NCBI GenBank assembly: GCA_039033415.1
Contig: JBCCCR010000001.1
Coordinates: 186,001 to 250,000, forward strand
Length of the DNA: 64,000 nt
From: Pseudomonadota bacterium
GTDB lineage: Bacteria > Pseudomonadota > Gammaproteobacteria > Xanthomonadales > SZUA-38
Direction of reading: 5' to 3'
Under the pieces are notes generated by a model that made no database searches, was not told the origin of the DNA, and saw only the letters and a list, made by a program, of their open reading frames with translations. The stretch's first letter is position 1. The number at the start of each line of letters is the position of its first letter. Positions 1 through 64,000 of the stretch are shown piece after piece. A program made the translations under genes and the position numbers.

Positions 1-571
1 TTGCCATCAGTACGGCTCGGCCCTCGTCTCGCATGCTCGCGAGCAGCGAGCAAAAATTATTGGCTGCGGCCGGGTCCAGGCCTGAGAGCGGCTCGTCGAG
101 CAGCAGCGCCTGTGCGTTTTTGGCGAGAGCGATCGCTACCCCTACCTTTTGTCGCATGCCCTTGGAGTAGGTTGACGTTCGTCGTTGAGCATCCTCCGCG
201 GGGAGCCCGGCCTCTTCCAGGTGGGCAATCAGTTCATCGCGTGAACGTTTCCCGCCGGCAAAGCGGTCGAAAAACTCCAGGTTCTCCAGCCCGCTCAGCT
301 GCGGGTAAAGCGCAACCTGTTCGGGGATATAAGCAAGGTGGGCTTTGGTTTCGAGCGGCGCGGATGAGACCGATAGGCCGTTGACGGTTGCCTCGCCAGC
401 CGTCGGTTCCAGAAATCCGAGAAACAGGTTGATGGTGGTCGTTTTACCGGCGCCGTTGGCGCCAAGCAGACATAATACCTCGCCACGAGCGACTTCAAGG
501 TCCAATTCATGCAGTGCGACGGTTGAGCCGAAGTGTTTGGACAATCGGCTGGCTTTCAGCATGGCTTCCAT
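1..571 (-). CDS. ABC transporter ATP-binding protein (partial, C-terminus outside window)
   Basis: Cytoplasmic ATPase subunit of an ABC transporter, of the NatA/CcmA-like type that usually pairs with an ABC-2 permease. The ATG at 571 gives MEAMLKASRLSKHFG and is preceded by an AAGGGAG ribosome site about 5 nt away. Visible motifs are Walker A (GANGAGKTTT, residues 37-46), the Q-loop (IPEQ, 82-85), the signature (YSKGM, 135-139) and Walker B (ALLLDE, 155-160) followed by the D-loop (SGLDP). The H-loop and the C-terminus lie beyond the window edge, and so would any permease. The substrate cannot be read. A perfect 17-nt palindrome lies 47 nt upstream of the start codon (618-634), suggesting a dedicated repressor. 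Family assignment is firm; the transported molecule is unknown. Confidence 0.93.
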   Translation of the reverse strand, partial: MEAMLKASRLSKHFGSTVALHELDLEVARGEVLCLLGANGAGKTTTINLFLGFLEPTAGEATVNGLSVSSAPLETKAHLAYIPEQVALYPQLSGLENLEFFDRFAGGKRSRDELIAHLEEAGLPAEDAQRRTSTYSKGMRQKVGVAIALAKNAQALLLDEPLSGLDPAAANNFCSLLASMRDEGRAVLMA

Positions 572-617
572 AAGACTCCCTTCACGCAGGGCTTGCAGCG
601 CCGGTCAGCCCAGATCG

Positions 618-634
618 ACGTTATAACATAACGT
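618..634. promoter_or_regulatory. Perfect palindrome, candidate repressor operator
   Basis: ACGTTATAACATAACGT has 7-bp perfect arms and a 3-nt centre. It sits between the leftward ABC ATPase start (571) and the rightward amine oxidase start (754), at a typical operator distance from the ABC gene. GntR/YtrA-type and TetR-type repressors use dyads of this size. No regulator gene is visible nearby, so the binding protein is not known. Confidence 0.5.
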
Positions 635-753
635 TTCCTAGTGACGACGACCCTGATTCCCGCGGAGAGGAAAAGCCTGCTCTCGGCGTTGTTCGCTTTT
701 GTCGGCGGTGGCATTAGATAAGGTATCAGCCAAATAGACCTGAGGTGGAGCGG

Positions 754-2280
754 ATGAAGTCGAAAGATCAGGTAGCGTTGACTCGTCGAGGCTTGCTGCG
801 TCTCGGTGTAGCGGCAGGTGTTGCGGCGGCACTGCCCGGATTATTGGTGCCGCCCGGTTACGCCCAGTCGGCTTTAGCGCCCGCAAGTCCTGGGGCGCAT
901 TCAAAGCGGGTGCTTGTGGTCGGCGCCGGTCTCGCCGGCCTGGCCGCAGCGCATGAGCTCACGCGTGCCGGCCACAACGTGACCGTGATCGAGGCCACAA
1001 GCCGACCCGGCGGCCGCGTTAGAACGCTGCGCCAGCCGTTTGCGGACGGGCTCTACGCGGAGGCCGGCGCGATGTTTGCTGGCGGGCCTCACATCACGCG
1101 GTACACCCAGGAGCTGGGGATTGATCTTGTACCGCCGAATTCCGGCGGCGGCGGGCAGCCGGGCATGGTCTACCACGTGGCTGGACAGCGTCTGATTACG
1201 CCAGAGCGAGACGGTGATCCCGTGGAACCATGGCCGTTTGCGCTGACCGACCAAGAGCGGAAGCTCGGGCGAAAGGGCCTCTTTGCCACCTATGTTGCTC
1301 CCTCGCTGCGTCAGGTGGGCAATCCTTATGAGGCGGGCTGGCCTGCGGCATCGATCAAAGCGCTGGACGATGTGTCCTTTGCTGATTTCCTCAAGAGTCA
1401 GGGCGCTTCTCCCGCCGCAATTTCCATACTGCGGCTCGAGACCTTTGATCTATTCGGCAAAGGTATCGAAAACCTGTCTGCGCTTTCCCACCTGCGAGAC
1501 TGGGCTGCCTATGCGCTGGAGGAGCCCGGCGGCGTCTTCGGCGTTGTTCCTGGCGGCACCGATCGTCTGCCCGAGGCATTCGCGTCCCGTCTTGCGGATC
1601 GGATTGAATACGGTGTCGAGGCGCTGCGGCTGGAGCAAGATGCTGACGGCGTCAGGGTGCACTGCCGCCGTGGCGGCCAAAACGAAGTGCTCACGGCTGA
1701 TCGGCTGGTCTGCACGCTGCCTTTTACCGTGCTGCGCCACCTCGACGTTGCGCCAGCGCTCAGCGCTGAGAAAGCCCGGGCGATCCGGACGCTGACTTAC
1801 TCGAGCATCACGCGGGTGTTTATTCAGGTGAAACGTCGCTTTTGGGAAAGTGATGGCTTGAGCGGCTTGGGCTGGGGTGATCGGCCGGTGCCGCGGGTGC
1901 TCATTCAGCCGATGGGCAAGCCGACCGATCGTGCCATTGTGGAAGCCCATACGGGCAAGGCCACCGGCCTTCGGCTGGCGGCGATGGACGAGGCCGAGCG
2001 GGTGGAGTTTGCCCTCGACGAGCTGGAAAAGTACCACCCCGATATCCGGCGTTACGCCGAAGGCGGCACGTCATATGCCTGGAACAACGACCCGTGGAGC
2101 CAGGGTGGCTACAGCTCCTTCGCTCCCGGGGAGATTTTTGAGTTTCTCCCGGTAATCTCCAGGGCGGAAGGCCGTATCCACTTTGCGGGCGAACATACTT
2201 CCCGACTCTCGACCTCGATGGACGGCGCTCTGGAGTCCGGTGCGCGCGTCGCCAACGAGATCCACGGGTCAGCAAGTTGA
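754..2280 (+). CDS. Tat-exported flavin monoamine oxidase family protein
   Basis: FAD-dependent amine oxidase of about 508 residues that probably oxidises a primary or secondary amine in the periplasm. The ATG at 754 is chosen over an in-frame GTG at 745 because a purine-rich GAGGTGGAG site lies just upstream. The N-terminus has a twin-arginine signal (TRRGLLRLG, residues 10-18) ending near PGYAQS. The dinucleotide-binding motif VVGAGLAGLAAAHEL (about 55-69) and GRVR (87-90) bind FAD. The C-terminal FAD motif HFAGEHTS, followed by the MDGALESG helix, is complete. Length matches the family. It stands alone, convergent with the barrel protein that ends 23 nt downstream. The substrate cannot be inferred from context. 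Confidence 0.9.
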   Translation: MKSKDQVALTRRGLLRLGVAAGVAAALPGLLVPPGYAQSALAPASPGAHSKRVLVVGAGLAGLAAAHELTRAGHNVTVIEATSRPGGRVRTLRQPFADGLYAEAGAMFAGGPHITRYTQELGIDLVPPNSGGGGQPGMVYHVAGQRLITPERDGDPVEPWPFALTDQERKLGRKGLFATYVAPSLRQVGNPYEAGWPAASIKALDDVSFADFLKSQGASPAAISILRLETFDLFGKGIENLSALSHLRDWAAYALEEPGGVFGVVPGGTDRLPEAFASRLADRIEYGVEALRLEQDADGVRVHCRRGGQNEVLTADRLVCTLPFTVLRHLDVAPALSAEKARAIRTLTYSSITRVFIQVKRRFWESDGLSGLGWGDRPVPRVLIQPMGKPTDRAIVEAHTGKATGLRLAAMDEAERVEFALDELEKYHPDIRRYAEGGTSYAWNNDPWSQGGYSSFAPGEIFEFLPVISRAEGRIHFAGEHTSRLSTSMDGALESGARVANEIHGSAS

Positions 2281-2302
2281 AGACTAGCGCTGCCGCCTGG
2301 GA

Positions 2303-3487
2303 TCAAAACTCAAAGCGCCCGCCGAGCTGGAGCTGGCCGTCATCCAGGAACTCGTGTCCGAGCAGGTACCGATAGGCGAGAAACAGGCTACGTCCGTTGC
2401 CAAACACCGCGGTCAGCCCGATGGTGACGTCGCCAAAATTTCGATCCGGTGACTGCGTGGCGTAAGCCAGGGTTGTGCCGTTGGCGTCGCCGACAAACGT
2501 GGAGGTCAATTCGCGGGCGTCGTTGTCGAACTCGCGCTGCCAACCGAGTCGACCGAATGGCTGCAGCACGCCAAAGTCGGTGCTGACAGCCCGGGCCACC
2601 TGAACGCCTGCGCCCAGGATCAGCGACTCAACCCCCTGATCGGCGAAGCGCTGGGCCAGACCGTTGCCGCTTTGCTCGGCGTAGCCGTCGATATCGGTAT
2701 CGGCAAAATCCAGCGCAAGCCGCGGGGTCAGCGTCCAGGCGTTGCGGGCGATCGTTCGCCCGAAGCTGATCCCGGCCAGAAGCTGGTCCCCGTCGGTGCT
2801 CCCCGTTGCAAGGTCGGCGACGTCGAAGGTGGCCTCATCGGGCCCGCCCGCGTTCACCGTCAGCCGGTAGGCGATATTTCTCGTTGAATCGAATTCCATG
2901 TTGCGATGTCCAAGGTACCCCTGGACCCACCAGCCGTTCTCAAACGCTCCGCTAACCAGCGCGGTCAGGGACCAGCTGTCGGCGTCGAGCTCGCCCGCCT
3001 GCCCGTCGAAGTCCGCGTCAGCATTTTCGAAGGTCGCCAGCCCGCCGACCACCCAGCGGTCGTTGATCCGGTAGTCCAGGCCGAAATCAAAAGCCCTCAC
3101 GTCCTCAGAAAACCCGTTTTCGAAGTCGCTGCTGTCCCGATCCCGATCGCCGAGTCTCGCGTTGGCGAGCAGGGACCAGGCGCCAAAATCGCGCCGCACT
3201 GCGGCGCTGTCGACGCGCTCGTCGTCACGCGTGGCTCGCCGTCCCTGTGCGCCGACAACCCCAAGGTTGTTGCCAACCGCTGCGGCTGAGCGGCGGTCGC
3301 CCGACCCCGGTCCGGCGTTGATGATCTCCTGGCAACGGTCAAAGAACGTGCTGCCGGGCTGCGCTCCGGCGCAAACCGCGATCCAGCTCGCATCCAGCAC
3401 TTCGGCGGGTGAGCTTTGGCTGTATACCTTGCCGGAATAAACAACCATCGAAAGAGCGGCAGCTGCGCCGCAGGCGAAGATCCTCAT
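2303..3487 (-). CDS. Autotransporter-type outer membrane beta-barrel protein
   Basis: Exported 394-residue protein with an N-terminal signal peptide (MRIFACGAAAALSMVV, cleavage near VYSQS). A short linker with two cysteines follows (VCAG and DRC). From about residue 90 to the end there are alternating amphipathic strands, and the protein closes with GGRFEF. A C-terminal Phe and a 12-14-strand pattern are typical of autotransporter translocator domains. The passenger is very short, under about 90 residues, so this is probably an outer-membrane barrel of its own and not a classical autotransporter. Convergent with the amine oxidase; its upstream region is shared with the gene at 3982. Function is not known. 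Confidence 0.8.
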   Translation of the reverse strand: MRIFACGAAAALSMVVYSGKVYSQSSPAEVLDASWIAVCAGAQPGSTFFDRCQEIINAGPGSGDRRSAAAVGNNLGVVGAQGRRATRDDERVDSAAVRRDFGAWSLLANARLGDRDRDSSDFENGFSEDVRAFDFGLDYRINDRWVVGGLATFENADADFDGQAGELDADSWSLTALVSGAFENGWWVQGYLGHRNMEFDSTRNIAYRLTVNAGGPDEATFDVADLATGSTDGDQLLAGISFGRTIARNAWTLTPRLALDFADTDIDGYAEQSGNGLAQRFADQGVESLILGAGVQVARAVSTDFGVLQPFGRLGWQREFDNDARELTSTFVGDANGTTLAYATQSPDRNFGDVTIGLTAVFGNGRSLFLAYRYLLGHEFLDDGQLQLGGRFEF

Positions 3488-3981
3488 AGTCCTGGTCCAA
3501 TCCCTTGTGTTGGTCAGTCTGAATGTTAGCCGGCAGACCGCCGGAAATATTGACGGAATCCTGATGGTTTCGTGACCAGACGGGTTTTTCGTGGCTTCCG
3601 TCCCAAAAAAAGTCTCGTCGATGTTGAGTCGGCGTTGACAGGCGCACTGTCCTGATCAGGCCACAACTAACTCGTGGGTTGATCGTTTGCCCCTGAAATT
3701 AAGGCATTTCACATCTTCTAGCGGTTCAGGGTCGTCTGCTGGCTGATTTGTGTATATGGCAGTTGATCTCGGTCAAAAGCGGGCGTCATCGCCCCTTGCC
3801 TACGGACGAACCCCGTTTCGGTTGGTTAAACGTTGGAGGTTGCAAAGCAAAATGGAATGCGCGCCGTGTAATAGGGAATCGCACCAACCAGCGCTCGACA
3901 AGGAAGACTCGTCAGCGGAAAGAACTAAGGCGCCGATCAGCAGAGCGTCAACTGTACTTCGGCTTTCAATGGATCTCGATA
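3488..3981. other. Intergenic region between divergent genes
   Basis: About 490 nt without a convincing gene. An open frame runs into the gene at 3982 from 3748, but it has no ribosome site and reads as low-quality Arg-rich sequence, so it is treated as leader. The region contains an FNR/CRP-like dyad at 3763-3776. No clear -35/-10 pair could be assigned. Confidence 0.5.
3763..3776. promoter_or_regulatory. FNR/CRP-like palindrome
   Basis: TTGATCTCGGTCAA matches the FNR-type consensus TTGAT-N4-ATCAA at 9 of 10 defined positions. Its core TGATCTCGGTCA is identical to the core of the site at 7762-7777. It lies about 205 nt upstream of the gene at 3982 and about 275 nt upstream of the barrel gene. 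Assignment to FNR or to a CRP/Clp-like protein is inference. Confidence 0.4.
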
Positions 3982-5067
3982 ATGAAATTTGCTGTTCCAG
4001 TTGTGTTGTTGGTCCTGCTTGGATATCTCGAACCTGGCGCCGCTAGCATGTGCGTGAAACGATCCGTAGAGGAGAAGTTTGTCAAAGCAGACGCTGTTTT
4101 TTCGGCCTCAATCGTCGGAGTCGATGACCCTTGCGCTGACGACAGTTCCATCTCTAATGCCGATGTCTTGGTTTTCCACTATCGAGCCCTGCATAGCTGG
4201 AAGGGTGACCCTGGTGCCACCGGTGCTTTTCGCGCATGGCGCAGCTCGGCTTCAGTAGGGCAAACCTACCTGATCTTTGCATTGGGCCGGCCCGATGGGT
4301 TTTGGAGTAATGGTCGGTGCTCGGGATCAGAACCTTTTTCGCTGGCCCTCGAACAGCGCCTGATACTTGGAAAACCCACCATCGTTTACGCCGCGTTACC
4401 CGAGCCCGTGACGCTGGATTACCTTTGGTCTGCAATGGAAAACACAGGTGCCCTGGCAAATCATGCGGCGAGTCTGCTGGCCGAATTGGGGTTGCAGGAG
4501 TCCTTGGTTGCCTGGGCAAGGGGTCGTGAGTGGGAGTTCAGCCCAGGTGAATCGTTCGAGCAGCTACTGAACGTGCTGGCGTTGGCCGGTCCCGCCGGAA
4601 TGCCGTTCGTTCGAGAACTGGATTCCTATCTGTCTAAGTCCAAGGTACCCGAAGTAAAAGAGTACTGGATCGATCTCCTGATTTACCTGGGAGAGGGTGA
4701 TGAGCTGGTGCAGTGGATTTGGCGTGGCCTGGCAGATCAGAGCGAATGGGTGCGCTATGCCGCCGGCCGAGCGACCAGCAAGCTAACTGGAGAGACGGCG
4801 CAGCAACTCATGACGCTGCTGGAGCGGGAACTTTCCAATACTGACTACCAGCGCAGAAAGGATGTCGTCAATGCTTTGAGTCATTTTTTTGTACTCGAGC
4901 CCTGGACGATTGACGCGGTTTGTGAGGAACCCGCGGGCGACTATGAATCAGGAAGTCGCTTCCATCGCAACTGCATCCACGCGGTCCTTAATAATCGTGA
5001 TGCGGCACAACAAAGCGCGACGGGAAAACAGGTCATCGCGGATCTCGAAAATCGAAACTCATGGTGA
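3982..5067 (+). CDS. Exported protein of unknown function with C-terminal HEAT-like helices
   Basis: 361 residues. The ATG at 3982 is chosen because it starts a clean signal peptide (MKFAVPVVLLVLLGYLE, cleavage near GAAS). The mature N-terminus (SMCVKRSVEEKFVKADAVFSA, then Cys in DDPC and NGRC) resembles the beta-barrel stress proteins or NTR/TIMP-like modules that begin with Cys. The second half (about 150-340) is helical, with repeats resembling HEAT repeats (for example YAAGRATSKLTGETAQQLMTLL). I do not recognise a named family. No operon partner; the next gene is convergent. An FNR-like dyad lies upstream. Confidence 0.6.
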   Translation: MKFAVPVVLLVLLGYLEPGAASMCVKRSVEEKFVKADAVFSASIVGVDDPCADDSSISNADVLVFHYRALHSWKGDPGATGAFRAWRSSASVGQTYLIFALGRPDGFWSNGRCSGSEPFSLALEQRLILGKPTIVYAALPEPVTLDYLWSAMENTGALANHAASLLAELGLQESLVAWARGREWEFSPGESFEQLLNVLALAGPAGMPFVRELDSYLSKSKVPEVKEYWIDLLIYLGEGDELVQWIWRGLADQSEWVRYAAGRATSKLTGETAQQLMTLLERELSNTDYQRRKDVVNALSHFFVLEPWTIDAVCEEPAGDYESGSRFHRNCIHAVLNNRDAAQQSATGKQVIADLENRNSW

Positions 5068-5353
5068 GGTTGAGTTTCCCGGTCTCGGTAATAGTTACCA
5101 GGTAGGCAGATCGTATCGAGAGGGCTGTCCCGGAGGTTGCTGCAGTTGGCGGAGCCTGGGGAGCCTGTCGCCGATACGTCATCTTGATGACAAAAACTGC
5201 CGCACTCGGCCCAATAATATGCTGGGCAGCAAGGCGTTAGGGTTTCGTGACTCATCTTGTGTTCGCAGGGTCCGATGCCCCAAATGCGAAGTGAATCAAT
5301 GAGGATTCGCTAGCCCGAGTTGGCGGCTTCTACGAGCCACCGCGAGGTATGCG
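5068..5353. other. Convergent intergenic region
   Basis: About 285 nt between two converging genes. Overlapping short open frames look like extensions of codon bias and are not genes. An imperfect dyad around 5322-5343 (GGCGGCT / AGCCACC, one mismatch) could help termination. There is no T-tract and nothing else recognisable. Confidence 0.4.
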
Positions 5354-7635
5354 CTACCTGCCAGCCAGCTCAAATCCGGCCGCCCTGATGTCCGTTATAA
5401 CGTTTTGCTCGGTCTCCCCTGAGGCCAATGTGCGGGCTAGCTGCTTGAGCGTTTGGTTCTCGAACTCGACGTAAGCCTTAAAAACGGGCTCGTCCGCAAT
5501 TGCACGGAACACCGGCTCATTCTCCACCCGGATTGCCAGCGAGTTGAAGGGTACCGCGACGGCCTGGTTCTGCAAGATTTCCAGATCTTCGAGCGCCCCC
5601 TGCTCGTCGCCGATGGCGGCCAATAGCTCAGCCCTGATCATCCGATTGGAGGGTCGGGACTCGAAAGCCTGATCGGACAGTCGAGAGGTATTGAGCAGCA
5701 GGTCGGCGAGTCGTCTGGCCGCGGAGGTATCGCCCACCTGCTGATAGCAGTGCACCAGCAGCACGACGGGAATCATGTCGGTGCCGTCCAGATATTCTGC
5801 CTGCTCGGACTTCAGCGAGGGATACTGCCGCTCCAGAATATCGATGGCTTTTTGATATTCGCTGGACATGGCGTAGGCAAGCGAGCTGGCCTGTGCGAAA
5901 ATTTCATGGCCGGTTTCCGCGAAAAGTCTATCGGCTTCAGCGGCAGCGGTGGGGTAATCCTCTTCCAAGCGAGCCCGAATGATCGATCTGACGTCTAAGC
6001 CACCGTCCAATTCCTTGAGAACATCGAGCTGCGTCATGGCACGGTCGGCCTGGTCCAACAGGAGGTAACCCGTGGCCTGAGCGAACAGCTCCTGTGGGTT
6101 GGGATCAATTTGTACGCCCCGCTCGCCCCAGAACAAGGACCGATCAAGCCGCCCCTGGTACCACTCGAGGTTGCTGAGGTATCGGAGCGCCAGGGCAGAC
6201 TCGGGAAACAGCGCCTGAACCTTATAGAGGTGGTTTCGCGCTTTTTGCACCTCGCCCATCGCCATCTGCGCGCTGGCCAGTCCGCTGAGCGCAAGGATAT
6301 TGAGCGGGTCGAGCTCCAGCGCCCGCTCGTAATAGTCTTTGGCCTGCGGGAAGTCGTTGGTATCGATATAGATAGACGCCAGCCACTGCAGCGCTAGCAC
6401 GTTTCCCAGGTCCTTCCGCAGAGCCTGTTGATAGAAGTCCAGGGCGCGTCGCTTGGCGCTAGGATCACTAACAGTGATCGCGCGCAGCTCTTCGACCAAT
6501 CCTGCGATAGCCAGCGTATCTGCGCTGGGCTCGCCTGCCGTCAGCGCCTGGTCGATCGCCTCGGAGGCGTTGCTGATCGCTTCGTCCGGCGAAATTGCCC
6601 GGAAATTCCAGTAGAGCAGCGCAACGGCGTGAGCGTAGCCTGCGGCATACTGAGGTGTCTCCGGCGAAATCGCTCTCGCCTCGGCAAATAGATCCCGGGC
6701 ACGCTTCACGTCATCCAGGTTGCGTTCAGCAAGCGCAGCCTGGGCGATCAGATAGAGGTTCTGCGCCTCGAGATTCCGCGGCGGCCGTGTCGGGCCGCTG
6801 GACTCTCCGATTAGCTCGGCCCGCATGGCCGCCGCGACGTTGCTGGCAATCTCGTCCTGGATGGCAAACACGTCCCCGTCAGTGCGATCGAAGGTCTCAG
6901 ACCAGAGGTGAAAACCGTCGTCGGCCTGAATGAGCTGTGCCGTCACCCGCAGCGTGGCGCCCGAGCGACGCACGCTGCCTTCCAGAATGTGGGCGACTCC
7001 CAGCGCGCCGGCGATTTTGCGCAGGTCTTCGTTTTTGTTTTTGTAGTAGAAGGAAGAGGTTCGGCCCGCCACCTTAAGGCCATTGATCTTGGCCAGCACG
7101 TTAAGCAGCTCTTCCGACAGGCCGTCGGCAAAAAATTCGTCGTCTTTGGAATCGCTCATGGCGACAAACGGCAAAACAGCAATCGATTTTTCGAGTGCGC
7201 CAACGGCAGATAACGTACCTGCCGCCGCGGTTGTCGGCCCGTGCTTTGATTCAGTGACCTCAACGGTTTCCGCTGGTGCACTTGGTTTGGGCCCATCAAA
7301 CTGCTGAAACGCAACCAGGCCGATGACCAACACAACGCCCGCCAGCGTGAAAAGGTCGAGCCGATGGCCGGTCCGCGGTGCAACGCTTGCAGCCAGGTCG
7401 ACTTCCTCGGTTTTTTTGAGGCCGTCGGGCGTCAGCTCGTAAACCCAGGACACCACGATCACCACGGGCAGCGTGATCAGCAGCGCTGCCGCAACCAGGG
7501 TATCGAACCACTCTGGCAGGCCCATGCTTCTTCCAACGCGGTCGCTACCTGCAGCAGAAGCCAGCCGCCGACCAGAAAGGCGCCGACGGCCCGAAAGACG
7601 TTTCGCCGATGGAGTTCGGCAAAATAACTGCCCAT
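5354..7635 (-). CDS. TolB-like/TPR repeat protein, frameshifted near its N-terminus
   Basis: Inner-membrane-anchored protein with a TolB-like domain and TPRs, of a group often found beside adenylate-cyclase-like or winged-helix regulators. The expected N-terminus (MGSYFAELHRRNVFRAVG..LLQVATALEEA) is read from the ATG at 7635. The rest (GLPEWFDTLVAAALL onward) lies in another frame. The two join at 7524/7525, where the coding strand reads GAAGCATGGGC; one inserted base restores EALGLPEWFD. After the junction come a second membrane helix, ELTPDGLKK, a third helix, a TolB-like domain (SIAVLPFVAMS to VFAIQDEIA), then about eight TPR-like repeats to the end. The downstream frame could start at ATG 7524 and lose the first helix. 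Either a genuine lesion or a sequence error. Confidence 0.8.
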
Positions 7636-7761
7636 GAAATAACGGATCCCTGTCAATCCCACCTGAACCCCTAACTCTGGGGGACTGCGGCTGAATTCGC
7701 AAGCTCAGCGAAATGGGCCAAACGAACTGACGCCGCACAATATCAGGATTCACTCCCGAGA

Positions 7762-7777
7762 CGTGATCTCGGTCACA
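7762..7777. promoter_or_regulatory. CRP/Clp-like palindrome
   Basis: CGTGATCTCGGTCACA matches the CRP consensus TGTGA-N6-TCACA at 9 of 10 positions. It lies between the divergent TolB-TPR gene and the DUF5060 glycoside hydrolase, 59 nt before the latter's start codon. A cAMP-receptor-like activator at a polysaccharide-degradation gene would make sense, but this is inference. Confidence 0.5.
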
Positions 7778-7835
7778 TTCGACCACGCGTTCAGCGCACT
7801 ACCATGCAGCAATGCAACGCGTTGGAGGCAGCTTT

Positions 7836-10304
7836 ATGAACGTGATGCGCAAACCGGCTTCGGCCAGCCTGTTCTGCTGGCTGTCCGCTGCCGGTTTTTT
7901 TCTTCTCGCTGGCACTACCGGCGCTGCGTCGCTTTCGGGAGAACAGCGGGTCTGGCACCGGGTCACGTTGACGTTTGACGGGCCGTCATCCAGCGAAACC
8001 GCCGATCCGAACCCTTTTCTCGATTACCGACTGAACGTCACCTTCTCTAAGTCAACGACAACCCTCACGGTCCCTGGCTACTTTGCTGGAGACGGCACCG
8101 GCGGCGCGTCCGGCGACCAGTGGCGCGTCCACTTTTCGCCACCCGAGGCAGGTAATTGGACTTGGTCTGCCAGCTTTCGGCAGGGTGAAGATGTGGCGGT
8201 CAACGATAGCCCAACTGCCGGGACGGCTGCCTCTTTTGACGGCGAGTCCGGGCAGTTCTCGGTCTCGGGCTCCGACAAGAGCGCCCCGGACTTTCGTGCA
8301 GCTTCGCGCGGGCTGGTTCAAAACCGTGGTGGTCACTATCTGACCTTTCCTAACGGTCAGCCGTGGATCAAAGGTGGGCCCGATATCCCGGAAAACTTTC
8401 TGGGCTACGAGGGCTTCGACAATACGCCCAATGCCGGCCATTCCTTTAGTGCCCACGAGAGCGACTGGCGTTCCGACGATCCAGACTGGGGAAACGGTGA
8501 TGGCCGCGCCATTATCGGCGCGCTCAACTACATCGCTGATCGTGGTGCCAACACGATTTACTTCCTGCCGATGAATATCGGCGGGGACGGGCGCGACACG
8601 TTTCCGACTATCGGCGAGCAGAACAAGACGCGTTATGACCTATCGAAGCTGATCCAGTGGGAGATGGTTTTTGCCCACGCGCAGGCGCGCGGCATCTGGC
8701 TTCATTTCGTGCTGGCAGAGACCGAATCGGCCAACGAGAACTACCACGATAATGGTCAGCTTGGCCCGCAGCGCAGACTGTTCTACCGCATGCTCATCGC
8801 CCGTTTCGGGCACCACAACGGCATTCAGTTCAACCTGGGAGAGGAGAACGATTACGGCACGAACCGCCTGCGGGAGTTTGCCGCTTATCTGAAGCAAACT
8901 GACCCCTACGATCATCCGGTTACCACGCACACCAAGAGCAATCAGTACAACCAGTTCTACGAGCCGCTGTTAGGCAACGGAGACTTTGACATCACTTCGT
9001 TTCAGGGCGGCAACTCGCGAAACAGCATGTACAACCTGATTCGCGATTGGCGGGGTCAGTCCATGGCGGCTGGCGTTCCCTGGGCGATTTCCTTCGATGA
9101 ACCGCAGAAGATTGAGAACGATGCTGACGATGTATCCAACGGCTACCCCCACGGGCGGCGGGACAAGATGTGGCCAGCCTACATGGGCGGCGCCGCGGGC
9201 TTTGAGTGGTATGTGCAGCAGGACGGCGGCGGCCATAGCTTCGACCAGGCCATCGACGACTTCTCAGAGATGGACGTGGCGCTCCGCTGGGCCGGTTATG
9301 CCGTCAGTTTCTTTGAGTCGCTGCCGCTTCAGAACATGGTGCCGGTTCCCGGGCTCGCAGATTCTGGCTCCGGCGGCACCTCCTACGTCCTGGCGGCGCC
9401 GGGGCTGACATACGTCGTCTTTAACGATCGCAACGGCGAGGACTGGACGCTGGACCTTTCCGAGGCGCCGGGTGTTTTTGAAGTTTCCTGGTTCGATCCG
9501 CGCAATGGCGGTGCGCTGCAGACTGGCACTCAAACCGGGGGCATTGCCGGTGGTCAGGAAGTGAATCTCGGCAGCGCGCCCTATGCGGTCAACAACGATT
9601 GGGCCGCGCTGGTCACACGAGTTGATGGCGGCAACCTGTCACCCAGCGTTCAGATCTTGGCGCCGGCATCCAACGCTCAGTTCGATGTGCCCGCAACCGT
9701 CCAGGTGACCGTGCAGGCCGTAGACGCGGACGGGACGGTCGAGCGGGTCGCGCTTCGGGTCAACGACGTGTCCCAGGGTGATCTAACCGATTCGCCATTC
9801 AGTTGGACGCTGGCCGATCTGACGGTCGGCTCGTACGACCTCATCGCCGAGGTCGAGGACGACGACGGAGCTATCACTCAAAGCCCGACGACGACCATCG
9901 TGGTGACCGAGCCTGGTGCCGGGCCACAGGTTGTCGGAGCCACGCTAGTCAACGCGGCAAGCAACACCGACATCATGGATCTGAGCGACGGTGCGCGGAT
10001 TGCCCTGACGGATGCACCTGCCTTTAACGTCCGGGCAGAAGTGTCGCCGGAGGTCGCCTCGGTGAATTTCTCGCTCACCGGCGTCGAATCGCGCACCCAC
10101 ACCGAAAACGTTGCGCCCTTCACCTTGTGGGGGGACAACGGCGGCGATTACAACGAATGGATTCCGGCGCTCGGCACCCATACGCTGACCCTGACACCGA
10201 GGGACGCTTCAGGGGCTGCCGGATCGAACATGGTGATCGAATTTCAGGTCGAGGTTGATGCGGTCTCGGAAGGTGTCTTCGCTAATGGATTCGAAGCGGA
10301 CTAA
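7836..10304 (+). CDS. Secreted DUF5060-type glycoside hydrolase with Ig-like domain and C-terminal GFE motif
   Basis: 822-residue exported enzyme, probably acting on an extracellular polysaccharide. The ATG at 7836 is preferred over 7812 because GGAGG lies 7 nt before it. Order: signal peptide (to about 31, GTTGAAS); DUF5060-like beta-sandwich (about 35-140, ending in the GNWTW region); a TIM-barrel region (about 155-500) with GEEND (E336/E337) and SFDEPQ (E422) as likely acid/base and nucleophile; a beta-domain like the putative collagen-binding domain of such hydrolases (about 500-600); an Ig-like domain (about 605-695); and a further beta region. It ends in GVFANGFEAD, the (I/L/V)FxxGFE tail shared with other exported proteins here. 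Substrate unknown. A CRP-like site lies upstream. Confidence 0.8.
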   Translation: MNVMRKPASASLFCWLSAAGFFLLAGTTGAASLSGEQRVWHRVTLTFDGPSSSETADPNPFLDYRLNVTFSKSTTTLTVPGYFAGDGTGGASGDQWRVHFSPPEAGNWTWSASFRQGEDVAVNDSPTAGTAASFDGESGQFSVSGSDKSAPDFRAASRGLVQNRGGHYLTFPNGQPWIKGGPDIPENFLGYEGFDNTPNAGHSFSAHESDWRSDDPDWGNGDGRAIIGALNYIADRGANTIYFLPMNIGGDGRDTFPTIGEQNKTRYDLSKLIQWEMVFAHAQARGIWLHFVLAETESANENYHDNGQLGPQRRLFYRMLIARFGHHNGIQFNLGEENDYGTNRLREFAAYLKQTDPYDHPVTTHTKSNQYNQFYEPLLGNGDFDITSFQGGNSRNSMYNLIRDWRGQSMAAGVPWAISFDEPQKIENDADDVSNGYPHGRRDKMWPAYMGGAAGFEWYVQQDGGGHSFDQAIDDFSEMDVALRWAGYAVSFFESLPLQNMVPVPGLADSGSGGTSYVLAAPGLTYVVFNDRNGEDWTLDLSEAPGVFEVSWFDPRNGGALQTGTQTGGIAGGQEVNLGSAPYAVNNDWAALVTRVDGGNLSPSVQILAPASNAQFDVPATVQVTVQAVDADGTVERVALRVNDVSQGDLTDSPFSWTLADLTVGSYDLIAEVEDDDGAITQSPTTTIVVTEPGAGPQVVGATLVNAASNTDIMDLSDGARIALTDAPAFNVRAEVSPEVASVNFSLTGVESRTHTENVAPFTLWGDNGGDYNEWIPALGTHTLTLTPRDASGAAGSNMVIEFQVEVDAVSEGVFANGFEAD

Positions 10305-10320
10305 CCGACTCTCAGGTTCG

Positions 10321-11961
10321 TTATGGCCTAACCCGATGCTGCTGCGGCCACCGAATTTCGACGGCCAGGCCGCCGCTGTTGCGTAGCGTGAGTTCGGCGG
10401 TGTGCAGCTGGCAAACCGCCGCGACGAGACTGAGTCCCAGCCCGTTGCCTTGCTCTCCACGGTGTTTCGGAAGTCGATAGAAGCGATCTAGGACTCGATC
10501 CAGTTCCAGATCCGGAATGCCGGGTCCCGTGTCGCGAAAGGTCAGCTCGATGACGTCCGCCTGCTGACTCAGGGTCATGGTTAAGCCTGCTTCCTCCGGC
10601 ACATACTTGAGTACGTTATCCATCAGGTTGGCCACGCTTTGCATCCAGAGATCCTGGTCACCATGTACCACCACCGACCCCTGTGGAACCTCAGCCGTCA
10701 GCGAGATTTTTTGCTCCTCAAACGCTGGCTGATAAAGCTCCACAGCGTCTTTGAGCATGATGAGCAGATCAAAATCTCGGAAGCCTTGGCGCAGGCTGCC
10801 GCTTTCGACCTGGCCGATGCGAAGCAGTGCACTGAAGGTATCGAGCAGCTGGTCGGCCTCCGCCTGGACCGCGGCTACCATCGCCGCGTCCGGATTGGGC
10901 GTTCTCAGCAGCAGGTCAATCTGGCCTCGCAGGCGCGTCAACGGCGTGCGCAGGTCGTGAGCAATGTTGGCGCTCATCGACTGCAAACTGTCGACAAGCG
11001 TCTCTGTGCGCTCCAACACACGATTGATTTCATGAGCCACCTCGTCCACGGGCTCCTTTCCGTTGACCGCAATGCGCACGCTGTAGTCGCCTTCGCCGGC
11101 CCGACGGCAAGCGTCCCGCAGATTCAACAGCGCGGCGGTTCGCCGACGATGAGCGATCCAGGTATAAGACATTGCCAGGGTTCCGATGAGAAGAGCGGCA
11201 AGCAGTGTAGCTCCGCCAAATTCTTCCAGAGCGAGCATGGCCGCCGGGCTCTCCACACCCAGAATGACCCGGGATCGGTCATCCAGCCTGCGCTGCACGG
11301 CGATGCAGGGCCGCTGCACTGAAGGTTCGTCTTCAAAAGGCAAGCGTCGCAGCAACATGGGCTCCGTGGTCCAGTCCGGGATCTGGGTCAGATTGCTCAC
11401 CACGGTAGAACCTTCAGCGTCAAGCAGCGCAGCGCAGCTCTCGAGCTCTTCCAGCGGCTCGCTCTCCTCTTCAAGCCACGCTTGCAAGATCTCCAAGGTG
11501 GGTAACGTCAGCCTTTCTTCGTCAAACTCTTCGAGCGAACCCCAATGAATTGCGGCGAGCTGCTCGAGTCGCTCGTGGAAAATTTCCGGCGTTTCTTCGA
11601 GCATGAGCCGCAGCGCATATTCCGGCGGCACTGCGGGCTCGACGCGAGCTTCTTCCCCCAGCAAAACGAGCCGAGCGGACGTAGCCGGCGACGGCGACCG
11701 TTCCGCGATCGCCTGGATGTAGGCCGCGCGGAATGTGGCGAATGAGGGCCAGTCCTCGAAGTCGACTTCGATCTCCCGGTTCGAGTCGTCAAAGGCCGAC
11801 CAGAAGCTCACGGTACTTAGCAGCTCGTCAATTTCTTCATTGGCCCAGACGGCACGTTCAGCTCTCAGGGCTCGGTCCGTCATGTCCAGCACCCAAAAAA
11901 GCAGAGCTGTCATCACTAACCACAACAGGAGGGTTGGCCCGAGGTGCCGAATCAGTTTCAT
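10321..11961 (-). CDS. Sensor histidine kinase (HAMP-HisKA-HATPase_c)
   Basis: 546-residue inner-membrane kinase. TM1 is at about 11-25 and TM2 at about 249-270. The periplasmic sensor between them (about 220 residues) is strikingly acidic (runs such as LEEESEPLEELE). It is followed by HAMP, the dimerisation/phosphoacceptor helix with NIAHDLRTPL (His335), an N-box (NLMDNVLKY), G1 (DTGPGIP) and G2 (GNGLGLSL). Start ATG 11961 overlaps the regulator stop by 4 nt (ATGA), so the pair is translationally coupled. The acidic sensor may bind a metal or a cationic peptide; that is speculation. Confidence 0.95.
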   Translation of the reverse strand: MKLIRHLGPTLLLWLVMTALLFWVLDMTDRALRAERAVWANEEIDELLSTVSFWSAFDDSNREIEVDFEDWPSFATFRAAYIQAIAERSPSPATSARLVLLGEEARVEPAVPPEYALRLMLEETPEIFHERLEQLAAIHWGSLEEFDEERLTLPTLEILQAWLEEESEPLEELESCAALLDAEGSTVVSNLTQIPDWTTEPMLLRRLPFEDEPSVQRPCIAVQRRLDDRSRVILGVESPAAMLALEEFGGATLLAALLIGTLAMSYTWIAHRRRTAALLNLRDACRRAGEGDYSVRIAVNGKEPVDEVAHEINRVLERTETLVDSLQSMSANIAHDLRTPLTRLRGQIDLLLRTPNPDAAMVAAVQAEADQLLDTFSALLRIGQVESGSLRQGFRDFDLLIMLKDAVELYQPAFEEQKISLTAEVPQGSVVVHGDQDLWMQSVANLMDNVLKYVPEEAGLTMTLSQQADVIELTFRDTGPGIPDLELDRVLDRFYRLPKHRGEQGNGLGLSLVAAVCQLHTAELTLRNSGGLAVEIRWPQQHRVRP

Positions 11962-12644
11962 GACGCCCCCCCGGCGCTGATGACGTAGCCCGCGCCGCGA
12001 ACGGTCCTGATCATCGACTCATCCGAGTCCGGCTTATCGATCTTTTGGCGAAGTCGACTGATGTGCACGTCGATCACGTTGGTCTGTGGATCGAAATGGT
12101 AGTCCCAGACCTTTTCCAGAAGCATGGTTCGCGTCACGACCTGGCCTGCATGCAGCATCAGGTACTCCAGCAGCCGAAACTCCCGCGGCTGCAGTGCGAT
12201 ACTCTTGCCGGATCGCGTGACCTCGCGCCCGAGTCGGTCGAGCACAAGATCGTCCAGAGTCAGTTTGCTGGTGGCGGCCTCCTGAGCGTTACGCCGATGT
12301 AGCGCCTCAATTCGCGCAAGCAGCTCAGAAAACGCAAAGGGTTTGGTGAGGTAGTCATCGCTGCCGGCATTAAACCCCTCGACGCGCTGATCGACCTCCG
12401 CCATAGCGCTAAGCACGAGGATAGGCACCCGGGATCCAGCGCTTCGCAGCGAGCGAATAATCGCGAGGCCGTCGGTTCCGGGCAGCATTCGGTCGATCAC
12501 CAGCACGTCGAAGCTGCCGCTGAAGGCAAGCTCCAGCCCCTGAGTGCCGTCAGAGGCAACGTCCACCGTGTGGCCGCTTTCCTTAAGCCCTCGCGAGGCG
12601 AAGCTGGCCACGCTTGGATCGTCTTCGATGATCAAGATATGCAC
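11958..12644 (-). CDS. OmpR/PhoB-family response regulator
   Basis: 228-residue DNA-binding regulator. The receiver domain has the acidic pair EDD (7-9), phosphoacceptor Asp51 (VIDRMLPG), Ser79 and Lys101 (TKPF). The C-terminal winged helix is typical, with LTLDDLVLDRLGREVTRSG, LQPREFRLLEYLM and IDVHISRLRQKI. The start is GTG 12644 with an AGGG site upstream. It is first in a two-gene operon with the kinase and divergent from the DUF1800-DUF1501 operon; a dyad in the shared promoter (12701-12721) is a candidate binding site for the regulator itself. Confidence 0.96.
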   Translation of the reverse strand: MHILIIEDDPSVASFASRGLKESGHTVDVASDGTQGLELAFSGSFDVLVIDRMLPGTDGLAIIRSLRSAGSRVPILVLSAMAEVDQRVEGFNAGSDDYLTKPFAFSELLARIEALHRRNAQEAATSKLTLDDLVLDRLGREVTRSGKSIALQPREFRLLEYLMLHAGQVVTRTMLLEKVWDYHFDPQTNVIDVHISRLRQKIDKPDSDESMIRTVRGAGYVISAGGAS

Positions 12645-12700
12645 GTAGGTGCCCTGGCTTCCGCTAGCAAATAATTCTACGAACCCGGTCTCAATTCGGG

Positions 12701-12721
12701 CATTACCATTTGTTAATGGTT
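12701..12721. promoter_or_regulatory. Overlapping dyads in divergent promoter
   Basis: ACCATT-TGTT-AATGGT (12705-12720) is a perfect 6-bp inverted repeat, and CATTA (12701-12705) with TAATG (12714-12718) forms a second, overlapping one. The position, between the response regulator start (12644) and the DUF1800 start (12792), fits an operator controlling one or both operons. Binding by the neighbouring regulator is inference. Confidence 0.4.
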
Positions 12722-12791
12722 CGGAAAGGTTCCCGCAATCTTACCGCGCGTAGTGTGTCTGTCTCCTGTTACCTATCGAGGAACCGCGAGC

Positions 12792-14510
12792 ATGAGACTG
12801 CACATTCTTACTGGACTGAGCTGGCTTGGTGCTGTTGTCAGCTGCTGTGCTCTAGGGCAGGTGGGAGAGCCACTGTTTACTGACGGCTTTGAACGGACCG
12901 GCCAAGCGAGTCCACAAGCGTCAGCCTCTCAATTTCTTCACCGGGCGACGTTCGGTCCGACCATGGCGGAGATCGATCGTGTAGTCGCCATGGGCGAGGC
13001 GGCCTGGATCAACGAGCAGCTTGCGCTGCCTGTGTCCTGGACACGTCCAGGCCTGGCGCCGCTCGCCGAGCGGAACTATCAGGAGTGTCTCCAAGATGGT
13101 GACACAGACTGTGACCGCTATGTCGATCCGCTCGATCGTCAGAATATCTGGTGGCAAACCGTAATTGCCGCGCCGGATCAGCTGCGCCATCGAGTGGCGT
13201 TTGCGCTCAGTCAGCTGTTTGTCGTCTCCGACCGCAACGGCGAGCTGATCGACTTCGCCGAGGCCATGGCCGCCTATTACGATCTGCTGCTGACCCACTC
13301 CTTTGGCAACTATCGTGATCTTCTTGGCGACGTGACAAGAAGCCCGGTGATGGGCATCTATCTCACCCACATCCGCAATCGTAAGGCGGTCCCGGCGCTC
13401 AATATTCGGCCCGACGAGAATTACGCTCGCGAGGTGATGCAGCTGTTTACAATCGGTCTGAATCAGCTGAATCCCGACGGCACGTTAATCCTTGATGATG
13501 CCGGTCAGCCACTGGTCACCTATACCCAGGCCGACATCGCCGGCATGGCGCGAGTGTTCACCGGCTGGACGTTCGCTGACGTTTCCTGTGAAGATTTTGA
13601 GTACGACGACGCCGGCGATCTCGTTTCGCCGATGCAGGCCTGCGAGGACTATCACGATACCGACGCAAAAGTGATCATCGACGGCGTTACGCTGCCGGGT
13701 GGACAAACGGCGGCTGCAGATCTGAATGCGGCGCTGGACGTGCTGTTTACCCATCCCAATGTCGGTCCTTTCGTCAGCCGACGCTTAATCCAGCGGCTGG
13801 TCACCAGCAATCCGACCCCTGCCTATATCCAGCGAGTGGCGGCCGTGTTTGCTGACAACGGCTCGGGCGTTCGCGGGGATCTCGGCGCGGTGGTGAAAGC
13901 GATTCTTCTCGACCCGGAGGCGGCGGCCGGCACGAGTGGCAATGTCGCTTTTGGAAAGCTCCGTGAGCCGCTGCTGCGGCTTTCGAACCTGTGGCGCACG
14001 TTCGATGGACGATCAGAGGTAGGTGAATACTACGACTATCAGCCAACGATGGCGGGGCAGGCCGTGTTGTCTGCTCCATCGGTCTTCAATTTCTTTCTGC
14101 CGGATTATCAGCCGGCGGGACTTCGCGGCAGCCAGCCTCGCCTGGTGGCACCGGAGTTCCAGCTAGCATCGGACGACAAGCTCACCTTCAACCAGAACTC
14201 GATCGACCTGAATGCGCGCTACTTTATCGACGGCGCACCTTGGGTCGAGGCTGAGGATGAAGAGGCTGAGGTGGAGTTTGGGCCTAGGACTGTGCTGCTC
14301 CATCCCGCCGCAGAGCTTGCGCTGGCCTCGAACCCAGAGGTGTTGCTGAACCGGCTCGATCTGCTGCTGCTCGCCGGCACCATGTCCACCGAACTTCGGC
14401 AGAACGTTCGGGCCCGACTCCAGCAGATTCCGCCGGCCTATCCGTACGTTCGCGTCGGTGAAGCCATCGCGCACGTGATGACCTCCCCCGAATATCTCAT
14501 TCAGCGCTGA
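12792..14510 (+). CDS. DUF1800 family exported protein
   Basis: 572 residues. The ATG at 12792 starts a signal peptide (MRLHILTGLSWLGAVVSCCALG); an in-frame GTG at 12753 is rejected because it would spoil it. Directly after the signal comes EPLFTDGFE (about 26-34), the same motif that ends other proteins here, then the DUF1800 body (QFLHRATFGPT, DENYAREVMQLFTIGLNQL, FTGWTF, DYHD, FVSRRLIQRLVTSNP, PSVFNFF.PDYQP). DUF1800 proteins are exported, of unknown biochemistry, and nearly always paired with DUF1501, as here (20 nt downstream). A roughly 20-residue acidic insertion (EAEDEEAEVE) lies near 490. Possible regulation by the divergent two-component system. Confidence 0.92.
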   Translation: MRLHILTGLSWLGAVVSCCALGQVGEPLFTDGFERTGQASPQASASQFLHRATFGPTMAEIDRVVAMGEAAWINEQLALPVSWTRPGLAPLAERNYQECLQDGDTDCDRYVDPLDRQNIWWQTVIAAPDQLRHRVAFALSQLFVVSDRNGELIDFAEAMAAYYDLLLTHSFGNYRDLLGDVTRSPVMGIYLTHIRNRKAVPALNIRPDENYAREVMQLFTIGLNQLNPDGTLILDDAGQPLVTYTQADIAGMARVFTGWTFADVSCEDFEYDDAGDLVSPMQACEDYHDTDAKVIIDGVTLPGGQTAAADLNAALDVLFTHPNVGPFVSRRLIQRLVTSNPTPAYIQRVAAVFADNGSGVRGDLGAVVKAILLDPEAAAGTSGNVAFGKLREPLLRLSNLWRTFDGRSEVGEYYDYQPTMAGQAVLSAPSVFNFFLPDYQPAGLRGSQPRLVAPEFQLASDDKLTFNQNSIDLNARYFIDGAPWVEAEDEEAEVEFGPRTVLLHPAAELALASNPEVLLNRLDLLLLAGTMSTELRQNVRARLQQIPPAYPYVRVGEAIAHVMTSPEYLIQR

Positions 14511-14530
14511 CCAAAACGAAGGAGCAATCC

Positions 14531-15886
14531 ATGAAACAGCAATCCGTGAATCGACGCGCCTTCTTAAGAAGCCTCATGGCCGCTGGCGTCAGCACCGCCG
14601 GAGCCGTAGGTGCACTCAGTACCCTCAGCCGGGCTCACGCCGCCAGCAGCCTGGCCGTCAAGGGAAGCCCCGCCGACTACAAAGCGCTCGTGACGGTATT
14701 TCTTTACGGGGGCAACGACTCGTTCAATATGATTGTCCCGAGTGATTCGCGCTACGCGGAGTACGCGTCTGCTCGGACGAACATGGCGGTGCCCCAAGCC
14801 CAGCTTTTGAACATACCCGGCACCGGCTTTGGTCTACATCCCTCGATGCCCGGCCTGCAGGGCCTTGCGGCTCAGAGCCGGGTGGCGATGGGCCTGAATG
14901 TGGGCGTCCTGCAAGCACCCACCAATCGAAGTGACTACGAGATGGGTCGGGCAATTCCCCCACAGCTATTTTCCCATGAGCATCAGCAGATCGTCTGGCA
15001 AAACGCGCGTCCAACGGCGCTGGCCACCAATGAGGGCTGGCTGGGGCGGGCGGCTGATCTGATGGAAACGGCTTATCCCCAGCAGTCGCTGCCGTTCAAC
15101 GTTTCGCTGCAGGGAAGCAACACGCTGCAGGTGGGGCCGAGAAGCGTTGGCTACGCGGCAACGCCGACCGGGCCGGTAGCGCTGGACGTGGTGGAGGAAA
15201 ACGAAGATCTGGCAGCGGTCCACGACCAGATTCTCAACCAGTCCTACAGCCATCCGCTGATGCAGGAGCATGTGGCGATTCGCCGACGCGCGCTGGACAT
15301 CTACACGCGTTACGCCTCAGCCTTCAACCCACTGCCTGTGATCCAGACGCCGTTCGCCGAGGGAAACGAGCTGGCCTCGCAGCTGCAGGGGGTCGCGCGA
15401 TTTATCGCAGTGAGCCAGCAGCTGGGTATCCAGCGTCAGGCGTTTTTTGTGGGCATTGGCGGCTTCGACACCCACAGCGGGCAGCTCAATGATCACCCAG
15501 GGCTCCTGGCAGCGTTGGACAGCGCGATTCAGTCTTTTTACAACGCAACCGTCGAGCTGGGGATGGCCGATAACGTCACCCTGCTGACCCTGTCAGAATT
15601 TGGTCGCACCCTTGGATCGAACGGGGACGGCACGGATCACGGCTGGGGTGGTCATCAGCTGGTGGTTGGTGGCGCGGTTAACGGCGGCATCTACGGTCAG
15701 GCGCCAACGCTCGTCATTGGCGGGCCCGACGATGCGGATGAGGGAAGACTCATACCGACGCTTGCGCTGGAGGAGTTTCTGGCGCCGGCCATGCGCTGGT
15801 ACGGCGTCTCGGAGTCCGACCTGGACGTGGTATTCCCGAATCTGAATCGTTTTGATCAGCGAGATCTGGGTTACATGGCCGAGTAA
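14531..15886 (+). CDS. DUF1501 family Tat-exported protein
   Basis: 451 residues, second gene of the DUF1800-DUF1501 operon, with an AAGGAG ribosome site 7 nt before the ATG. It has a twin-arginine signal (VNRRAFLRSLMAAG) ending near AHAASS. The body shows the sulfatase/alkaline-phosphatase-like landmarks of DUF1501: LVTVFLYGGNDSFNM, FGLHPSM, GGFDTHSGQ, TLSEFGRT and GTDHGWGGHQLVVGGAV. Metal-binding Asp/His residues of that fold are therefore present, but no substrate is known for the family. Complete length. Confidence 0.94.
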   Translation: MKQQSVNRRAFLRSLMAAGVSTAGAVGALSTLSRAHAASSLAVKGSPADYKALVTVFLYGGNDSFNMIVPSDSRYAEYASARTNMAVPQAQLLNIPGTGFGLHPSMPGLQGLAAQSRVAMGLNVGVLQAPTNRSDYEMGRAIPPQLFSHEHQQIVWQNARPTALATNEGWLGRAADLMETAYPQQSLPFNVSLQGSNTLQVGPRSVGYAATPTGPVALDVVEENEDLAAVHDQILNQSYSHPLMQEHVAIRRRALDIYTRYASAFNPLPVIQTPFAEGNELASQLQGVARFIAVSQQLGIQRQAFFVGIGGFDTHSGQLNDHPGLLAALDSAIQSFYNATVELGMADNVTLLTLSEFGRTLGSNGDGTDHGWGGHQLVVGGAVNGGIYGQAPTLVIGGPDDADEGRLIPTLALEEFLAPAMRWYGVSESDLDVVFPNLNRFDQRDLGYMAE

Positions 15887-16162
15887 ACGAGGCTGTCTCC
15901 AGCCGGCTAAGGTAAGGCCCTTGAGCGGATTTAAGCTGGCACTTGTTGTGGTCTCGTTTGGGGCTCTCTCTAAGGATCGCAAAGACGCTGCTTCTCCTCT
16001 TCGACTAAACTCTGGGCATCGCAAATGTTTTAGGTCCGACGATGTACGAACGCCGCCTAGGTTTTCTGGACTGGATGAGAGACAACCTTAGGGCACCGTC
16101 AGAGGCGCTCGAGCATTCGAGGCTCACCATGTGGGCACATTATGGTCACTAGGCGGCCCATA
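15887..16162. other. Intergenic region
   Basis: About 275 nt between the DUF1501 gene and the anchored protein at 16163. The only structure noted is the inverted repeat at its right end (16137-16166). No gene is supported. Confidence 0.4.
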
Positions 16163-16166
16163 ATGT
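16137..16166 (+). promoter_or_regulatory. Inverted repeat enclosing ribosome site and start codon
   Basis: ACATTATGG (16137-16145) and CCATAATGT (16158-16166) are perfect 9-bp complements around a 12-nt loop. The right arm contains the start codon at 16163, and the loop contains AGGCGG, the only plausible ribosome-binding site. In RNA this would hide the start codon; in DNA it could be an autoregulatory operator. Confidence 0.45.
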
Positions 16167-16882
16167 TTCAACGCTTGCGCGAGAAGCTAATCGACCAGGA
16201 TTGGGTCGGCGTTTCTGTTGAGCTGCTGATCGTCGTAGTCGGTATTTTCCTGGGTCTCCAGGCGTCTGCATGGTATGAGGACAGGCGCGAGCTCGCGCTG
16301 AGTGATGAATACCTAGAGCGACTGAGAACGGAATTCACAGAAATAAAAGCGGAGATTGACGGAGCCATCGATACCCATCAGAAGATTATTGATGGGCTCC
16401 AGCGCCTGCAGGTTGTTTTGAATTCTGGCCCGATGTCTGACGCTGATATCGCAGCGATAGAGTTCGGACTCATGAACGTCTTGAATATGGATACGGGCGG
16501 AGGCGTCTCGGCAACTTATCAAGAAATACTGACCAGCGGGCAGCTCAGACTGATCAGCAATAAGCAACTGATCTCAGCGTTAGCCGAGTACCAGGAACAT
16601 GTCGACAACGCCAAGCATTTCTTCGCAGACTTTCGGCGAATGCAGATGCAATATGAACGAGATTTCAACCGTCAACTGACCTTTGGAGAACCAGAGCGGT
16701 TCGAGCCTCGAGGGTTTCAGGTTCCGTTTGTGGTTGACTATGACATGGAGGCGATGAGAAACGATGCCGATTTTCGGCAAGCGCTTGTGCGCATGATGAC
16801 CTTCCAAATCTATTTTCAAGCGGCCCACTGGCAAACTGCGCGGGCCGCGCAGGTGGTTTCTGCTGAGTTAGACAATCCGTAG
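16163..16882 (+). CDS. Membrane-anchored protein of unknown function (DUF6090-like architecture)
   Basis: 239 residues. The start at ATG 16163 is chosen because homologous-looking proteins begin just before the conserved N-terminus (MFQRLREKLIDQDW); an upstream ATG at 16142 adds only MVTRRPI. One membrane helix (about 16-33, VSVELLIVVVGIFLGLQ) is followed by a mostly helical, coiled-coil-rich periplasmic part. The N-terminal layout is that of a widespread family of small anchored proteins of unknown role. No operon partner. Translation may be controlled by the inverted repeat over the start codon. Confidence 0.75.
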   Translation: MFQRLREKLIDQDWVGVSVELLIVVVGIFLGLQASAWYEDRRELALSDEYLERLRTEFTEIKAEIDGAIDTHQKIIDGLQRLQVVLNSGPMSDADIAAIEFGLMNVLNMDTGGGVSATYQEILTSGQLRLISNKQLISALAEYQEHVDNAKHFFADFRRMQMQYERDFNRQLTFGEPERFEPRGFQVPFVVDYDMEAMRNDADFRQALVRMMTFQIYFQAAHWQTARAAQVVSAELDNP

Positions 16883-17036
16883 ATTCTATCCAGCGGCAAT
16901 TTCGCGGCTTTGTCTGATCCCGGTTGCGCTGAGAAACACCTAAGAACGACAACTATTGCCCTAGACTTTGTCGCACGAAGCATCCGAAACCAGGTTTTTG
17001 GCTTGCGATGCCCCTGACTTTAAACTGGCCGCCGTT

Positions 17037-18422
17037 ATGAACCCCGATAAAGACGAACTCTGGTTTCTGCCGCTCGGCGGCTGCGGCGAAATCGGTATGA
17101 ACATGAATCTCTACGGCCATGCCGGCCAGTGGCTGATGGTGGACTGTGGTGTAACCTTTTCCCGCTCGGACGAAACCGGTCCTGATGTTCAGATGGCGGA
17201 CCCCTCGTTTATCGAAGCCCGTCGCGATCAGCTCAGCGCGATGCTGATAACCCACGCTCACCAGGACCATGTCGGCGCGGTGGCCTATCTCTGGCCCCGC
17301 CTGCAGTGCCCGGTCTACTGCACGCCCTTCGCAGCGGAGATTCTGCGCCGAAAGCTGCTGCGCGCAGGCCTTGCGGACATGGTGCCGGTGCACATCGTGT
17401 CGCCTGGAGCTCGGCTGGAGCTGGGGGATTTCACCGTCGACTGGATCGACTTGACCCACTCGACGCCCGAGATGCAGGCGCTGCTCATTCACACGGAAGC
17501 TGGGTCCATCTTCCACACGGGCGACTGGAAGCTCGATCCGGAGCCAGTGGTGGGGCCTGCGTTTTCTGAGAACCGCTACAGGCAGATCGCCGACCTGAAC
17601 GTTCGCGCGATGGTCTGCGACTCGACGAATGCGACGGTGCCCGGCCGCGGGCGTAGTGAAGGTCAGCTGTACAAGGCGTTACTCGAGGAAGTGCAGGGTG
17701 AAGAGGGGCGCATTATTGTCGGTTGTTTTGGCAGCAACATCGCCAGGCTGGTGACGCTGGCCCGGATCGCTAAAAACACCGGCCGCCGTGCTGCGCTGCT
17801 CGGGCGGTCATTGCAGAATTACCATGCGGCAGCCAGAGCCGCTGGCGTCTGGGACGAAGAGCTGGAGTTCATTGACCCCGCTCACCTGGGGTATCTGCCG
17901 CCACATGAGGTGATGGCCATTGCCACCGGCAGTCAGGGTGAGCCGCGGTCGGCACTCAGCCGGCTTGCCGCAGAGACCCACCCCAATATGCTGGTGGAGG
18001 CAGGCGACAAGCTGCTCCTCAGCTCGCGCGTTATTCCCGGAAACGAAGAGGCGGTCGAGGAACTGCAGGCGCGCCTTCGGCTGCTGGGCGTCACCGTGGT
18101 TCAGGACAGCTTCGCGACGCCGATTCACGCCTCGGGCCATCCCGCCCGGGATGAGCTGGCGGACATGTATCGCTGGGTTCAGCCGCAGGTCGCTATCCCG
18201 GTACACGGCGAGGCTGTGCATATGCACGCGAACGCGCGGCTGGCCAAAGAAGTCGGCGTGCCTCATCAGCTGCTGGGCAGAAATGGCGATCTGTTCATGC
18301 TCGCGCCGGTCCGCGGAATCCGGCGCGGCGCGGTTCAGACAGGTCGGCTGGGCTTTGAGGATGATCGCCTAATTCCGTGGGCGTCTCCGGAGCCGGATCT
18401 CCCGCTAGCCGCTCGGCTATGA
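17037..18422 (+). CDS. Ribonuclease J-type metallo-beta-lactamase (beta-CASP) protein
   Basis: 461 residues. The start is set at ATG 17037 because the family begins just before the conserved ELWFLPLGGCGEIGMN; the upstream TTG at 16968 adds unrelated sequence. Zinc motif THAHQDHVG (His73, His75, Asp77, His78), GDWKLDPEPV, beta-CASP region (DSTNATVPGRGRSE, FGSNIARL, ATGSQGEPRSAL) and the C-terminal HASGH are present. The family performs 5'-3' exonuclease and endonuclease steps in RNA maturation and decay. The protein lacks the extra C-terminal domain of Bacillus RNase J, as is common for short proteobacterial forms. A few such proteins could have other nuclease roles. Confidence 0.9.
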   Translation: MNPDKDELWFLPLGGCGEIGMNMNLYGHAGQWLMVDCGVTFSRSDETGPDVQMADPSFIEARRDQLSAMLITHAHQDHVGAVAYLWPRLQCPVYCTPFAAEILRRKLLRAGLADMVPVHIVSPGARLELGDFTVDWIDLTHSTPEMQALLIHTEAGSIFHTGDWKLDPEPVVGPAFSENRYRQIADLNVRAMVCDSTNATVPGRGRSEGQLYKALLEEVQGEEGRIIVGCFGSNIARLVTLARIAKNTGRRAALLGRSLQNYHAAARAAGVWDEELEFIDPAHLGYLPPHEVMAIATGSQGEPRSALSRLAAETHPNMLVEAGDKLLLSSRVIPGNEEAVEELQARLRLLGVTVVQDSFATPIHASGHPARDELADMYRWVQPQVAIPVHGEAVHMHANARLAKEVGVPHQLLGRNGDLFMLAPVRGIRRGAVQTGRLGFEDDRLIPWASPEPDLPLAARL

Positions 18423-18446
18423 CGCCATTGCGCGATATCGACATCC

Positions 18447-18466
18447 GCCACACTAATTGGTGTCGC
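18447..18466. promoter_or_regulatory. Imperfect dyad
   Basis: A 20-nt sequence centred on AATT (GC.ACAC.AATT.GTGT.GC) with 16 of 20 symmetric positions, just after the RNase J stop and about 190 nt before the next gene. It could be a weak terminator stem or an operator. No T-tract follows. Confidence 0.25.
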
Positions 18467-18655
18467 GCAGTCTGTAGCGGGAGCATGTCGCATATGGCAA
18501 AAACTTCGATGACCTAGAAAGTATCACCGACTGCTACCGCCCAGTTCACCTCGCAATACTTTGGCAGAAATTGCCTTCACCGCTTATTCACGAAGGCACG
18601 ATGCACCCAGCTTGCTTCAAACACACAAGCATCTTTTGGCTGGAGGACACCAACC

Positions 18656-19108
18656 ATGATCGACATTCGAGCAAAACGCCCCTGTTTCCGTCTCGTTCCT
18701 GGCATCGTGCTGGCGATGATTGCGGTGGTATTAACTAACGCAGCGACGGCCCAGAGCACCATCCATGACGTCAGCGCGGCAAGCGGTATCTCAGTCGCCG
18801 CGCCCGTGGCGTTTGCCGGGCTCTCTGCCGCCACAACGCTGGCGGCAGCAACGCATATCACCGTCAAATCCATCGAGGTGTCAGCGGTCGGGACGGCCGT
18901 CGTGGCAGAAGCGCTGGTAGACGGGGCTGTGACGGCAGTCAGCTTTACGATCGACGGCGCCGCGGGGTTTGCGGCGGGCGCCGGTACGGTTCTCGAAGCG
19001 GCATCGGTCGCGGGAGGCGTTCTGCTCTATGACGGCAGCCAGGCAATTGCGCTGCTGGCCGATGAAGAAGGTCAGAAGCTGCTGTTTCATGAGCGGCTGA
19101 CTCCCTGA
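18656..19108 (+). CDS. Small exported Ala/Val-rich protein, partner of DUF2145 gene
   Basis: 150 residues with a strong ribosome site (GGAGG, 9 nt before the ATG). Signal peptide about 1-32 (cleavage near ATAQS). The mature part is low-complexity, rich in Ala, Val, Ser, Gly and Thr, with repeated heptad-like stretches (for example AVGTAVVAEALVDGAVTAV). No named domain is recognised. The gene is 44 nt before a DUF2145 gene on the same strand, so the two are probably one operon and one exported system of unknown function. Confidence 0.65.
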   Translation: MIDIRAKRPCFRLVPGIVLAMIAVVLTNAATAQSTIHDVSAASGISVAAPVAFAGLSAATTLAAATHITVKSIEVSAVGTAVVAEALVDGAVTAVSFTIDGAAGFAAGAGTVLEAASVAGGVLLYDGSQAIALLADEEGQKLLFHERLTP

Positions 19109-19152
19109 ACCTTCGGGCATCCATCAGCAACCGAAGCGGGAAAGACTCAGCG

Positions 19153-19989
19153 ATGTTGAACCAGATCTCTATTCTCTGGCTGAGGTTCAGCGGCATTGCT
19201 GCCGCTCTTGCCATGGTCCTAACGCTTTTGATTGCCGATCCCGCCCTGGCCGGCCAGCCCTGCGAACAACGCAGTCATACGGTTGAGCAATTGAGTAATG
19301 GGATGGAGCTGGCTTCTCGAACGGCCAGGGCTTTGGATCGGGAGGCTGTGAGCGTCGGCGTCATCGCCCGGATGGGGCAGGACCTCAGCAAATGGCAGCA
19401 GCGCTATTCGCATATCGGTCTGGTTTACCGGAGCAGCGAGCCAGAGGCTGACCCCGTCTGGCGCGTTGTTCATAAGCTGAACGACTGCGGCTCAGACCGG
19501 GCAAACGTTTATCGACAAGGGTTGGCCGAGTTCTTCACCGATGGCCCGTTCGACTGGGAAACGGCGATTGTCCCGCTGACGCCAGAGCTCGCAGAAGAAT
19601 TTCTCCCGGCGCTAACGAACGATCCGAAGCTCCTCACCGGGCTCCACGAGCCGCGGTACAGCATGGTGTCGTACGTCTGGGGCACCCGCTATCAGCAGTC
19701 GAATCAGTGGGCCCTGGAGACGCTGGCAATGCTGCTCAACCCAGAGATCCGCACTCGCAGTCAGGCGCAGCGGTGGCTCATGGCTGAGTCCTACCGGGCC
19801 GATCGGCTGCGGCTCGGAACGCTCACCCGACTCGGCGCGCGAGTCACCAAAGCGAACGTCGCTTTCGACGACCACCCGAGCCGTCTGAGATTCGCTGGCC
19901 GGATCGACACAACCACCGCTGATTCCGTGCTGCGGTGGCTCGAGCGTACTGAGTTCGGCGACGCTCGGTTTGTCGTTCGGTTGAACTAA
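19153..19989 (+). CDS. DUF2145 family exported protein
   Basis: 278 residues, signal peptide about 1-33 (LIADPALAGQP). The body carries the DUF2145 hallmarks: a cysteine right after the signal, ARMGQDLSKWQQRYSHIG, WRVVHKLNDCGSDRANVYRQGLAEFF, HEPRYSMVSYVWGTRYQQSNQWALETLA. The HIG / LNDCG / RY..QSNQW pattern resembles NlpC/P60-like papain folds, so an amidase-like activity is possible; this is inference. It follows the small Ala/Val-rich gene at 44 nt. Confidence 0.85.
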   Translation: MLNQISILWLRFSGIAAALAMVLTLLIADPALAGQPCEQRSHTVEQLSNGMELASRTARALDREAVSVGVIARMGQDLSKWQQRYSHIGLVYRSSEPEADPVWRVVHKLNDCGSDRANVYRQGLAEFFTDGPFDWETAIVPLTPELAEEFLPALTNDPKLLTGLHEPRYSMVSYVWGTRYQQSNQWALETLAMLLNPEIRTRSQAQRWLMAESYRADRLRLGTLTRLGARVTKANVAFDDHPSRLRFAGRIDTTTADSVLRWLERTEFGDARFVVRLN

Positions 19990-20120
19990 AGCCTAAAGCC
20001 AAGCCGCCTGGCAGACGCCGCTGCGCTCTTGGCAGGCAGCTTGAACAGGACTGATGGCAGGCGCAAAGGTGCGGGGTGCGGGTGGTACGATTCGCCGCGA
20101 ACTTTGCGGAGAGTATTGCC

Positions 20121-21764
20121 ATGCGGAAGCTAACTGTGGGTTTCGTCTTTTTTGTTGCGGCGCTGTCTGCCCACGCCGCTGCCTCCTATCGGGATGTTCT
20201 CGAAAGCGCGTATCCGGCTGATGGTCCGGGGGCTGCGGTGCTGGTCGTCAAGAACGGCGAGGTGGTTTTTCGCGACGCGGTCGGGATGGCTAACATCGAG
20301 CTCGGAATTCCGCTGCGGCCTGACCACGTCTTTCGACTCGGGTCGATTACCAAGCAGTTCACCGGCGCTGCCGTGATGCTGCTGGTCGAAGAAGGGAAGG
20401 TGGATCTGGATGAACCGATCCAGGGATACCTGCCGGACTATCCGGATCATGGCCACACGATCACCACTCGCCATCTGCTGACGCACACGTCGGGCATCTT
20501 CAACTACACCGATATCTCTGGCTATTTTGCTGAGGGTCGTACCCGCGCTGATCTCACCACCGAAGAATTGATCGAGGTGTTCGCCGACCTCGAGATGAAT
20601 TTTGCTCCCGGAGAGCGATTTAGCTATTCAAACTCTGGCTACGTCCTGGCTGGTGCCATCATCGAAAAGGTATCTGGCCAGAGCTATGCCGATTTTGTCC
20701 AGGCGCGGATCTTTGAACCGCTCGGCATGGAAAACAGTCACTACGGTGGCACTCAGCTCATCAAGGGCAGGGCATCGGGCTACAGCGCCGGTGGCGAGGG
20801 TCCGGTTAACGCGGACTTCATCAGTATGACGCAGCCTCATGCTGCCGGCTCGCTGCTTTCCACGGTGGACGACCTGGCCAAATGGAATGCGGGGCTGTTT
20901 GCCGGTGAGTTGCTAACGGAGGCGTCCGTCGAGGAAATGATCAAGCCCTTCAAGTTGAATGACGGCAGCGTATCGCGCTATGGCCTTGGGTTCTCCGTTG
21001 ACGACTTTCGAGGTGAGCCTTCCGTTTCGCACGGCGGCGGCATCAATGGTTTCACCACCCAGCAGCGATACCTGCCAGACCAGAACATCTATACCGCGAT
21101 CCTGACCAACACGAACGCTAAGTCGCCCAGCTACACCGCCGACGTCCTCTCCTCGCTGGCTATGGGTCGCCCGCATGATCCGCAGCCGATCGAGATGGAC
21201 GCAGCAACGCTGCAGGAGTACACGGGCGCCTACGAGGTCGCCGAGGGTGATCTCCGGAAAATCTTTTTCGAGGACGGAAAACTCTTCAGCCAGCGCACCG
21301 GCGGCCAGCGATTTCCGATTTTTCCGACGGGCGAAAACACCTTCTACTATGACGGGTCATTTTCCTACATCGTGTTTGATCGCAACCGCCGTGGTGAGGT
21401 CGTGCGGATGCTGTTCCATCCCAACGGCGCCAAGAAAGCGAACGTCGCCAAGCGCGTTGGACCGGCCGAAGAAGAAGAGCGGGCCGTGGCGGCAGTGTCG
21501 CCCGAGCTTTTCGATCTTTGGGCCGGCGTGTATGAGATCCAGCCTGGTTTCAATCTGGTGATCACGCGCGAAGGTGACAGTTTGATGTCGCAGGCCACCG
21601 GACAGGGCAAGTTCCGCCTGTTGCCGGCCTCTGCTAACCGATATTTCCTGCGCGAGGTCCCTGCGGAGGTGGAATTTGCGGTTGGTGACGACGGCCGTGC
21701 TAATGAGTTGACGCTGTATCAGGGTGGGCGCGAGATTGTTGCATCGCGGCTGGAGGAAGGCTGA
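20121..21764 (+). CDS. Exported serine hydrolase, class C beta-lactamase fold
   Basis: 547 residues. The ATG at 20121 with GGAGAG upstream starts a signal peptide (MRKLTVGFVFFVAALSAHAA). The catalytic motifs of the beta-lactamase/DD-peptidase family are present: SITK (Ser75, Lys78), YSN (169-171) and HGG (in SVSHGGGIN). After the roughly 350-residue catalytic domain there is a 170-residue beta-rich extension made of two similar units (EYTGAYEVAEGDLRKIFFEDGKLF and LWAGVYEIQPGFNLVITREGDSLM), as in many D-aminopeptidase/esterase relatives. Substrate unknown: peptide, ester or D-amino-acid derivatives are all possible. Single-gene unit. Confidence 0.92.
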   Translation: MRKLTVGFVFFVAALSAHAAASYRDVLESAYPADGPGAAVLVVKNGEVVFRDAVGMANIELGIPLRPDHVFRLGSITKQFTGAAVMLLVEEGKVDLDEPIQGYLPDYPDHGHTITTRHLLTHTSGIFNYTDISGYFAEGRTRADLTTEELIEVFADLEMNFAPGERFSYSNSGYVLAGAIIEKVSGQSYADFVQARIFEPLGMENSHYGGTQLIKGRASGYSAGGEGPVNADFISMTQPHAAGSLLSTVDDLAKWNAGLFAGELLTEASVEEMIKPFKLNDGSVSRYGLGFSVDDFRGEPSVSHGGGINGFTTQQRYLPDQNIYTAILTNTNAKSPSYTADVLSSLAMGRPHDPQPIEMDAATLQEYTGAYEVAEGDLRKIFFEDGKLFSQRTGGQRFPIFPTGENTFYYDGSFSYIVFDRNRRGEVVRMLFHPNGAKKANVAKRVGPAEEEERAVAAVSPELFDLWAGVYEIQPGFNLVITREGDSLMSQATGQGKFRLLPASANRYFLREVPAEVEFAVGDDGRANELTLYQGGREIVASRLEEG

Positions 21765-21996
21765 GTCTCGCCTCAGACTCTGTTGTACTCCGGCCAGTTT
21801 GGCGCTGAGGATTCAAATTCGCGCTTAAACCTACTGTCTGAGGGCTGGCGAAAAATGCCGTCCGGCTCTTGATGGGTCAATTGCGTGCGGTGGATCACAG
21901 GTTTTCAAGGAATGACGACCAAATCGCCCAGTTCAAACGCTGGTTCACACGGTCAGGTGGCATTTTTTACCTAAACCACGGCCAGCGGAGTCTGTA

Positions 21997-23394
21997 ATGA
22001 TCCACCTGACCCCAACCCGGTGCGCTCCGGGCGCACGGGCCATCGCCAGCAACTCGATGACTTTTCTGCTGCTTTCGGCGCTATTGCCGGGCATGGCGTA
22101 CGCGCAGGACTTTGTGCCGCCGACCCATACATTCAAGGATTTAGCGGTCTTCCAGGAAGCCACCGGCGCGCAGGACCTTACGGGACCGCTACCGGAAGTC
22201 AGCGGCCTGGTTTCCCAGCAAACCGTCGGTCAGGTGACCTTCGAGACCGACGCGCCCTCAGCGCTTGAATTTGGCCCCTGGTTTATTCCGGAAGGCGATT
22301 TGGTGCAAACGTCAGACCCGTTCCGGCTCCTGGTAGACGGGCAGGATGTGTTCAGCGTCGTTTTTGCGTCGCCGGTTTCCAGCTTTGGTCTCGAGCTTCG
22401 CGCAATCGGTCCGGACCAGCCCCGGCTTGACGGTGAGGCCGCCGATTCTGCCTACAACATCACGCTATGCCGAGTCGTCTTTTCGACAGGAAACGGATGC
22501 CCGGCGGCTGAGGTGATTGATGAGGTTCTGCTGCGTGTTCAGCGACTAAATAACCTTGCGCCGGACCAGTTTGCTGGCTTTTGGTCAGATGAGCAGATCG
22601 CTCAGGTGTCGATCGAAGACCTGAGTGAACCGACTGACGGCAACGAGCTGTTTGGAAGGGTGTACGGTGGCAGCGAGCCGCGTCCCTTTCCCGCGTTCGA
22701 CCGTTTTGAAAATGACGACCTGCCGCTGACGGCCTCCTTTCTGGCCGAGGACATCGTGCTTTTCGGGGAGAACTTTGCCACGCGTCAGGTTCATTCCTTT
22801 CACCTATCGAACGACGAAGATTGGATCTTTTACGGCGCGACGCCAAAAACCGTGGAACTGACCGTCAGCAGCGATCAACCCGAATTTCACGCCGTGGTTG
22901 ACTTCTTCCCGGGCGAGCGCGCTGGCGATGCGTCCGTATCGTCGCTGATGACTTTGGGCGACTGTGCCGGACCTCCAGGCACGCTGACCTTGAGTGGGCA
23001 GTACCCGTCGGGGGGCACGCTGGTCAGAGTGCGTAACTGTGATGTGGAGGAACCGGTCCGCTACGACTTTCTGCTTGAGGTGATCGAATTCGATAGAATC
23101 TTAGGCGGAGCTGTGGGAATTGGTACCGTCACCGAGGAGGGTACAGGTGACCCGGTCAGCGTGGCGCTCCTGAACGATGATGGGCGCCTGTCCTTTTCCA
23201 GCCCCTCGTCTGGCGGCTTTCGCTTCCTCTTTCTCCCTGGCGTCGAGACCACGCTGACGGTGGTTTCGCCGCTGTTCGAGGCTTTGCCGGTTGTGGTGGA
23301 GGCAGTCGGTGAATTCGAATCACCGCCCCCAGTCGAGGTTGTTGTGCGGCCAAAAGCGCAAATTCTGTTTGCCAGTGGATTTGAGCAGCCATAA
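21997..23394 (+). CDS. Secreted hypothetical protein with C-terminal GFE motif
   Basis: 465 residues. ATG 21997 has a GGAG site upstream; an internal ATG at 22057 is a weaker alternative. The signal peptide ends near GMAYAQD. The middle is beta-rich with few landmarks (FETDAPSALEFGPWF, FSVVFASPVSSFGLELRAIG), reminiscent of PEP-CTERM-type exported lectin-like sandwiches. A Ser/Glu-rich stretch follows, and the end is AQILFASGFEQP, matching the shared (I/L/V)FxxGFE motif. No enzyme motif is seen. Probably secreted or surface-associated. Confidence 0.75.
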   Translation: MIHLTPTRCAPGARAIASNSMTFLLLSALLPGMAYAQDFVPPTHTFKDLAVFQEATGAQDLTGPLPEVSGLVSQQTVGQVTFETDAPSALEFGPWFIPEGDLVQTSDPFRLLVDGQDVFSVVFASPVSSFGLELRAIGPDQPRLDGEAADSAYNITLCRVVFSTGNGCPAAEVIDEVLLRVQRLNNLAPDQFAGFWSDEQIAQVSIEDLSEPTDGNELFGRVYGGSEPRPFPAFDRFENDDLPLTASFLAEDIVLFGENFATRQVHSFHLSNDEDWIFYGATPKTVELTVSSDQPEFHAVVDFFPGERAGDASVSSLMTLGDCAGPPGTLTLSGQYPSGGTLVRVRNCDVEEPVRYDFLLEVIEFDRILGGAVGIGTVTEEGTGDPVSVALLNDDGRLSFSSPSSGGFRFLFLPGVETTLTVVSPLFEALPVVVEAVGEFESPPPVEVVVRPKAQILFASGFEQP

Positions 23395-23497
23395 ACGCCG
23401 TGCAGGCTACCAACAGCGCCCGGGGATAGTCGGCGGCGCCTAAACAGGGTAAGTTTCAGCGTTCCGCTGTCGGCTGTTCGGAGTCCTAAGTTCCGCT

Positions 23498-25303
23498 TTG
23501 AAAAGACTTTGGCGACTGGCGTTAGTCGCATCCCTCATTCAGTGCGTTTGGGTGCTTCCCGCCGCTGCGGTCTCCCCGATCGCAGTCTCCGGCGAGGAAA
23601 CGGGGGCGCCACTCGGAGAAAGCTTCACCATCTGGCATGACCCGACGGGCGCTGCGGATCTTGCGCAGGCCCGTACAGCGTTCGAGGCCGGAGAGTTCAA
23701 GCCACCGGAGGGCGGCGGCTCAACCGGGCTGGCGCCCGGGGCGTTCTGGAGCCACTTTGAGCTCCAGAACACGTCATCGGATTCGATCGAGCTGCGTCTC
23801 GAATACATCGATCATCAGCTGATCTTTCTGCGGGCCTTCCAGGCTTCGACGGGTGAGGCGACCTTCCGGCAACTGGTTGACCTGTCTCTTGAGCGGCCAT
23901 TCTCGGAGCGGCCCATCCCGCACCATCGATTTGTGGTGCCTGTCGCGTTGGCTGCGGGCGAGTCCGCCGAGTTCTTCGTTCAGTACGGCTCGCATGACAT
24001 GGGCTTCGTATTCCCCGAGCTCCGAATCTGGTCTCCCGCTTCTCTCGCGAAGTCACAGGGTCTGGAGCTCACCGTCATCAACCTGATTGTCGGCGGCCTG
24101 CTCGTGATGGCGCTGATCGCGTTTGTCGCCGGAGTCGCAACCGGCGGCCGGTTCTTCTACTTCTATGGGCTGCACGCGCTTGCATCGATCGCCGTTTGGT
24201 ACACGGTGCTGGGGTTTACCCACCAATTCCTTCTCACTGAAAGCTTCAACTGGCGCTACATGTCGATTACCGGCGCCATCAGCCTGCTCACCGGCCTGTA
24301 TTTCGCTCGGGAGTTCCTGCAAACCCGGCAGCACACGCGCGGTTTCGACTACCTGCTGCTGTTTCTGATCTTTAACAGCGTCTTTCTGTTGTTTTCAGCG
24401 GTTTTTGGCCAGATCACCCTGGCCATCATTTCCATCACACTGGCGCTGCTGCTTTATCCCATTGTGTCGGTCGTGGGCCTGGTGCGTTGGTATCAGGGCG
24501 CGCGGGAGGCGGCCATCTTTACCTTTGCCTGGACGATCCTGGTGATCGGTCTGTTTACCCAGGCGCTTCGGGACCTTGGTGTCGTTGAGCACAACTTCGT
24601 CAATTACTACTGGCCTGCGGTGGGGTCTTACGCCGAGATGGCCGTCATTCTGATCGCCATGGGCGTTCGCATCCGCGATCTGCGCGGACTGAAGGAGGCG
24701 GCCGAGCGAGCACATCTCGCGCAGCTCACGCAGAGCAAAACGCAGCTCGAGGCGCAGGTGGCGGAGCGGACCGCGGAACTTGAGGCGGCCAAGAACGCCG
24801 CAGAGGTCGAGGCCCGCACCGATACGCTTACCGGCGTGGACAACCGTCGCAGTTTCATCACCCAGGGCCAGCAGATGCTGGACCGGTGCCGTCGTGAGAC
24901 GCAGCCATTGTCGCTAGCCATGCTCGACATCGACCACTTCAAAGCGATCAACGACAAATACGGCCACGACGTCGGGGACCGGGCGTTGGTGGCCTTCGCC
25001 CAAGAGGTGATGACCCTCATCCGCGATCGCGACCTGTTCGGCCGGGTGGGCGGCGAAGAGTTTGCCCTGATGTTCGGCACGGATCGAGAGGGTGCGGAGC
25101 ACACCGCGAAGCGGCTGGTTAAACAGATTGCGGAGATTCGCCTAGACGTCCCGAATGGGCAGGTCAGCTTTACTGCCAGTATCGGCATCGCACACCTGGT
25201 TGATGAGACCGACCTGCAGGAACTGCTCAAGCTGGCGGACGAAGCGCTCTACGTGGCCAAGCAAACCGGGCGAAATCGGGTCTCGGTCGCAGACAGATCC
25301 TGA
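23498..25303 (+). CDS. 7TM-DISM diguanylate cyclase (GGDEF)
   Basis: 601-residue inner-membrane signalling enzyme making cyclic di-GMP. The start is TTG 23498, which gives the signal-like MKRLWRLALVASLIQ. An extracellular 7TMR-DISMED2-like beta-sandwich (about 40-180) probably binds a carbohydrate. Seven membrane helices (about 190-395) follow, then a coiled coil (about 398-435), then GGDEF. The active site is GGEEF (about 517-521) and an RDRD inhibitory I-site lies five residues before it, so product inhibition is expected. The substrate-binding segment AMLDIDHFKAIND is intact. No EAL domain. The ligand is unknown. Confidence 0.93.
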   Translation: MKRLWRLALVASLIQCVWVLPAAAVSPIAVSGEETGAPLGESFTIWHDPTGAADLAQARTAFEAGEFKPPEGGGSTGLAPGAFWSHFELQNTSSDSIELRLEYIDHQLIFLRAFQASTGEATFRQLVDLSLERPFSERPIPHHRFVVPVALAAGESAEFFVQYGSHDMGFVFPELRIWSPASLAKSQGLELTVINLIVGGLLVMALIAFVAGVATGGRFFYFYGLHALASIAVWYTVLGFTHQFLLTESFNWRYMSITGAISLLTGLYFAREFLQTRQHTRGFDYLLLFLIFNSVFLLFSAVFGQITLAIISITLALLLYPIVSVVGLVRWYQGAREAAIFTFAWTILVIGLFTQALRDLGVVEHNFVNYYWPAVGSYAEMAVILIAMGVRIRDLRGLKEAAERAHLAQLTQSKTQLEAQVAERTAELEAAKNAAEVEARTDTLTGVDNRRSFITQGQQMLDRCRRETQPLSLAMLDIDHFKAINDKYGHDVGDRALVAFAQEVMTLIRDRDLFGRVGGEEFALMFGTDREGAEHTAKRLVKQIAEIRLDVPNGQVSFTASIGIAHLVDETDLQELLKLADEALYVAKQTGRNRVSVADRS

Positions 25304-25444
25304 AGCTGCCTGACAGTATTCCGGGCCGCCGTGAGCCGGCAACTCCACGAAAAACCTCGTATTTTTATATGACTTTTGTCGGTAGTGGAGCGCCTGCGAT
25401 CGGCTAGAATGGCTCGCCAGCTCCCCTCACTACGGACATTTGCT

Positions 25445-26200
25445 ATGAAACAGACCCTCCTTACCGTTTCGGCCCTCGCACTGGCCGGATCCGCCGCCGC
25501 CGCTGATCTTGACGACGTTCTCTCGTGCAACTACGAGACGATGGGCGGCATCGACAACATTAAGTCGGTCGAGTCGGCTCGGATGAGCGGAACCATGACC
25601 ATGGGGCCGATGCAGGCGCCCTTCACCATCGAATTTCAGCAGCCCAACAGCGTACGTCTCGAGTTTGAGGTTCAGGGTATGACCGCCGTGCAGGCCTACG
25701 ACGGCGAAAAGGGCTGGGCCATCATGCCGTTTATGGGCAAAACCACGCCTGAGGAGATGGCTGACGACCAGCTCAAAGAGATTCAGGAAATGGCTGAGTG
25801 GGAAGGTCCGCTGGTCGACTGGCAGGAAAAGGGCCACACCGTTGAGCTGATCGGCACCGAAGACGTGGAAGGCACCGAAGCCTATGCGCTGAAGGTCGTG
25901 CGGGCCGGCAGCGAAGACGTGGCGACCTACTACCTGGACACCGAGTACTGCCTGCCGTTTCTTTCAAAAGGAACCCGGGATATTCAGGGCAACTCGATGG
26001 CCTACTCACAAACCATCGGCGACTACAAAGAGGTCGGTGAAATTGTGATGGCGCACTCCATGATCGCCAGCATCGGCGAGGGCGCGGCTCCCATGCAGCA
26101 GGCCATCACCATCGAGAAGACCGAGCTGAACGTCAGCGACATCAACGCCGATCGTTTCGCGATGCCTGAGGTGGAAGAGCCCGCCGCCACCACCGAGTGA
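25445..26200 (+). CDS. LolA-like outer membrane lipoprotein-sorting family protein
   Basis: 251 residues. ATG 25445 starts a signal peptide (MKQTLLTVSALALAGSAAAA); the upstream in-frame start at 25376 has no signal. The mature protein resembles LolA/LolB-like sheets (GGIDNIKSVESARMSGTMTM, APFTIEFQQPNSVRLEF, AYDGEKGWAIMP, VELIGTEDVEGTEAYALKVV, YYLDTEYCLPFLSKGTRD). The family is annotated as lipoprotein-sorting-like but most members have untested roles. It is followed, after a spacer with two hairpins, by a large propeller protein, a pairing I have seen in other gammaproteobacteria. Confidence 0.75.
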   Translation: MKQTLLTVSALALAGSAAAADLDDVLSCNYETMGGIDNIKSVESARMSGTMTMGPMQAPFTIEFQQPNSVRLEFEVQGMTAVQAYDGEKGWAIMPFMGKTTPEEMADDQLKEIQEMAEWEGPLVDWQEKGHTVELIGTEDVEGTEAYALKVVRAGSEDVATYYLDTEYCLPFLSKGTRDIQGNSMAYSQTIGDYKEVGEIVMAHSMIASIGEGAAPMQQAITIEKTELNVSDINADRFAMPEVEEPAATTE

Positions 26201-26231
26201 ACCGACACTCGATCACGCACACCGCCCCTTC

Positions 26232-26276
26232 CAAGTGGGGGCACTTGCCGGGAGGCGCCTGACGAGTTGTCAGGCG
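26232..26276 (+). terminator. Two perfect hairpins in intergenic spacer
   Basis: CAAGTG-GGGG-CACTTG (26232-26247) and CGCCTGAC-GAGTT-GTCAGGCG (26256-26276) are perfect stems of 6 and 8 bp. They lie between the LolA-like gene and the VPS10-type gene. No T-tract follows, so a partial terminator or an mRNA 3'-end stabiliser that sets the ratio of the two products is as likely as full termination. Confidence 0.45.
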
Positions 26277-26313
26277 TCAACCCGCAGTTTTTGAGCACGT
26301 ACAGGGGAAACCT

Positions 26314-29300
26314 ATGAGCATCCGCACCACTTTCTGTGTCGCGGCCATTGCACTGGCCACGGGGGCGCAGGGCGCCATTGAGCTGAAGTCATCGACGTTT
26401 GGGGGTTTGAGCGCACGAAGCATCGGGCCAGCCGTGATGAGTGGCCGCATCTCGGCCATCGACGGCGTGGCCAGCGATGAAGCGCCGGTGACGCTCTACG
26501 TAGGCACGGCCAGTGGTGGAGTCTGGAAATCCGATGATGGTGGCATTGTCTACAAGCCGATTTTTGACGAGCACACGCAGTCGATCGGTGCGGTGCGCGT
26601 CGACCCCAGCAATGCCGAGACCATCTGGGTCGGCACGGGCGAAAGCTGGGTGCGCAACACGGTTGCTCCCGGTGACGGTGTTTATCGTTCTACAGACGGC
26701 GGCAGCAAGTGGCAGCACATGGGGCTCAAGGACAGCGACCATATCGCCGAGCTGCTGGTGCATCCGGAAAACAGCGACGTCGTGTTTGTCTGCGCGTTGG
26801 GTCACCTGTGGGCTGAGGGTGGTGACCGCGGCGTATTCCGCAGCCAGGATGGCGGACAGACCTGGGACAACGTGCTCAAAATCGACGACACCACCAGCTG
26901 CTCCGACCTGGCGATGACCCCCGACGGCGGCACGCTCTATGCCGGCATGTGGTACGTCCAGCGCTATCCGGACTTCTTCGAATCGGGCGGCGAAACCTCC
27001 GGGCTCTATCGGAGCACCGACGGTGGTGACACCTGGGAGGAGATGACGGACGGGATTCCCGAAGGCGAGAAAGGGCGGATTGCCGTCACCGTGGCGGCGT
27101 CTGAACCCGAGCGGGTTTACGCAACGATCGAAAGTGAGAACACCGCGCTGTATCGATCCGACGACGGCGGTGACACCTGGACCGAAAAGGACGACTCCGG
27201 AAACATCCAGATGCGGCCATTCTATTTCGGTGAGCTGGTGGTGGATCCGAATGACCCGGATCGCGTGTACAAGCCGGGTTTCAGCCTGACGGTTTCCGTT
27301 GACGGCGGGGACAGCTTCTCTGGCATGTTTGGGGCGGGCTTTTCCGTGTCCATCCACCCCGACCACCATGCGCTGTGGATCAACCCGAACAATCCGCAGC
27401 AGGTCTTCTTGGGAACCGACGGCGGCGTGTACGTTTCGGAGAACAAAGGTTTCAACTGGCGGCACGTGGCAAACCTGCCGGTCAGCCAGTTCTACCACGT
27501 GGCCGTCGATTCGCGCTGGCCGTACAACGTGTATGGCGGGCTCCAGGACAACGGCTCCTGGATGGGGCCGTCACAGGCGCCAGGCGGGATCCAGAACCGG
27601 CACTGGCAAAATATTGGTTTCGGGGACGGTTTCTGGTCATTCCCCGATCCGACGGATGATCGCATCCTGTACACCGAGTATCAGGGTGGCCAGCTCAAGC
27701 GGGTCGACCGGGAGACCGCTGAGATCAAGCGCATCCAGCCGGCGCCAGAAGAGGGCCAGGAGCAGCTGCGCTTCAACTGGAATACGCCGCTGCACCTGAG
27801 TGCCAGCAAACCCGGTACGATCTACTACGGCGCGCAGTACCTGTTTCGGAGCCGCGACCGCGGCGAATCTTGGGAGGCGATCTCCCCCGACCTGACAACC
27901 GATGATCCGGCAGGTCAGCGTCAGGCCGAGTCCGGCGGTATCTCCGTCGATAACACTACCGCCGAAAACTACACCACCATCTATTCGATCAGCGAATCAC
28001 CGCTGGATCACCGCATGATTTGGGTGGGTACCGATGACGGTAATGTCCAGCTCACCCGGAACGGCGGTCGCGCGTGGGAAAACGTGGCGGGCAACATCGA
28101 GGGTGTGCCGGCTGGCACGTGGGTATCGCGCGTTGAAGCCAGCCCCCACGACAAAGGCACTGCTTTTGTCACCTTCGACGGCCACCGTCGGGGTGATATG
28201 GAAACCTACCTGTTCAAGACGACCGATTTTGGACAATCCTGGACGGCCCTCGCCAGCGATGCCATCGAAGGCTATGCGTGGGTGGTCAAGCAAGATCCGG
28301 TCAATCCCGAGCTGCTCTTTCTAGGCACCGAGCGAGGTTTGTACATCAGCCTCGACAGCGGCGAAAACTGGGCGCGTTTTTCTCAAAACCTGCCGAAGGT
28401 GGCGGTTCATGACCTCGTTGTTCATCCCACCGAACACGACCTGGTTATCGGGACCCACGGGCGTGGCGTCTACGTCATCGACGACATCACGCCGCTGCGC
28501 GGCCTGACTCAGGAGATCATCGACGCCAACGTGGCGATTCTGCCGACCCGCGCAGCGCCCATGGTGCTGAACGCGCAGCTGCAGACTTTTGGCGCCAACG
28601 ACACGTTCACCGGCAACAATCCGCCGCAGTCCGCGACGATTGTTTATTACCTGAAAAAGCGTCACCTGTTCGGCGACCTCAAGGTGGACGTGTACGACCA
28701 AAACGATCGCCTGATCGCCACGCTGCCGGGCGGTAAGCGCATTGGTCTGAACCGGGTGGAATGGCCTATGCGCTTTAAGGCGCCCAAGTTCCCGCCGGCC
28801 ACCAATCTGGTCCCGGGTTTTCTTGGGCCGCGAGTCCCGGAAGGTGAGTACCGGGCCGTGTTGACCAAAGGGAAAGAAACGCTGGAGACCAACGTACAGC
28901 TGGTGGCTGATCCCCGAACGCCCCATTCAAAGCGCGATCGAGTCGCTCAGCAAACGCTGGCGCTGGAGCTCTACGACATGATCAACGATCTGACCTTCCT
29001 GTCAGACAACCTGATTGAGGTCCGGTCGCAGGCGATGAAGCATGCTGACGGCGCGGACGAAGCGCTCGCTGAGGCGCTCGAAGCTTATGCTGATGAGCTT
29101 GAAACGCTCCGGACGTCGCTGTCTTCCAGCAAGGGCGGCATGATCAGCGGCGAAGAACAGCTTCGCGAACGCCTCGGAACGCTGTACGGCAACGTGACCA
29201 GCTATGACGGCCGCCCGAGCGCCACACAGCTGAGCCGCCGCGACACCCTTGGGCAGGAGCTGACGGACGCACTGGAAGCCAGCGACTCCCTGCTGGTGTC

Positions 29301-29472
29301 AAAGCTTCAGGACGTGAATAACCAGCTTGGTGCGGCCGGCCTGGATGCGCTGACGGTGCTCGATCGGGCCGAGTGGAACGAGGAAGAAGGCATGGCGAGC
29401 TTCTCCACAGTCACGTGGCAGCCTGGCTGGAACGCCCTGCTGCCGCAGGCGCTGTGGGGCATCGTTCAGTAG
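26314..29472 (+). CDS. Exported VPS10/sortilin-like Asp-box propeller protein (glycosyl hydrolase-like)
   Basis: 1052 residues, with AGGGG before the ATG and a signal peptide ending near GAQGA. At least ten BNR/Asp-box motifs of the form S-x-D-x-G-x-x-W are visible (STDGGSKW, SQDGGQTW, STDGGDTW, SDDGGDTW, SENKGFNW, SRDRGESW, TTDFGQSW, SLDSGENW), so two propellers fill about 30-730. The C-terminal part has a beta-sandwich (about 770-880) and a helical region (about 885-1010). Such proteins are named glycosyl hydrolases in databases, but no catalytic acid is identifiable and a binding or scaffold role is equally possible. Probable operon with the LolA-like gene. Confidence 0.85.
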   Translation: MSIRTTFCVAAIALATGAQGAIELKSSTFGGLSARSIGPAVMSGRISAIDGVASDEAPVTLYVGTASGGVWKSDDGGIVYKPIFDEHTQSIGAVRVDPSNAETIWVGTGESWVRNTVAPGDGVYRSTDGGSKWQHMGLKDSDHIAELLVHPENSDVVFVCALGHLWAEGGDRGVFRSQDGGQTWDNVLKIDDTTSCSDLAMTPDGGTLYAGMWYVQRYPDFFESGGETSGLYRSTDGGDTWEEMTDGIPEGEKGRIAVTVAASEPERVYATIESENTALYRSDDGGDTWTEKDDSGNIQMRPFYFGELVVDPNDPDRVYKPGFSLTVSVDGGDSFSGMFGAGFSVSIHPDHHALWINPNNPQQVFLGTDGGVYVSENKGFNWRHVANLPVSQFYHVAVDSRWPYNVYGGLQDNGSWMGPSQAPGGIQNRHWQNIGFGDGFWSFPDPTDDRILYTEYQGGQLKRVDRETAEIKRIQPAPEEGQEQLRFNWNTPLHLSASKPGTIYYGAQYLFRSRDRGESWEAISPDLTTDDPAGQRQAESGGISVDNTTAENYTTIYSISESPLDHRMIWVGTDDGNVQLTRNGGRAWENVAGNIEGVPAGTWVSRVEASPHDKGTAFVTFDGHRRGDMETYLFKTTDFGQSWTALASDAIEGYAWVVKQDPVNPELLFLGTERGLYISLDSGENWARFSQNLPKVAVHDLVVHPTEHDLVIGTHGRGVYVIDDITPLRGLTQEIIDANVAILPTRAAPMVLNAQLQTFGANDTFTGNNPPQSATIVYYLKKRHLFGDLKVDVYDQNDRLIATLPGGKRIGLNRVEWPMRFKAPKFPPATNLVPGFLGPRVPEGEYRAVLTKGKETLETNVQLVADPRTPHSKRDRVAQQTLALELYDMINDLTFLSDNLIEVRSQAMKHADGADEALAEALEAYADELETLRTSLSSSKGGMISGEEQLRERLGTLYGNVTSYDGRPSATQLSRRDTLGQELTDALEASDSLLVSKLQDVNNQLGAAGLDALTVLDRAEWNEEEGMASFSTVTWQPGWNALLPQALWGIVQ

Positions 29473-29494
29473 CGATTCAAGCGTTAGCAAGAAC

Positions 29495-29932
29495 GTGGGC
29501 GCACAACCGATCGACGTCGACCTCGTCTCTGGTGAGGGCGATTTCGCTGAAGCTGCGAGCGTGCTCTCGCAGCTTCGGCCGCAATACTCGGAGTCGGGTT
29601 TGCGCTCGCAGATCAATAAACAGCGAGAGGCGGGCTACCAGGTCGCCTGCGCGCGCACAGCCGGCCGGATCATCGGCGTTGCGGGTTTTGTTGTCTGCGA
29701 AAAGCTGGCCTGGGGTAAACACATCTACGTTGATGATCTGGTCGTCGATGAAACTCATCGAAGCTCGGGTGCCGGCAGTGCGCTGATCAGCTGGCTAAAA
29801 GCTTATGGCCGCGAACTCGGGTGCCAGGAGCTCCATCTCGACTCGGGTGTCCAGCGCTTTGCCGCGCACCGCTTCTATCTGCGCCACGGCTTCGACATCA
29901 CCAGCCACCACTTTGCCGCCTGCAGGTTGTGA
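29495..29932 (+). CDS. GNAT family N-acetyltransferase
   Basis: 145 residues, GTG start 22 nt after the propeller gene. GNAT landmarks are present: IIGVAGFVV (beta4), HIYVDDLVVDETHRSSGAGSALISWL (acetyl-CoA loop, R-x-x-G-x-G/A pattern) and HLDSGVQRFAAHRFYLRHGFD (C-terminal motif). The acetyl acceptor is unknown. It may be read through from the upstream gene. Confidence 0.88.
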   Translation: MGAQPIDVDLVSGEGDFAEAASVLSQLRPQYSESGLRSQINKQREAGYQVACARTAGRIIGVAGFVVCEKLAWGKHIYVDDLVVDETHRSSGAGSALISWLKAYGRELGCQELHLDSGVQRFAAHRFYLRHGFDITSHHFAACRL

Positions 29933-29977
29933 ACCAGCACCTCCCGATCGACTTAGGCTAGCTCACACTGGCCGCGG

Positions 29978-31744
29978 TCACTCAGCAGGATCGAGCATCC
30001 CGTTCTGGGTAAGAAATCGGAGGGTCAAATCGTCAACGCGCTTTCGCGCTTCGTCGTTGCGAAAGAAGTGGCCTACCTCAAACAGGTGATGTCCGAAGGG
30101 GTTGTTCAGCTCTTCCATCCTGCCGACAAACTCTAGGAATTCAGTTTCCGGGGCCAGGTAGTCGTATTTGCCGTGAAACAGGATGGCAGGGACCAGCCCC
30201 GACTGGACGTTATGAAAGAGGGAAACCTTTTTCGCCTGGCCGTCGGTCATGGCTTCAAAGAAGGAGCTTTTGCCGGTGTTGTAGGTAGAGGAATGCAGGA
30301 TCAGCGCGTTGGGTCTAGAGTCTGCTTCGCTCGGGTCATCTGCTGACAGAATGGCGCTGGCGCCCGCAAGATGAGCGCCGGCGGAGAATCCGCCCGCCAC
30401 AACGCGGTCTGGATCGATGCCCAGCCGCACCGCGTTTTCTCGGGCCCAGCGAACGGCGGCCTTAACGTCCTCGATCGCGTTGAACATGTTTGACCCATGG
30501 ACGTCGGCGATCCGGTATTCAAAGGAGACAGCCACCATGCCCTGGGCCGCCAGCTTTTCGGCGGTGGTGTAAGACCACTCGGGAGTCCCGATTGCCCAGC
30601 CACCCCCGTGGAATGTCAGCAGCACCGGACGCTGATCGCCGGCCTTGTGGCCTTTGGGCAAGAAGATATGTGCCTCGAGGTCGACGCCATCGACCTGTCG
30701 GAAGATCTCGATGCGGTCGGCCCGCTCCCGTTCCGCCATCTCTTCTCGATGCTGGGCTTTGACGGTCGCCAGGAGCGGGTGAGCCGGGTAATCCTGCTCG
30801 AACTGAACCAACACCCGTTCCCAGTCGGCGGGTCCATAGTTGACCTGAAACGTGTTGAACATCTGGCCGTAGAGGTAGTTCTTGATGTCTGCTGCTGCGC
30901 TCAGGCTGTCAATGGTTTGATAGCGTGACAGGAGCTTCTCGCGCGGCTTGTCCCGATGGTCGAAGCGCGCGGGCCCGGCAGACTCGAACTGGACAATCTT
31001 GTCGATGAAACGGATGAAGCGCGGTGACCATAGCGCTCGGGGATCATTTAGACGGCTCTCGGCAATCGCCAGAAAATAGTCGTTTTCAGCCGGCACCGAT
31101 TTCTCGGTGATCTCCCGGTAAAGGCCCGGGTAGTAGAGACGCAGATTGTCGAAAGCGCTTTGGATCTCAACGTCGATCCGCTTCCGCAGGTCATCATGCA
31201 GTAGCTTGTCGGAGCGGCTGAGCCCGGCAATTGTTGCGCGAACTTCGTCCTGTTGCTGCGTGACGCTTCGGGAAAAATCTGCGTAATCGGCCGCAAAGAA
31301 AGCGCGGTAGTCGTCGGATATTTCCTTTTCTCTGTCAGTCAGTAGCGCCAGCGATGCTTGCAGCAAGCGGTTTTCCGCGGCGTGCTGTCCTGAAAAAGTG
31401 ACAGCCCCATCAGCGCCTGGGATCTTTACCTCAATCTCGCTGCCGGGCGGCGCAAAGACCTCAACGGTCCTGTCGGCAAGGCTGAGCCGATGAAAGGAGG
31501 CGCTAGCAACAAACTCGGCGCGGAACTCACCACCGGGATCCACAGCCACCTTGACGTCATCTTGGTGCTCGGAAACCGACCACCCGTCACTGATAGGTGG
31601 CGGAGAAGAGTTCAGCACGAGCGTTTGCTGTGCGTCGTTGACCTGCCCCTTAATCACGGTTCGATCGTCTTGGTCGGCAAAAGCCAGGTTTGCCAGCAGG
31701 AATAGGTAAATCGAAGCGGCCGTCAGGCGCAGGGGTCTGGTCAC
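29978..31744 (-). CDS. Exported alpha/beta hydrolase (HSL-like) with long N-terminal extension
   Basis: 588 residues from GTG 31744, signal peptide about 1-23 (LLANLAFADQ). The C-terminal half is a hormone-sensitive-lipase-type esterase: oxyanion motif HGGGW (379-383), nucleophile GFSAG (Ser454), Asp528 (HGKYDYL) and His559 (EVGHFF). The N-terminal 340 residues are unusual. A beta-rich segment (VIKGQVND..LNSSP, FRAEFVASASFHRLSLADRTVEVFAPPGSEIEVKI, FSGQHAAENRLLQ) resembles the DUF4369-like domain found before periplasmic thioredoxins, followed by a long helical linker. Substrate unknown. Tail-to-tail with the GNAT gene. Confidence 0.85.
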   Translation of the reverse strand: MTRPLRLTAASIYLFLLANLAFADQDDRTVIKGQVNDAQQTLVLNSSPPPISDGWSVSEHQDDVKVAVDPGGEFRAEFVASASFHRLSLADRTVEVFAPPGSEIEVKIPGADGAVTFSGQHAAENRLLQASLALLTDREKEISDDYRAFFAADYADFSRSVTQQQDEVRATIAGLSRSDKLLHDDLRKRIDVEIQSAFDNLRLYYPGLYREITEKSVPAENDYFLAIAESRLNDPRALWSPRFIRFIDKIVQFESAGPARFDHRDKPREKLLSRYQTIDSLSAAADIKNYLYGQMFNTFQVNYGPADWERVLVQFEQDYPAHPLLATVKAQHREEMAERERADRIEIFRQVDGVDLEAHIFLPKGHKAGDQRPVLLTFHGGGWAIGTPEWSYTTAEKLAAQGMVAVSFEYRIADVHGSNMFNAIEDVKAAVRWARENAVRLGIDPDRVVAGGFSAGAHLAGASAILSADDPSEADSRPNALILHSSTYNTGKSSFFEAMTDGQAKKVSLFHNVQSGLVPAILFHGKYDYLAPETEFLEFVGRMEELNNPFGHHLFEVGHFFRNDEARKRVDDLTLRFLTQNGMLDPAE

Positions 31745-31965
31745 AGTTTGTCTCTAGCTAGTGCTGCCAGTGGTGATACGATCCGGGCATCCAAAAGTTA
31801 CCGCCTTTTCGCCTCGATGAAGGCACTTTCGGCTAGGCAATCCGTATTTCGTCAGCCCGTCGCAACAGCAGCGAGGCAAAATTGAGCGACAATAAGCAGA
31901 CGCAGGTCCGACGTCCCTCTCGGTTGGGCCCCAACAACATTCACGCGGTTAACTGGAGCCAGCGC

Positions 31966-32589
31966 ATGTCTTTAATCTTTTATACCAACCCGATGTCCCG
32001 TGGCCAGATTGCACGATGGATGCTGGAAGAAGTAGGGCAGCCTTACGAACAGGTTTTGGTCGAGTACGGGCCGGAAATGAAATCGGCCGATTACCTGGCG
32101 ATCAACCCGATGGGCAAGGTCCCGGCGCTGGCCCACAATGGTCATGTCGTCACCGAGGCCGCAGCGATCTGCGCTTATCTGGCGGAGGCTTTCCCGGAGG
32201 CCAAACTCGCGCCAACCGCGGAGGAACGCGCGGACTACTATCGCTGGCTGTTTTTTACCGCCGGCCCCCTCGAGCAGGCGATCACCAACAAAAGTGTGTT
32301 CCAGCTCGAGCCGGATGCCAAGCAGCAGGCCACTGCCGGCTATGGTTCCTACGAGGCTGCTGTTGACGCCATCGAGTACGCGGTGTCCGGCAAAGACTTC
32401 GTTTGCGGCGCCCGCTTTACCGCCGCGGACGTCTACGTCGGATCTTCGGTTGATTGGGGGCTACAGTTCGGCACGATACCAACGCGTCCCGCCTTTGAGG
32501 CGTACGCCGAGCGGCTGCGTCAACGTAAGGCGTACACCAAGGCAAAAGCGATCGACCAGGAGCTGATTGCGGCGCAGCAAGGGGCCTGA
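31966..32589 (+). CDS. Glutathione S-transferase family protein
   Basis: 207 residues. ATG 31966 is chosen (GGAG 8 nt upstream, family-typical MSLIFYTNPMSRGQIARWMLEE); the upstream in-frame start at 31882 adds non-homologous residues. Thioredoxin-like N-domain with NPMSRG at the glutathione-activating position, NPMGKVPAL with the cis-Pro, and TEAAAICAYLAE. The helical C-domain contains FTAADVYVGS. Cytosolic conjugation or detoxification is expected; substrate not known. Single gene. Confidence 0.92.
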   Translation: MSLIFYTNPMSRGQIARWMLEEVGQPYEQVLVEYGPEMKSADYLAINPMGKVPALAHNGHVVTEAAAICAYLAEAFPEAKLAPTAEERADYYRWLFFTAGPLEQAITNKSVFQLEPDAKQQATAGYGSYEAAVDAIEYAVSGKDFVCGARFTAADVYVGSSVDWGLQFGTIPTRPAFEAYAERLRQRKAYTKAKAIDQELIAAQQGA

Positions 32590-32788
32590 TTCTAAAGGCG
32601 TCAGCAGAACGATGATCGCTTAACGCTTTCGCTCGAAGATCTTGAGACTCTACTGGATGGGGGTGGCAGCTTTCCACATCCGCAGCGATTCGAGTTCTCC
32701 GCGCTGCCAGGGTCGCCAGGCGGCGGGCGCTAGCCCATCAATTGCGCCCTCACGGAACAACAACGCGGGGCCGCGTAATGTTTTCGCT

Positions 32789-33217
32789 GTGGCCACCCGT
32801 TTCTACGTGTATTACGACGGAGCGTGCTCTGCGTGCGTGGAGCAGGCCGATCAGCTTCGCAAAGCCGATCGGCGTCACCAGAGGCTGCGTTTCGTCGACT
32901 GCGCGGGGGATGATTTCCACGACGACGCGGCGGAACGTGACGGCCTGACCCAGGCCGCACTCTTGCGTACCATCCACGTTCGGGGGAGCGACGGCGCCTG
33001 GTACCGGGGTGCTGAGGCCATCGCTCAGATCTACGAATCTCAGGAAATGAAGCGTGCCGCGCGCTTCTGGAAATCCCCGGTTGCCCACCTTGCGTATCAA
33101 TCGCTCATTTTCGTTCGCCCTCTTCTCACGCGGGTTGGCGGCGGCAAACTCGCGAGTCGGCTCGTGCGTCGACAGGCTGAGCGACTCAATCGCGATCAGG
33201 ACGAGCTTTCCGATTGA
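32789..33217 (+). CDS. Thiol-disulfide oxidoreductase, DCC family (DUF393)
   Basis: About 142 residues from GTG 32789, preferred because it lies just before the family's beta1 (FYVYYDGACSACVEQADQL). The DCC signature DGACSACV carries a CxxC pair. RLRFVDCAGDDF and RTIHVRGSDGAWYRGAEAI follow the family pattern. The ribosome site is weak, so the exact start is uncertain; the open frame runs back to 32642. Proposed redox role, substrate unknown. Confidence 0.82.
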   Translation: MATRFYVYYDGACSACVEQADQLRKADRRHQRLRFVDCAGDDFHDDAAERDGLTQAALLRTIHVRGSDGAWYRGAEAIAQIYESQEMKRAARFWKSPVAHLAYQSLIFVRPLLTRVGGGKLASRLVRRQAERLNRDQDELSD

Positions 33218-33440
33218 CCCAAAACCTCAACGGACCCATGTGGCACACCCGGTTGCGCGTTCCGCCCAGGCTTCTAACTGACAGTTCACCAGAGTGAGCC
33301 GCCGCGAACTGTGGCAAAATTTCGGGTAGGTGCAGGCATACCGAAGGCAAGATTTAGCGGCCCTGCAAAGGAGTGGAGATTTCGGATTTCGCATCGGCTG
33401 AGGCCGTTGCCGGCGAGCCCGAAAAAACGGCAGGGGAAAC

Positions 33441-34934
33441 ATGACCAGAACCCGTGCAATCACCGCGGCGAGCCAGCAGCGGCTTGCTGAGACCCATCGG
33501 CTGCTCATCGGCGGTCAGTGGATTGAATCTTCCGATCCCGAGCCCCGGGAAATCTTTGATCCGTCCACTGGCAAGGTCATCACAACGTGCTGGCAGGCGA
33601 CCGAAGAGGACACCAATCTAGCCGTCAAAGCCGCGAGGCAGTCCTTTGAGGAAGGTCCCTGGCGACAGATGACACCCGCGGCGCGAGCTCGGATTCTTTG
33701 GAGGCTCGCAGACCTGATCGAAGAGCGCGCCGGTGAATTGGGTGAGCTCGAAGCGCTGGACACGGGCAAATCGCAGCGGAACATCACCAACGACGAGGTA
33801 CCTTTTGCCGCTGAGTGTTTTCGCTATTTCGCGGGCTGGTGCACCAAGATCGAAGGCACCACCAAACAGATTTCCAGCGCGGGTGACGCCCGTTTCCACG
33901 TCTACACACTGCGAGAGCCGGTAGGCGTTGCTGCGCTGATTGTGCCCTGGAATGGGCCGCTCGTGCAGGCCTCCTGGAAGCTGGCGCCGGCGCTGGCGGC
34001 CGGCTGCAGCGTCGTGCTGAAACCCGCTGAGCTGACGCCGCTGACCACCAATCTTCTAGGCGAGTTGGTGGCCGAAGCGGGGATCCCCGAAGGAGTCGTC
34101 AACATCGTCCACGGTGACGGGGCAGTCGTAGGGAAAGCTCTCGCCGCCCATCCCGACGTCGATAAGGTGGCGTTTACCGGTTCGACCGACACCGGGAAGC
34201 GTATCGTTGAAGCGGCCAAAGGAAATCTGAAAAAGGTCTCCATGGAGCTGGGCGGAAAGTCGCCGGTCATTATTTTTGATGATGCAGATCTCCAGCAGGC
34301 GATTCCGGGCGCTGCGGCCGCCATCTTTGCCAACGCCGGGCAGGTCTGCGTTGCGGGATCGCGGCTCTACGTGCAGCAGCCGATTTATCAGGAAGTGATC
34401 CAGGGCATCGTGGAAATTGCCAAACGCACCCGCCTGTGATCCGGCCGAGACCCTGAGGTGGAAATGGGTCCTCTGATTTCTGCGCAGCACCTCGAGCGCG
34501 TGCATGGTCGCGTCGAGGAAGCCAAAGCTGACGGGGCCAACGTGCTGGTCGGCGGCAAGCCGGTGAAGAAACGCCCCGGGTATCTTTTTCAGCCTACGGT
34601 GATCGATCAGGTGAACCACTCGATGGCCATTATGCAGGAGGAGATATTTGGCCCGGTGCTCGCGACCACCTCTTTCCATGATGACATGCAGGCCATTCGT
34701 CTGGGCAACGAGACCCGCTACGGGCTCACGGCGAGCATCTGGACCCGGGATTTATCCCGAGCTCACAAGATGGCGGCCGATATCCAGGCAGGTCTCGTGT
34801 GGGTGAACTGTCACGGAATACCAGACATGGCGCTGCCCTGCGGGGGCGTCAAGCAATCCGGCTGGGGTCGGGAAAATGGTGAGGAGGCTCTGCTCCAGTT
34901 CACCGAGACCAAGTCGGTCGCGGTGAAGCTCTAA
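33441..34934 (+). pseudogene. Aldehyde dehydrogenase interrupted by in-frame TGA
   Basis: A complete NAD(P)-dependent aldehyde dehydrogenase reading frame of 497 codons with one stop. The first part (33441-34439) starts at ATG after AGGGG and contains PWNGP (Asn171), Lys194, FTGS, Glu269 (MELGGKSP) and catalytic Cys303 (GQVCVAG). Codon 333 is TGA (34437-34439). The same frame continues SGRDPEVEMGPLIS, EEIFGPV and the C-terminal oligomerisation segment (KQSGWGRENGEEALLQF) to 34934. Family members have Gly here, and GGA to TGA is a single change. The truncated product would lack the oligomerisation domain, so a recent pseudogene, sequencing error or readthrough are the options. Confidence 0.88.
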
Positions 34935-35044
34935 GCTCAGGAAATAACGCTATCGCGCTGGCAACTTACCTCGCCACGCAATCGGCAAGCTTTCCACTCT
35001 GCATGCACCACAGCGTATTGAGCGGTCGCTCGCATTGACCACGC

Positions 35045-36886
35045 CTAGGCGCTTCGCTGGAATCCGCCGAAGTCCGTCAGCGGCGACCAGGAAGGTCCGA
35101 TCCGCTCCAGCGGCGGTGCCAGGCTGGCGAAGTCTCCGCTGCCGTAGACCACCCGGCCGCCGGTGACCGTCAGCTCACTTTCGATGTGGCGAAGGTCCTC
35201 GTCATCCACCTCCAGATAAGGGGCGTTGAGCACGGCCAGGTCCGCAAACTGGCCGACCTTGAGTCTGCCTTTGAGCTGCTCTTCCTGGCTGAACCACGCG
35301 GAGCCAACGGTGTGGTGAAACAGCGCCTCTGAGCGGGTGAGGCGTTGTTCTTCCCCGTGCAGCTCCGTGCCACCGACGCTGCGGCCGGTGGTCGCCCAGT
35401 AGAGCGTCAGCCAGGGGTTATAGCTGGCAACGCGCGTCGAGTCAGACCCGAGGCCAAGCGGCAGCCCAGCGTTGATGACGTCCCGCATCGGCGGCGCGCG
35501 ACGGGTGGCTTCGGCGCCGTAGCGCTCCAGAAAGTACTCTCCGGCATAAGCCATGCGGGCCTGCATGGCGAGTCCTCCACCCAGCGCTTTGATGCGGGCA
35601 AGCGTTGCGGGCTTGGCTGTTTCGCCGTGGTCAAACGCCCAGCGGATGCCGCCGAAACCCAGCCGGCCTTCACCCACCTCCAGCGCGTGAGCGGCGTCGA
35701 ACACGTCCATGACATGATTCATCGACTCATCGTAAGTGGCGTGGATTCGCAGCGGCCAGCGGTTGGCCAGGAGGTGTCGTGTCACCTCGATCAGCTGCTC
35801 ACGCCACTTGGGCCGGGTGGTGATGTCCGGGCGGTCGGCGAGGAAGTTCTCGTAGTCGCCAGCGGCCCACGCCAGGAATTCTCCGCCGCCGCGCACCACA
35901 TAGGCATTCATCATGGCTTCTGCGCGGTTGACGCCGATCGTCCAGTCCCGGGTCCAGCGGCGGAACTCTCCGATCTCCTGGCCTTTGTTCTGCGGGAACA
36001 GGTATTTCGAGATTCGGATCGGGAGCTCGCCGGCCTGCGCCAGCGCTTCGGAGCCCGCGTAGTCGTTGGGAAAGCGATGCCCGCCGCCCCCGGCGTCGAT
36101 CACGCTGGTTAGCCCAAAGCGGTTCAGCTCGCGGTAGTAATGTTGCGTTGACCGCTCTTGCTGCACCGTATTGAGCTGAGGCAGCCTGCCGATGGTCCCG
36201 TAGAGCAGGTCGGGGTTGGGCGTCGCATGAAGAATGGCGCCGCCGTCCTGGGTGATCTCCAGCCTGGTACCCGGCGGTGTCGGATTGCCCGCTTTGAGTC
36301 CCAGTGCGTCGACGGCCGCCTTGTTGAGGAAACCCTGGCTGTAAAGAAACAGGACGAAGACGGGGGTATCCGGTGCCGCCTGCGTCAGCTCCTGCGGCGT
36401 GGGCATCCGTTTCTCGGCAAACTGGTAAGGAGACCAGCCGCCGACCACGCGCACCCACTGGCCGGCCGGCGTCCGTCGCGCCTGCTCCCGGATCATATTC
36501 AGCCCTTGCGTCAGCGAGGAGAGCCCGTCCCAGCGAAGCTCCAACGCATAGAACCGACCGGCGCGCGTCGGGTGCATGTGGCTGTCGTTGAGCCCCGGGA
36601 TGACGGTGCGGCCGCCCAGGGAAAGGACCTGCGTCTGCTTGCCCCGCAATGCCAGCACGGCGGTATCGTCGCCAACTGCCTGAACCAGCCCGCCTCGCAG
36701 GGCGATGGCACGAGCATTCGGGCGTATCACGTCCTGGGTCAGGACATTGGCGTCGGTCAGAATGAGTTCCGCTTCCGACTGGGCCAGACTGATGCTGGAG
36801 CCCAGCGCGGTCAGAAGGCCGGCACCCGTGCCGGCGACAAACTGGCGCCGGGAAAAGCCGGCTTCAGACAAGTTTTTGCTGTGCAT
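35045..36886 (-). CDS. Tat-exported amidohydrolase (YtcJ-like)
   Basis: 613 residues. ATG 36886 has GGGAG upstream and starts a Tat signal (FSRRQFVAGTG, 11-21) ending near ISLAQS. Metal-dependent amidohydrolase: VIPGLNDSHMHP supplies His103 and His105, a mid-domain IHATYDES gives a metal or base histidine, FDHGE another, and LGSDST the catalytic Asp. The C-terminal GRLKVGQFADLAVL closes the composite domain. Cyclic amide, N-acyl or related substrates are usual. It follows the outer-membrane porin gene at 22 nt on the same strand, so the pair probably imports and hydrolyses one compound. Complete length. Confidence 0.9.
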   Translation of the reverse strand: MHSKNLSEAGFSRRQFVAGTGAGLLTALGSSISLAQSEAELILTDANVLTQDVIRPNARAIALRGGLVQAVGDDTAVLALRGKQTQVLSLGGRTVIPGLNDSHMHPTRAGRFYALELRWDGLSSLTQGLNMIREQARRTPAGQWVRVVGGWSPYQFAEKRMPTPQELTQAAPDTPVFVLFLYSQGFLNKAAVDALGLKAGNPTPPGTRLEITQDGGAILHATPNPDLLYGTIGRLPQLNTVQQERSTQHYYRELNRFGLTSVIDAGGGGHRFPNDYAGSEALAQAGELPIRISKYLFPQNKGQEIGEFRRWTRDWTIGVNRAEAMMNAYVVRGGGEFLAWAAGDYENFLADRPDITTRPKWREQLIEVTRHLLANRWPLRIHATYDESMNHVMDVFDAAHALEVGEGRLGFGGIRWAFDHGETAKPATLARIKALGGGLAMQARMAYAGEYFLERYGAEATRRAPPMRDVINAGLPLGLGSDSTRVASYNPWLTLYWATTGRSVGGTELHGEEQRLTRSEALFHHTVGSAWFSQEEQLKGRLKVGQFADLAVLNAPYLEVDDEDLRHIESELTVTGGRVVYGSGDFASLAPPLERIGPSWSPLTDFGGFQRSA

Positions 36887-36908
36887 GGTTAGCTCCCAGC
36901 CGACGCAA

Positions 36909-38243
36909 TCAAAAGCCGGCTTCAAAGGTAAATTCGATAAAGTTGGTGCTGTCGGACGGCCCGGTTTCCTCGATGAAACGTTCGGGGCGCGAGCGCGTCA
37001 GGGCCAGGCCCAGCTGATAGTTCTTACTCAACGCCCATTCAGCTGAGGCGGAAAAAGCGGTGTTCACAAATCTTGCGGTCGACCCTAAGGGCGCGCGAAT
37101 GATGTTGCCGGGGGGGCCGTAGACGCCGTCAGCTTCTTCCCGGCGCCAGTAGAGGTTGACGTCAAAACTCAGGCTGAGCCGTTCGCTCGGTTCCAGCATC
37201 AGATAGGGGTTCACGTTGACGAAGTTCGATGGCCCAAGCTGTGCCAGTTCAGAAAAATAGTTGCCGCGCGGATAGAGCGCGTCGAAGGTCTCAAGGCGAC
37301 CATCCCCACGCTGCTCGTCGCCGGAAGCCACGTTGACTGACAGCATGACCGCTGGTGACCAGGGAGCTGAAAAGCGATAGCCGGTGTTGGTTGCGAGTGA
37401 CCAGGCGCGGATGTCCTGTTCCTGGGCCCCCAGATCCTGCTCGCCAAACTGGTACATGGCTTCCCAGTTCCAAAACCAGGGTCCGCGCTCGCCGAAAAGG
37501 CGAGCACCGACCGTATGACGATCCTGGTCGGCGACCCCTTCAATCGTTCGGCGCTGATCAAAGCGGGCGTAGAGGTAGTAGAAGTCCGCGCCGAGGGTCG
37601 CGGTACCTCGCGTTGCGTAAAGCCCTGCCAGCGTGCGGCCGCCGTCGCTCTCATCGTTGAAGCTGCCGTTTGGCTCGACCTGAACGAGCTGGAGGCCGAA
37701 CAGATCCCAGCGCCAGCCGCCGTGGTTGCCGGAGATCCTGAGCCCGTCCCATGTCCGAACGACGTTGGTTCCCAGGCGAAGCGCCACGAGTCGCTGCGAA
37801 CCGAGCTTAAGCTGCTGACGACCCAACGTGGCTGACCAGTTGTCGTTTGAGTAACGTAGCCACGCCTCCTGGATATCGAGATTGTTGCGTTCGACGGGAT
37901 TGACCTGACCACCGCGATTGATGGCGCTGACGAGAACACCCCTGGCGGATAGTGGTCCTTCGCTCTCGTAGTCAGCTCCGACGTGAAGCCGCTGCGCCCA
38001 GAGGGCGTCAGCGTCCGGACTGGTCGCGTCAAAATCGAACGCGTTGAGATAGGAAAAGCGCTCTCGCAGCTCGAGAAACGGCCGCCATGACTCGGAGTCC
38101 TGGGCGAGCGCGCTGGTGCTCCAGCCGACGACGATGATCACCGCGCCCAGCAGCGCTACGAGCACCGATACCGACCTTTGGCGGCGCGGCCGCGTAGGCC
38201 CCTTGATCCGCTGACCGGTAGCTAAGCGAAGTGCGTACGACAT
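36909..38243 (-). CDS. Alginate-export-family outer membrane porin
   Basis: 444 residues from ATG 38243 (a TTG two codons upstream is possible). Basic N-terminus, hydrophobic signal (VLVALLGAVIIVVGW) ending near SALAQD. The mature protein is a beta-barrel with alternating strands and ends in FEAGF. Alginate_exp signatures are visible: ESWRPFLELRERFSYLNAF, IQEAWLRY, ATLGRQQLKLGSQRLV, TWDGLRI. In soil and marine bacteria this family often serves as a general outer-membrane channel for small organic substrates, not alginate. First of a pair with the amidohydrolase 22 nt downstream. Confidence 0.88.
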   Translation of the reverse strand: MSYALRLATGQRIKGPTRPRRQRSVSVLVALLGAVIIVVGWSTSALAQDSESWRPFLELRERFSYLNAFDFDATSPDADALWAQRLHVGADYESEGPLSARGVLVSAINRGGQVNPVERNNLDIQEAWLRYSNDNWSATLGRQQLKLGSQRLVALRLGTNVVRTWDGLRISGNHGGWRWDLFGLQLVQVEPNGSFNDESDGGRTLAGLYATRGTATLGADFYYLYARFDQRRTIEGVADQDRHTVGARLFGERGPWFWNWEAMYQFGEQDLGAQEQDIRAWSLATNTGYRFSAPWSPAVMLSVNVASGDEQRGDGRLETFDALYPRGNYFSELAQLGPSNFVNVNPYLMLEPSERLSLSFDVNLYWRREEADGVYGPPGNIIRAPLGSTARFVNTAFSASAEWALSKNYQLGLALTRSRPERFIEETGPSDSTNFIEFTFEAGF

Positions 38244-38322
38244 GAGCAAATGGTTTTGGGCTGAGGGAGACCGCGGCTGCGGGCCGCACCATTGGATGTA
38301 ACCCGGTCTGGAAAGCGCCGAA

Positions 38323-38346
38323 CGCCCCGGAGTCTCCTCCGGGGCG
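38323..38346 (-). terminator. Strong hairpin, candidate terminator
   Basis: CGCCCCGGAG-TCTC-CTCCGGGGCG is a perfect 10-bp GC-rich stem with a 4-nt loop, 33 nt downstream of the isochorismatase stop on the minus strand and about 80 nt before the porin start. No T-tract follows, so termination could be partial, and the porin-amidohydrolase pair may have its own promoter. Confidence 0.6.
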
Positions 38347-38378
38347 TCGGCCCACAGTGGCGCAGCTCAGGGCCAGCT

Positions 38379-39059
38379 TCAGCCGGCTGCCACCGGATCG
38401 ATGACCTTGCCGTGAGAGACGCGTTCGTCCGCTTTGTGCACCATGGTGTAGGCATAGTCGACGCCCATACCGTACGCACCGCCGTGCTCGCGAATGATGT
38501 CCATCAGGCCGTCATAGGTGTCGCGCCGCGCCCAGTCGCGCTGCCATTCCAGCATGGTCTGGATCGTGGTCATCGGCACAACGCCAGCGTGGGCCATCCG
38601 CGTCATGGAGTTGTCGTGAGCTTCCTTGGACGTATCACCGGAAGCGTCCGCCACCATGTAGATTTCGTAGCCGGCGTCAGCCATGGCGGAGAAAGCAAAC
38701 ATGTTGTTGCAGATGCCGGTCCAGAGGCCTGAAACCACCACCTTGTTGCGTCCGTTGGCGGCGAGCGCGTCGCGGACTTTCTGGTCGTCCCAGGAGTTCA
38801 TGGACGTGCGTTCCAGGATGTCTTTTTCCGGAAAAACGCCAAGCAGTTCCGGAAACGTGTGGCCGGAAAAGGAATCGGTCTCCACGGTGGTAATCGTGGT
38901 GGGAATGTCGAAAAGCTTGGCGGCTTTGGCCAGCGCCGTAACGTTGTTCTTCAGCGTTTGGCGGTCGATAGACTGCACGCCAAAAGCCATCTGGGGCTGT
39001 TGATCAATAAAAATGATCTGCGAGTTTTGGGGTGTGAGAAGTTCGGGTTTAGTGGTCAT
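38379..39059 (-). CDS. Isochorismatase-family (YcaC-like) cysteine hydrolase
   Basis: 226 residues. ATG 39059 is chosen over an ATG at 39074 because the family starts about here (MTTKPELLTPQNSQIIFID). Catalytic Asp (IIFIDQQPQM) and Cys (VVSGLWTGICNNMFAFSAM) are present. YcaC-specific stretches (IPTTITTVETDSF, PELLGVFPEKDILERTSMNSWDD, DASGDTSKEAHDNSMTRMAHAGVVPMT) are well kept. The typical reaction is amide or ester hydrolysis of a small molecule; most YcaC-like substrates are unknown. It lies upstream of, and on the same strand as, the porin-amidohydrolase pair. A palindromic AT-rich island sits upstream. Confidence 0.92.
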   Translation of the reverse strand: MTTKPELLTPQNSQIIFIDQQPQMAFGVQSIDRQTLKNNVTALAKAAKLFDIPTTITTVETDSFSGHTFPELLGVFPEKDILERTSMNSWDDQKVRDALAANGRNKVVVSGLWTGICNNMFAFSAMADAGYEIYMVADASGDTSKEAHDNSMTRMAHAGVVPMTTIQTMLEWQRDWARRDTYDGLMDIIREHGGAYGMGVDYAYTMVHKADERVSHGKVIDPVAAG

Positions 39060-39424
39060 GATGGTGTCCTGCAAGTTGAGTGAAAAGTTGTCGATGGCGG
39101 CGACTTGGCCGCGTTAAGTGTTTCTACCTAGCTCTGGCGAAGCATTATCCGTAGTTCGTATTCAGAAACAATAAGCTAAAAAATATACATAATGTATCCA
39201 AAATAGAGACAATAAATTCGGCTGCGATGGGTCCTGAACCAGGACGTTTAGCGGAATGGATAAAGCGTCTTTTAGCCGGCGATTCGGTTGCCGGCCTCGA
39301 CTGACGGCGCTATGTTCCCAGCGAGCGCGGCCTGCGACAAACGATTAGTTTTGCTTGTCGCTTAAGAAAAACTAACGTGACCGCCGCGGTCCCGGAATCG
39401 GCGGTGGAGATGGGATTGGATCGC
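39060..39424. other. Gene-free region with AT-rich island
   Basis: About 365 nt without a gene. Roughly 39130-39215 is much more AT-rich than its surroundings and holds the 13-nt palindrome at 39185-39197. The rest has no recognisable feature. Confidence 0.5.
39185..39197. promoter_or_regulatory. AT-rich perfect palindrome
   Basis: ATACAT-A-ATGTAT is a perfect 13-nt palindrome inside the AT-rich island, about 130 nt upstream of the isochorismatase start codon (39059). It fits a promoter/operator for the isochorismatase gene. The regulator is unknown. Confidence 0.45.
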
Positions 39425-39973
39425 TCAGGGCTTCCACTTAATGCTGCAGCCAACGCTGGGGAAGTGCGGCTGGGGTGCCGGGTTTCCGGTCAGGACAGCG
39501 TCCGCCGCGCGGCGGAGATCTTCGCCGTTGCCGGCCGACATGCCGGGACGGCTGGCGTCGAACTGACCCGCATAGGCCAGCTTCAGCTCCGCGTCATAGA
39601 GAAACAGGTCGGGCGTGCAGACCGCCTTAAAGGCTCTGGCAACCTCTTGTGACTCGTCGTAAAGGTAGGGAAAAGAAAAGCCGTGCTGCCGGGCAAACTC
39701 GGCCATTCGTTCCGGGCTGTCCGCGGGATAGCGGCTTACGTCATTGGCGCTGATGGCCACGACGCCTAGTCCCTTCGGCTGGTATTCAGAGGCGAAGCGC
39801 GAAAACGCCGCAACCATATGCACGACAAACGGGCAGTGATTGCAGATGATCGCTACCAGCGTCGCTTTGTCACCCTGAACGTCCGACAGACTCCAGGTTT
39901 TGCCGTCACCATCGGGCAGCAAATATGTCGGAGCCGGTGTGCCAAGGGATACGTTCTGCGATTCCAGCTTCAT
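39425..39973 (-). CDS. Thioredoxin-fold (AhpC/TSA-like) protein
   Basis: 182 residues. ATG 39973 is chosen (upstream ATG at 40021 and GTG at 39985 are alternatives; no strong ribosome site). The conserved motif AIICNHCPFV gives a CxxC pair with an unusual NH spacer, typical of a cytosolic thioredoxin-like subfamily. Then GVVAISANDVSRYPADSPERM and VCTPDLFLYDAELKLAYAGQFD, where the Pro after Thr is the cis-Pro loop. Probably a peroxide- or disulfide-handling protein. The reading direction suggests it may share a transcript with the short fragment upstream. Confidence 0.88.
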   Translation of the reverse strand: MKLESQNVSLGTPAPTYLLPDGDGKTWSLSDVQGDKATLVAIICNHCPFVVHMVAAFSRFASEYQPKGLGVVAISANDVSRYPADSPERMAEFARQHGFSFPYLYDESQEVARAFKAVCTPDLFLYDAELKLAYAGQFDASRPGMSAGNGEDLRRAADAVLTGNPAPQPHFPSVGCSIKWKP

Positions 39974-40030
39974 CGGGTCGGTCACCAATCCAAGAGAACA
40001 ACCCGATGCAGCGTACCCCATTTTTCAGCG

Positions 40031-40246
40031 TCAATACTTGCTGCCGCAGGCAGGCCGATACCCGACCACCAAGTCGAGGTCCTCATCACCATCCAGATCG
40101 GCCGCCGCAATGGCTGAAGGGTTGATCTGCAGCAGGTTCGGACCGGCGTCTTCGAGCCACGCGGTTGAATTCGGCGAGGGGCTCTGCCCAAGGCATGTGC
40201 TACCGAAAACTACGGCCGCAAACCCGACCAGGGTTCTGGCTCCCAT
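40031..40246 (-). pseudogene. Truncated exported FG-GAP/VCBS repeat fragment
   Basis: About 71 codons: a signal peptide (MGARTLVGFAAVVFGSTCLG), a short linker and one FG-GAP-like calcium-binding unit (AIAAADLDGDEDLDLVVG), then a stop after ACGSKY. FG-GAP proteins need several such units, so this looks like the 5' remnant of a longer gene. The complete FG-GAP gene at 40364-42352 is adjacent and on the same strand. It could still be expressed as a small secreted peptide. Confidence 0.5.
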
Positions 40247-40363
40247 TTTCCGTCCCTCTTGCGTGTCGAACACAAGAAGGGACGCAGCCCGTCGGATTGT
40301 GTCTCAGCCGGGCGCGGCTAGCCGTCGCGCTCGCCGCCCGCTTGGCCCGCGATCATCGCGGGT

Positions 40364-42352
40364 CTATTCGAACCCCGAGCGGAAGATCAACCCGGTGTCG
40401 AGCTGCAGCAGCGCGCTGCCCACATCACCCTGGGTTTGAGGGGCGCCGCTGAGCACCCGATCATCGGAGACGGCCACCGAAGCGCCCAGCCCGGTTTGTC
40501 CCGGCAGCGGCGCCGTTCGACTGACCTGGTTGACCGTGTTTCCGGACTTTCGGTAGCGGTAAACCGCGCCGTTTGGGATACCACCGTTGATGGCCCGGGG
40601 AGACCCTATGATGATCGTGCCACGATCAATGGCAACCGCAGCACCAAATTCGCCGTCGTCGACCGGGTCTTCGGGTTTGATTTGGCTGATCTGGTTGAGC
40701 AACGGCGATGTGGTGCCAAACAGGTACGCCGTGCCTCGACTGGGTTTGCCGGGCTCGGCTTCCATGGGTGCTCCCACCAAAACCGTACCGTCATTGTCCA
40801 CGTTCACCGAACTGCCAAACCGTGCGCCCTCGCCGCTGCCTGAGCCGCTGACGCTACCCAGCCGGGTGACCGCCCCCGCAACGGCGTCATAGATCGAAGC
40901 GGAACCGGTTGCGGGTCCGCCGCTGGGTTTTGCACGGGGCGCCCCAATCGCAATCTTCCGGCCACGGACGGCAACCGAGGCGCCAAATCGTGCCGCGGGA
41001 TCGGGCTGGGGAGGCTTGATCTTCGTTGGCGGCTGAAAGGGCATGCCGCGAGATGGCCGACGGAAAACGTAAGCAGCGCCCGTGCCCATGCCGGGCATCT
41101 CGTCTTCGTCGTCATCCGGCGCGCCGACCACCACGGAATCACCGCTGATGCTGACAGCAGCCCCGAAACGGCCGGTGCCAGAGGACATGCCGTTGCCGGT
41201 GAGGGGTTGTTTGAAGGAAAAGCCTCCACCCCCGGCGCGTCGCTGAAAAATGGCGGCAGCGAGGGACGCTGCGCCAACCTTAGCCGGTGGCACCTCACCG
41301 GACGTGCCGACAACAATCGTATCGCCGGACACGGCCACGGAAGCGCCAAAACCCGCCGCGGTAAATCCGTCGGGAACCGGCAACACCGTCTCCAGCACCG
41401 TGGTGCCGCCTTCGATGCGGTAAACGCCCACCGCTCCGGCATCAGTGCCCGTCAAGTCAGACCCGGGCAGACCCACCACCATCAGGTTGCCGTCGACCGC
41501 AACCGACGACCCGAAGGTGTCTCCGGCGACGGCTGTTTCTTCGTCAACCGACTGGATGTCGCCCAGCGCTCCGAACTGTAGAACGTCGCCAGAGGTGGTG
41601 GATAGCCAGATATCACCTGTCTCGTCATCGAGCGCGATGCCGGAAAAGTTGCTGCTGGGGCCGCCGCTCAGGTCAACGTCCCGAACGAACTCCCCGGTGG
41701 CCGTCAGCTCGCGCATTCGCCCGCTACTGGCGCTGCTGACAATCAACAGATTTCCGGTGCTCTGGCTGACCTCCACGTCGCCGAAGAAGACGTCATAAGC
41801 CGGCGTGCCGGCCGGCGCCACGGGAAAGGTGTTGAGAATGGTGCCGTCGACGCTGCTGGCCTCAAAAAGCTGATCGCCGGTCCAGTCCAGGACAAACAGC
41901 GTGTCTCGAGAGGCGTGATAAGCCACACCCACAGTCTGCGAACTCATCTCAGGCAGCGGGGCGCTGGCGATGATCGACCCATCGGCAATGCTGACGGCAT
42001 AGATGGTTTCGGGATCGCGTTCACCGTTGCCGATCAGCAGCGTGTCTTGCGAAACGAGCGTGGCGCCGACGCTGATATCGATCGGCGCGAAGTCCAGGTC
42101 GATATCGTTGGAACTTGTACCGGGGGTCGGCAGCGGCGTCCCGACCTCAACGCCGCTGGGGGTGAACTGGTGAATCATGCCGAAGGACTCGTGGATAAAC
42201 ACGTTTCCCGAGACGGGGTCAAAGGCAATGGCGTCGAGCGTGCCCAGCGTGGCGGGGTTAAAGCTGTTGGCCGGTTGTTCCTGCGCTAGAACCGGCGTCG
42301 CGGCCAGCAGGGCGGCAAGATAAATGATCGCTTCAGGGGTGTGACGAAACAC
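40364..42352 (-). CDS. Exported FG-GAP repeat (integrin-alpha-like) protein with C-terminal GFE motif
   Basis: 662 residues from GTG 42352, preceded by an ideal AAGGAGG site. Signal peptide ends near TPVLAQ. The N-terminal half is a YVTN/NHL-like propeller (TLGTLDAIAFDPVSGNVFIH, YHASRDTLFVLDWTGDQLFEA). The C-terminal half has about seven FG-GAP-like units with the pattern F/RFGASVAV-GD-I-VG-P (FGSSVAVDGNLMVVG, FGASVAVSGDTIVVG, FGAAVSISGDSVVVG, FGASVAVRGRKIAIG, FGSSVNVDNDGTVLVG, FGAAVAIDRGTIIIG). It ends LIFRSGFE, the shared terminal motif. Probably surface or secreted, with unknown ligand. Confidence 0.85.
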   Translation of the reverse strand: MFRHTPEAIIYLAALLAATPVLAQEQPANSFNPATLGTLDAIAFDPVSGNVFIHESFGMIHQFTPSGVEVGTPLPTPGTSSNDIDLDFAPIDISVGATLVSQDTLLIGNGERDPETIYAVSIADGSIIASAPLPEMSSQTVGVAYHASRDTLFVLDWTGDQLFEASSVDGTILNTFPVAPAGTPAYDVFFGDVEVSQSTGNLLIVSSASSGRMRELTATGEFVRDVDLSGGPSSNFSGIALDDETGDIWLSTTSGDVLQFGALGDIQSVDEETAVAGDTFGSSVAVDGNLMVVGLPGSDLTGTDAGAVGVYRIEGGTTVLETVLPVPDGFTAAGFGASVAVSGDTIVVGTSGEVPPAKVGAASLAAAIFQRRAGGGGFSFKQPLTGNGMSSGTGRFGAAVSISGDSVVVGAPDDDEDEMPGMGTGAAYVFRRPSRGMPFQPPTKIKPPQPDPAARFGASVAVRGRKIAIGAPRAKPSGGPATGSASIYDAVAGAVTRLGSVSGSGSGEGARFGSSVNVDNDGTVLVGAPMEAEPGKPSRGTAYLFGTTSPLLNQISQIKPEDPVDDGEFGAAVAIDRGTIIIGSPRAINGGIPNGAVYRYRKSGNTVNQVSRTAPLPGQTGLGASVAVSDDRVLSGAPQTQGDVGSALLQLDTGLIFRSGFE

Positions 42353-42547
42353 AGGCGTTCCTCCTTAGTCGCTCCCCCGAGCAATGTCAGCGCGCGACGG
42401 ACGTCGAGCGCTTCCTGAACCCTAAGTGTAGTCGGCGCGATCAGTTGTGCCAACGGTCTATCCCGCGCTCTTCGCGGTGTCGCTCGCCAGCTTCGGTCAG
42501 GACACTGCTGGCAACGCACAAGTGGTTCGACCGGCTTTTCTAACCGC

Positions 42548-42919
42548 TCAGACGTGCTGGTCGATCAGGATCGGATTGCCGTCCGGGTCAGCGATGACAA
42601 AGCTGGCTGGGCCTTCCGTGTTTTCGTCCGCTTCGGTCATCAGCGTAATGCCGGCAGCCTTGACCTTTCGCTGCAGCTCGCGCACGTCGGTGAAGTCCTC
42701 GATCGCCGTACCGCCGCTACCCCATCCTGGATTGAAGGTCAGCATGTTTTTTTCGAACATCCCCTGAAACAGCCCGATGTTGCAGTCGTCGTTATTCAGA
42801 ATCTGCCAGCCCTGCTCGGGGTCGCCGCCGATCGGCGTAAAACCCAGCTTCTGGTAGAAGGCGGAGGACGCAGAGAGGTCAGATACGGTCAGGCTCAGTG
42901 AGAAGACTCCCAGTTTCAT
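42548..42919 (-). CDS. VOC (glyoxalase/bleomycin-resistance fold) protein
   Basis: 123 residues, CGGAG before the ATG. Two beta-alpha-beta-beta-beta units: LGVFSLSLTVSDLSASSAFYQKLGF and the second ending FVIADPDGNPILIDQH. A tail Glu for metal binding is replaced by Asp (LIDQH), so metal binding is uncertain. Cytoplasmic; substrate unknown. Single gene. Confidence 0.9.
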   Translation of the reverse strand: MKLGVFSLSLTVSDLSASSAFYQKLGFTPIGGDPEQGWQILNNDDCNIGLFQGMFEKNMLTFNPGWGSGGTAIEDFTDVRELQRKVKAAGITLMTEADENTEGPASFVIADPDGNPILIDQHV

Positions 42920-42982
42920 AGGTAGCTCCGTTAGATTTGTTGAAGGCGGGTCCAGCTTGCTTGGCGGCGCGCCAACTGTCCA

Positions 42983-42998
42983 TCACCCGAATGGGTGA
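42983..42998. promoter_or_regulatory. Inverted repeat upstream of VOC gene
   Basis: TCACCC-GAAT-GGGTGA is a perfect 6-bp inverted repeat, 64 nt upstream of the VOC gene's start codon. It could be an operator; no regulator gene is nearby. Confidence 0.3.
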
Positions 42999-43035
42999 GA
43001 TACGGGTATTTTGGGGGTATGTGCCGCGATTACCG

Positions 43036-43055
43036 CCGTTTCGGCGACGAAACGG
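43036..43055 (-). terminator. Hairpin downstream of GDSL hydrolase gene
   Basis: CCGTTTCG-GCGA-CGAAACGG is a perfect 8-bp stem, starting 36 nt past the GDSL hydrolase stop on its transcript. No T-tract follows. On the plus strand the loop is GCGA, a GNRA tetraloop. Likely role: 3'-end formation or stabilisation of the hydrolase mRNA. Confidence 0.45.
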
Positions 43056-43090
43056 GCCTAACAGCCTGCTAAATCATCCTGCCAGGTTGA

Positions 43091-44287
43091 TCAGGGAGCA
43101 AAGCAGCTTGTGCCGACCACATCCGCCAGCTTTATCACCGAATGGTTCTTTACGCCGTCCCGTCCGTCGAGCACAAACTGGCCGGCGCCGCACTCGGTGA
43201 CCGTCATGACCAGCGTTCCCCACTCGTCGAGCTCAGCGCCGGGGATGGGCTGCTCAAACGTACCGCCATCGCCGACAGACATCGTTAGGGTGACGGGTAT
43301 GTTGAGCGCCGGGCGCTCGGTGAGCAGTTCGGAGATCAGCCAGAGCCGATTGCCGCCGCTGTCGTAGCCGTAGAAAAAGATGGTGATCCCTCCGGCCGTC
43401 TGGACGACGTCATACCCTTCGCCATCGAAGGTGGGGTCAAACCACAGCCCGGCCAGCGTGACGAAGCTGTTGACCGAGGCAAGGGAGGCAATCTCGGTTT
43501 TGCTTAAGGTCGACAGCGGGCTGATTCCGGCGGGGTCAAACGCGCCATTGACCGCGGTTATGGCGGCGTTGCTGATCACTCCTTGACCCAGCGACGACGG
43601 GTGGATCGGGTCTGCCCAGGTGCAGGTTGGGCAGGTGACAACGTCGCCAAACGTGGGCGAGGGGACCTGAGCCTCGCCGTCCACGGTAAAGCTTTCGGGC
43701 TGATTGATCAGCAGATCAAACACCGAAAAAACGTCGACAACCGTGACGCCTTTCGCTGCGGCCAGGGCGTTGAGCCGATTTCGCCAGTCCAGGCTTGCGT
43801 CCCGAATGGCCGGGACGTCCCCAAGCTGGGAGACCACCGCGGGCACCTGCGAAATATCGGGCAGATTAAACACAACGACCGTCATGCCGGCGTCGGTGAG
43901 CGTCGTCAGAATCTCGTCGACGTTGGTCTCCAGCGTGTCCAGGAAATCCAGGTTGCCCAGGAGAATGCCAGGGGCGGCATCCAAAAAGTCGTTGCCACCA
44001 ATCCACAGCACCGCCAGATCGCCCACCCCAAACGTTGCGGCCGCTTCCGTGTGCTGGCCTTCTGCGATCAGCGAAGTGGACGTGGCGCCACCCACCGCGA
44101 GCTGCGTCAAAGGCGCGCCAATTCGGTCGGCGAGCTGCTCCGAGGCCAGCGGGCTGCGAATGCCCTCTGGATCGTCGAAAAGGCTGTCGCCCAGCGAAAC
44201 AATGCGGTTAAAACTCACCGCCTGCGCGGAGGCCGCAAGCAGCAGGGTAAGGGCGCCGGCAAACCATCGGCCTGTCGTATTGATCAT
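43091..44287 (-). CDS. Exported SGNH/GDSL hydrolase with C-terminal accessory domain
   Basis: 398 residues. ATG 44287 has AAGGAA upstream; an in-frame start at 44308 precedes it but spoils the signal (MINTTGRWFAGALTLLLAASAQA). Catalytic blocks: SLGDSLFDD (Ser35), the AVGGATS Gly, WIGGNDF (Asn99) and DPIHPS (Asp226, His229). From about 275 there is a separate beta-rich domain (LAGLWFDPTFDGEGYDVVQ, GITIFFYGYDSGGNRLWLIS) with two cysteines near the end (TECGAG, GTSCFAP) that may form a disulfide. I have seen this appended domain on other secreted gammaproteobacterial hydrolases. Substrate: probably an ester or acyl group on a polymer. Confidence 0.9.
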   Translation of the reverse strand: MINTTGRWFAGALTLLLAASAQAVSFNRIVSLGDSLFDDPEGIRSPLASEQLADRIGAPLTQLAVGGATSTSLIAEGQHTEAAATFGVGDLAVLWIGGNDFLDAAPGILLGNLDFLDTLETNVDEILTTLTDAGMTVVVFNLPDISQVPAVVSQLGDVPAIRDASLDWRNRLNALAAAKGVTVVDVFSVFDLLINQPESFTVDGEAQVPSPTFGDVVTCPTCTWADPIHPSSLGQGVISNAAITAVNGAFDPAGISPLSTLSKTEIASLASVNSFVTLAGLWFDPTFDGEGYDVVQTAGGITIFFYGYDSGGNRLWLISELLTERPALNIPVTLTMSVGDGGTFEQPIPGAELDEWGTLVMTVTECGAGQFVLDGRDGVKNHSVIKLADVVGTSCFAP

Positions 44288-44419
44288 TGGTGTTCCTTTT
44301 CTTTTCAATTCAGCGGGTTGCTGGGCGCTATCGCCGGGCGAACGGCAGCGGTGCTAAGCTGGCCGCCGCTCACGATAACACCCGGCGCGAGCCACGGGGT
44401 GCAGACAGGACACTAGGCC

Positions 44420-45124
44420 ATGCAAATCGTTGAATCGCGAGTTGCGTTCTACAAGACCCAGGAGGGGCAGCGCATCTCTCGGGGCTTTGAGCGGCAGCGC
44501 TACGTGCTGCAGGACGACCGGTCGGTTTGTCTCAACGTCTTCAGCGTCGCGAGCGATCTTAAAATCAATCGCGAAGTCACGATCAACCTCGACGAGCGGT
44601 GGCTGCCCATGGATAGCTATGTGCGTATCCATCATGGGGATCGCCTGGAGGGCGCGGGGTGGTTTTTGTTCGAGCAAGGGTCCGTCAAATCCCAGGTGCA
44701 AAGACCAGGGGAGGGTCTGGCGGAGCAGCAGCAGCGTTTTGACGACGGGCCAGCGGTATTCTGCGCCCATCCGATCGCCACGGACGCGCTGCTCACTGCC
44801 GGGTGCAGCCGCGAGGAGCCCGGCGCGGTCCAGCTCCTACCCCAGGTATTCCTTTCTTCGCCTCACCATTTCGGGGCCACCGGGCCGGAGCTGGCGCACA
44901 CGCAGCTGGAAATGAGCTACCTGGGTGTCGAGGACGTGACGGCAGCCGGAATCAATTTTGAGGCCGACCACTACCGGATCGCCGCAGGTAACGAAACGAC
45001 CGGCCATACGCACCCCGGAGAAGAGATCTGGACGCTCAAAGACACCGCCATTTTTCTGCGCGCGGAGATTGTTGCGCTCGGCTATGAGTACGAGCTGACC
45101 CACTACTCACGGCAGGACAGCTGA
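44420..45124 (+). CDS. Hypothetical protein
   Basis: 234 residues, no signal peptide or membrane segment. Landmarks: VCLNVFSVASDLKINREVTINLDERWLPMDSYVRI, WFLFEQGSVKSQVQRPGEG, AHPIATDALLTAG and HTHPGEEIWTLKDTAIFLRAEI. The alternating polar beta pattern suggests a lipocalin-like or cupin-like barrel, but I do not recognise a family. Divergent from the GDSL hydrolase, 41 nt before the EamA transporter on the same strand. Confidence 0.6.
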   Translation: MQIVESRVAFYKTQEGQRISRGFERQRYVLQDDRSVCLNVFSVASDLKINREVTINLDERWLPMDSYVRIHHGDRLEGAGWFLFEQGSVKSQVQRPGEGLAEQQQRFDDGPAVFCAHPIATDALLTAGCSREEPGAVQLLPQVFLSSPHHFGATGPELAHTQLEMSYLGVEDVTAAGINFEADHYRIAAGNETTGHTHPGEEIWTLKDTAIFLRAEIVALGYEYELTHYSRQDS

Positions 45125-45165
45125 TCGCTCCCACAACCGATTCTGTACGTTCGTCTGATCGCGTT

Positions 45166-46035
45166 GTGCCAGGCATGCTCGCCTGCGCGGGCGCCATGCT
45201 GATGTTCTCGGTCATGAGTGCCTTCGCCAAGTACCTCAGCGAGACCCATTCGGTGGTGGAGATCGCGTTTTACCGAAACGTGATCGCAAGCCTGCCGTTT
45301 CTGGCGATGGCTTTCTTGCTGGGGCGCCGAGACATCCTCAAGGTCAACGCGAGGCCGGGGCTGGTGGTGTGTCGCTCGGTGATGGGGACGTTTTCGCTGA
45401 TTGCGACCTTCGCCGCCTATTCTGCCATGCCGATGGCCGATACGTCCGTGCTGCTCTTTACCGCTTCCCTTTTTCTGCCGGTGCTCGGCGTGCTGTTCCT
45501 GGGTGAGCGGGTTGGCTGGATCCGGGCATCAGCGGTGCTGATCGGTTTTGTCGGCGTTGCGATCATGGCCAATCCGTCTGGCGATGCGAGCCTATTTGGC
45601 GTTTCCATGGCCCTCACCGCGGCGCTGATGCAGGCGATCATGGCCATCATTCTTCGTCAGCTGGGTGGATCGGAAAAGCCTGAAACGGTGTCGCTGTACT
45701 TCTTTCTCATCGGCGCCGTGCTGACCGGTTTTGCGATGCCCTTTGTCGCCACGCCACCCAGCGCTGCCGAGCTGCCGCTGCTGCTGGGAGTTGGCGCCGC
45801 CGGCGCGTGTGCGCAGTTCCTTTACGCGGTCGCGCTCAAGCTGACGCCGGCGGCGATTGTCGCTGTTCTCAACTACACCAGTATCATCTGGGCAACCATG
45901 CTCGGCTGGCTGGTATGGAATGAATGGCCGCTGCCGGTGGTCCTGGTCGGCTCGGCGGTGGTAATCGGCGCCAACGCACTGATCGCCTGGCGGGAAAGTC
46001 GGGTCCGATCGACGCACGCGCCGCAAAACCTGTAG
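45166..46035 (+). CDS. EamA/DMT-family transporter
   Basis: About 289 residues with ten predicted membrane helices in two EamA repeats. GTG 45166 is the first usable start; translational coupling to the gene ending at 45124 is possible. Landmarks: MLMFSVMSAFAKYLSETHSVVEIAFYRNVIASLPF, ADTSVLLFTASLFLPVLGVLFLGE (repeat 1) and AAIVAVLNYTSIIWATMLGWLVWNEWP (repeat 2). Exports or imports small metabolites across the inner membrane; substrate unknown. Confidence 0.9.
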   Translation: MPGMLACAGAMLMFSVMSAFAKYLSETHSVVEIAFYRNVIASLPFLAMAFLLGRRDILKVNARPGLVVCRSVMGTFSLIATFAAYSAMPMADTSVLLFTASLFLPVLGVLFLGERVGWIRASAVLIGFVGVAIMANPSGDASLFGVSMALTAALMQAIMAIILRQLGGSEKPETVSLYFFLIGAVLTGFAMPFVATPPSAAELPLLLGVGAAGACAQFLYAVALKLTPAAIVAVLNYTSIIWATMLGWLVWNEWPLPVVLVGSAVVIGANALIAWRESRVRSTHAPQNL

Positions 46036-46044
46036 GGTGGCGTC

Positions 46045-46713
46045 ATGCTGCTGGCAGGACTGCTGACCATTCACACGGTTGTACTCGGGTACTGGCTGGG
46101 AGCCGAGCTGGTCATCAATGCGGGTTACCGCCTGGTCTGTTATGCCGAAGACATGCCGTTTGCGCAGCGCGATCGCTTGATGGATCACGTCATGCGGGTC
46201 GACCAGCATGTGCGCTACGCGCTGATCCTGCAGGCGTCGCTCGGCCTGATGCTTGCAGCGGGGTACGGCTATGTGCCGGGCGGCGACCGCCTCATGATCA
46301 GCGCCGGTATTTTTGGCTTGAGCTGGCTTGCGTTCATCGAACTTGTACACCGCGAGCGAAAGCGGCCGGCCGGCCATCGACTGGCCCAGATCGATCGATG
46401 GTTTCGTTACCTGCTCCTCGGGGTGCTGCTGGCGGTGGCCAGCAGCCTGCTGGGCGACGCTTGGCCTTTACCCGCGTGGCTGCGCTGGAAGCTAGCCGCG
46501 TTTGCCGGCGTTATCGCCTGCGGCGTTGGGATCCGGTTGGCTTTGCTGGGGCACTTCAAAGCCTGGGCGAGAATGGCAAACGGCGAGGTGACCGAAGCAG
46601 ACAACGCCATAGTTCAGCGGATTTATCTTCGGGCCACATTGGTCCTTGCGGTGTTGTGGGTGTTTCTAGGGCTCATGGCGGCGCTCAGCGTAGTCAAGCC
46701 GGCGATGTCGTAG
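46045..46713 (+). CDS. Hypothetical inner-membrane protein
   Basis: 222 residues, ATG 9 nt after the EamA stop with AGGGTGG upstream, so co-translated. About six hydrophobic segments. Conserved-looking polar residues sit near membranes (THTVVLGYWLGAEL, MRVDQHVRYALI), suggesting haem or ion ligation like CopD/DUF2269-type proteins; that resemblance is weak. Function unknown. Confidence 0.65.
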   Translation: MLLAGLLTIHTVVLGYWLGAELVINAGYRLVCYAEDMPFAQRDRLMDHVMRVDQHVRYALILQASLGLMLAAGYGYVPGGDRLMISAGIFGLSWLAFIELVHRERKRPAGHRLAQIDRWFRYLLLGVLLAVASSLLGDAWPLPAWLRWKLAAFAGVIACGVGIRLALLGHFKAWARMANGEVTEADNAIVQRIYLRATLVLAVLWVFLGLMAALSVVKPAMS

Positions 46714-46750
46714 GCTTCGCCAAACGAATACCAGCGCGGGGGTATGCGCC

Positions 46751-47275
46751 ATGCATCAAATCATTGCCGAGAAACAGGCGCTTGTTGCCGATCAGGCGGG
46801 CGTGTGGGACGGTGAATACGTTCATCTGGACGCCTCACATGAGGTCATCGACCGACATCGATCTCGACTGATCTGTCGCCTGGAAGACGGGGCTGACGGG
46901 GTCGCGATGCTCAAGCAGACCAATATCTACACCTGGGCTGACCAGCAGCAGGAAGTGCGCTACTTCGAGGGCGTCTTTCGCAAAGATCGCGTGTGGATCC
47001 AAAACGATTTAATCGACGGCTGGACCAGCGCGATCAGTCAGGACCAGACGCAGCGTACGATCATGGTTGGCTGGGTTCGTGTAGCGGAACCCGACTTTCG
47101 TTTCTACGAGCTGATCACGCTGTCCGAGGACGCCAATGAAAAGTCGCGCACGTGGCACTGGTATCGCCATGGTCGCCTGTTTCAGCGCACGCTGATCAAC
47201 GAAACCCGAACAGCGCGGGACTGGCGACCCTTCGACGATCCAGGGTTCTTCGTGTCCAGGCCCAAGGGCGCCTAG
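46751..47275 (+). CDS. Hypothetical protein, possible calycin fold
   Basis: 174 residues, no signal. Starts MHQIIAEKQALVADQAGVWDGEYVHLD and has an alternating beta pattern with WDGEY, TNIYTWADQQQEVRYFEG and TWHWYRHGRLFQRTLINETR, reminiscent of DUF3598-type lipocalin-like proteins; I am not sure. Third gene of the EamA group. Its stop and the stop of the convergent di-haem gene share the four bases CTAG. Confidence 0.6.
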   Translation: MHQIIAEKQALVADQAGVWDGEYVHLDASHEVIDRHRSRLICRLEDGADGVAMLKQTNIYTWADQQQEVRYFEGVFRKDRVWIQNDLIDGWTSAISQDQTQRTIMVGWVRVAEPDFRFYELITLSEDANEKSRTWHWYRHGRLFQRTLINETRTARDWRPFDDPGFFVSRPKGA

Positions 47276-48807
47276 TAGCTCAGCGTGCGAAGGAAGGCGA
47301 CGAGGTTGTCACGCTCCGCGTCGCTGAGGTTGAGTGCCGGAAGCTCCGGAACGGCTGGCTCACCCCCCACCTCGCGGTAGTAGTCGATCACCTCCGTTAA
47401 CGTGTCGAAGCGGCCGTCATGCATATAGGGTCCGGTTCGGGTGAGCGCTCGCAGGGTAGGGACCTTAAAGGCGCCGACGCTGTGCTCGTCAGAGTCGGTG
47501 TAGCGCAGGTGACGGCAGCCGTCTGCCGGCGCGTCGCTGTAGCGACCGCGGCAGTTGAACGGATCGTAGTTTGAAGCGGTTCGGCCGACAGCCCACCCTA
47601 GATCCTGCTCGGTGGGGCTGGCGGAGCCCGTACCGATGTTGTGAAAACCAAAATTGCTGAACATCGGGCCATTGTGGCAGCGAAGGCAGTGGGTTTTTCC
47701 CACGTCGAGAAACAGCTTGAGGCCCTGCAGTTCGTTTTCCTCGAGGGGTGACTGGCCGGGATCATCGAGCGTCAGCGAGTCTGCGAGGTGGTCGAAACGA
47801 CCGGCTTGAGGCTGCAGCGTCGCCACGTAGCTCGCGAGAACCTTGCCGACATTCGCAAACGCGCGATTGATCTGCTCCTGGCGAGCTGAGGGGAGGCGTT
47901 GCCAGCTCAGCTTATCCTCGCTCGTGCCATAGGGCCCGGCTTGCGGCGGCAAATCAGCCAGCTCGGGCAAGGCAATAGCTAGGTCTGCGAGCTGTTCAAC
48001 ATACCTGGGGGTTTGGGTCAGGTGACGCAGTACGCCGATTCGGGTGCTATCCATCTCGCCCTGGGTTTCCAGCGGCGTCAGGTTCTGTGCCCAAAGACTG
48101 TCACGGCGACCATCCCAATAGAACCAGTCGGCGCTGGCGATACCAACGAGCGTTTGGGCGTTTCTTCTGGTGGGCTGGCTGCCGACGCTTTGCTTTTTGC
48201 CGTCGGTGAAAGCCAGCTCAGGCTGGTGGCATGAGGCACAGGCGATCTGTCCATCCCGGCTGAGCCCCGGATCAAAAAACAGCGCTTTTCCCAGCGCCGC
48301 CGCATCAGCGTTTCCATGCAGCCGGTTGCTGGTGTCGGCGGCAGGTCGCAACGCGGAGAGGGCCAGCGATTGAGCTAGCTCGATCTCGGCCGGGGTCAGG
48401 TTGGAAGCGCGGGTTTCCGCGGGTTGGTCCGTCCGACCTGGACCGATTCGCAAATCGAACGTGGCCTTGTCTGACCCAGCGTCGGCGGTGACGCCGACGA
48501 CAATTTCCCAGCCGCCGTGCATGTTGAACGACACGCCTTCGACCAGGTATTGGCCGGGCGCGAGCTGGCGGGTTACCTGGGGCTCCGACGACATCCCGTG
48601 GCCGTGGCCGGGCATCCCCCCGTAGAACGCGAGCCGCTGCGGCGTCACGGGCTTGCCCTGCGCATCCAGCACGGACACGGTCCACTCATGGAGCTGGCCG
48701 ACAACCGGGGCCGCCCGAGCTTCGATCTCGACCTGGTACAGCCGGTTCTGAGTCCAGGCGAGTTCAGCAGCGATGCTGCTAAGCGATGGCGCTGTTACCA
48801 GCGCCAT
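47272..48807 (-). CDS. Di-haem cytochrome c peroxidase (MauG/CCP-like) with N-terminal FixH-like domain
   Basis: About 511 residues in the periplasm; the exact start is uncertain (ATG 48807 gives a short signal-like AVTAPSLSSIAA; no ribosome site seen). N-domain (about 25-125) is FixH/YtkA-like, with a His/Met cluster FYGGMPGHGHGM and NMHGGWEI that could bind copper. The C-domain is a bacterial di-haem peroxidase with CASCH (190-194) and CLRCH (374-378), GRRDSLWAQ, and GPYMHDGRFDTLTEVIDYY. Family members reduce H2O2 or, like MauG, modify a partner protein. It follows the giant copper-radical-oxidase gene by 44 nt on the same strand, so the two are probably one operon. Confidence 0.9.
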   Translation of the reverse strand: MALVTAPSLSSIAAELAWTQNRLYQVEIEARAAPVVGQLHEWTVSVLDAQGKPVTPQRLAFYGGMPGHGHGMSSEPQVTRQLAPGQYLVEGVSFNMHGGWEIVVGVTADAGSDKATFDLRIGPGRTDQPAETRASNLTPAEIELAQSLALSALRPAADTSNRLHGNADAAALGKALFFDPGLSRDGQIACASCHQPELAFTDGKKQSVGSQPTRRNAQTLVGIASADWFYWDGRRDSLWAQNLTPLETQGEMDSTRIGVLRHLTQTPRYVEQLADLAIALPELADLPPQAGPYGTSEDKLSWQRLPSARQEQINRAFANVGKVLASYVATLQPQAGRFDHLADSLTLDDPGQSPLEENELQGLKLFLDVGKTHCLRCHNGPMFSNFGFHNIGTGSASPTEQDLGWAVGRTASNYDPFNCRGRYSDAPADGCRHLRYTDSDEHSVGAFKVPTLRALTRTGPYMHDGRFDTLTEVIDYYREVGGEPAVPELPALNLSDAERDNLVAFLRTLSY

Positions 48808-48851
48808 CGTTACCAGGGCCCGCAGCAGGCGGGTGATCGGACCTGCGGTGA

Positions 48852-51800
48852 CTATTGCTCGTAGATCCGGATGTTGCTGAACAGCGAGTTGTTGCCGCTG
48901 CCGCTGTCGCGGTCATTGACCAGGACCAGATTCATGCTGCTGCCCGTGAAGTACTGCCCGACGGGAATCACGAAGCGAGTCCGCCCGCTTCCCGGGTAGG
49001 TCTTGAAGTCACGGATACCCCAGTTCTGGGTGCCGTAAAGGCTGAAGATCCGGTTGGAGGACAGCGAGTTGTTCTCGTCGAAGCCAATGCCGTGGATTTC
49101 GCCCTGGGCGCTGGATTCGAAGTCGAATTCGATCACCGTGTTCGCCGTGATCTGATAGGTCTGCAGCGTTCGCTTCCAGGTGTTGCGCTCCAGCAGCAGG
49201 CTGAGGCCCTGGTTGCTGATGGTGAAGTCGCCATTCACGTCCTGACCGCCGTAGGAACCGATGTCCGCGGGCGTAAACACGACGCAGTCATCGCAAGAAA
49301 CCGGCTCCTGGACACTTAGCTGGAACGTGGTGCTATCGGTGCCGCCGTTGCCGTCGTCCACCGTCACCGTGACGTCATAGCTTCCCAGCACGCTGGTGAC
49401 TCCGCTGATCAGACCGCCCGCATCCATCGACAGGCCTGCCGGCAGACCGTCAGCGCTGAAGGTAAGCGTATCGCCGTTCAGGTCGGTTGCATCGATGGCC
49501 AGCGAAACGCCTTCGCCGCTGTACACCGTGACCTGGCCCGGGCTGTTGAGGGTCGGCGCGATGTTGCTGCCGTCGCTGGTCAGGCGGATGTTGCGGAAGC
49601 GCGACGTGTTGCCGGAGCCGCTGTCGTTGTCGTTGACAAAGGTCATGTAGAAGCCGGTGCCGGTGTAGTACTGACCGACGGGAATCTGGAACGTCTGCCA
49701 GCCGGAGCCGCTGTACTGCGCAAAATCCCGTCGCCCCCAGTTCTGCGTGCCGTACACCTGGAACGTCAGGCTGCTGGAGATGCCGTCGTCGGTGTCGAAG
49801 CCGACGCCGTGGACCTCGCCGATGGCGGTGGAGCTGAACTCGAAGGTCAGGATCGTTTGCGGCAGAATCTCGAAGGTTTGCGTGGTGCGTTTCCAGGTGT
49901 TGTTGCTGAGCAACAGCACTTCCCCGTCGTCTTCCAGCGCAAAGTCGCCCGCCGCGTCCTGATTGCCGCCATAAGACACGATGGTCACGTCGTTAAACGA
50001 CACGCAGTCGGTGCAGCCAGGATCCGGCGGTGGGTCACCGATCAGTGACGTGGTGCCGTCCAGCTCCATCAAATAGGCGGAAAGCTGGTCGAGGTCGCTG
50101 TTGCTGAGCGAGATGCCGCTGTGGGCGAGCATCGCCTCGGAGACGTCGGCCGCTGAGCCGTCGTGCAGATAAGGTGCGGTGTTCCAAACGCTGATCAGCG
50201 TCGGCGTATCAAGTCCTGTCAGCGGGCCGCCGAGACGGTTCCCGCTGGAAGCCTTGATGGTGCCCACGTCGTGCAGGTCGCCGAGGATGCTGTCGGTGAA
50301 CAGCGGCGCGGCATGACAGCTATCGCACTGTTTGCTGCTGAACAGCTGTCGCCCCGCTTCGCCGGTGGCCGTCAGGGTGCCGTCGGTATTCCCGTGAGGG
50401 CTTGCCTCGTATTCATCCAGGGACCCGAGGTAGGCAGACATGGCGTCCAGATCGGCACTGATACCGGCCTTCGGGTCTCCGAGGGTCTGCGAGCGAGTTC
50501 CGGCATTAAAGTCGGCGTCCGCCATCAAGCCGGTCCCCCCTGCAAAATCTCGAATCTGGTTTTCGAAGTCCTGGACTTCGTCGAAGTTTCCGCTCCAGTG
50601 CAGGAATCCATGGACGGTTGCGGCGCGACCTTTAAGGGTGATGGTGTTACGCAGGCCTTCGTTGTCAGCGGTGGCGATACCCACGCGGGTGAAATCCCAG
50701 ATACGGCCATCCTGGCCGCCATCGTTGTGACATGACGCGCAGCTCATGTAGCTGTCCAGCGCCAGCCGCGGATCGCGGGCGTCGTAGAAGAGCTGCTTGC
50801 CCCGCAGCACCTCGGTGGTCAGCGCCTCGCTGGCAACGCTGCTGACGGAAGTCTCAAGGTTGATGGTCAGCTCGTTACGCTCGGTCAGCGCGGACAGGTC
50901 GAACACCGATACCGATCGATCCATGAAGTTATGAACGTACAGCCGGGCACCGTCGGAAGACACGGCAAGTCCCTGCGGCGCACGACCGGTGTCGAAACGC
51001 ATCAGCTCAACGGCCGTGTAGGCGTCGGTCACGGCGATTTCTCGATTACCTTCCAACGCGGTGAACAGATACGCACCAAAAGGACCAAACGCAGCGTGGC
51101 TGGCGAAGCTGGCGTTATCGTGGTCCACCCGTGCCCAGAAGGTCTCCTGGCTGGCGTTGAGGTCGATCTTTGATGTCACCGCTCGCACAGTCTGATCAAA
51201 CGTCATGCCCTGACCGCCGCGCCGGGCGCCGGCGAGGATGTTGTCCTGCTTTGAAGGTACCCACGCCGAGAGCTGGTCGGGCGAAATCACGGCCGGACCG
51301 AGATAGTTCGGCACACCCGGGCCGGAATGCTCGGATACGCCGCGGTCGCTGTGACGCAGCGTCACGGTGTCGGCAACGCTGAAGCTGCCGGTAGCCACAA
51401 CCACAACCTCACCACCGTGATAGTCGCCGTTCGTCTCGACGGATGGCGCAATGGTGGCTTCGCCGGGCAGTGGCGGAGTGATGAAGCGCGATACCAGCAA
51501 GGTGGCGCCGTCGCCGCTGATCGATAGGTGTCTGGGCCGTGCGCCGACCGGGAGTGACCCATTGACGGTGCGGCTGGCGACATCGATCCGCAGGACCTCG
51601 CCGGTCGCCTCCAGCGCCACGTAAGCGCTGCTGCCGCTCGGATCAAAAACCAGTCCATGAGGTTGCGAAGCTGCGGGCAGGTCGACCACTTCGAGGACAT
51701 TGCGGCTGCCGCCATCGATTCGGGTGAGCGTCCCTGCGTTCTTGCTAACGACCCATACCTCGCCGTTCGGTGCTGACTGCACCGCTACGGGTTGTCGGGC

Positions 51801-54800
51801 CACTGGAATCTCCGCTACCCGCTGCAGCGTTGTGGCGTCGATTACCGCCACGCTGTTGTTATCGGGATTGACGTTCCAGACTTCCGAGTCGCCGGCGCGC
51901 AGCGCAATCGGGCTTGATGACTGCGAAACGGTTCCCGGCAGGGGCAGGTGGATGAGCTGGACGAAGGTCTGGGTGATCTCCTCGCCGCTCATCGGATCCT
52001 GAACCGTGACCGTGACGACGTAGCGGCCGGGCGTCAGGTAGCTGTGCGTGGCGGTCGACTCGGTCGTCGGGCCAACGGTTGTGCCGTCCCCGAAGTTCCA
52101 GGTGTAGAGCAGCCCGTCACCGCCGGCGGCGGTGGCGCTGAACGCCGCGTCGGTGCCGCTGGTGGTGGGGATGGGCAAAATGGGATCCACGCTGAGCGGC
52201 AGATCAACCGGCACGTTCAGCGCCACAAAAGCCACCTGCTCATTGGTATGCGCACGTTCCGTGTCTCCCAGCGTGTCCTCGTCGATCGCCATACCGATCG
52301 TTTGCCCAGACACCGCATCCGGACCGATCAGAACGGGCCAGCCGCCGTTGTTGCCGTCCATGCCGGCAGACGACAGCACCGCCACGTTGCCGTCGATCTG
52401 CAGCGGATAGCTGTAGGGCGGCGAGTCACCGACGCCGCCAACGGAGTCGCTGCCGAGCCCTGCTTCGTACTCGTAGCTGCCAAGCGTCCCTGTGCCGCTT
52501 TCAAAGACCATGTAGCCGATGGTCTCCGACCCGCGAGCTGCTGTCGGATCTTCGGCCACGTGCATGCCGGTAAACAGCGAGCTGGCGGAGGGTGGGTTGG
52601 CGACAACGCCGTCCGACGCCCAGAAAACGCTGAAGCGATCGTCGCCGGCAGACATGACCTGGCCCACGACAACCGGGGCGGTGTAGCTCAGGGCATAGCC
52701 CTGCTCCTCGCCCACCCAAGAGTTGTTTTCGTCCGTTCGCCCGGAAAGGTATTTGACGGCCTCAAAGCGCCCCGCGCCGCCGTCGTAGCGGCCGGCTTCG
52801 GCGACCAGATAGTCGACCGTGTAGGTGCCGGCCGGGCCGGTGCTCGCGGCACTGCGCACGCGCAGCTCAAAGCTGTTTCCCACGGCATTGCGAACCTGGG
52901 TCACCATCGGTACGTCCGACGGCAGATACCGCGGCGTCGCGATCACGACCATGTCGGTATAGGTGTTGGGAAGACTGACGGTCTGCCAGGTTTCGTCGAC
53001 GTTCTCTGCCTGCCCGGAGAACAGCTGGGCATCTTCTGGCGGCTTGACCGACAGGTCGGCAACCGACAGATTGGAACCCGGGATCACCTCAATCTGTGTT
53101 GCCCCCGGCAGGGTCCAGCCGACGGCGAGGTTGTCGCCACCGCCGCCTTCTTTCTGCAGCGCCTCAATAAAATAGCTCTGGCCCGCCTGCAGGTCGATCA
53201 GCGCCGACTGCTGTTCCGGAAACTTGTCCCACTGGCGCGCGCCGCTCCAGCCGGGAACCTGTGCAATCAGGATCCGGTTGGCGGGTTCGTTGTCGGTGCT
53301 CAGCCACAGCTCGCCGCCGTCGTCGGAGGAGATGTGGAACTGATACTGGCCGTCCACCGGTGGGTGGAGATAACCGTGAACCCGGGTGCCGAAGTTGTCT
53401 TCCGTGTTGGTCGGAATCTCAAAGATATCGAGCGTGTCGGTCAGGGTGGGGCTGTCGGGATAAGCCGCGATGCTGGTCAGGTCGCTCACCGCCGTGCCGG
53501 GCACGCCGCTCCACTTGTCGCGGCGAATACTGCCCAAGCCCTGGCCGAAGACGCGCCACTGGAAGCTGCGCGACCGGCTGCCTTCGTCGTTGTCCGTCAC
53601 CGAGACCGTGACCTCATAGGTGCCCACCGCGGTTGCGGCGCCGACAATGGACTGCGTGGCCTGGTCAAGCTGTGTTCCGGTCGGCAGGCCGGTAGCGCTC
53701 AGCACCAGCGGATCGTCATCGGCGTCGCCGACAAACAGCGGGATATTGACGTCGTTGCCAACGCCGCTGCTGACCGGCGCCAGATTGTTGATCCAGGGCA
53801 TGCCGCTCGTGTTGGCCTGGACCACATGGGCCGTTGACGGAACCCCCTGCGCGTCGAGCCCGAATAGCATCCAGTAACCGGCGGTCAGCACGTTAGGATT
53901 GGCGTGCGCCTGCAGCGTGTATTGCCCCGGCGCATCCTGACTAAAGCCGACCTCGATGAAACGCACGTCGGTGTTCATGCCGTGCGTGGTTGAGCTCATT
54001 TTGATCATCGTAAAGCGAGCCAGATCCGTGGTGCCCTCGACGGCAAACGTTTGGCCGCTGGAGATGCGGGGCGGAGCGACGTCAATAGATGGACGCACCG
54101 CGGGAATGCCGCTGGCGTCAAATAGGTAGGAAGGTGAGTAGACCTCACCGTCGCGGTGGCTCGAGCCGTTGCAGTTGGCGTTGCCCGAGCAGTAGCCGCT
54201 GCCCGCCGCCAGCACGCGGCCGTCGGTCATGAGGAGCGCAATCGAGTGATAGTTGCGGGGCGTGACCATGGAAGCCCCCAGGCGCCACGTGCCGGTTTGC
54301 TCGTTCCAGATCTCCGTCGACAAGATTGCCCCGTCGTCGCTGAACTTGCGGCCCGACGTGTTGCCGCCGACCACCAGTACTTCACCGTTGGGGAGCATGA
54401 TGCCATTGTGGAATTTACGGGCGTGGTTCATCGAGCCTGTGAGGCTCACGACCGGCGCGGTGCCGTTGAGGTCGACGGTAAACGCCTGGTTAGAACTGGT
54501 GATGTTGTTGCCGGCGATCCAGCCGCCGGCGTTCAGGATCTTGCCCTCGGCGTACATGATCGAGGTGCCGTGCTTGTGGTACCAGTCGGTAAACTCCGGC
54601 CCGGACTGGCTGTAGCTGCCGTTACCGGTCGGATCGATGTAGTGCATCTTGGGCGTTGGTCCGGAATGAAAAATCTGACCGTTGGGCGCTACGTGGAGCA
54701 AAGGCCACCATCGCGACTCGCCGTGCGAGCCGCTGGAGAAGTAGTCGGTGAGCACCATGTCGTTGAAGTCGACCCCGTTTTTGATCTCCCAGCCGCTGTC

Positions 54801-55331
54801 GACGTTCCACACCTCGGGATAGCGAGGCTGGGACGCCGTGCCGATCGCGGTGAACATATCGCCGTTGGCCAGCGCGATGGTGGTGGGGTACCAGCGTCCA
54901 CCCGAGGGCATGTTTTCGATCTGCACCCACTCGCTATTACGGAAATCGAAGATGCTGGTCCACGGGCTGTTGGTCTGGTTGCGGCCGCCGTTCACAAACA
55001 CCCGGCCGTCTTCCATCATCGCCAGGTGGGCGCAGAACATGTTGTGCGTGGGGTGAAAAACCTCCTCAAAAACGCCGGTGGCGGGATCCCAGGTGGCGCT
55101 GTAGGTCTGCTCGGTACTGGGCCAGGTTTCTCGCTCTGATCCCGACCACGTGAGGATTCGTCCATCGGGCAGGTTGGCCGCTGAAACGGCGATGTGCGGC
55201 CAGTCGATCACGGGTCCCCATTGCCCGCCTTCCTCTGGGTCCTCAGGCCCGGCCAGCGCCTGGCCGGCAAGGAAGAAACACAGGAAGAGAGAGACTACGG
55301 TGGCGGTGGAGCGGTACTGCTGCTGTTCCAT
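48852..55331 (-). CDS. Giant exported copper radical oxidase fused to a di-haem cytochrome c domain
   Basis: 2159 residues. ATG 55331 starts the signal peptide (to GQALAG); a TTG five codons earlier is less likely. Domains: galactose/glyoxal-oxidase-like kelch propeller plus DUF1929-type domain (30-510) with ligands Cys100 (NMFCAH), Tyr148 (GGRWYP), Tyr361-His362 (NYHS) and His450 (TTHGMN); an Ig/He_PIG-like domain (515-594); PA14 (about 598-760); a beta domain with H-type-lectin-like features (about 765-850) and linker; PKD (1046-1130); YVTN propeller (1145-1480); a cytochrome c/peroxidase-like part (1500-1755) with CASCH (1531-1535) and CDSCH (1669-1673); then two copies of an unnamed about 145-residue domain (1773-1917, 2013-2156) around a second He_PIG (1925-2007). 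Expected chemistry: alcohol or aldehyde plus O2 to oxidised product plus H2O2. Substrate unknown. Confidence 0.88.
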   Translation of the reverse strand: MEQQQYRSTATVVSLFLCFFLAGQALAGPEDPEEGGQWGPVIDWPHIAVSAANLPDGRILTWSGSERETWPSTEQTYSATWDPATGVFEEVFHPTHNMFCAHLAMMEDGRVFVNGGRNQTNSPWTSIFDFRNSEWVQIENMPSGGRWYPTTIALANGDMFTAIGTASQPRYPEVWNVDSGWEIKNGVDFNDMVLTDYFSSGSHGESRWWPLLHVAPNGQIFHSGPTPKMHYIDPTGNGSYSQSGPEFTDWYHKHGTSIMYAEGKILNAGGWIAGNNITSSNQAFTVDLNGTAPVVSLTGSMNHARKFHNGIMLPNGEVLVVGGNTSGRKFSDDGAILSTEIWNEQTGTWRLGASMVTPRNYHSIALLMTDGRVLAAGSGYCSGNANCNGSSHRDGEVYSPSYLFDASGIPAVRPSIDVAPPRISSGQTFAVEGTTDLARFTMIKMSSTTHGMNTDVRFIEVGFSQDAPGQYTLQAHANPNVLTAGYWMLFGLDAQGVPSTAHVVQANTSGMPWINNLAPVSSGVGNDVNIPLFVGDADDDPLVLSATGLPTGTQLDQATQSIVGAATAVGTYEVTVSVTDNDEGSRSRSFQWRVFGQGLGSIRRDKWSGVPGTAVSDLTSIAAYPDSPTLTDTLDIFEIPTNTEDNFGTRVHGYLHPPVDGQYQFHISSDDGGELWLSTDNEPANRILIAQVPGWSGARQWDKFPEQQSALIDLQAGQSYFIEALQKEGGGGDNLAVGWTLPGATQIEVIPGSNLSVADLSVKPPEDAQLFSGQAENVDETWQTVSLPNTYTDMVVIATPRYLPSDVPMVTQVRNAVGNSFELRVRSAASTGPAGTYTVDYLVAEAGRYDGGAGRFEAVKYLSGRTDENNSWVGEEQGYALSYTAPVVVGQVMSAGDDRFSVFWASDGVVANPPSASSLFTGMHVAEDPTAARGSETIGYMVFESGTGTLGSYEYEAGLGSDSVGGVGDSPPYSYPLQIDGNVAVLSSAGMDGNNGGWPVLIGPDAVSGQTIGMAIDEDTLGDTERAHTNEQVAFVALNVPVDLPLSVDPILPIPTTSGTDAAFSATAAGGDGLLYTWNFGDGTTVGPTTESTATHSYLTPGRYVVTVTVQDPMSGEEITQTFVQLIHLPLPGTVSQSSSPIALRAGDSEVWNVNPDNNSVAVIDATTLQRVAEIPVARQPVAVQSAPNGEVWVVSKNAGTLTRIDGGSRNVLEVVDLPAASQPHGLVFDPSGSSAYVALEATGEVLRIDVASRTVNGSLPVGARPRHLSISGDGATLLVSRFITPPLPGEATIAPSVETNGDYHGGEVVVVATGSFSVADTVTLRHSDRGVSEHSGPGVPNYLGPAVISPDQLSAWVPSKQDNILAGARRGGQGMTFDQTVRAVTSKIDLNASQETFWARVDHDNASFASHAAFGPFGAYLFTALEGNREIAVTDAYTAVELMRFDTGRAPQGLAVSSDGARLYVHNFMDRSVSVFDLSALTERNELTINLETSVSSVASEALTTEVLRGKQLFYDARDPRLALDSYMSCASCHNDGGQDGRIWDFTRVGIATADNEGLRNTITLKGRAATVHGFLHWSGNFDEVQDFENQIRDFAGGTGLMADADFNAGTRSQTLGDPKAGISADLDAMSAYLGSLDEYEASPHGNTDGTLTATGEAGRQLFSSKQCDSCHAAPLFTDSILGDLHDVGTIKASSGNRLGGPLTGLDTPTLISVWNTAPYLHDGSAADVSEAMLAHSGISLSNSDLDQLSAYLMELDGTTSLIGDPPPDPGCTDCVSFNDVTIVSYGGNQDAAGDFALEDDGEVLLLSNNTWKRTTQTFEILPQTILTFEFSSTAIGEVHGVGFDTDDGISSSLTFQVYGTQNWGRRDFAQYSGSGWQTFQIPVGQYYTGTGFYMTFVNDNDSGSGNTSRFRNIRLTSDGSNIAPTLNSPGQVTVYSGEGVSLAIDATDLNGDTLTFSADGLPAGLSMDAGGLISGVTSVLGSYDVTVTVDDGNGGTDSTTFQLSVQEPVSCDDCVVFTPADIGSYGGQDVNGDFTISNQGLSLLLERNTWKRTLQTYQITANTVIEFDFESSAQGEIHGIGFDENNSLSSNRIFSLYGTQNWGIRDFKTYPGSGRTRFVIPVGQYFTGSSMNLVLVNDRDSGSGNNSLFSNIRIYEQ
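48864..49295 (-). repeat. Second copy of the twin C-terminal domain
   Basis: Residues about 2013-2156 of the giant protein. Shared with the first copy: a leading CxxC, the pattern SYGG-x-GDF, NTWKRTxQT, IxFxFxSxAxGExHGxGFD, YGTQNWGxRDF, VGQYxTG and VNDxDSGSGNxS. Terminal domain of the protein. Confidence 0.85.
49581..50015 (-). repeat. First copy of the twin C-terminal domain
   Basis: Residues about 1773-1917 of the giant protein, starting at CTDC. Clearly homologous to the copy at 48864-49295 but substantially diverged, so the duplication is not recent. It probably forms a carbohydrate-binding-module-like beta-sandwich; that is inference. Confidence 0.85.
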
Positions 55332-55700
55332 GAATGATGACCCCAATCGGATTCAGACAACGTCGCGCGCGTCTGCCTTCAGCGCATGCCAAAGACAGAT
55401 GCGGCGCCCACAGTCCTGGGTCACTCAAGGATGACTACCCCTGCGCTGACCCCCATGAACCCCCCCGGGTCTCGGTCAGCTCACTCAGCCTATCGAAACA
55501 CTTGTGTCGAGTTGTTACAGAATTTGTAAACTTTTCTTAACGGGCGAAAAACCCGGCGCGAATCGTTGGACTTGCGATAAGTCGCCGAGGCTTAAACGCT
55601 TTCCGGAAGAAAATATTTAGGCACTTTATCCGCAAATCGACGCTCGAAAATCCGGAAATTAGCGCGCTATGCTGCTCACTACAACGTATGGGAGAACACG
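55332..55700. other. Divergent intergenic region with AT-rich dyad
   Basis: About 370 nt between the giant oxidase gene and the nitrilase-fold gene. 55501-55680 is AT-rich. It holds TTACA-GAATT-TGTAA (55515-55529) and a short CGGG/CCCG hairpin around 55541-55556. Two divergent promoters are expected here, but I could not assign -35/-10 boxes with confidence. Confidence 0.5.
55515..55529. promoter_or_regulatory. Dyad in divergent promoter region
   Basis: TTACAGAATTTGTAA has perfect 5-bp arms around GAATT. It sits in the AT-rich part of the intergenic region, about 185 nt from each flanking start, so it could serve either gene. The binding protein is unknown. Confidence 0.35.
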
Positions 55701-56873
55701 ATGGCAAAAATCAACAAATCTCGACGAAGCCTGCTTGGAGGATTGGGTGCCGCGGGTGTGGCCGGAATGGCTGCGGGCACAGCCGCGCAGGCGCAGCCGG
55801 ACGGTCCGGACTGGTCTGATATTAGGGTGGCTCAAAACGGTCGTTACGAGACGGTGCCTCTGCGCCAGCAGTCCATTAACGTGTCGGCGATTCAGTCGCG
55901 GGTCCGGTCGGTCGACATCCGCAACCTGAAGAAGACCCTGTCTGCCAACCTGGACCACGTCGTCAAGCTGATCAACTATGCGCAGGGTGCGCCGGAAGAG
56001 TGGGGCGGTGAACGTCGCTGGGGCAGTAAGCAGGACCTCATCTGCATGCACGAGTTTCCGATCCAGGGATTCCAGCCGTGGACGCGTAAGGAGCTGAATC
56101 GGGTCGCCTTCGAACTGCCGGGGCCGGAGACCGAGATCATTGGCGAGCGGGCGAAGAAGTTTGGCTGCTACATCGCCTTCGGCTGCTACGCCAAAGACAA
56201 AGACTGGCCCGGGCACGTCATCAACATGTCAGTGATTGTGGGGCCCGACGGCAATATCGTGTCCAAGCAGTGGAAAGCGCGAAACATTCTCGGCCTCTTC
56301 GGCGCGGGTGCGCTGATCGGCACAACCGTCTACAACGTGTTAGATCGCTACGTTGAGATGTACGGCTGGGACGCCACTCTGCCGATCGCCCGCACCGATA
56401 TCGGCAACATCGCGATGACGGCGGTGGGCATCGAGCCCATGATCTATCAATGCCTGGCGCTGAAGGGCGCGGAGATTTTGATTATGTCGGTGACCGGTGG
56501 CTCCAACGCCAGCTCCGCCACAGAGGCGGCGCGTACCAACCGCATCTATACCGTCGGTGTCGGCAACGCGGTATCGCCGGACAACATCGGCTTTATGGAT
56601 GCCGCCGGCGCCCGGGAAGAGGGCACGGTAATCATCGACCCGCGAGGCACGGTGGTCGGCAAAACCAGCAACGCGAACGAAGACACGGCCCGCGCCCGGA
56701 TTCCGATCGGGGACTTTCGCGAGACCCGCCGATTCCGAGAGGTACCGGCAGCGCTGATTGCGCCGGTGCTGATGCAGTATCAGCCGCGCTTCCAGCCCAA
56801 CGCGTTTCTCGACGAGCTGCCCGAGACCTATGAGGCCGCCGGTGATCTGGTGCGAAAGAAGATGAGTAGCTAA
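55701..56873 (+). CDS. Tat-exported nitrilase-superfamily protein lacking the usual catalytic cysteine
   Basis: 390 residues, GGGAG before the ATG, Tat signal (KSRRSLLGGLGAAG) ending near AQAQP. The carbon-nitrogen hydrolase fold is clear: CMHEFPIQGF supplies the catalytic Glu118, VSKQWKARN the Lys192, and LALKGAEILIMS the strand after the nucleophile elbow. In nitrilases the elbow is a cysteine 16 residues before GAE (usually CYD/CYE). Here that position is Thr240 (IAMTAVGIEP), and the only nearby cysteine is Cys251, eleven residues later. So the protein may be non-catalytic, use another nucleophile, or have a shifted active site. Genomic neighbours are catabolic oxidoreductases. Confidence 0.85.
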   Translation: MAKINKSRRSLLGGLGAAGVAGMAAGTAAQAQPDGPDWSDIRVAQNGRYETVPLRQQSINVSAIQSRVRSVDIRNLKKTLSANLDHVVKLINYAQGAPEEWGGERRWGSKQDLICMHEFPIQGFQPWTRKELNRVAFELPGPETEIIGERAKKFGCYIAFGCYAKDKDWPGHVINMSVIVGPDGNIVSKQWKARNILGLFGAGALIGTTVYNVLDRYVEMYGWDATLPIARTDIGNIAMTAVGIEPMIYQCLALKGAEILIMSVTGGSNASSATEAARTNRIYTVGVGNAVSPDNIGFMDAAGAREEGTVIIDPRGTVVGKTSNANEDTARARIPIGDFRETRRFREVPAALIAPVLMQYQPRFQPNAFLDELPETYEAAGDLVRKKMSS

Positions 56874-56930
56874 GGGGCGGTGGACCATGCGGCCCACTAG
56901 AGCGCCCGAGCGGCCACCCGCGTAGTCGCC

Positions 56931-58433
56931 TCAGCTTGGTGTGATGTTGGCGTTGAGCCGAAAAAGATTTTCCGGGTCGTAGGCTTTCTTGACCTTCGCC
57001 AGTTTGGGGAAATTGTGACGATAGTTGGCGTTGACCTGCTGCTGTGACTCGTCAAACAGGTCGTTGGAATAAAATCCGCGGGTGTAGGGCTCCATCTTGG
57101 CCCAGTATTGCTTGCTATCCTGCACGTGTTCGTCGGAGTCGGTGCCGTGTTTCCACGCCACCATGGACAGCATGTTGTGACTGGCTTCTCGGTGAGCAAA
57201 TGCCGTTGCGTCGGCAGAGACGCGATTGATTGCGCCGCCGCTCTGCTGAAAGGCAAACCAGGTAACCCGGTTAGGCTTCGGGTCGAAGTAGTCCACCAGG
57301 TCGTCAACCATCCGGCTGTCGATGGCACCAATAAATCCAGATTTCTGGTAGGAGCCATTGGCCCTGGGGTCATCGGAGTCTCCTGAGCGCTGCAGGGCCA
57401 CATAGTCGATCTTCGAGACGACTTCCCGCGTTGTTTTGCCGGCTTTGCGGATTGGTGCAAGCAGCTGATCAAGCCTGCTGACGTCTTCTCCACTGAAAAC
57501 GACGCTAAGCGTCACCGCGGCGGGCCCACCCCCTGGCGGCGAGAACATACTGGCGCTGAGTTCCATGTCGTCTGGTATCTGCTCAGCGTACTCACCAAAG
57601 AAGCGCAGGACCTGTTTTGCCTGAGGCTGCGGGAAAGAGAAGCGCGCCCGCACAACCTCCCGCTGCATCGGGTGGAGGCCAAAGAGAAACGAGGTGACCA
57701 CACCGAAGTTTCCGCCACCGCCGCGCAGCGCCCAGTAGAGGTCGGGGTTTTCATCCGGGGCGGCTCGGCGCAGCTGCCCGTCGGGTGTGACCACGTCCAT
57801 CTCCAGCAGATTGTCGATGGTCATGCCGAACCGGCGCCCGAGTCGGCCGAAACCACCACCTAGGGTCAGGCCGCCGACGCCCGTATGTGAGACGGTGCCC
57901 GCCGTGGTGACCAGGCCGTGGGCCATAGCTTCGTGATCCAGCTCGCCGAGAAGGCTGCCGCCGTCGACCCGTGCGGTGCGCGCCTTCGGGTCGACGCGAA
58001 CGCCGTGGAAGTTGGACAGATCAATCTGCAGCCCGCCGTCGCAGGTGGACTTTCCGGAGGCGCTGTGTCCGCCGCACTTCACGGCGACCAGCAGCTGGTG
58101 CTCGCGGGCGAAATTAACGGCGCTCTGCACGTCCGCAACGCCAGTTGGCTGGGCAATCAGCGCGGGGTGTTTGTCGAAGGTGGGGTTGAGCAGCAGACGA
58201 GCTTTGTCATAGCCATCCACATGCGGCAGCAACAGATGACTCTTCAGCCGATTGCTGAAGTCCTGCACGTCGCTGGCTTTAAGCGTAATCAGACTGCCGT
58301 CCCCCGTGACGGCCTGGATGTCACCCTTGACCGCGGTGGGCACATACTTGAGGGAGGTTTTTGCGTGGGCGAGCGGCAGTGTTGAGGTCAGCGCCGCGGC
58401 GAGTGATGACTGTAAAAATTGACGGCGTCGCAT
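56931..58433 (-). CDS. Tat-exported FAD-dependent oxidoreductase (BBE type)
   Basis: 500 residues, GGGAGG 5 nt before the ATG, Tat-like signal (MRRRQFLQSSLAAALTS). FAD-binding PCMH domain: VKCGGHSASGKS with the His expected to carry 8-alpha-histidyl-FAD, VSHTGVGGLTLGGGFGRLGRRFG, WALRGGGGNFGVV. The C-terminal BBE segment YRHNFPKLAKVKKAYDPENLFRLNANI is complete. The second covalent cysteine of plant berberine-bridge enzymes (CPTVG-type) is replaced by SHTGV, so a single covalent link is expected. It may be the last gene of the leftward run starting at 61502. Oxidises sugars, alcohols or amines elsewhere; substrate unknown here. Confidence 0.9.
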   Translation of the reverse strand: MRRRQFLQSSLAAALTSTLPLAHAKTSLKYVPTAVKGDIQAVTGDGSLITLKASDVQDFSNRLKSHLLLPHVDGYDKARLLLNPTFDKHPALIAQPTGVADVQSAVNFAREHQLLVAVKCGGHSASGKSTCDGGLQIDLSNFHGVRVDPKARTARVDGGSLLGELDHEAMAHGLVTTAGTVSHTGVGGLTLGGGFGRLGRRFGMTIDNLLEMDVVTPDGQLRRAAPDENPDLYWALRGGGGNFGVVTSFLFGLHPMQREVVRARFSFPQPQAKQVLRFFGEYAEQIPDDMELSASMFSPPGGGPAAVTLSVVFSGEDVSRLDQLLAPIRKAGKTTREVVSKIDYVALQRSGDSDDPRANGSYQKSGFIGAIDSRMVDDLVDYFDPKPNRVTWFAFQQSGGAINRVSADATAFAHREASHNMLSMVAWKHGTDSDEHVQDSKQYWAKMEPYTRGFYSNDLFDESQQQVNANYRHNFPKLAKVKKAYDPENLFRLNANITPS

Positions 58434-58533
58434 GTTGCCTCCCGAGGCGCTCGCTGCTCAGCGTTCGCGTGCTACTTTCAAGCTACGATAGCAAACTCGT
58501 GCAGCCTGTTGATTCCACTTGCCAAGCGATCCC

Positions 58534-59361
58534 TTACAGGGAATCTGCGATGCGACTTTTCATAACGGACAGCACTTCGTCACCGTCGCGCTGCCACCAG
58601 TCCTTGTCCGAAAAGATTTCCACCTCGTAGCAACCCTGGTAGCCGGCTCGCTCCATCCAGCTCCGAAGCTGTTTTAGGTCGATCACGCCGTCCCCCATCA
58701 TGCCGCGGTCGAAAGCGAGGTCACGCGTGTTTTCCAGCCAGTCGCACACGTGAAAGGCGAGCAGCCGGTCTGAGGCGCCCGCTCGCTGGATTTCCTGCGC
58801 AAGCTGTGGGTCCCACCACACGTGATAGGCGTCCAGCGCAATGCCGAGGCCGTCACCCAGCTCGTCGCACAGGTCGTTCGCCTGGCTCAGGGAATTAACG
58901 CAGGCCGTAGTGGCCGCGTACATCGGGTGCAGCGGCTCTAGCGCGAGGGCAACGCCGGCGGCCCGGGCGCGTGGCAGCAGCTGGCCGAGCGCATCGCGCA
59001 CCTGCCGACGGGCGCCGGCCAGGTCTTTGGAGCCGTCCGGCAGGCCCCCGACCACTAGCACTAGGCAGGAAGCGCCCATCTCCGCAGCGTGATCGATCGC
59101 CAGGTAGTGCGCGTCCAGCAATGCCCGGCGGGTGGCCTGATCGGCGCCGGTTAGCATGCCGGCGCCGCAGAGGCCTGTGACAGTGAGCCCGGAATCCCTC
59201 AGCAGCTTAATGGCCTGCTTGCTGCCCATTTCTTTTAACTGGAAGCACCAGGGGGTAATCCCTTTCAGTTCGTGGCGAAGACAGCCTTCAACGGCCTGTG
59301 TGAGGTTCCACTGCCGGTGCGTTGTGATGGTGTTGAGCGAGGTCCGGGCTGCGTCAGCCAT
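58534..59361 (-). CDS. TIM-barrel sugar phosphate isomerase/epimerase-like protein
   Basis: 275 residues of the xylose-isomerase-like TIM-barrel family. Motifs include CLVLVVGGLPDG, GVALALEPLHPMYAATTACVNSL (metal Glu in LEPLHP), GIALDAYHVWWD (Asp/His), LAFHVCDWL and GCYEVEIFSD (final Glu). Metal-dependent isomerase or epimerase of small sugars or related compounds; the family is functionally broad. 42 nt downstream of the nitronate-monooxygenase-like gene on the same strand. Confidence 0.87.
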   Translation of the reverse strand: MADAARTSLNTITTHRQWNLTQAVEGCLRHELKGITPWCFQLKEMGSKQAIKLLRDSGLTVTGLCGAGMLTGADQATRRALLDAHYLAIDHAAEMGASCLVLVVGGLPDGSKDLAGARRQVRDALGQLLPRARAAGVALALEPLHPMYAATTACVNSLSQANDLCDELGDGLGIALDAYHVWWDPQLAQEIQRAGASDRLLAFHVCDWLENTRDLAFDRGMMGDGVIDLKQLRSWMERAGYQGCYEVEIFSDKDWWQRDGDEVLSVMKSRIADSL

Positions 59362-59403
59362 GAGAGGTTTCCGGCGAAGACAGGGTGCATTCGACCGGCC
59401 GGA

Positions 59404-60387
59404 TCAAACCGCCGAGCCCACCATGCCACCCAGACGCGATTCGATAATGCTTTCGGCCTCGGCTATGATCCGGTCCATCAGCTCCTGGACGGTTGGGATA
59501 TCGTTAATCAACCCCGCGACCATGCCGCACGACCAGGCGCCCGCATCCATATCACCCTCCATCATGATCCGAGGATAAACGCCGGCAACCTCATCGATGA
59601 TGTCCTCGAACTTCAGCTGGTCGCCAAGCCGCTTCTCCTTTTCTAGCAGGCTTTCCACGGCTGCGTTGTTCAGCACCCTTTCCGTGTTGCGCAGCGGCCG
59701 CATCACCAGCCGCGTCTCCAGCTCGGAGGCGTTCACGATGGCCTGTTTGACGTTCTCGTGGACCGGCGCTTCCTTGGTGGCGATGAAGCGCGTGCCCATG
59801 TTCATGCCGTCCGCCCCCATGGCCAGAGACGCAACCAGCGAACGGCCGTCCGCCTGGCCGCCGGACGCCACAAAAGGGATTTCCAGCTCGTCGGCTGCGC
59901 GAGGCAGCAGGATCATATTGGGTACATCGTCCTCCCCCGGATGCCCGCCACACTCGAAGCCGTCAACGCTGGCGGCATCACAGCCGATCGACTGGGCTTT
60001 GAGCGCGTGGCGCACCGACGTGCATTTATGCACCACCTTGATGCCGGCGTCCTGCAGGTATGGCAGGACCTGGGAAGGGTTGTTGCCCGCGGTCTCTACG
60101 ATTTTGACGCCACCCTGAATGATGGTCTTGATGATGGCCGGGTAATCCGGTGCGTTCACGGTCGGGAGGAACGTCACGTTTACTCCGAAGGGCTTGTCCG
60201 TCATGTCGTGACAGCGCGCGATTTCGTTGGCCAGGTCTGCGGGCGTTTTTTGGGTCAGGCCAGTGATGATGCCCAGACCGCCCGCGTTGCTGACCGCCGC
60301 CGCCAGCTCGGCAAAGCCAACGTAGTGCATGCCGCCCTGAATGATGGGGTGCTCGATGTTCAGCAGTTCGGTGATTCGGGTTTTCAT
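59404..60387 (-). CDS. Nitronate monooxygenase-like FMN protein
   Basis: 327 residues from ATG 60387. FMN-binding TIM barrel with QGGMHYVG, LAAAVSNAGGLGIITG, PFGVNVTF, GVKIVETAGNNP, SVDGFECGGHPGEDD and VASGGQADGRSLVASLAMGADGMNMGTRF. Nitronate monooxygenase (class I-like) oxidises alkyl nitronates; many members are mis-assigned and act as general FMN oxidoreductases or dehydrogenases. Lies in the leftward catabolic run. Confidence 0.9.
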   Translation of the reverse strand: MKTRITELLNIEHPIIQGGMHYVGFAELAAAVSNAGGLGIITGLTQKTPADLANEIARCHDMTDKPFGVNVTFLPTVNAPDYPAIIKTIIQGGVKIVETAGNNPSQVLPYLQDAGIKVVHKCTSVRHALKAQSIGCDAASVDGFECGGHPGEDDVPNMILLPRAADELEIPFVASGGQADGRSLVASLAMGADGMNMGTRFIATKEAPVHENVKQAIVNASELETRLVMRPLRNTERVLNNAAVESLLEKEKRLGDQLKFEDIIDEVAGVYPRIMMEGDMDAGAWSCGMVAGLINDIPTVQELMDRIIAEAESIIESRLGGMVGSAV

Positions 60388-60455
60388 CAATGGGTTTCCA
60401 GTTCCTTGAGGCGGACGTTGAGGGTGAAGGCTGGCGGCAGGTTCGCAATGGTGGG

Positions 60456-61502
60456 TCAGAAAATGAGGTATTCACCGGGCATGACTCTGACGAGCCGTTT
60501 GCCAAGATTCTCGCCGGTGTACAGGCCGATCAGGGCGTCGGGCATCGCTTTAAACCCATCGCTAATGTCGACTAGCGCGCGGAGCTTCTCTGCCTTGATC
60601 CACCCGGCCATGTCGACCTCCGCGCGCTCAAAATCAGCAGCGTGGTTGTAGACAAAAAAGCCGCGCATGTCGGCCTCCGACGCGCGCAGGCTTGTGTAGT
60701 TTTTTGGGCCCGTACGGTGCTCCTGCTGATACTCGGAGATGGACCCGCAAAGCACCACCCGCGCATCTCTCGCCAGGTTGTCCAAGGCCGCTTCGAGAAT
60801 CGCACCGCCGACGTTGTCAAAATAGACGCCGATGCCGTCCGGCAGCAGCTCGGCGATGCGCTCAGCCACGTTCTCTTCCCGGTAGTTGATCATGGCGTCA
60901 GCACCCAGCTCACCGATCATTTGGCATTTCTTTTCGCTCCCGGCAATACCGACCACCGGGCCGCAGCCGAGCGCTTTGGCGATCTGCACCACCAGTGATC
61001 CCACGCCGCCTGCGGCGCCGGAGACCAGCACCGCGTCACCGGCTTTGGGTGCACCACGGGTCACAAAACCGCAATAGGCTGAGTAGCCGGTCATGCCGAG
61101 CGCTGACAGCCCGTAATAGGCGGGAACACCCCGGCGCTGCATCTTGATGATCTTCTCGCCCGGCGTCACGGAAGAGACTTTGTAGCTCTGCCAGCCGAGT
61201 TGCCCGTGGACAAAATCCCCGACCTGAAAGTCCGCGTGTTTGGAATCGACCACCTCGGCTACGCCTCGTCCGTGGATGACGTCGCCGATGCTGAGCGGGC
61301 TTTCGGTCGAGAAGCCGCCGCCGTTTTCCATCATGTACATCCGCATGACCGGCGCCACGTTGAGATAGCGGGAGCGCAGCAGAATCTGCCCGTCGCTGAC
61401 CGGGTCGATCGGCTGTTCACGATAGGCAAAGTGGCTGTGGTCCAGGCTGGTCTCGGGGTGGCGGGCGACGGTCCACTGGCGGTTGATGTTGTCCTCGATC
61501 AT
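60456..61502 (-). CDS. MDR-superfamily NADPH-dependent reductase (CurA/PTGR-like)
   Basis: 348 residues. Cofactor motif VLVSGAAGGVGSLVVQIAKALG and the substrate region MTGYSAYCGFVTRGAPKAGDA are typical of zinc-independent medium-chain reductases acting on enones or curcumin-like double bonds. Starts at ATG 61502 and is the first gene of the leftward run; the VOC gene starts 62 nt away in the opposite direction. It probably reduces an activated C=C bond of a catabolic intermediate. Confidence 0.9.
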   Translation of the reverse strand: MIEDNINRQWTVARHPETSLDHSHFAYREQPIDPVSDGQILLRSRYLNVAPVMRMYMMENGGGFSTESPLSIGDVIHGRGVAEVVDSKHADFQVGDFVHGQLGWQSYKVSSVTPGEKIIKMQRRGVPAYYGLSALGMTGYSAYCGFVTRGAPKAGDAVLVSGAAGGVGSLVVQIAKALGCGPVVGIAGSEKKCQMIGELGADAMINYREENVAERIAELLPDGIGVYFDNVGGAILEAALDNLARDARVVLCGSISEYQQEHRTGPKNYTSLRASEADMRGFFVYNHAADFERAEVDMAGWIKAEKLRALVDISDGFKAMPDALIGLYTGENLGKRLVRVMPGEYLIF

Positions 61503-61531
61503 GGAAGCAGTCAGGCCTTACTCGCTATTGC

Positions 61532-61562
61532 TTGACGGGTGGTGCATTGTGACACTTATAAA
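61532..61562 (+). promoter_or_regulatory. Possible promoter for the VOC gene
   Basis: TTGACG (61532-61537) and TATAAA (61557-61562) with a 19-nt spacing lie directly before the ATG at 61564. If real, transcription would start at or just after the start codon, so translation would be leaderless or nearly so. Spacing is 1-2 nt longer than ideal, which lowers confidence. Confidence 0.3.
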
Positions 61563-61563
61563 T

Positions 61564-62031
61564 ATGGATATCCTGAAACGCACAACGTTTGTGGTTGCCG
61601 ACGCGGAAGCCTCGGCGCAGTTTTACGTCAAGGTCTTTGGCTGGAGCGTGTGGTACGACAATATCGTGAAGGCGGACCATCGTTTTCCCCCATCCGGGGC
61701 GTCCGATAAAGCGGAGGTCAAGCTGGTGATTGTCGAGGCGGCCGATCCGAAGATCGGCAAGCTGGGTTTTCTTCAATACCTGGACCCGCCGTTCGACACC
61801 GGGACGCGCAAGGACCGGACCATGATTCGTATGGGTGAGCCGATACTTGTGATTGAGACCGAGGACGTGGACGCCGTTTATCGTCGCGCAACCGAGCTGG
61901 GCGCCAACGTGGTCACGGCGCCCGTCGACTGGGAAGTGCCGTCACCAGACGGTCAGTCGGTGATCCATCTTCGGAGTGTCTCGATGTTCGACCCGAACGG
62001 CATCTATATGGAGATCAGCGCTCACCCGTGA
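61564..62031 (+). CDS. VOC family protein
   Basis: 155 residues. ATG 61564 (MDILKRTTFVVADAEASAQFYVKVFGW) is the family-typical start; an upstream GTG at 61549 is possible. Two VOC units; the first has a Gln/His-type first ligand region, and the second ends VSMFDPNGIYMEISAHP with the metal Glu (YMEIS). Dioxygenase, glyoxalase or isomerase activity is possible. First of a rightward group with the alpha/beta hydrolase. Confidence 0.9.
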   Translation: MDILKRTTFVVADAEASAQFYVKVFGWSVWYDNIVKADHRFPPSGASDKAEVKLVIVEAADPKIGKLGFLQYLDPPFDTGTRKDRTMIRMGEPILVIETEDVDAVYRRATELGANVVTAPVDWEVPSPDGQSVIHLRSVSMFDPNGIYMEISAHP

Positions 62032-62070
62032 GGTGCGCATGATCCTACCTAACAAAACGGGGCTTAAGCG

Positions 62071-62865
62071 GTGAGAAAGGGTTATGTCGATGGGCCATTC
62101 GGCCAGCTTCATTACTATGAGGCGGGCGAGGGGCCCACGCTGCTGCTTGCGCATCAGTCGCCGGTCTGCGGCCGCCAGTTCGAGCGGGCGATGCCGCATC
62201 TCAGCCGTCTTGGCGTCCGGGCCGTGGCGATCGACACCCCGGGATTTGGCAACTCCGATGTGCCCGCTGAACCGCCGACCATCGCCGAATACGCCGCGAT
62301 GTTCCCAGCGATGTTGGATGGTCTGGGGCTGGCGAGCGCCCACATCCTCGGCCACCACACCGGCGCCGCCATCGCCTGCAGCTTCGCCGCGACAAATCCG
62401 TCGCGCGTGGAGTCGCTCATTTTGAATGGTCCGCCGCTGCTGTCGGAGCAGGACCTCGAGCCGTTTCGCGACATCAAGTTTGAGTCACCGACCGTGCACG
62501 CTGATGGGTCTCATCTGCAGGAGCGTTGGGATACCCGCGTCAAATACTCTGCCGGCTGGACCGACGAGGAAGCGATGCATCGCCGGCTGGTCGATCAGCT
62601 GTGGGCCGGGGATACCCTCTGGTACGGCCATCGCGCGGCCTTCAGCTATCAGATGGAACCGGATTTTCTGGCGCTTTCGGGCAAGGTGTTGATCCTTACC
62701 AACAGTGGTGACGATATCAACCACCTGGCAAAAAAGGCCCGAAACCTGCGGCCGGAATTTACGTACGTCGAGTTACCGGGCGGGACGCACGATATCGTCG
62801 ACGAACAGCCGGAGGCCTGGTCAGAGGCAGTCGCCCGCTTCGTCCACGGCACGGACGCTGAGTGA
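62071..62865 (+). CDS. Alpha/beta hydrolase with unusual nucleophile elbow (GHHTG)
   Basis: 264 residues from GTG 62071, 39 nt after the VOC gene. Alpha/beta-hydrolase fold: LLLAHQSPVCGRQFERAMPHL (oxyanion region), AIDTPGFGNSD, the elbow HILGHHTGAAIACSFA, TNSGDD (acid) and LPGGTHDIVDE (base His). The canonical G-x-S-x-G elbow is GHHTG: position 96 is His where Ser, Cys or Asp is expected. So standard esterase chemistry may not apply; a decarboxylase-, lyase- or cofactor-free-type activity should be considered. Confidence 0.85.
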   Translation: MRKGYVDGPFGQLHYYEAGEGPTLLLAHQSPVCGRQFERAMPHLSRLGVRAVAIDTPGFGNSDVPAEPPTIAEYAAMFPAMLDGLGLASAHILGHHTGAAIACSFAATNPSRVESLILNGPPLLSEQDLEPFRDIKFESPTVHADGSHLQERWDTRVKYSAGWTDEEAMHRRLVDQLWAGDTLWYGHRAAFSYQMEPDFLALSGKVLILTNSGDDINHLAKKARNLRPEFTYVELPGGTHDIVDEQPEAWSEAVARFVHGTDAE

Positions 62866-62947
62866 AGCGGGCGGGAAACGCTTGACGGGTATCACTGGAT
62901 GTCGTCAGGCTGCCAGGCGTGGTCTGCGTAACGGTTGGGAGAAAGTG

Positions 62948-63787
62948 ATGATGAGATCAGCTGCCAGAACACTCGCGGTAGCGATGGCATTGGCGTGTTC
63001 GTGGACTGTCGCTCAGGCCGCGCCTGCGAGCGACGATGGACTCACGCTGGCGGGACTGAAAAACATCCGGCTCGTGGACGCGGGCAGTTTTGTCGTGGCC
63101 GGCAAACCGGGCTTCGCGCGCGAAGAGACGTTCGAGTTCCTCAGGCGCCCGGACGGCGGGATGACGCTTCTCTCGGCGACGACTATGCGCGACGGATCGC
63201 TGCGCGTACAGACCCGCTACGACTATGACGGCGACTGGAACGCCCTTCGGGCGATCGGTGCGGGTATCTATAAAGACGAGCCGGTAACCGTCCTGCTGGA
63301 GGCCAAAGAGAAACGTGTTGCGGTGAGCGTTCGCGGTGAGTCGACCAATATCGAGGCGACCGTGCCCTGCCCGGAGGGATGTTTTATGGACATGGGCCCC
63401 AGCGGCAGCCCGATGTTTGTGATGACGGAACGCTACGATCACCAGCGGGGGGGTACCCAAACCTATCGCTGGGCGGCGCAGGATCTGCGACGGGCCTTTA
63501 CGAGCCCGGACAACCAGCGGGCGGAGCTGACCCTGCTGCGGGAGCTGCCCGTCGTGCGGACCGACGGCTCGACTGTCACGATCCGCGAATACGACATGGT
63601 GGAACGCGTGCCAACCCCACAAGGCGGCGACTTTGTTCTGGAGTTTAACCTCTGGACTGACGGCGACGGTCGGCCGATGGGTTACCGGATCAATACCGCC
63701 GGCGGCAAACCCTCGGAGTCAGGTGTACTGGCTTTTCGAAAAGGGTTTGAAGACGTCAGAGAATCGGTTATCGCTGTCCGACGATAG
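62948..63787 (+). CDS. Exported hypothetical protein
   Basis: 279 residues. ATG 62948 with GGGAG 6 nt upstream; signal peptide ends near VAQAAPA. The mature protein is beta-rich (MTLLSATTMRDGSLRVQTRYDYD, VTVLLEAKEKRVAVSV, VPCPEGCFMDMGPSGSPMF, EYDMVERVPT..DFVLEFNLWTDGDGRPMGYR). Two cysteines in VPCPEGC may form a disulfide or bind metal. No named domain recognised. Third of the rightward group. Confidence 0.65.
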   Translation: MMRSAARTLAVAMALACSWTVAQAAPASDDGLTLAGLKNIRLVDAGSFVVAGKPGFAREETFEFLRRPDGGMTLLSATTMRDGSLRVQTRYDYDGDWNALRAIGAGIYKDEPVTVLLEAKEKRVAVSVRGESTNIEATVPCPEGCFMDMGPSGSPMFVMTERYDHQRGGTQTYRWAAQDLRRAFTSPDNQRAELTLLRELPVVRTDGSTVTIREYDMVERVPTPQGGDFVLEFNLWTDGDGRPMGYRINTAGGKPSESGVLAFRKGFEDVRESVIAVRR

Positions 63788-63798
63788 TCCCCGCGACA

Positions 63799-64000
63799 CT
63801 AGCTTCGCCGGCGCAGGAACTTGAGTCCCGACCAGTCATGGTCAACCGCGCAGACTTTTACATCCACCCAGCCGGTGGGAAGAACAACCCGCCGCAGTTC
63901 GTCTTCGGTCAGGTCCTTGAAGAGCGGCGACGATTTTTTTGGCCAGGAAAGCCAGAGCATTCCTCCGGGCGCAACTTTTCCGAGGGCGGCGTCAATGCGG
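63799..64000 (-). CDS. DUF3052 family protein (partial, N-terminus outside window)
   Basis: The last 67 codons of a leftward gene, stop TAG at 63799-63801. APGGMLWLSWPKKSSPLFKDLTEDELRRVVLPTGWVDVKVCAVDHDWSGLKFLRRRS is the typical C-terminal half of DUF3052, with its conserved WPKK, LPxGWVDVKVCAVDxDWSGLKF and basic end. Function unknown; cytoplasmic. Convergent with the exported hypothetical gene. Confidence 0.85.
   Translation of the reverse strand, partial: RIDAALGKVAPGGMLWLSWPKKSSPLFKDLTEDELRRVVLPTGWVDVKVCAVDHDWSGLKFLRRRS

Follow-up and report, generated by a model that had tools for sequence, protein, structure and literature searches.

A bacterial copper radical oxidase fused to a di-haem cytochrome module and encoded beside a YtkA-MauG-type gene

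A copper radical oxidase (CRO) and a di-haem cytochrome c domain are joined in one chain encoded in the 64-kb window (the whole stretch of DNA that was analysed), and the same arrangement recurs in other bacteria. Its recurrence, mostly beside probable copper-handling and oxidation genes, suggests that these proteins have built in a haem helper that other CROs borrow. The reading that we prefer, tentatively and at somewhat less than an even chance, is a secreted CRO with a haem helper of its own, encoded alongside a copper-and-oxidation unit, in which the haem parts would serve to mature the copper-radical site or restore its activity, and would consume the peroxide that it makes.

Layout of the fusion protein and its oxidase domain

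The fusion gene lies on the minus strand, where its frame has no stop before the end; the same span read in a plus frame contains many. Residue numbers are those of the 2159-residue fusion protein and coordinates those of the window.

48852..55331, minus strand: fusion protein of 2159 residues (CRO, Ig/PA14 and other modules, PKD, YVTN propeller, di-haem cytochrome c, C-terminal repeats)
55251..55331, minus strand: signal-peptide-like N-terminus, residues 1-27, read by eye
53817..55241, minus strand: CRO (galactose-oxidase-like) domain, residues 31-505, from Pfam and phmmer
55032..55034, minus strand: Cys100, predicted cross-link Cys
54888..54893, minus strand: Trp147-Tyr148, the predicted cross-linked Tyr after a Trp (compare W509-Y510 of FgrAldOx)
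54246..54251, minus strand: Tyr361-His362, axial Tyr and His ligand
53982..53984, minus strand: His450, second His ligand
53085..53417, minus strand: PA14 domain, residues 639-749, from Pfam
51978..52175, minus strand: PKD domain, residues 1053-1118, from Pfam
50892..51923, minus strand: YVTN-type beta-propeller, residues about 1137-1480, from profile matches and a structure model
50022..50849, minus strand: di-haem cytochrome c domain (hydrazine-synthase-gamma/bacterial CCP superfamily), residues 1495-1770
49575..50006, minus strand: C-terminal repeat 1, residues 1776-1919
48858..49283, minus strand: C-terminal repeat 2, residues 2017-2158, 55% identical to repeat 1

From the N to the C terminus the chain runs Kelch/CRO, He_PIG, PA14, PKD, YVTN propeller and di-haem domain, followed by the two repeats, which flank a further He_PIG. 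Pfam matches bear out the module order that the first-pass annotation had given (CRO, then PA14, PKD and YVTN, then di-haem), and its description of the protein as exported agrees with an N-terminus judged by eye to be signal-like. A congener carries the full-length chain at 94% identity and a separate MAG (L038) carries a fusion 63% identical end to end; together with the open minus frame, these copies rule out chance, an assembly fault or a frame artefact. C-terminal repeat 1 has no Pfam name in the best 25 of 29 rows. The C-terminal repeats match 13 plasmid records, the 12 listed being cadherin-like, YD-repeat, carbohydrate-binding, Ig-like, discoidin or hypothetical proteins. The YVTN/di-haem module had no match in the phage collection searched.

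Residues 31-505 match solved galactose oxidases with E 1.7e-80 (phmmer), and galactose oxidases are the nearest solved structures; the domain also matches structure chains labelled 'secreted protein', which we take to be GlxA. The Pfam GO-like_E_set model is passed at 66.9 bits (cut-off 25), Glyoxal_oxid_N is narrowly missed (37.4 against 37.5), and the NCBIfam GlxA model (NF052501) scores 150 bits against a cut-off of 800, far short of a GlxA equivalog. The HMM scores thus leave residues 30-510 in the galactose oxidase family, where they had been placed from the sequence at first reading, and the ligands named there (Cys100, Tyr148, Tyr361-His362 and His450) are all present in the minus-strand translation and its alignment. 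By its Kelch propeller, GO-like E-set and five ligands, the N-terminal domain is at the sequence level a CRO.

The five ligands are identical to those of galactose 6-oxidase (AA5_2). However, the W290/R330 pair, a mark of galactose 6-oxidase activity (PMC11267884), is absent from the window protein, which has A and E in those columns within a gappy loop of the alignment, and galactose is for this reason an unlikely substrate. The pair is present in one of the other fusions, from a Comamonadaceae isolate, which is of the galactose oxidase type with equivalents of W290, Y329 and R330. GlxA presumably has its W288 immediately before its cross-link Tyr. In sequence position, second-shell Trp147 sits at W509 of the second-shell W509-Y510 pair of FgrAldOx (PMC13094651). 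The window protein resembles GlxA as a bacterial secreted CRO, and the second-shell Trp of GlxA is described in a flipped orientation (PMC13094651). The Trp-before-Tyr type occurs in all 18 first-found fusions and also in 18 of 22 unfused CRO rows, and is thus not specific to the fusion.

The propeller and di-haem module

50727..50741, minus strand: first CxxCH, residues 1531-1535
50313..50327, minus strand: second CxxCH, residues 1669-1673
50121..50123, minus strand: His1737 at the MauG-type axial Tyr position, predicted distal ligand of a bis-His haem

Both CxxCH haem sites that had been read from the sequence were recovered, at residues 1531 and 1669, in a chain whose composition alone would lead one to expect 0.0013 such motifs. 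Pfam CCP_MauG recognises the haem region (34.8, cut-off 25.6), and a profile built from 16 haem-region sequences has hydrazine synthase gamma as its best match (E 6.9e-23), with di-haem peroxidases at E 2.9e-20 (3o5c); these profile matches include stretches at both haems. By profile, the motifs lie in a di-haem cytochrome domain, as supposed. The earlier label of a MauG/CCP-like di-haem domain held as to the CCP/MauG superfamily, but within it hydrazine synthase gamma is a closer relative of the domain than MauG or the classical peroxidases are. On profile evidence, the fused haem module belongs to a genuine di-haem family of that superfamily. For hydrazine synthase beta-gamma itself the fusion scores well below the cut-off (NCBIfam hydrazine_BC, NF052342: 47 bits, cut-off 1250). 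A fold search likens the propeller to the hydrazine synthase beta subunit; the model of the propeller and di-haem part has a pLDDT of 83.7 overall, lower around the haems, and the fold matches listed span the propeller only.

The axial Tyr column, which we take from MauG Tyr294, holds a His in all 18 aligned fusions, and was also checked in a 16-row alignment of fusions and two other proteins; the fused domain thus lacks a MauG/MbnH-type axial Tyr on its second haem. The second haem is predicted to be bis-His and the other is probably open. Because the haem half is nearer hydrazine synthase gamma and the second haem has a His for the Tyr, one should not assume that the fused domain is simply a peroxidase, and the His at this position argues against bis-Fe(IV) chemistry of the MauG kind there. 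Hydrazine synthase beta-gamma, which is fused in Scalindua (PMC12607021, PMC12758564), likewise places a YVTN-type propeller before a di-haem domain, with a bis-His second haem by alignment, but it has no CRO domain.

Recurrence and genomic neighbourhood

A search for the same architecture in other genomes, proposed in the first-pass annotation, returned 19 fusion proteins, distant bacteria included: they come from Gammaproteobacteria, from the phylum of a Verrucomicrobiaceae MAG and from one cultured Comamonadaceae leaf isolate (OTU4NAUVB1), where the protein is annotated 'discoidin domain-containing protein' (UST56369.1). This number rules out a unique assembly chimera. The fusion is present in 2 of 299 genomes of the order sample (both congeners only), in 3/369 of the class sample, in 2/398 of the phylum sample, in 8/387 genomes of the phylum of the Verrucomicrobiaceae MAG and in three of the 121 in the family of G721. 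These counts are lower bounds, because the samples overlap, few candidates were scored per genome and contigs cut the gene (G638, G1323). In the own-order sample there are six other long CRO-like ORFs, one of them at a second place in G289; the five others were fetched and show no CxxCH in the stretches covered, which cut two of them. Among the 18 first-found fusions the CRO Cys is present in all 17 sequences that cover the site and the other ligands in 18/18; all are also present in the nineteenth.

In a tree of haem modules, the 19 CRO-linked modules form one clade (97/97) against eight modules without a CRO. The tree of the CRO halves requires at least four changes of label between fused and unfused, and the fusions include at least two active-site types; one CRO from a CR_Sed MAG (L040), which stood among the unfused ones in the first CRO tree, was omitted from the second, since its contig ends inside the ORF. 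Two active-site types combined with one haem clade indicate that the common factor is copper-radical chemistry rather than substrate. Among the matches listed, from a literature mostly outside subscription journals, no description was seen of the fusion, of another link between a CRO and a cytochrome or MauG, or of a CRO as a target of MauG/MbnH, in keeping with the earlier impression that the fusion is new.

Downstream of the fusion gene, after a gap of 44 nt, the window contains the gene P0002, which the first-pass annotation had overlooked.

47272..48807, minus strand: P0002, 511 residues, an N-terminal YtkA-like domain and a MauG/MbnH-type di-haem enzyme
48496..48738, minus strand: YtkA-like domain of P0002, residues 24-104, whose modelled part resembles the Helicobacter pylori copper protein CrdA
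47377..47379, minus strand: Tyr477 of P0002, at the MauG/MbnH-type axial Tyr position

P0002 matches CCP_MauG at 116.2 bits and, with two CxxCH motifs and the axial Tyr, is of the MauG/MbnH type; the Tyr477 position is invariant in 15 of 15 aligned partners. It reaches none of the curated NCBIfam cut-offs for MauG, MbnH and MbnP (TIGR03791, 141.7 bits against 443.85; TIGR04039, 134.2 against 362.85). The resemblance of its YtkA domain to CrdA has a Foldseek E of 5.7e-5; the model of the whole protein is poor (pLDDT 68.5), with the N-terminal domain better predicted. YtkA/CtaK we take to be a copper chaperone.

A MauG/MbnH-type di-haem gene with a fused or adjoining copper-type domain (YtkA or MbnP) is found at 15 of the 18 assessable fusion loci; at the one locus left out of this count (Verr1038) the contig start removes the N-terminus and makes the upstream neighbour unjudgeable. 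At eight gammaproteobacterial loci YtkA is fused to or beside the MauG partner: six of the seven partners run against the YtkA Pfam model pass, G721 scores 25.6 against a cut-off of 25.9, and the eighth partner shares 83% identity with P0002. In the phylum sample of the Verrucomicrobiaceae MAG, MbnP is fused to the MauG-type partner at all seven loci. These partners join Pfam MbnP to such an enzyme and thereby recall MauG and MbnH/MbnP (PMC3621798), as does P0002 with its Tyr, although the gammaproteobacterial copper-type domain is YtkA. The census of MauG-type genes covered ten genomes, namely nine with a MauG neighbour and G486, whose two fusions both lack one. It counted 27 CCP_MauG matches with E <1e-20 in 49.7 Mb, neighbours included, which corresponds to 0.003 expected per 6-kb flank, and in four of the ten genomes the neighbour is the sole such match. 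The Comamonadaceae locus has an SCO gene and a small one-CxxCH protein instead of a MauG-type gene, with no second two-haem ORF within its 12-kb flanks.

Neither the pair nor the module is confined to CROs. G348 carries a YtkA-MauG pair, and nothing in it matches the fusion protein at E 1e-15. The MauG gene also occurs in six genomes of genus g548, which encode an unfused CRO at another place; at the three loci fetched, a YtkA gene and a large protein adjoin it, and the large protein has the Pfam LVIVD repeat in the two scanned. In G486 and G590 the YtkA-MauG genes are on contigs other than those of the CRO genes. Since the pair occurs away from CROs, a reading of YtkA-MauG as a dedicated CRO maturase is weakened. 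The haem module is likewise not exclusive to CROs: two other YVTN-di-haem proteins in the genome of the window carry it without a CRO.

Possible mechanisms and their significance

In our preferred reading, the N-terminal domain would bind Cu(II) and form the Cys100-Tyr148 cross-link, as its family and conserved ligands indicate, and would oxidise a primary alcohol or aldehyde while converting O2 to H2O2; the accessory modules may hold a glycan surface on which this takes place. The YtkA/MbnP-MauG/MbnH unit may supply copper and an oxidative step in building or activating the CRO site, much as Sco and DtpA do for GlxA. The fused di-haem domain may take oxidising equivalents from the adjacent H2O2; it could then return the one-electron-reduced, inactive copper site to the Cu(II)-radical state and dispose of the peroxide, in the manner of the fungal tandem peroxidase and AlcOx. 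Galactose oxidase processes itself, Cu and O2 alone making the cross-link, which speaks against a required maturase. More than 1000 residues lie between the CRO and haem sites, which speaks against coupling. The YtkA-MauG neighbour speaks for a role in maturing or activating the site no less than for the removal of peroxide or the return of electrons.

There are precedents for a haem enzyme working with a CRO. Maturation of GlxA from Streptomyces lividans at scarce copper depends on the Sco chaperone and the haem peroxidase DtpA (PMC4736821); DtpA is a separate DyP peroxidase encoded away from glxA, whereas here a di-haem domain is fused and a YtkA-MauG gene adjacent. In the fungal Perox-AlcOx pairs of Colletotrichum and Magnaporthe, the peroxidase switches the CRO on by taking one electron from its non-radical Cu(II) form (PMC9770985). 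The pairing of a CRO and a haem enzyme is shared, known here from gene association and fusion, but the fungal peroxidase is a separate eukaryotic class II enzyme with no c-type haem and no copper domain. MopE-type copper proteins are possible targets of the MauG/MbnH family (PMC3621798).

Several other readings were weighed. The CRO could act as a dehydrogenase, its copper-radical site delivering substrate electrons to the fused haems and from there, by way of a small cytochrome c, to the respiratory chain; O2 would then be replaced or supplemented as acceptor. The predicted bis-His second haem, which would be electron-transferring like haem gamma-II of hydrazine synthase (PMC12607021), is consistent with this, as are two small one-CxxCH genes, that of the Comamonadaceae locus, which overlaps the end of the fusion gene and whose product matches no Pfam family, and one about 1 kb from the fusion in G341. 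However, the 17 other loci scanned yielded no small ORF whose cytochrome c motif is convincing (one-CxxCH ORFs in G1225, G1228 and G1272 are not cytochrome-like by eye), and the usual neighbour is a MauG-type enzyme. CROs are, moreover, two-electron O2-reducing oxidases for which we know of no cytochrome acceptor, and we regard electron return, although it is the chief rival, as unlikely. Protection from peroxide as the sole role, with a di-haem peroxidase destroying the H2O2 of the CRO and so sparing the protein or the cell surface, seems to us quite improbable: the domain belongs to the CCP superfamily and DtpA has also been proposed to remove the H2O2 of GlxA (PMC4736821), but the fused domain is nearer to hydrazine synthase gamma than to peroxidases, an electron donor for a peroxidase is not evident and a free catalase or peroxidase would presumably serve equally well.

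The YVTN-di-haem and CRO parts might instead share a giant surface chain through modular shuffling, uncoupled in their chemistry, with the MauG-copper gene serving separately as in MbnP/MbnH copper handling. The CRO-less copies of the module in the window's own genome, the YtkA-MauG pairs that have no CRO neighbour and the prevalence of fused beta-gamma homologues in environmental bacteria (PMC12758564) all agree with shuffling. Against it, the CRO-linked haem modules form one clade despite several CRO lineages, and among the loci compared the MauG neighbour tracks the CRO version: no MauG-type gene lies near the two CRO-less proteins in the window's genome, nor was there a MauG neighbour in the few-kb flanks of six CRO-less modules (G1345, G1227, G1061, G1019, G1416, G647). 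On balance we doubt this account. Far less probable is a nitrogen-oxide side reaction, in which the haem domain would act on a small molecule such as NO, like hydrazine synthase gamma, and the CRO would have a separate function. The best profile match of the haem region and the beta-subunit match of the propeller fit it, but non-anammox homologues have a Trp, as in MauG/CCP, for a hydrazine-synthase His (PMC12758564), and the fusions keep the Trp of an HW motif, a candidate for the same position.

Returning to a haem helper that serves the copper-radical site, its roles could also be divided otherwise. The MauG-type partner might cross-link and oxidise the Cys-Tyr site while the fused haems hold the radical state or take electrons, a haem-wired CRO that we judge unlikely. 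If it is real, such an enzyme could work where O2 alone fails to activate a CRO. Methylamine dehydrogenase is the target of MauG, and the Cys-Tyr site would be a new kind of MauG substrate.

We know of no answer to the question of where CROs in bacteria at large obtain their one-electron oxidant. For full activity these enzymes need one from outside, which horseradish peroxidase provides in vitro and a tandem peroxidase provides in certain fungi (PMC9770985); for maturation, Streptomyces uses DtpA (PMC4736821). Proteins that carry a haem module on the CRO chain, mostly with a copper-domain/MauG neighbour, make the question of bacterial CRO activation directly testable. They may provide a self-activating biocatalyst, would add a new target class to the chemistry of MauG-type enzymes, and would give a chemical context to the hydrazine-synthase-like propeller/di-haem proteins that are common in environmental bacteria (PMC12758564).

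Architecture and active-site type of the fused oxidase

The first-pass annotation had read one gene of the window as a galactose-oxidase-like copper radical oxidase (CRO) joined to a di-haem region, and its coordinates stand as a single open frame.

48852-55331, minus strand: fusion protein of 2159 residues, stop at 48852
48858-50006, within that gene: two C-terminal repeats of ~140 residues each, 55% identical
47272-48807, minus strand: partner gene P0002, an N-terminal YtkA-like domain and a MauG/MbnH-type di-haem enzyme, 44 nt downstream of the fusion

Pfam and PDB searches agree on the CRO domain (residues 31-505), whose five ligands had all been correctly assigned (Cys100, Tyr148, Tyr361, His362 and His450), and recover the proposed PA14, PKD and YVTN-propeller modules and the di-haem region; CxxCH motifs lie at residues 1531 and 1669. 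Pfam also identifies Ig-like (He_PIG) modules, with another He_PIG between the two C-terminal repeats. The repeats carry no Pfam name among the matches listed, and similar stretches occur in other large proteins.

By sequence, solved galactose oxidases are nearest to the CRO domain (PDB search, E 1.7e-80), and PDB 'secreted protein' chains, which we take to be GlxA, match at E 2.8e-25 and weaker. Alignment places Ala in the column of W290, the galactose-oxidase stacking Trp, Glu in that of R330, and a Trp immediately before the cross-link Tyr. The Trp-before-Tyr pair, found in 18/18 fused and 18/22 unfused CRO rows, is no special mark of fusions. The W290/R330 pair, by which galactose 6-oxidases are reported to be recognised (PMC11267884), is missing in the window enzyme. 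A fungal aldehyde oxidase reported in 2026 shares the Trp directly before Tyr, as judged by sequence position; its consecutive W509-Y510 includes a flipped Trp, like W288 of bacterial GlxA (PMC13094651). By their positions, the Ala/Glu replacements and the preceding Trp make aldehydes or simple alcohols likelier substrates of the window enzyme than galactose.

A 16-domain profile of the haem region gave hydrazine synthase gamma as best match (E 6.9e-23), followed by bacterial di-haem peroxidases. For the propeller, matches were to hydrazine synthase beta and to a YVTN protein of an archaeal surface layer. Predicted together, propeller and haem region reach a mean pLDDT of 83.7 and a pTM of 0.87, with the haem part lower. 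At the second haem, the 18 aligned fusions have His where MauG has Tyr, and this His aligns with one of hydrazine synthase gamma, in which the second haem is described as bis-His (PMC12607021). Fused propeller/di-haem homologues are reported to be prevalent in environmental bacteria (PMC12758564); the words galactose oxidase are absent from the main text of that report. The window genome also encodes two paralogous PKD-YVTN-di-haem proteins (L002 and L003, contigs C21 and C7; open frames of ~1450 aa) that lack a CRO domain.

Recurrence of the fusion

Searches identified 19 proteins in which a single frame encodes the CRO and the haem half.

Window genome and its congener
Gammaproteobacteria CALBPI, Woeseiaceae JANQMR and Verrucomicrobiaceae CANETF: three more loci, found in MAGs by the genome scan, the CANETF fusion with its N-terminus cut
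Sampled genomes G486 (two fusions), G341, G721, G1531 and G1441
Phylum of the Verrucomicrobiaceae MAG: seven more
Comamonadaceae bacterium OTU4NAUVB1, a cultured leaf isolate: plasmid gene for UST56369.1 (L178:9382-15689, CP099607.1)

UST56369.1 is annotated as a discoidin domain-containing protein, in surroundings annotated for gallate/protocatechuate catabolism. The CRO ligands are complete in every fusion that covers the site. Among 299 genomes of the window's own order the fusion occurs in the two congeners only, and its spread is therefore patchy.

The CRO-domain tree requires at least four changes of the label 'fused'. In the haem-module tree (27 modules in total, root not inferred), the 19 CRO-linked modules form a single clade with support of 97/97 against 8 modules without CRO. 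The Comamonadaceae fusion is of the galactose-oxidase type and the remaining 18 of the Trp-before-Tyr type. Given the single haem clade, the repeated CRO label changes and the two active-site types, a single lineage of haem module has stayed with CROs of different types or been joined to them anew. This pattern favours a coupling to the chemistry of the copper radical rather than to any one substrate.

A broken relative was seen in genome G638 (L063:6162-7463): a CRO fragment that contains a stop and shares 77% identity with the window protein. A YtkA-like stretch comes directly after it, and an adjoining ORF is transposase-like by eye.

Partner genes with and without the oxidase

The YtkA part of P0002 resembles the Helicobacter pylori copper protein CrdA in a predicted model of poor overall quality. 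The P0002 start is tentative, since from the first ATG the hydrophobic N-terminus is very short and the frame extends 35 codons upstream without ATG, GTG or TTG (window 47272-48912). Upstream of the fusion gene, window 55701-60390 holds a carbon-nitrogen hydrolase (plus strand) and, on the minus strand, a berberine-type FAD oxidase, a xylose-isomerase-like barrel and a nitronate-monooxygenase-like protein; the FAD oxidase is retained in locus L037 and was not found in L038 or L039.

Of the 18 fusions in the first comparison, 15 have a MauG-type gene beside them, divergent in G1441 and on the strand of the fusion in the other 14. Neither G486 fusion has such a neighbour; the remaining one, Verr1038, is an N-terminally cut fusion of the Verrucomicrobiaceae phylum whose contig begins inside the fusion gene. 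The MauG-type partner carries a fused YtkA at the four closest loci (Pfam on three; the fourth partner is 83% identical to P0002), and at the G341, G721, G1531 and G1441 loci YtkA is encoded by its own gene next to the MauG-type gene (that of G721 scoring 25.6 against a cut-off of 25.9). At seven Verrucomicrobiaceae-phylum loci the partner is MbnP joined to an MbnH-like enzyme. The Comamonadaceae locus has a small one-CxxCH protein and an SCO-family copper chaperone in place of the MauG-type gene, and a second two-haem ORF was not found in its 12-kb flanks. Since three copper-type partners (YtkA, MbnP, SCO) accompany one architecture, these arrangements argue for copper supply as a shared need. 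G341 also has, ~1 kb away from its fusion gene and on the opposite strand, a small one-CxxCH ORF of cytochrome c-like look (L062:2628-2993).

The neighbour is the sole CCP_MauG match at E < 1e-20 in 4 of the 10 genomes counted (G000, G721, G1531, G1441). With 27 such matches in 49.7 Mb, 0.003 are expected per 6-kb flank, a figure that is not a probability, the loci being related to one another. L002 and L003 have no strong MauG gene nearby, which fits the association of MauG with CRO.

The YtkA-MauG pair also occurs without a CRO neighbour. In three fetched loci of g548, a genus in the family sample of G721, it lies beside a large protein, with an unfused CRO elsewhere in the genome.

L157:9038-13675: YtkA-MauG pair and large protein
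L158:9278-13919: YtkA-MauG pair and large protein
L159:6406-11008: YtkA-MauG pair and large protein

The large protein is an LVIVD-repeat protein in L157 and L159, the two searched with Pfam, and is possibly a different target of the pair. The pair is present in G348, where nothing matches the fusion protein at 1e-15, and in G486 and G590 pair and CROs are on separate contigs. The YtkA-MauG unit is thus portable and not CRO-specific. Across the 121-genome family sample that includes g548, nine genomes have strong P0002 matches (E < 1e-70), and it is these nine that also have full-domain CRO matches (E < 1e-48).

Possible function of the haem partners

Full CRO activity in vitro is reported to need activation by a peroxidase, and a fungal CRO is described as being activated by a neighbouring haem peroxidase that oxidises its Cu(II) form by one electron (PMC9770985). 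In Streptomyces at low copper, GlxA maturation is described as requiring Sco, a copper chaperone, and DtpA, a haem peroxidase (PMC4736821), and the copper proteins MbnP/MopE are reported to have MauG-like enzymes as partners (PMC3621798). Set against these precedents, the present loci bring together a CRO, a copper-type domain and a haem oxidant, and one of the haem units is part of the CRO chain itself. On this analogy we tentatively favour a role in which the haem units would mature and re-activate the copper-radical site, using peroxide. Electron return is the foremost alternative, though unlikely; that the CRO and haem parts are not coupled at all is a little less probable, peroxide protection alone is more doubtful again, and nitrogen-oxide chemistry seems highly improbable.

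Literature searches returned no description of the fused chain or its locus among the matches listed. The separate parts are already known; the apparently new feature is that the CRO carries a haem partner on its own chain.
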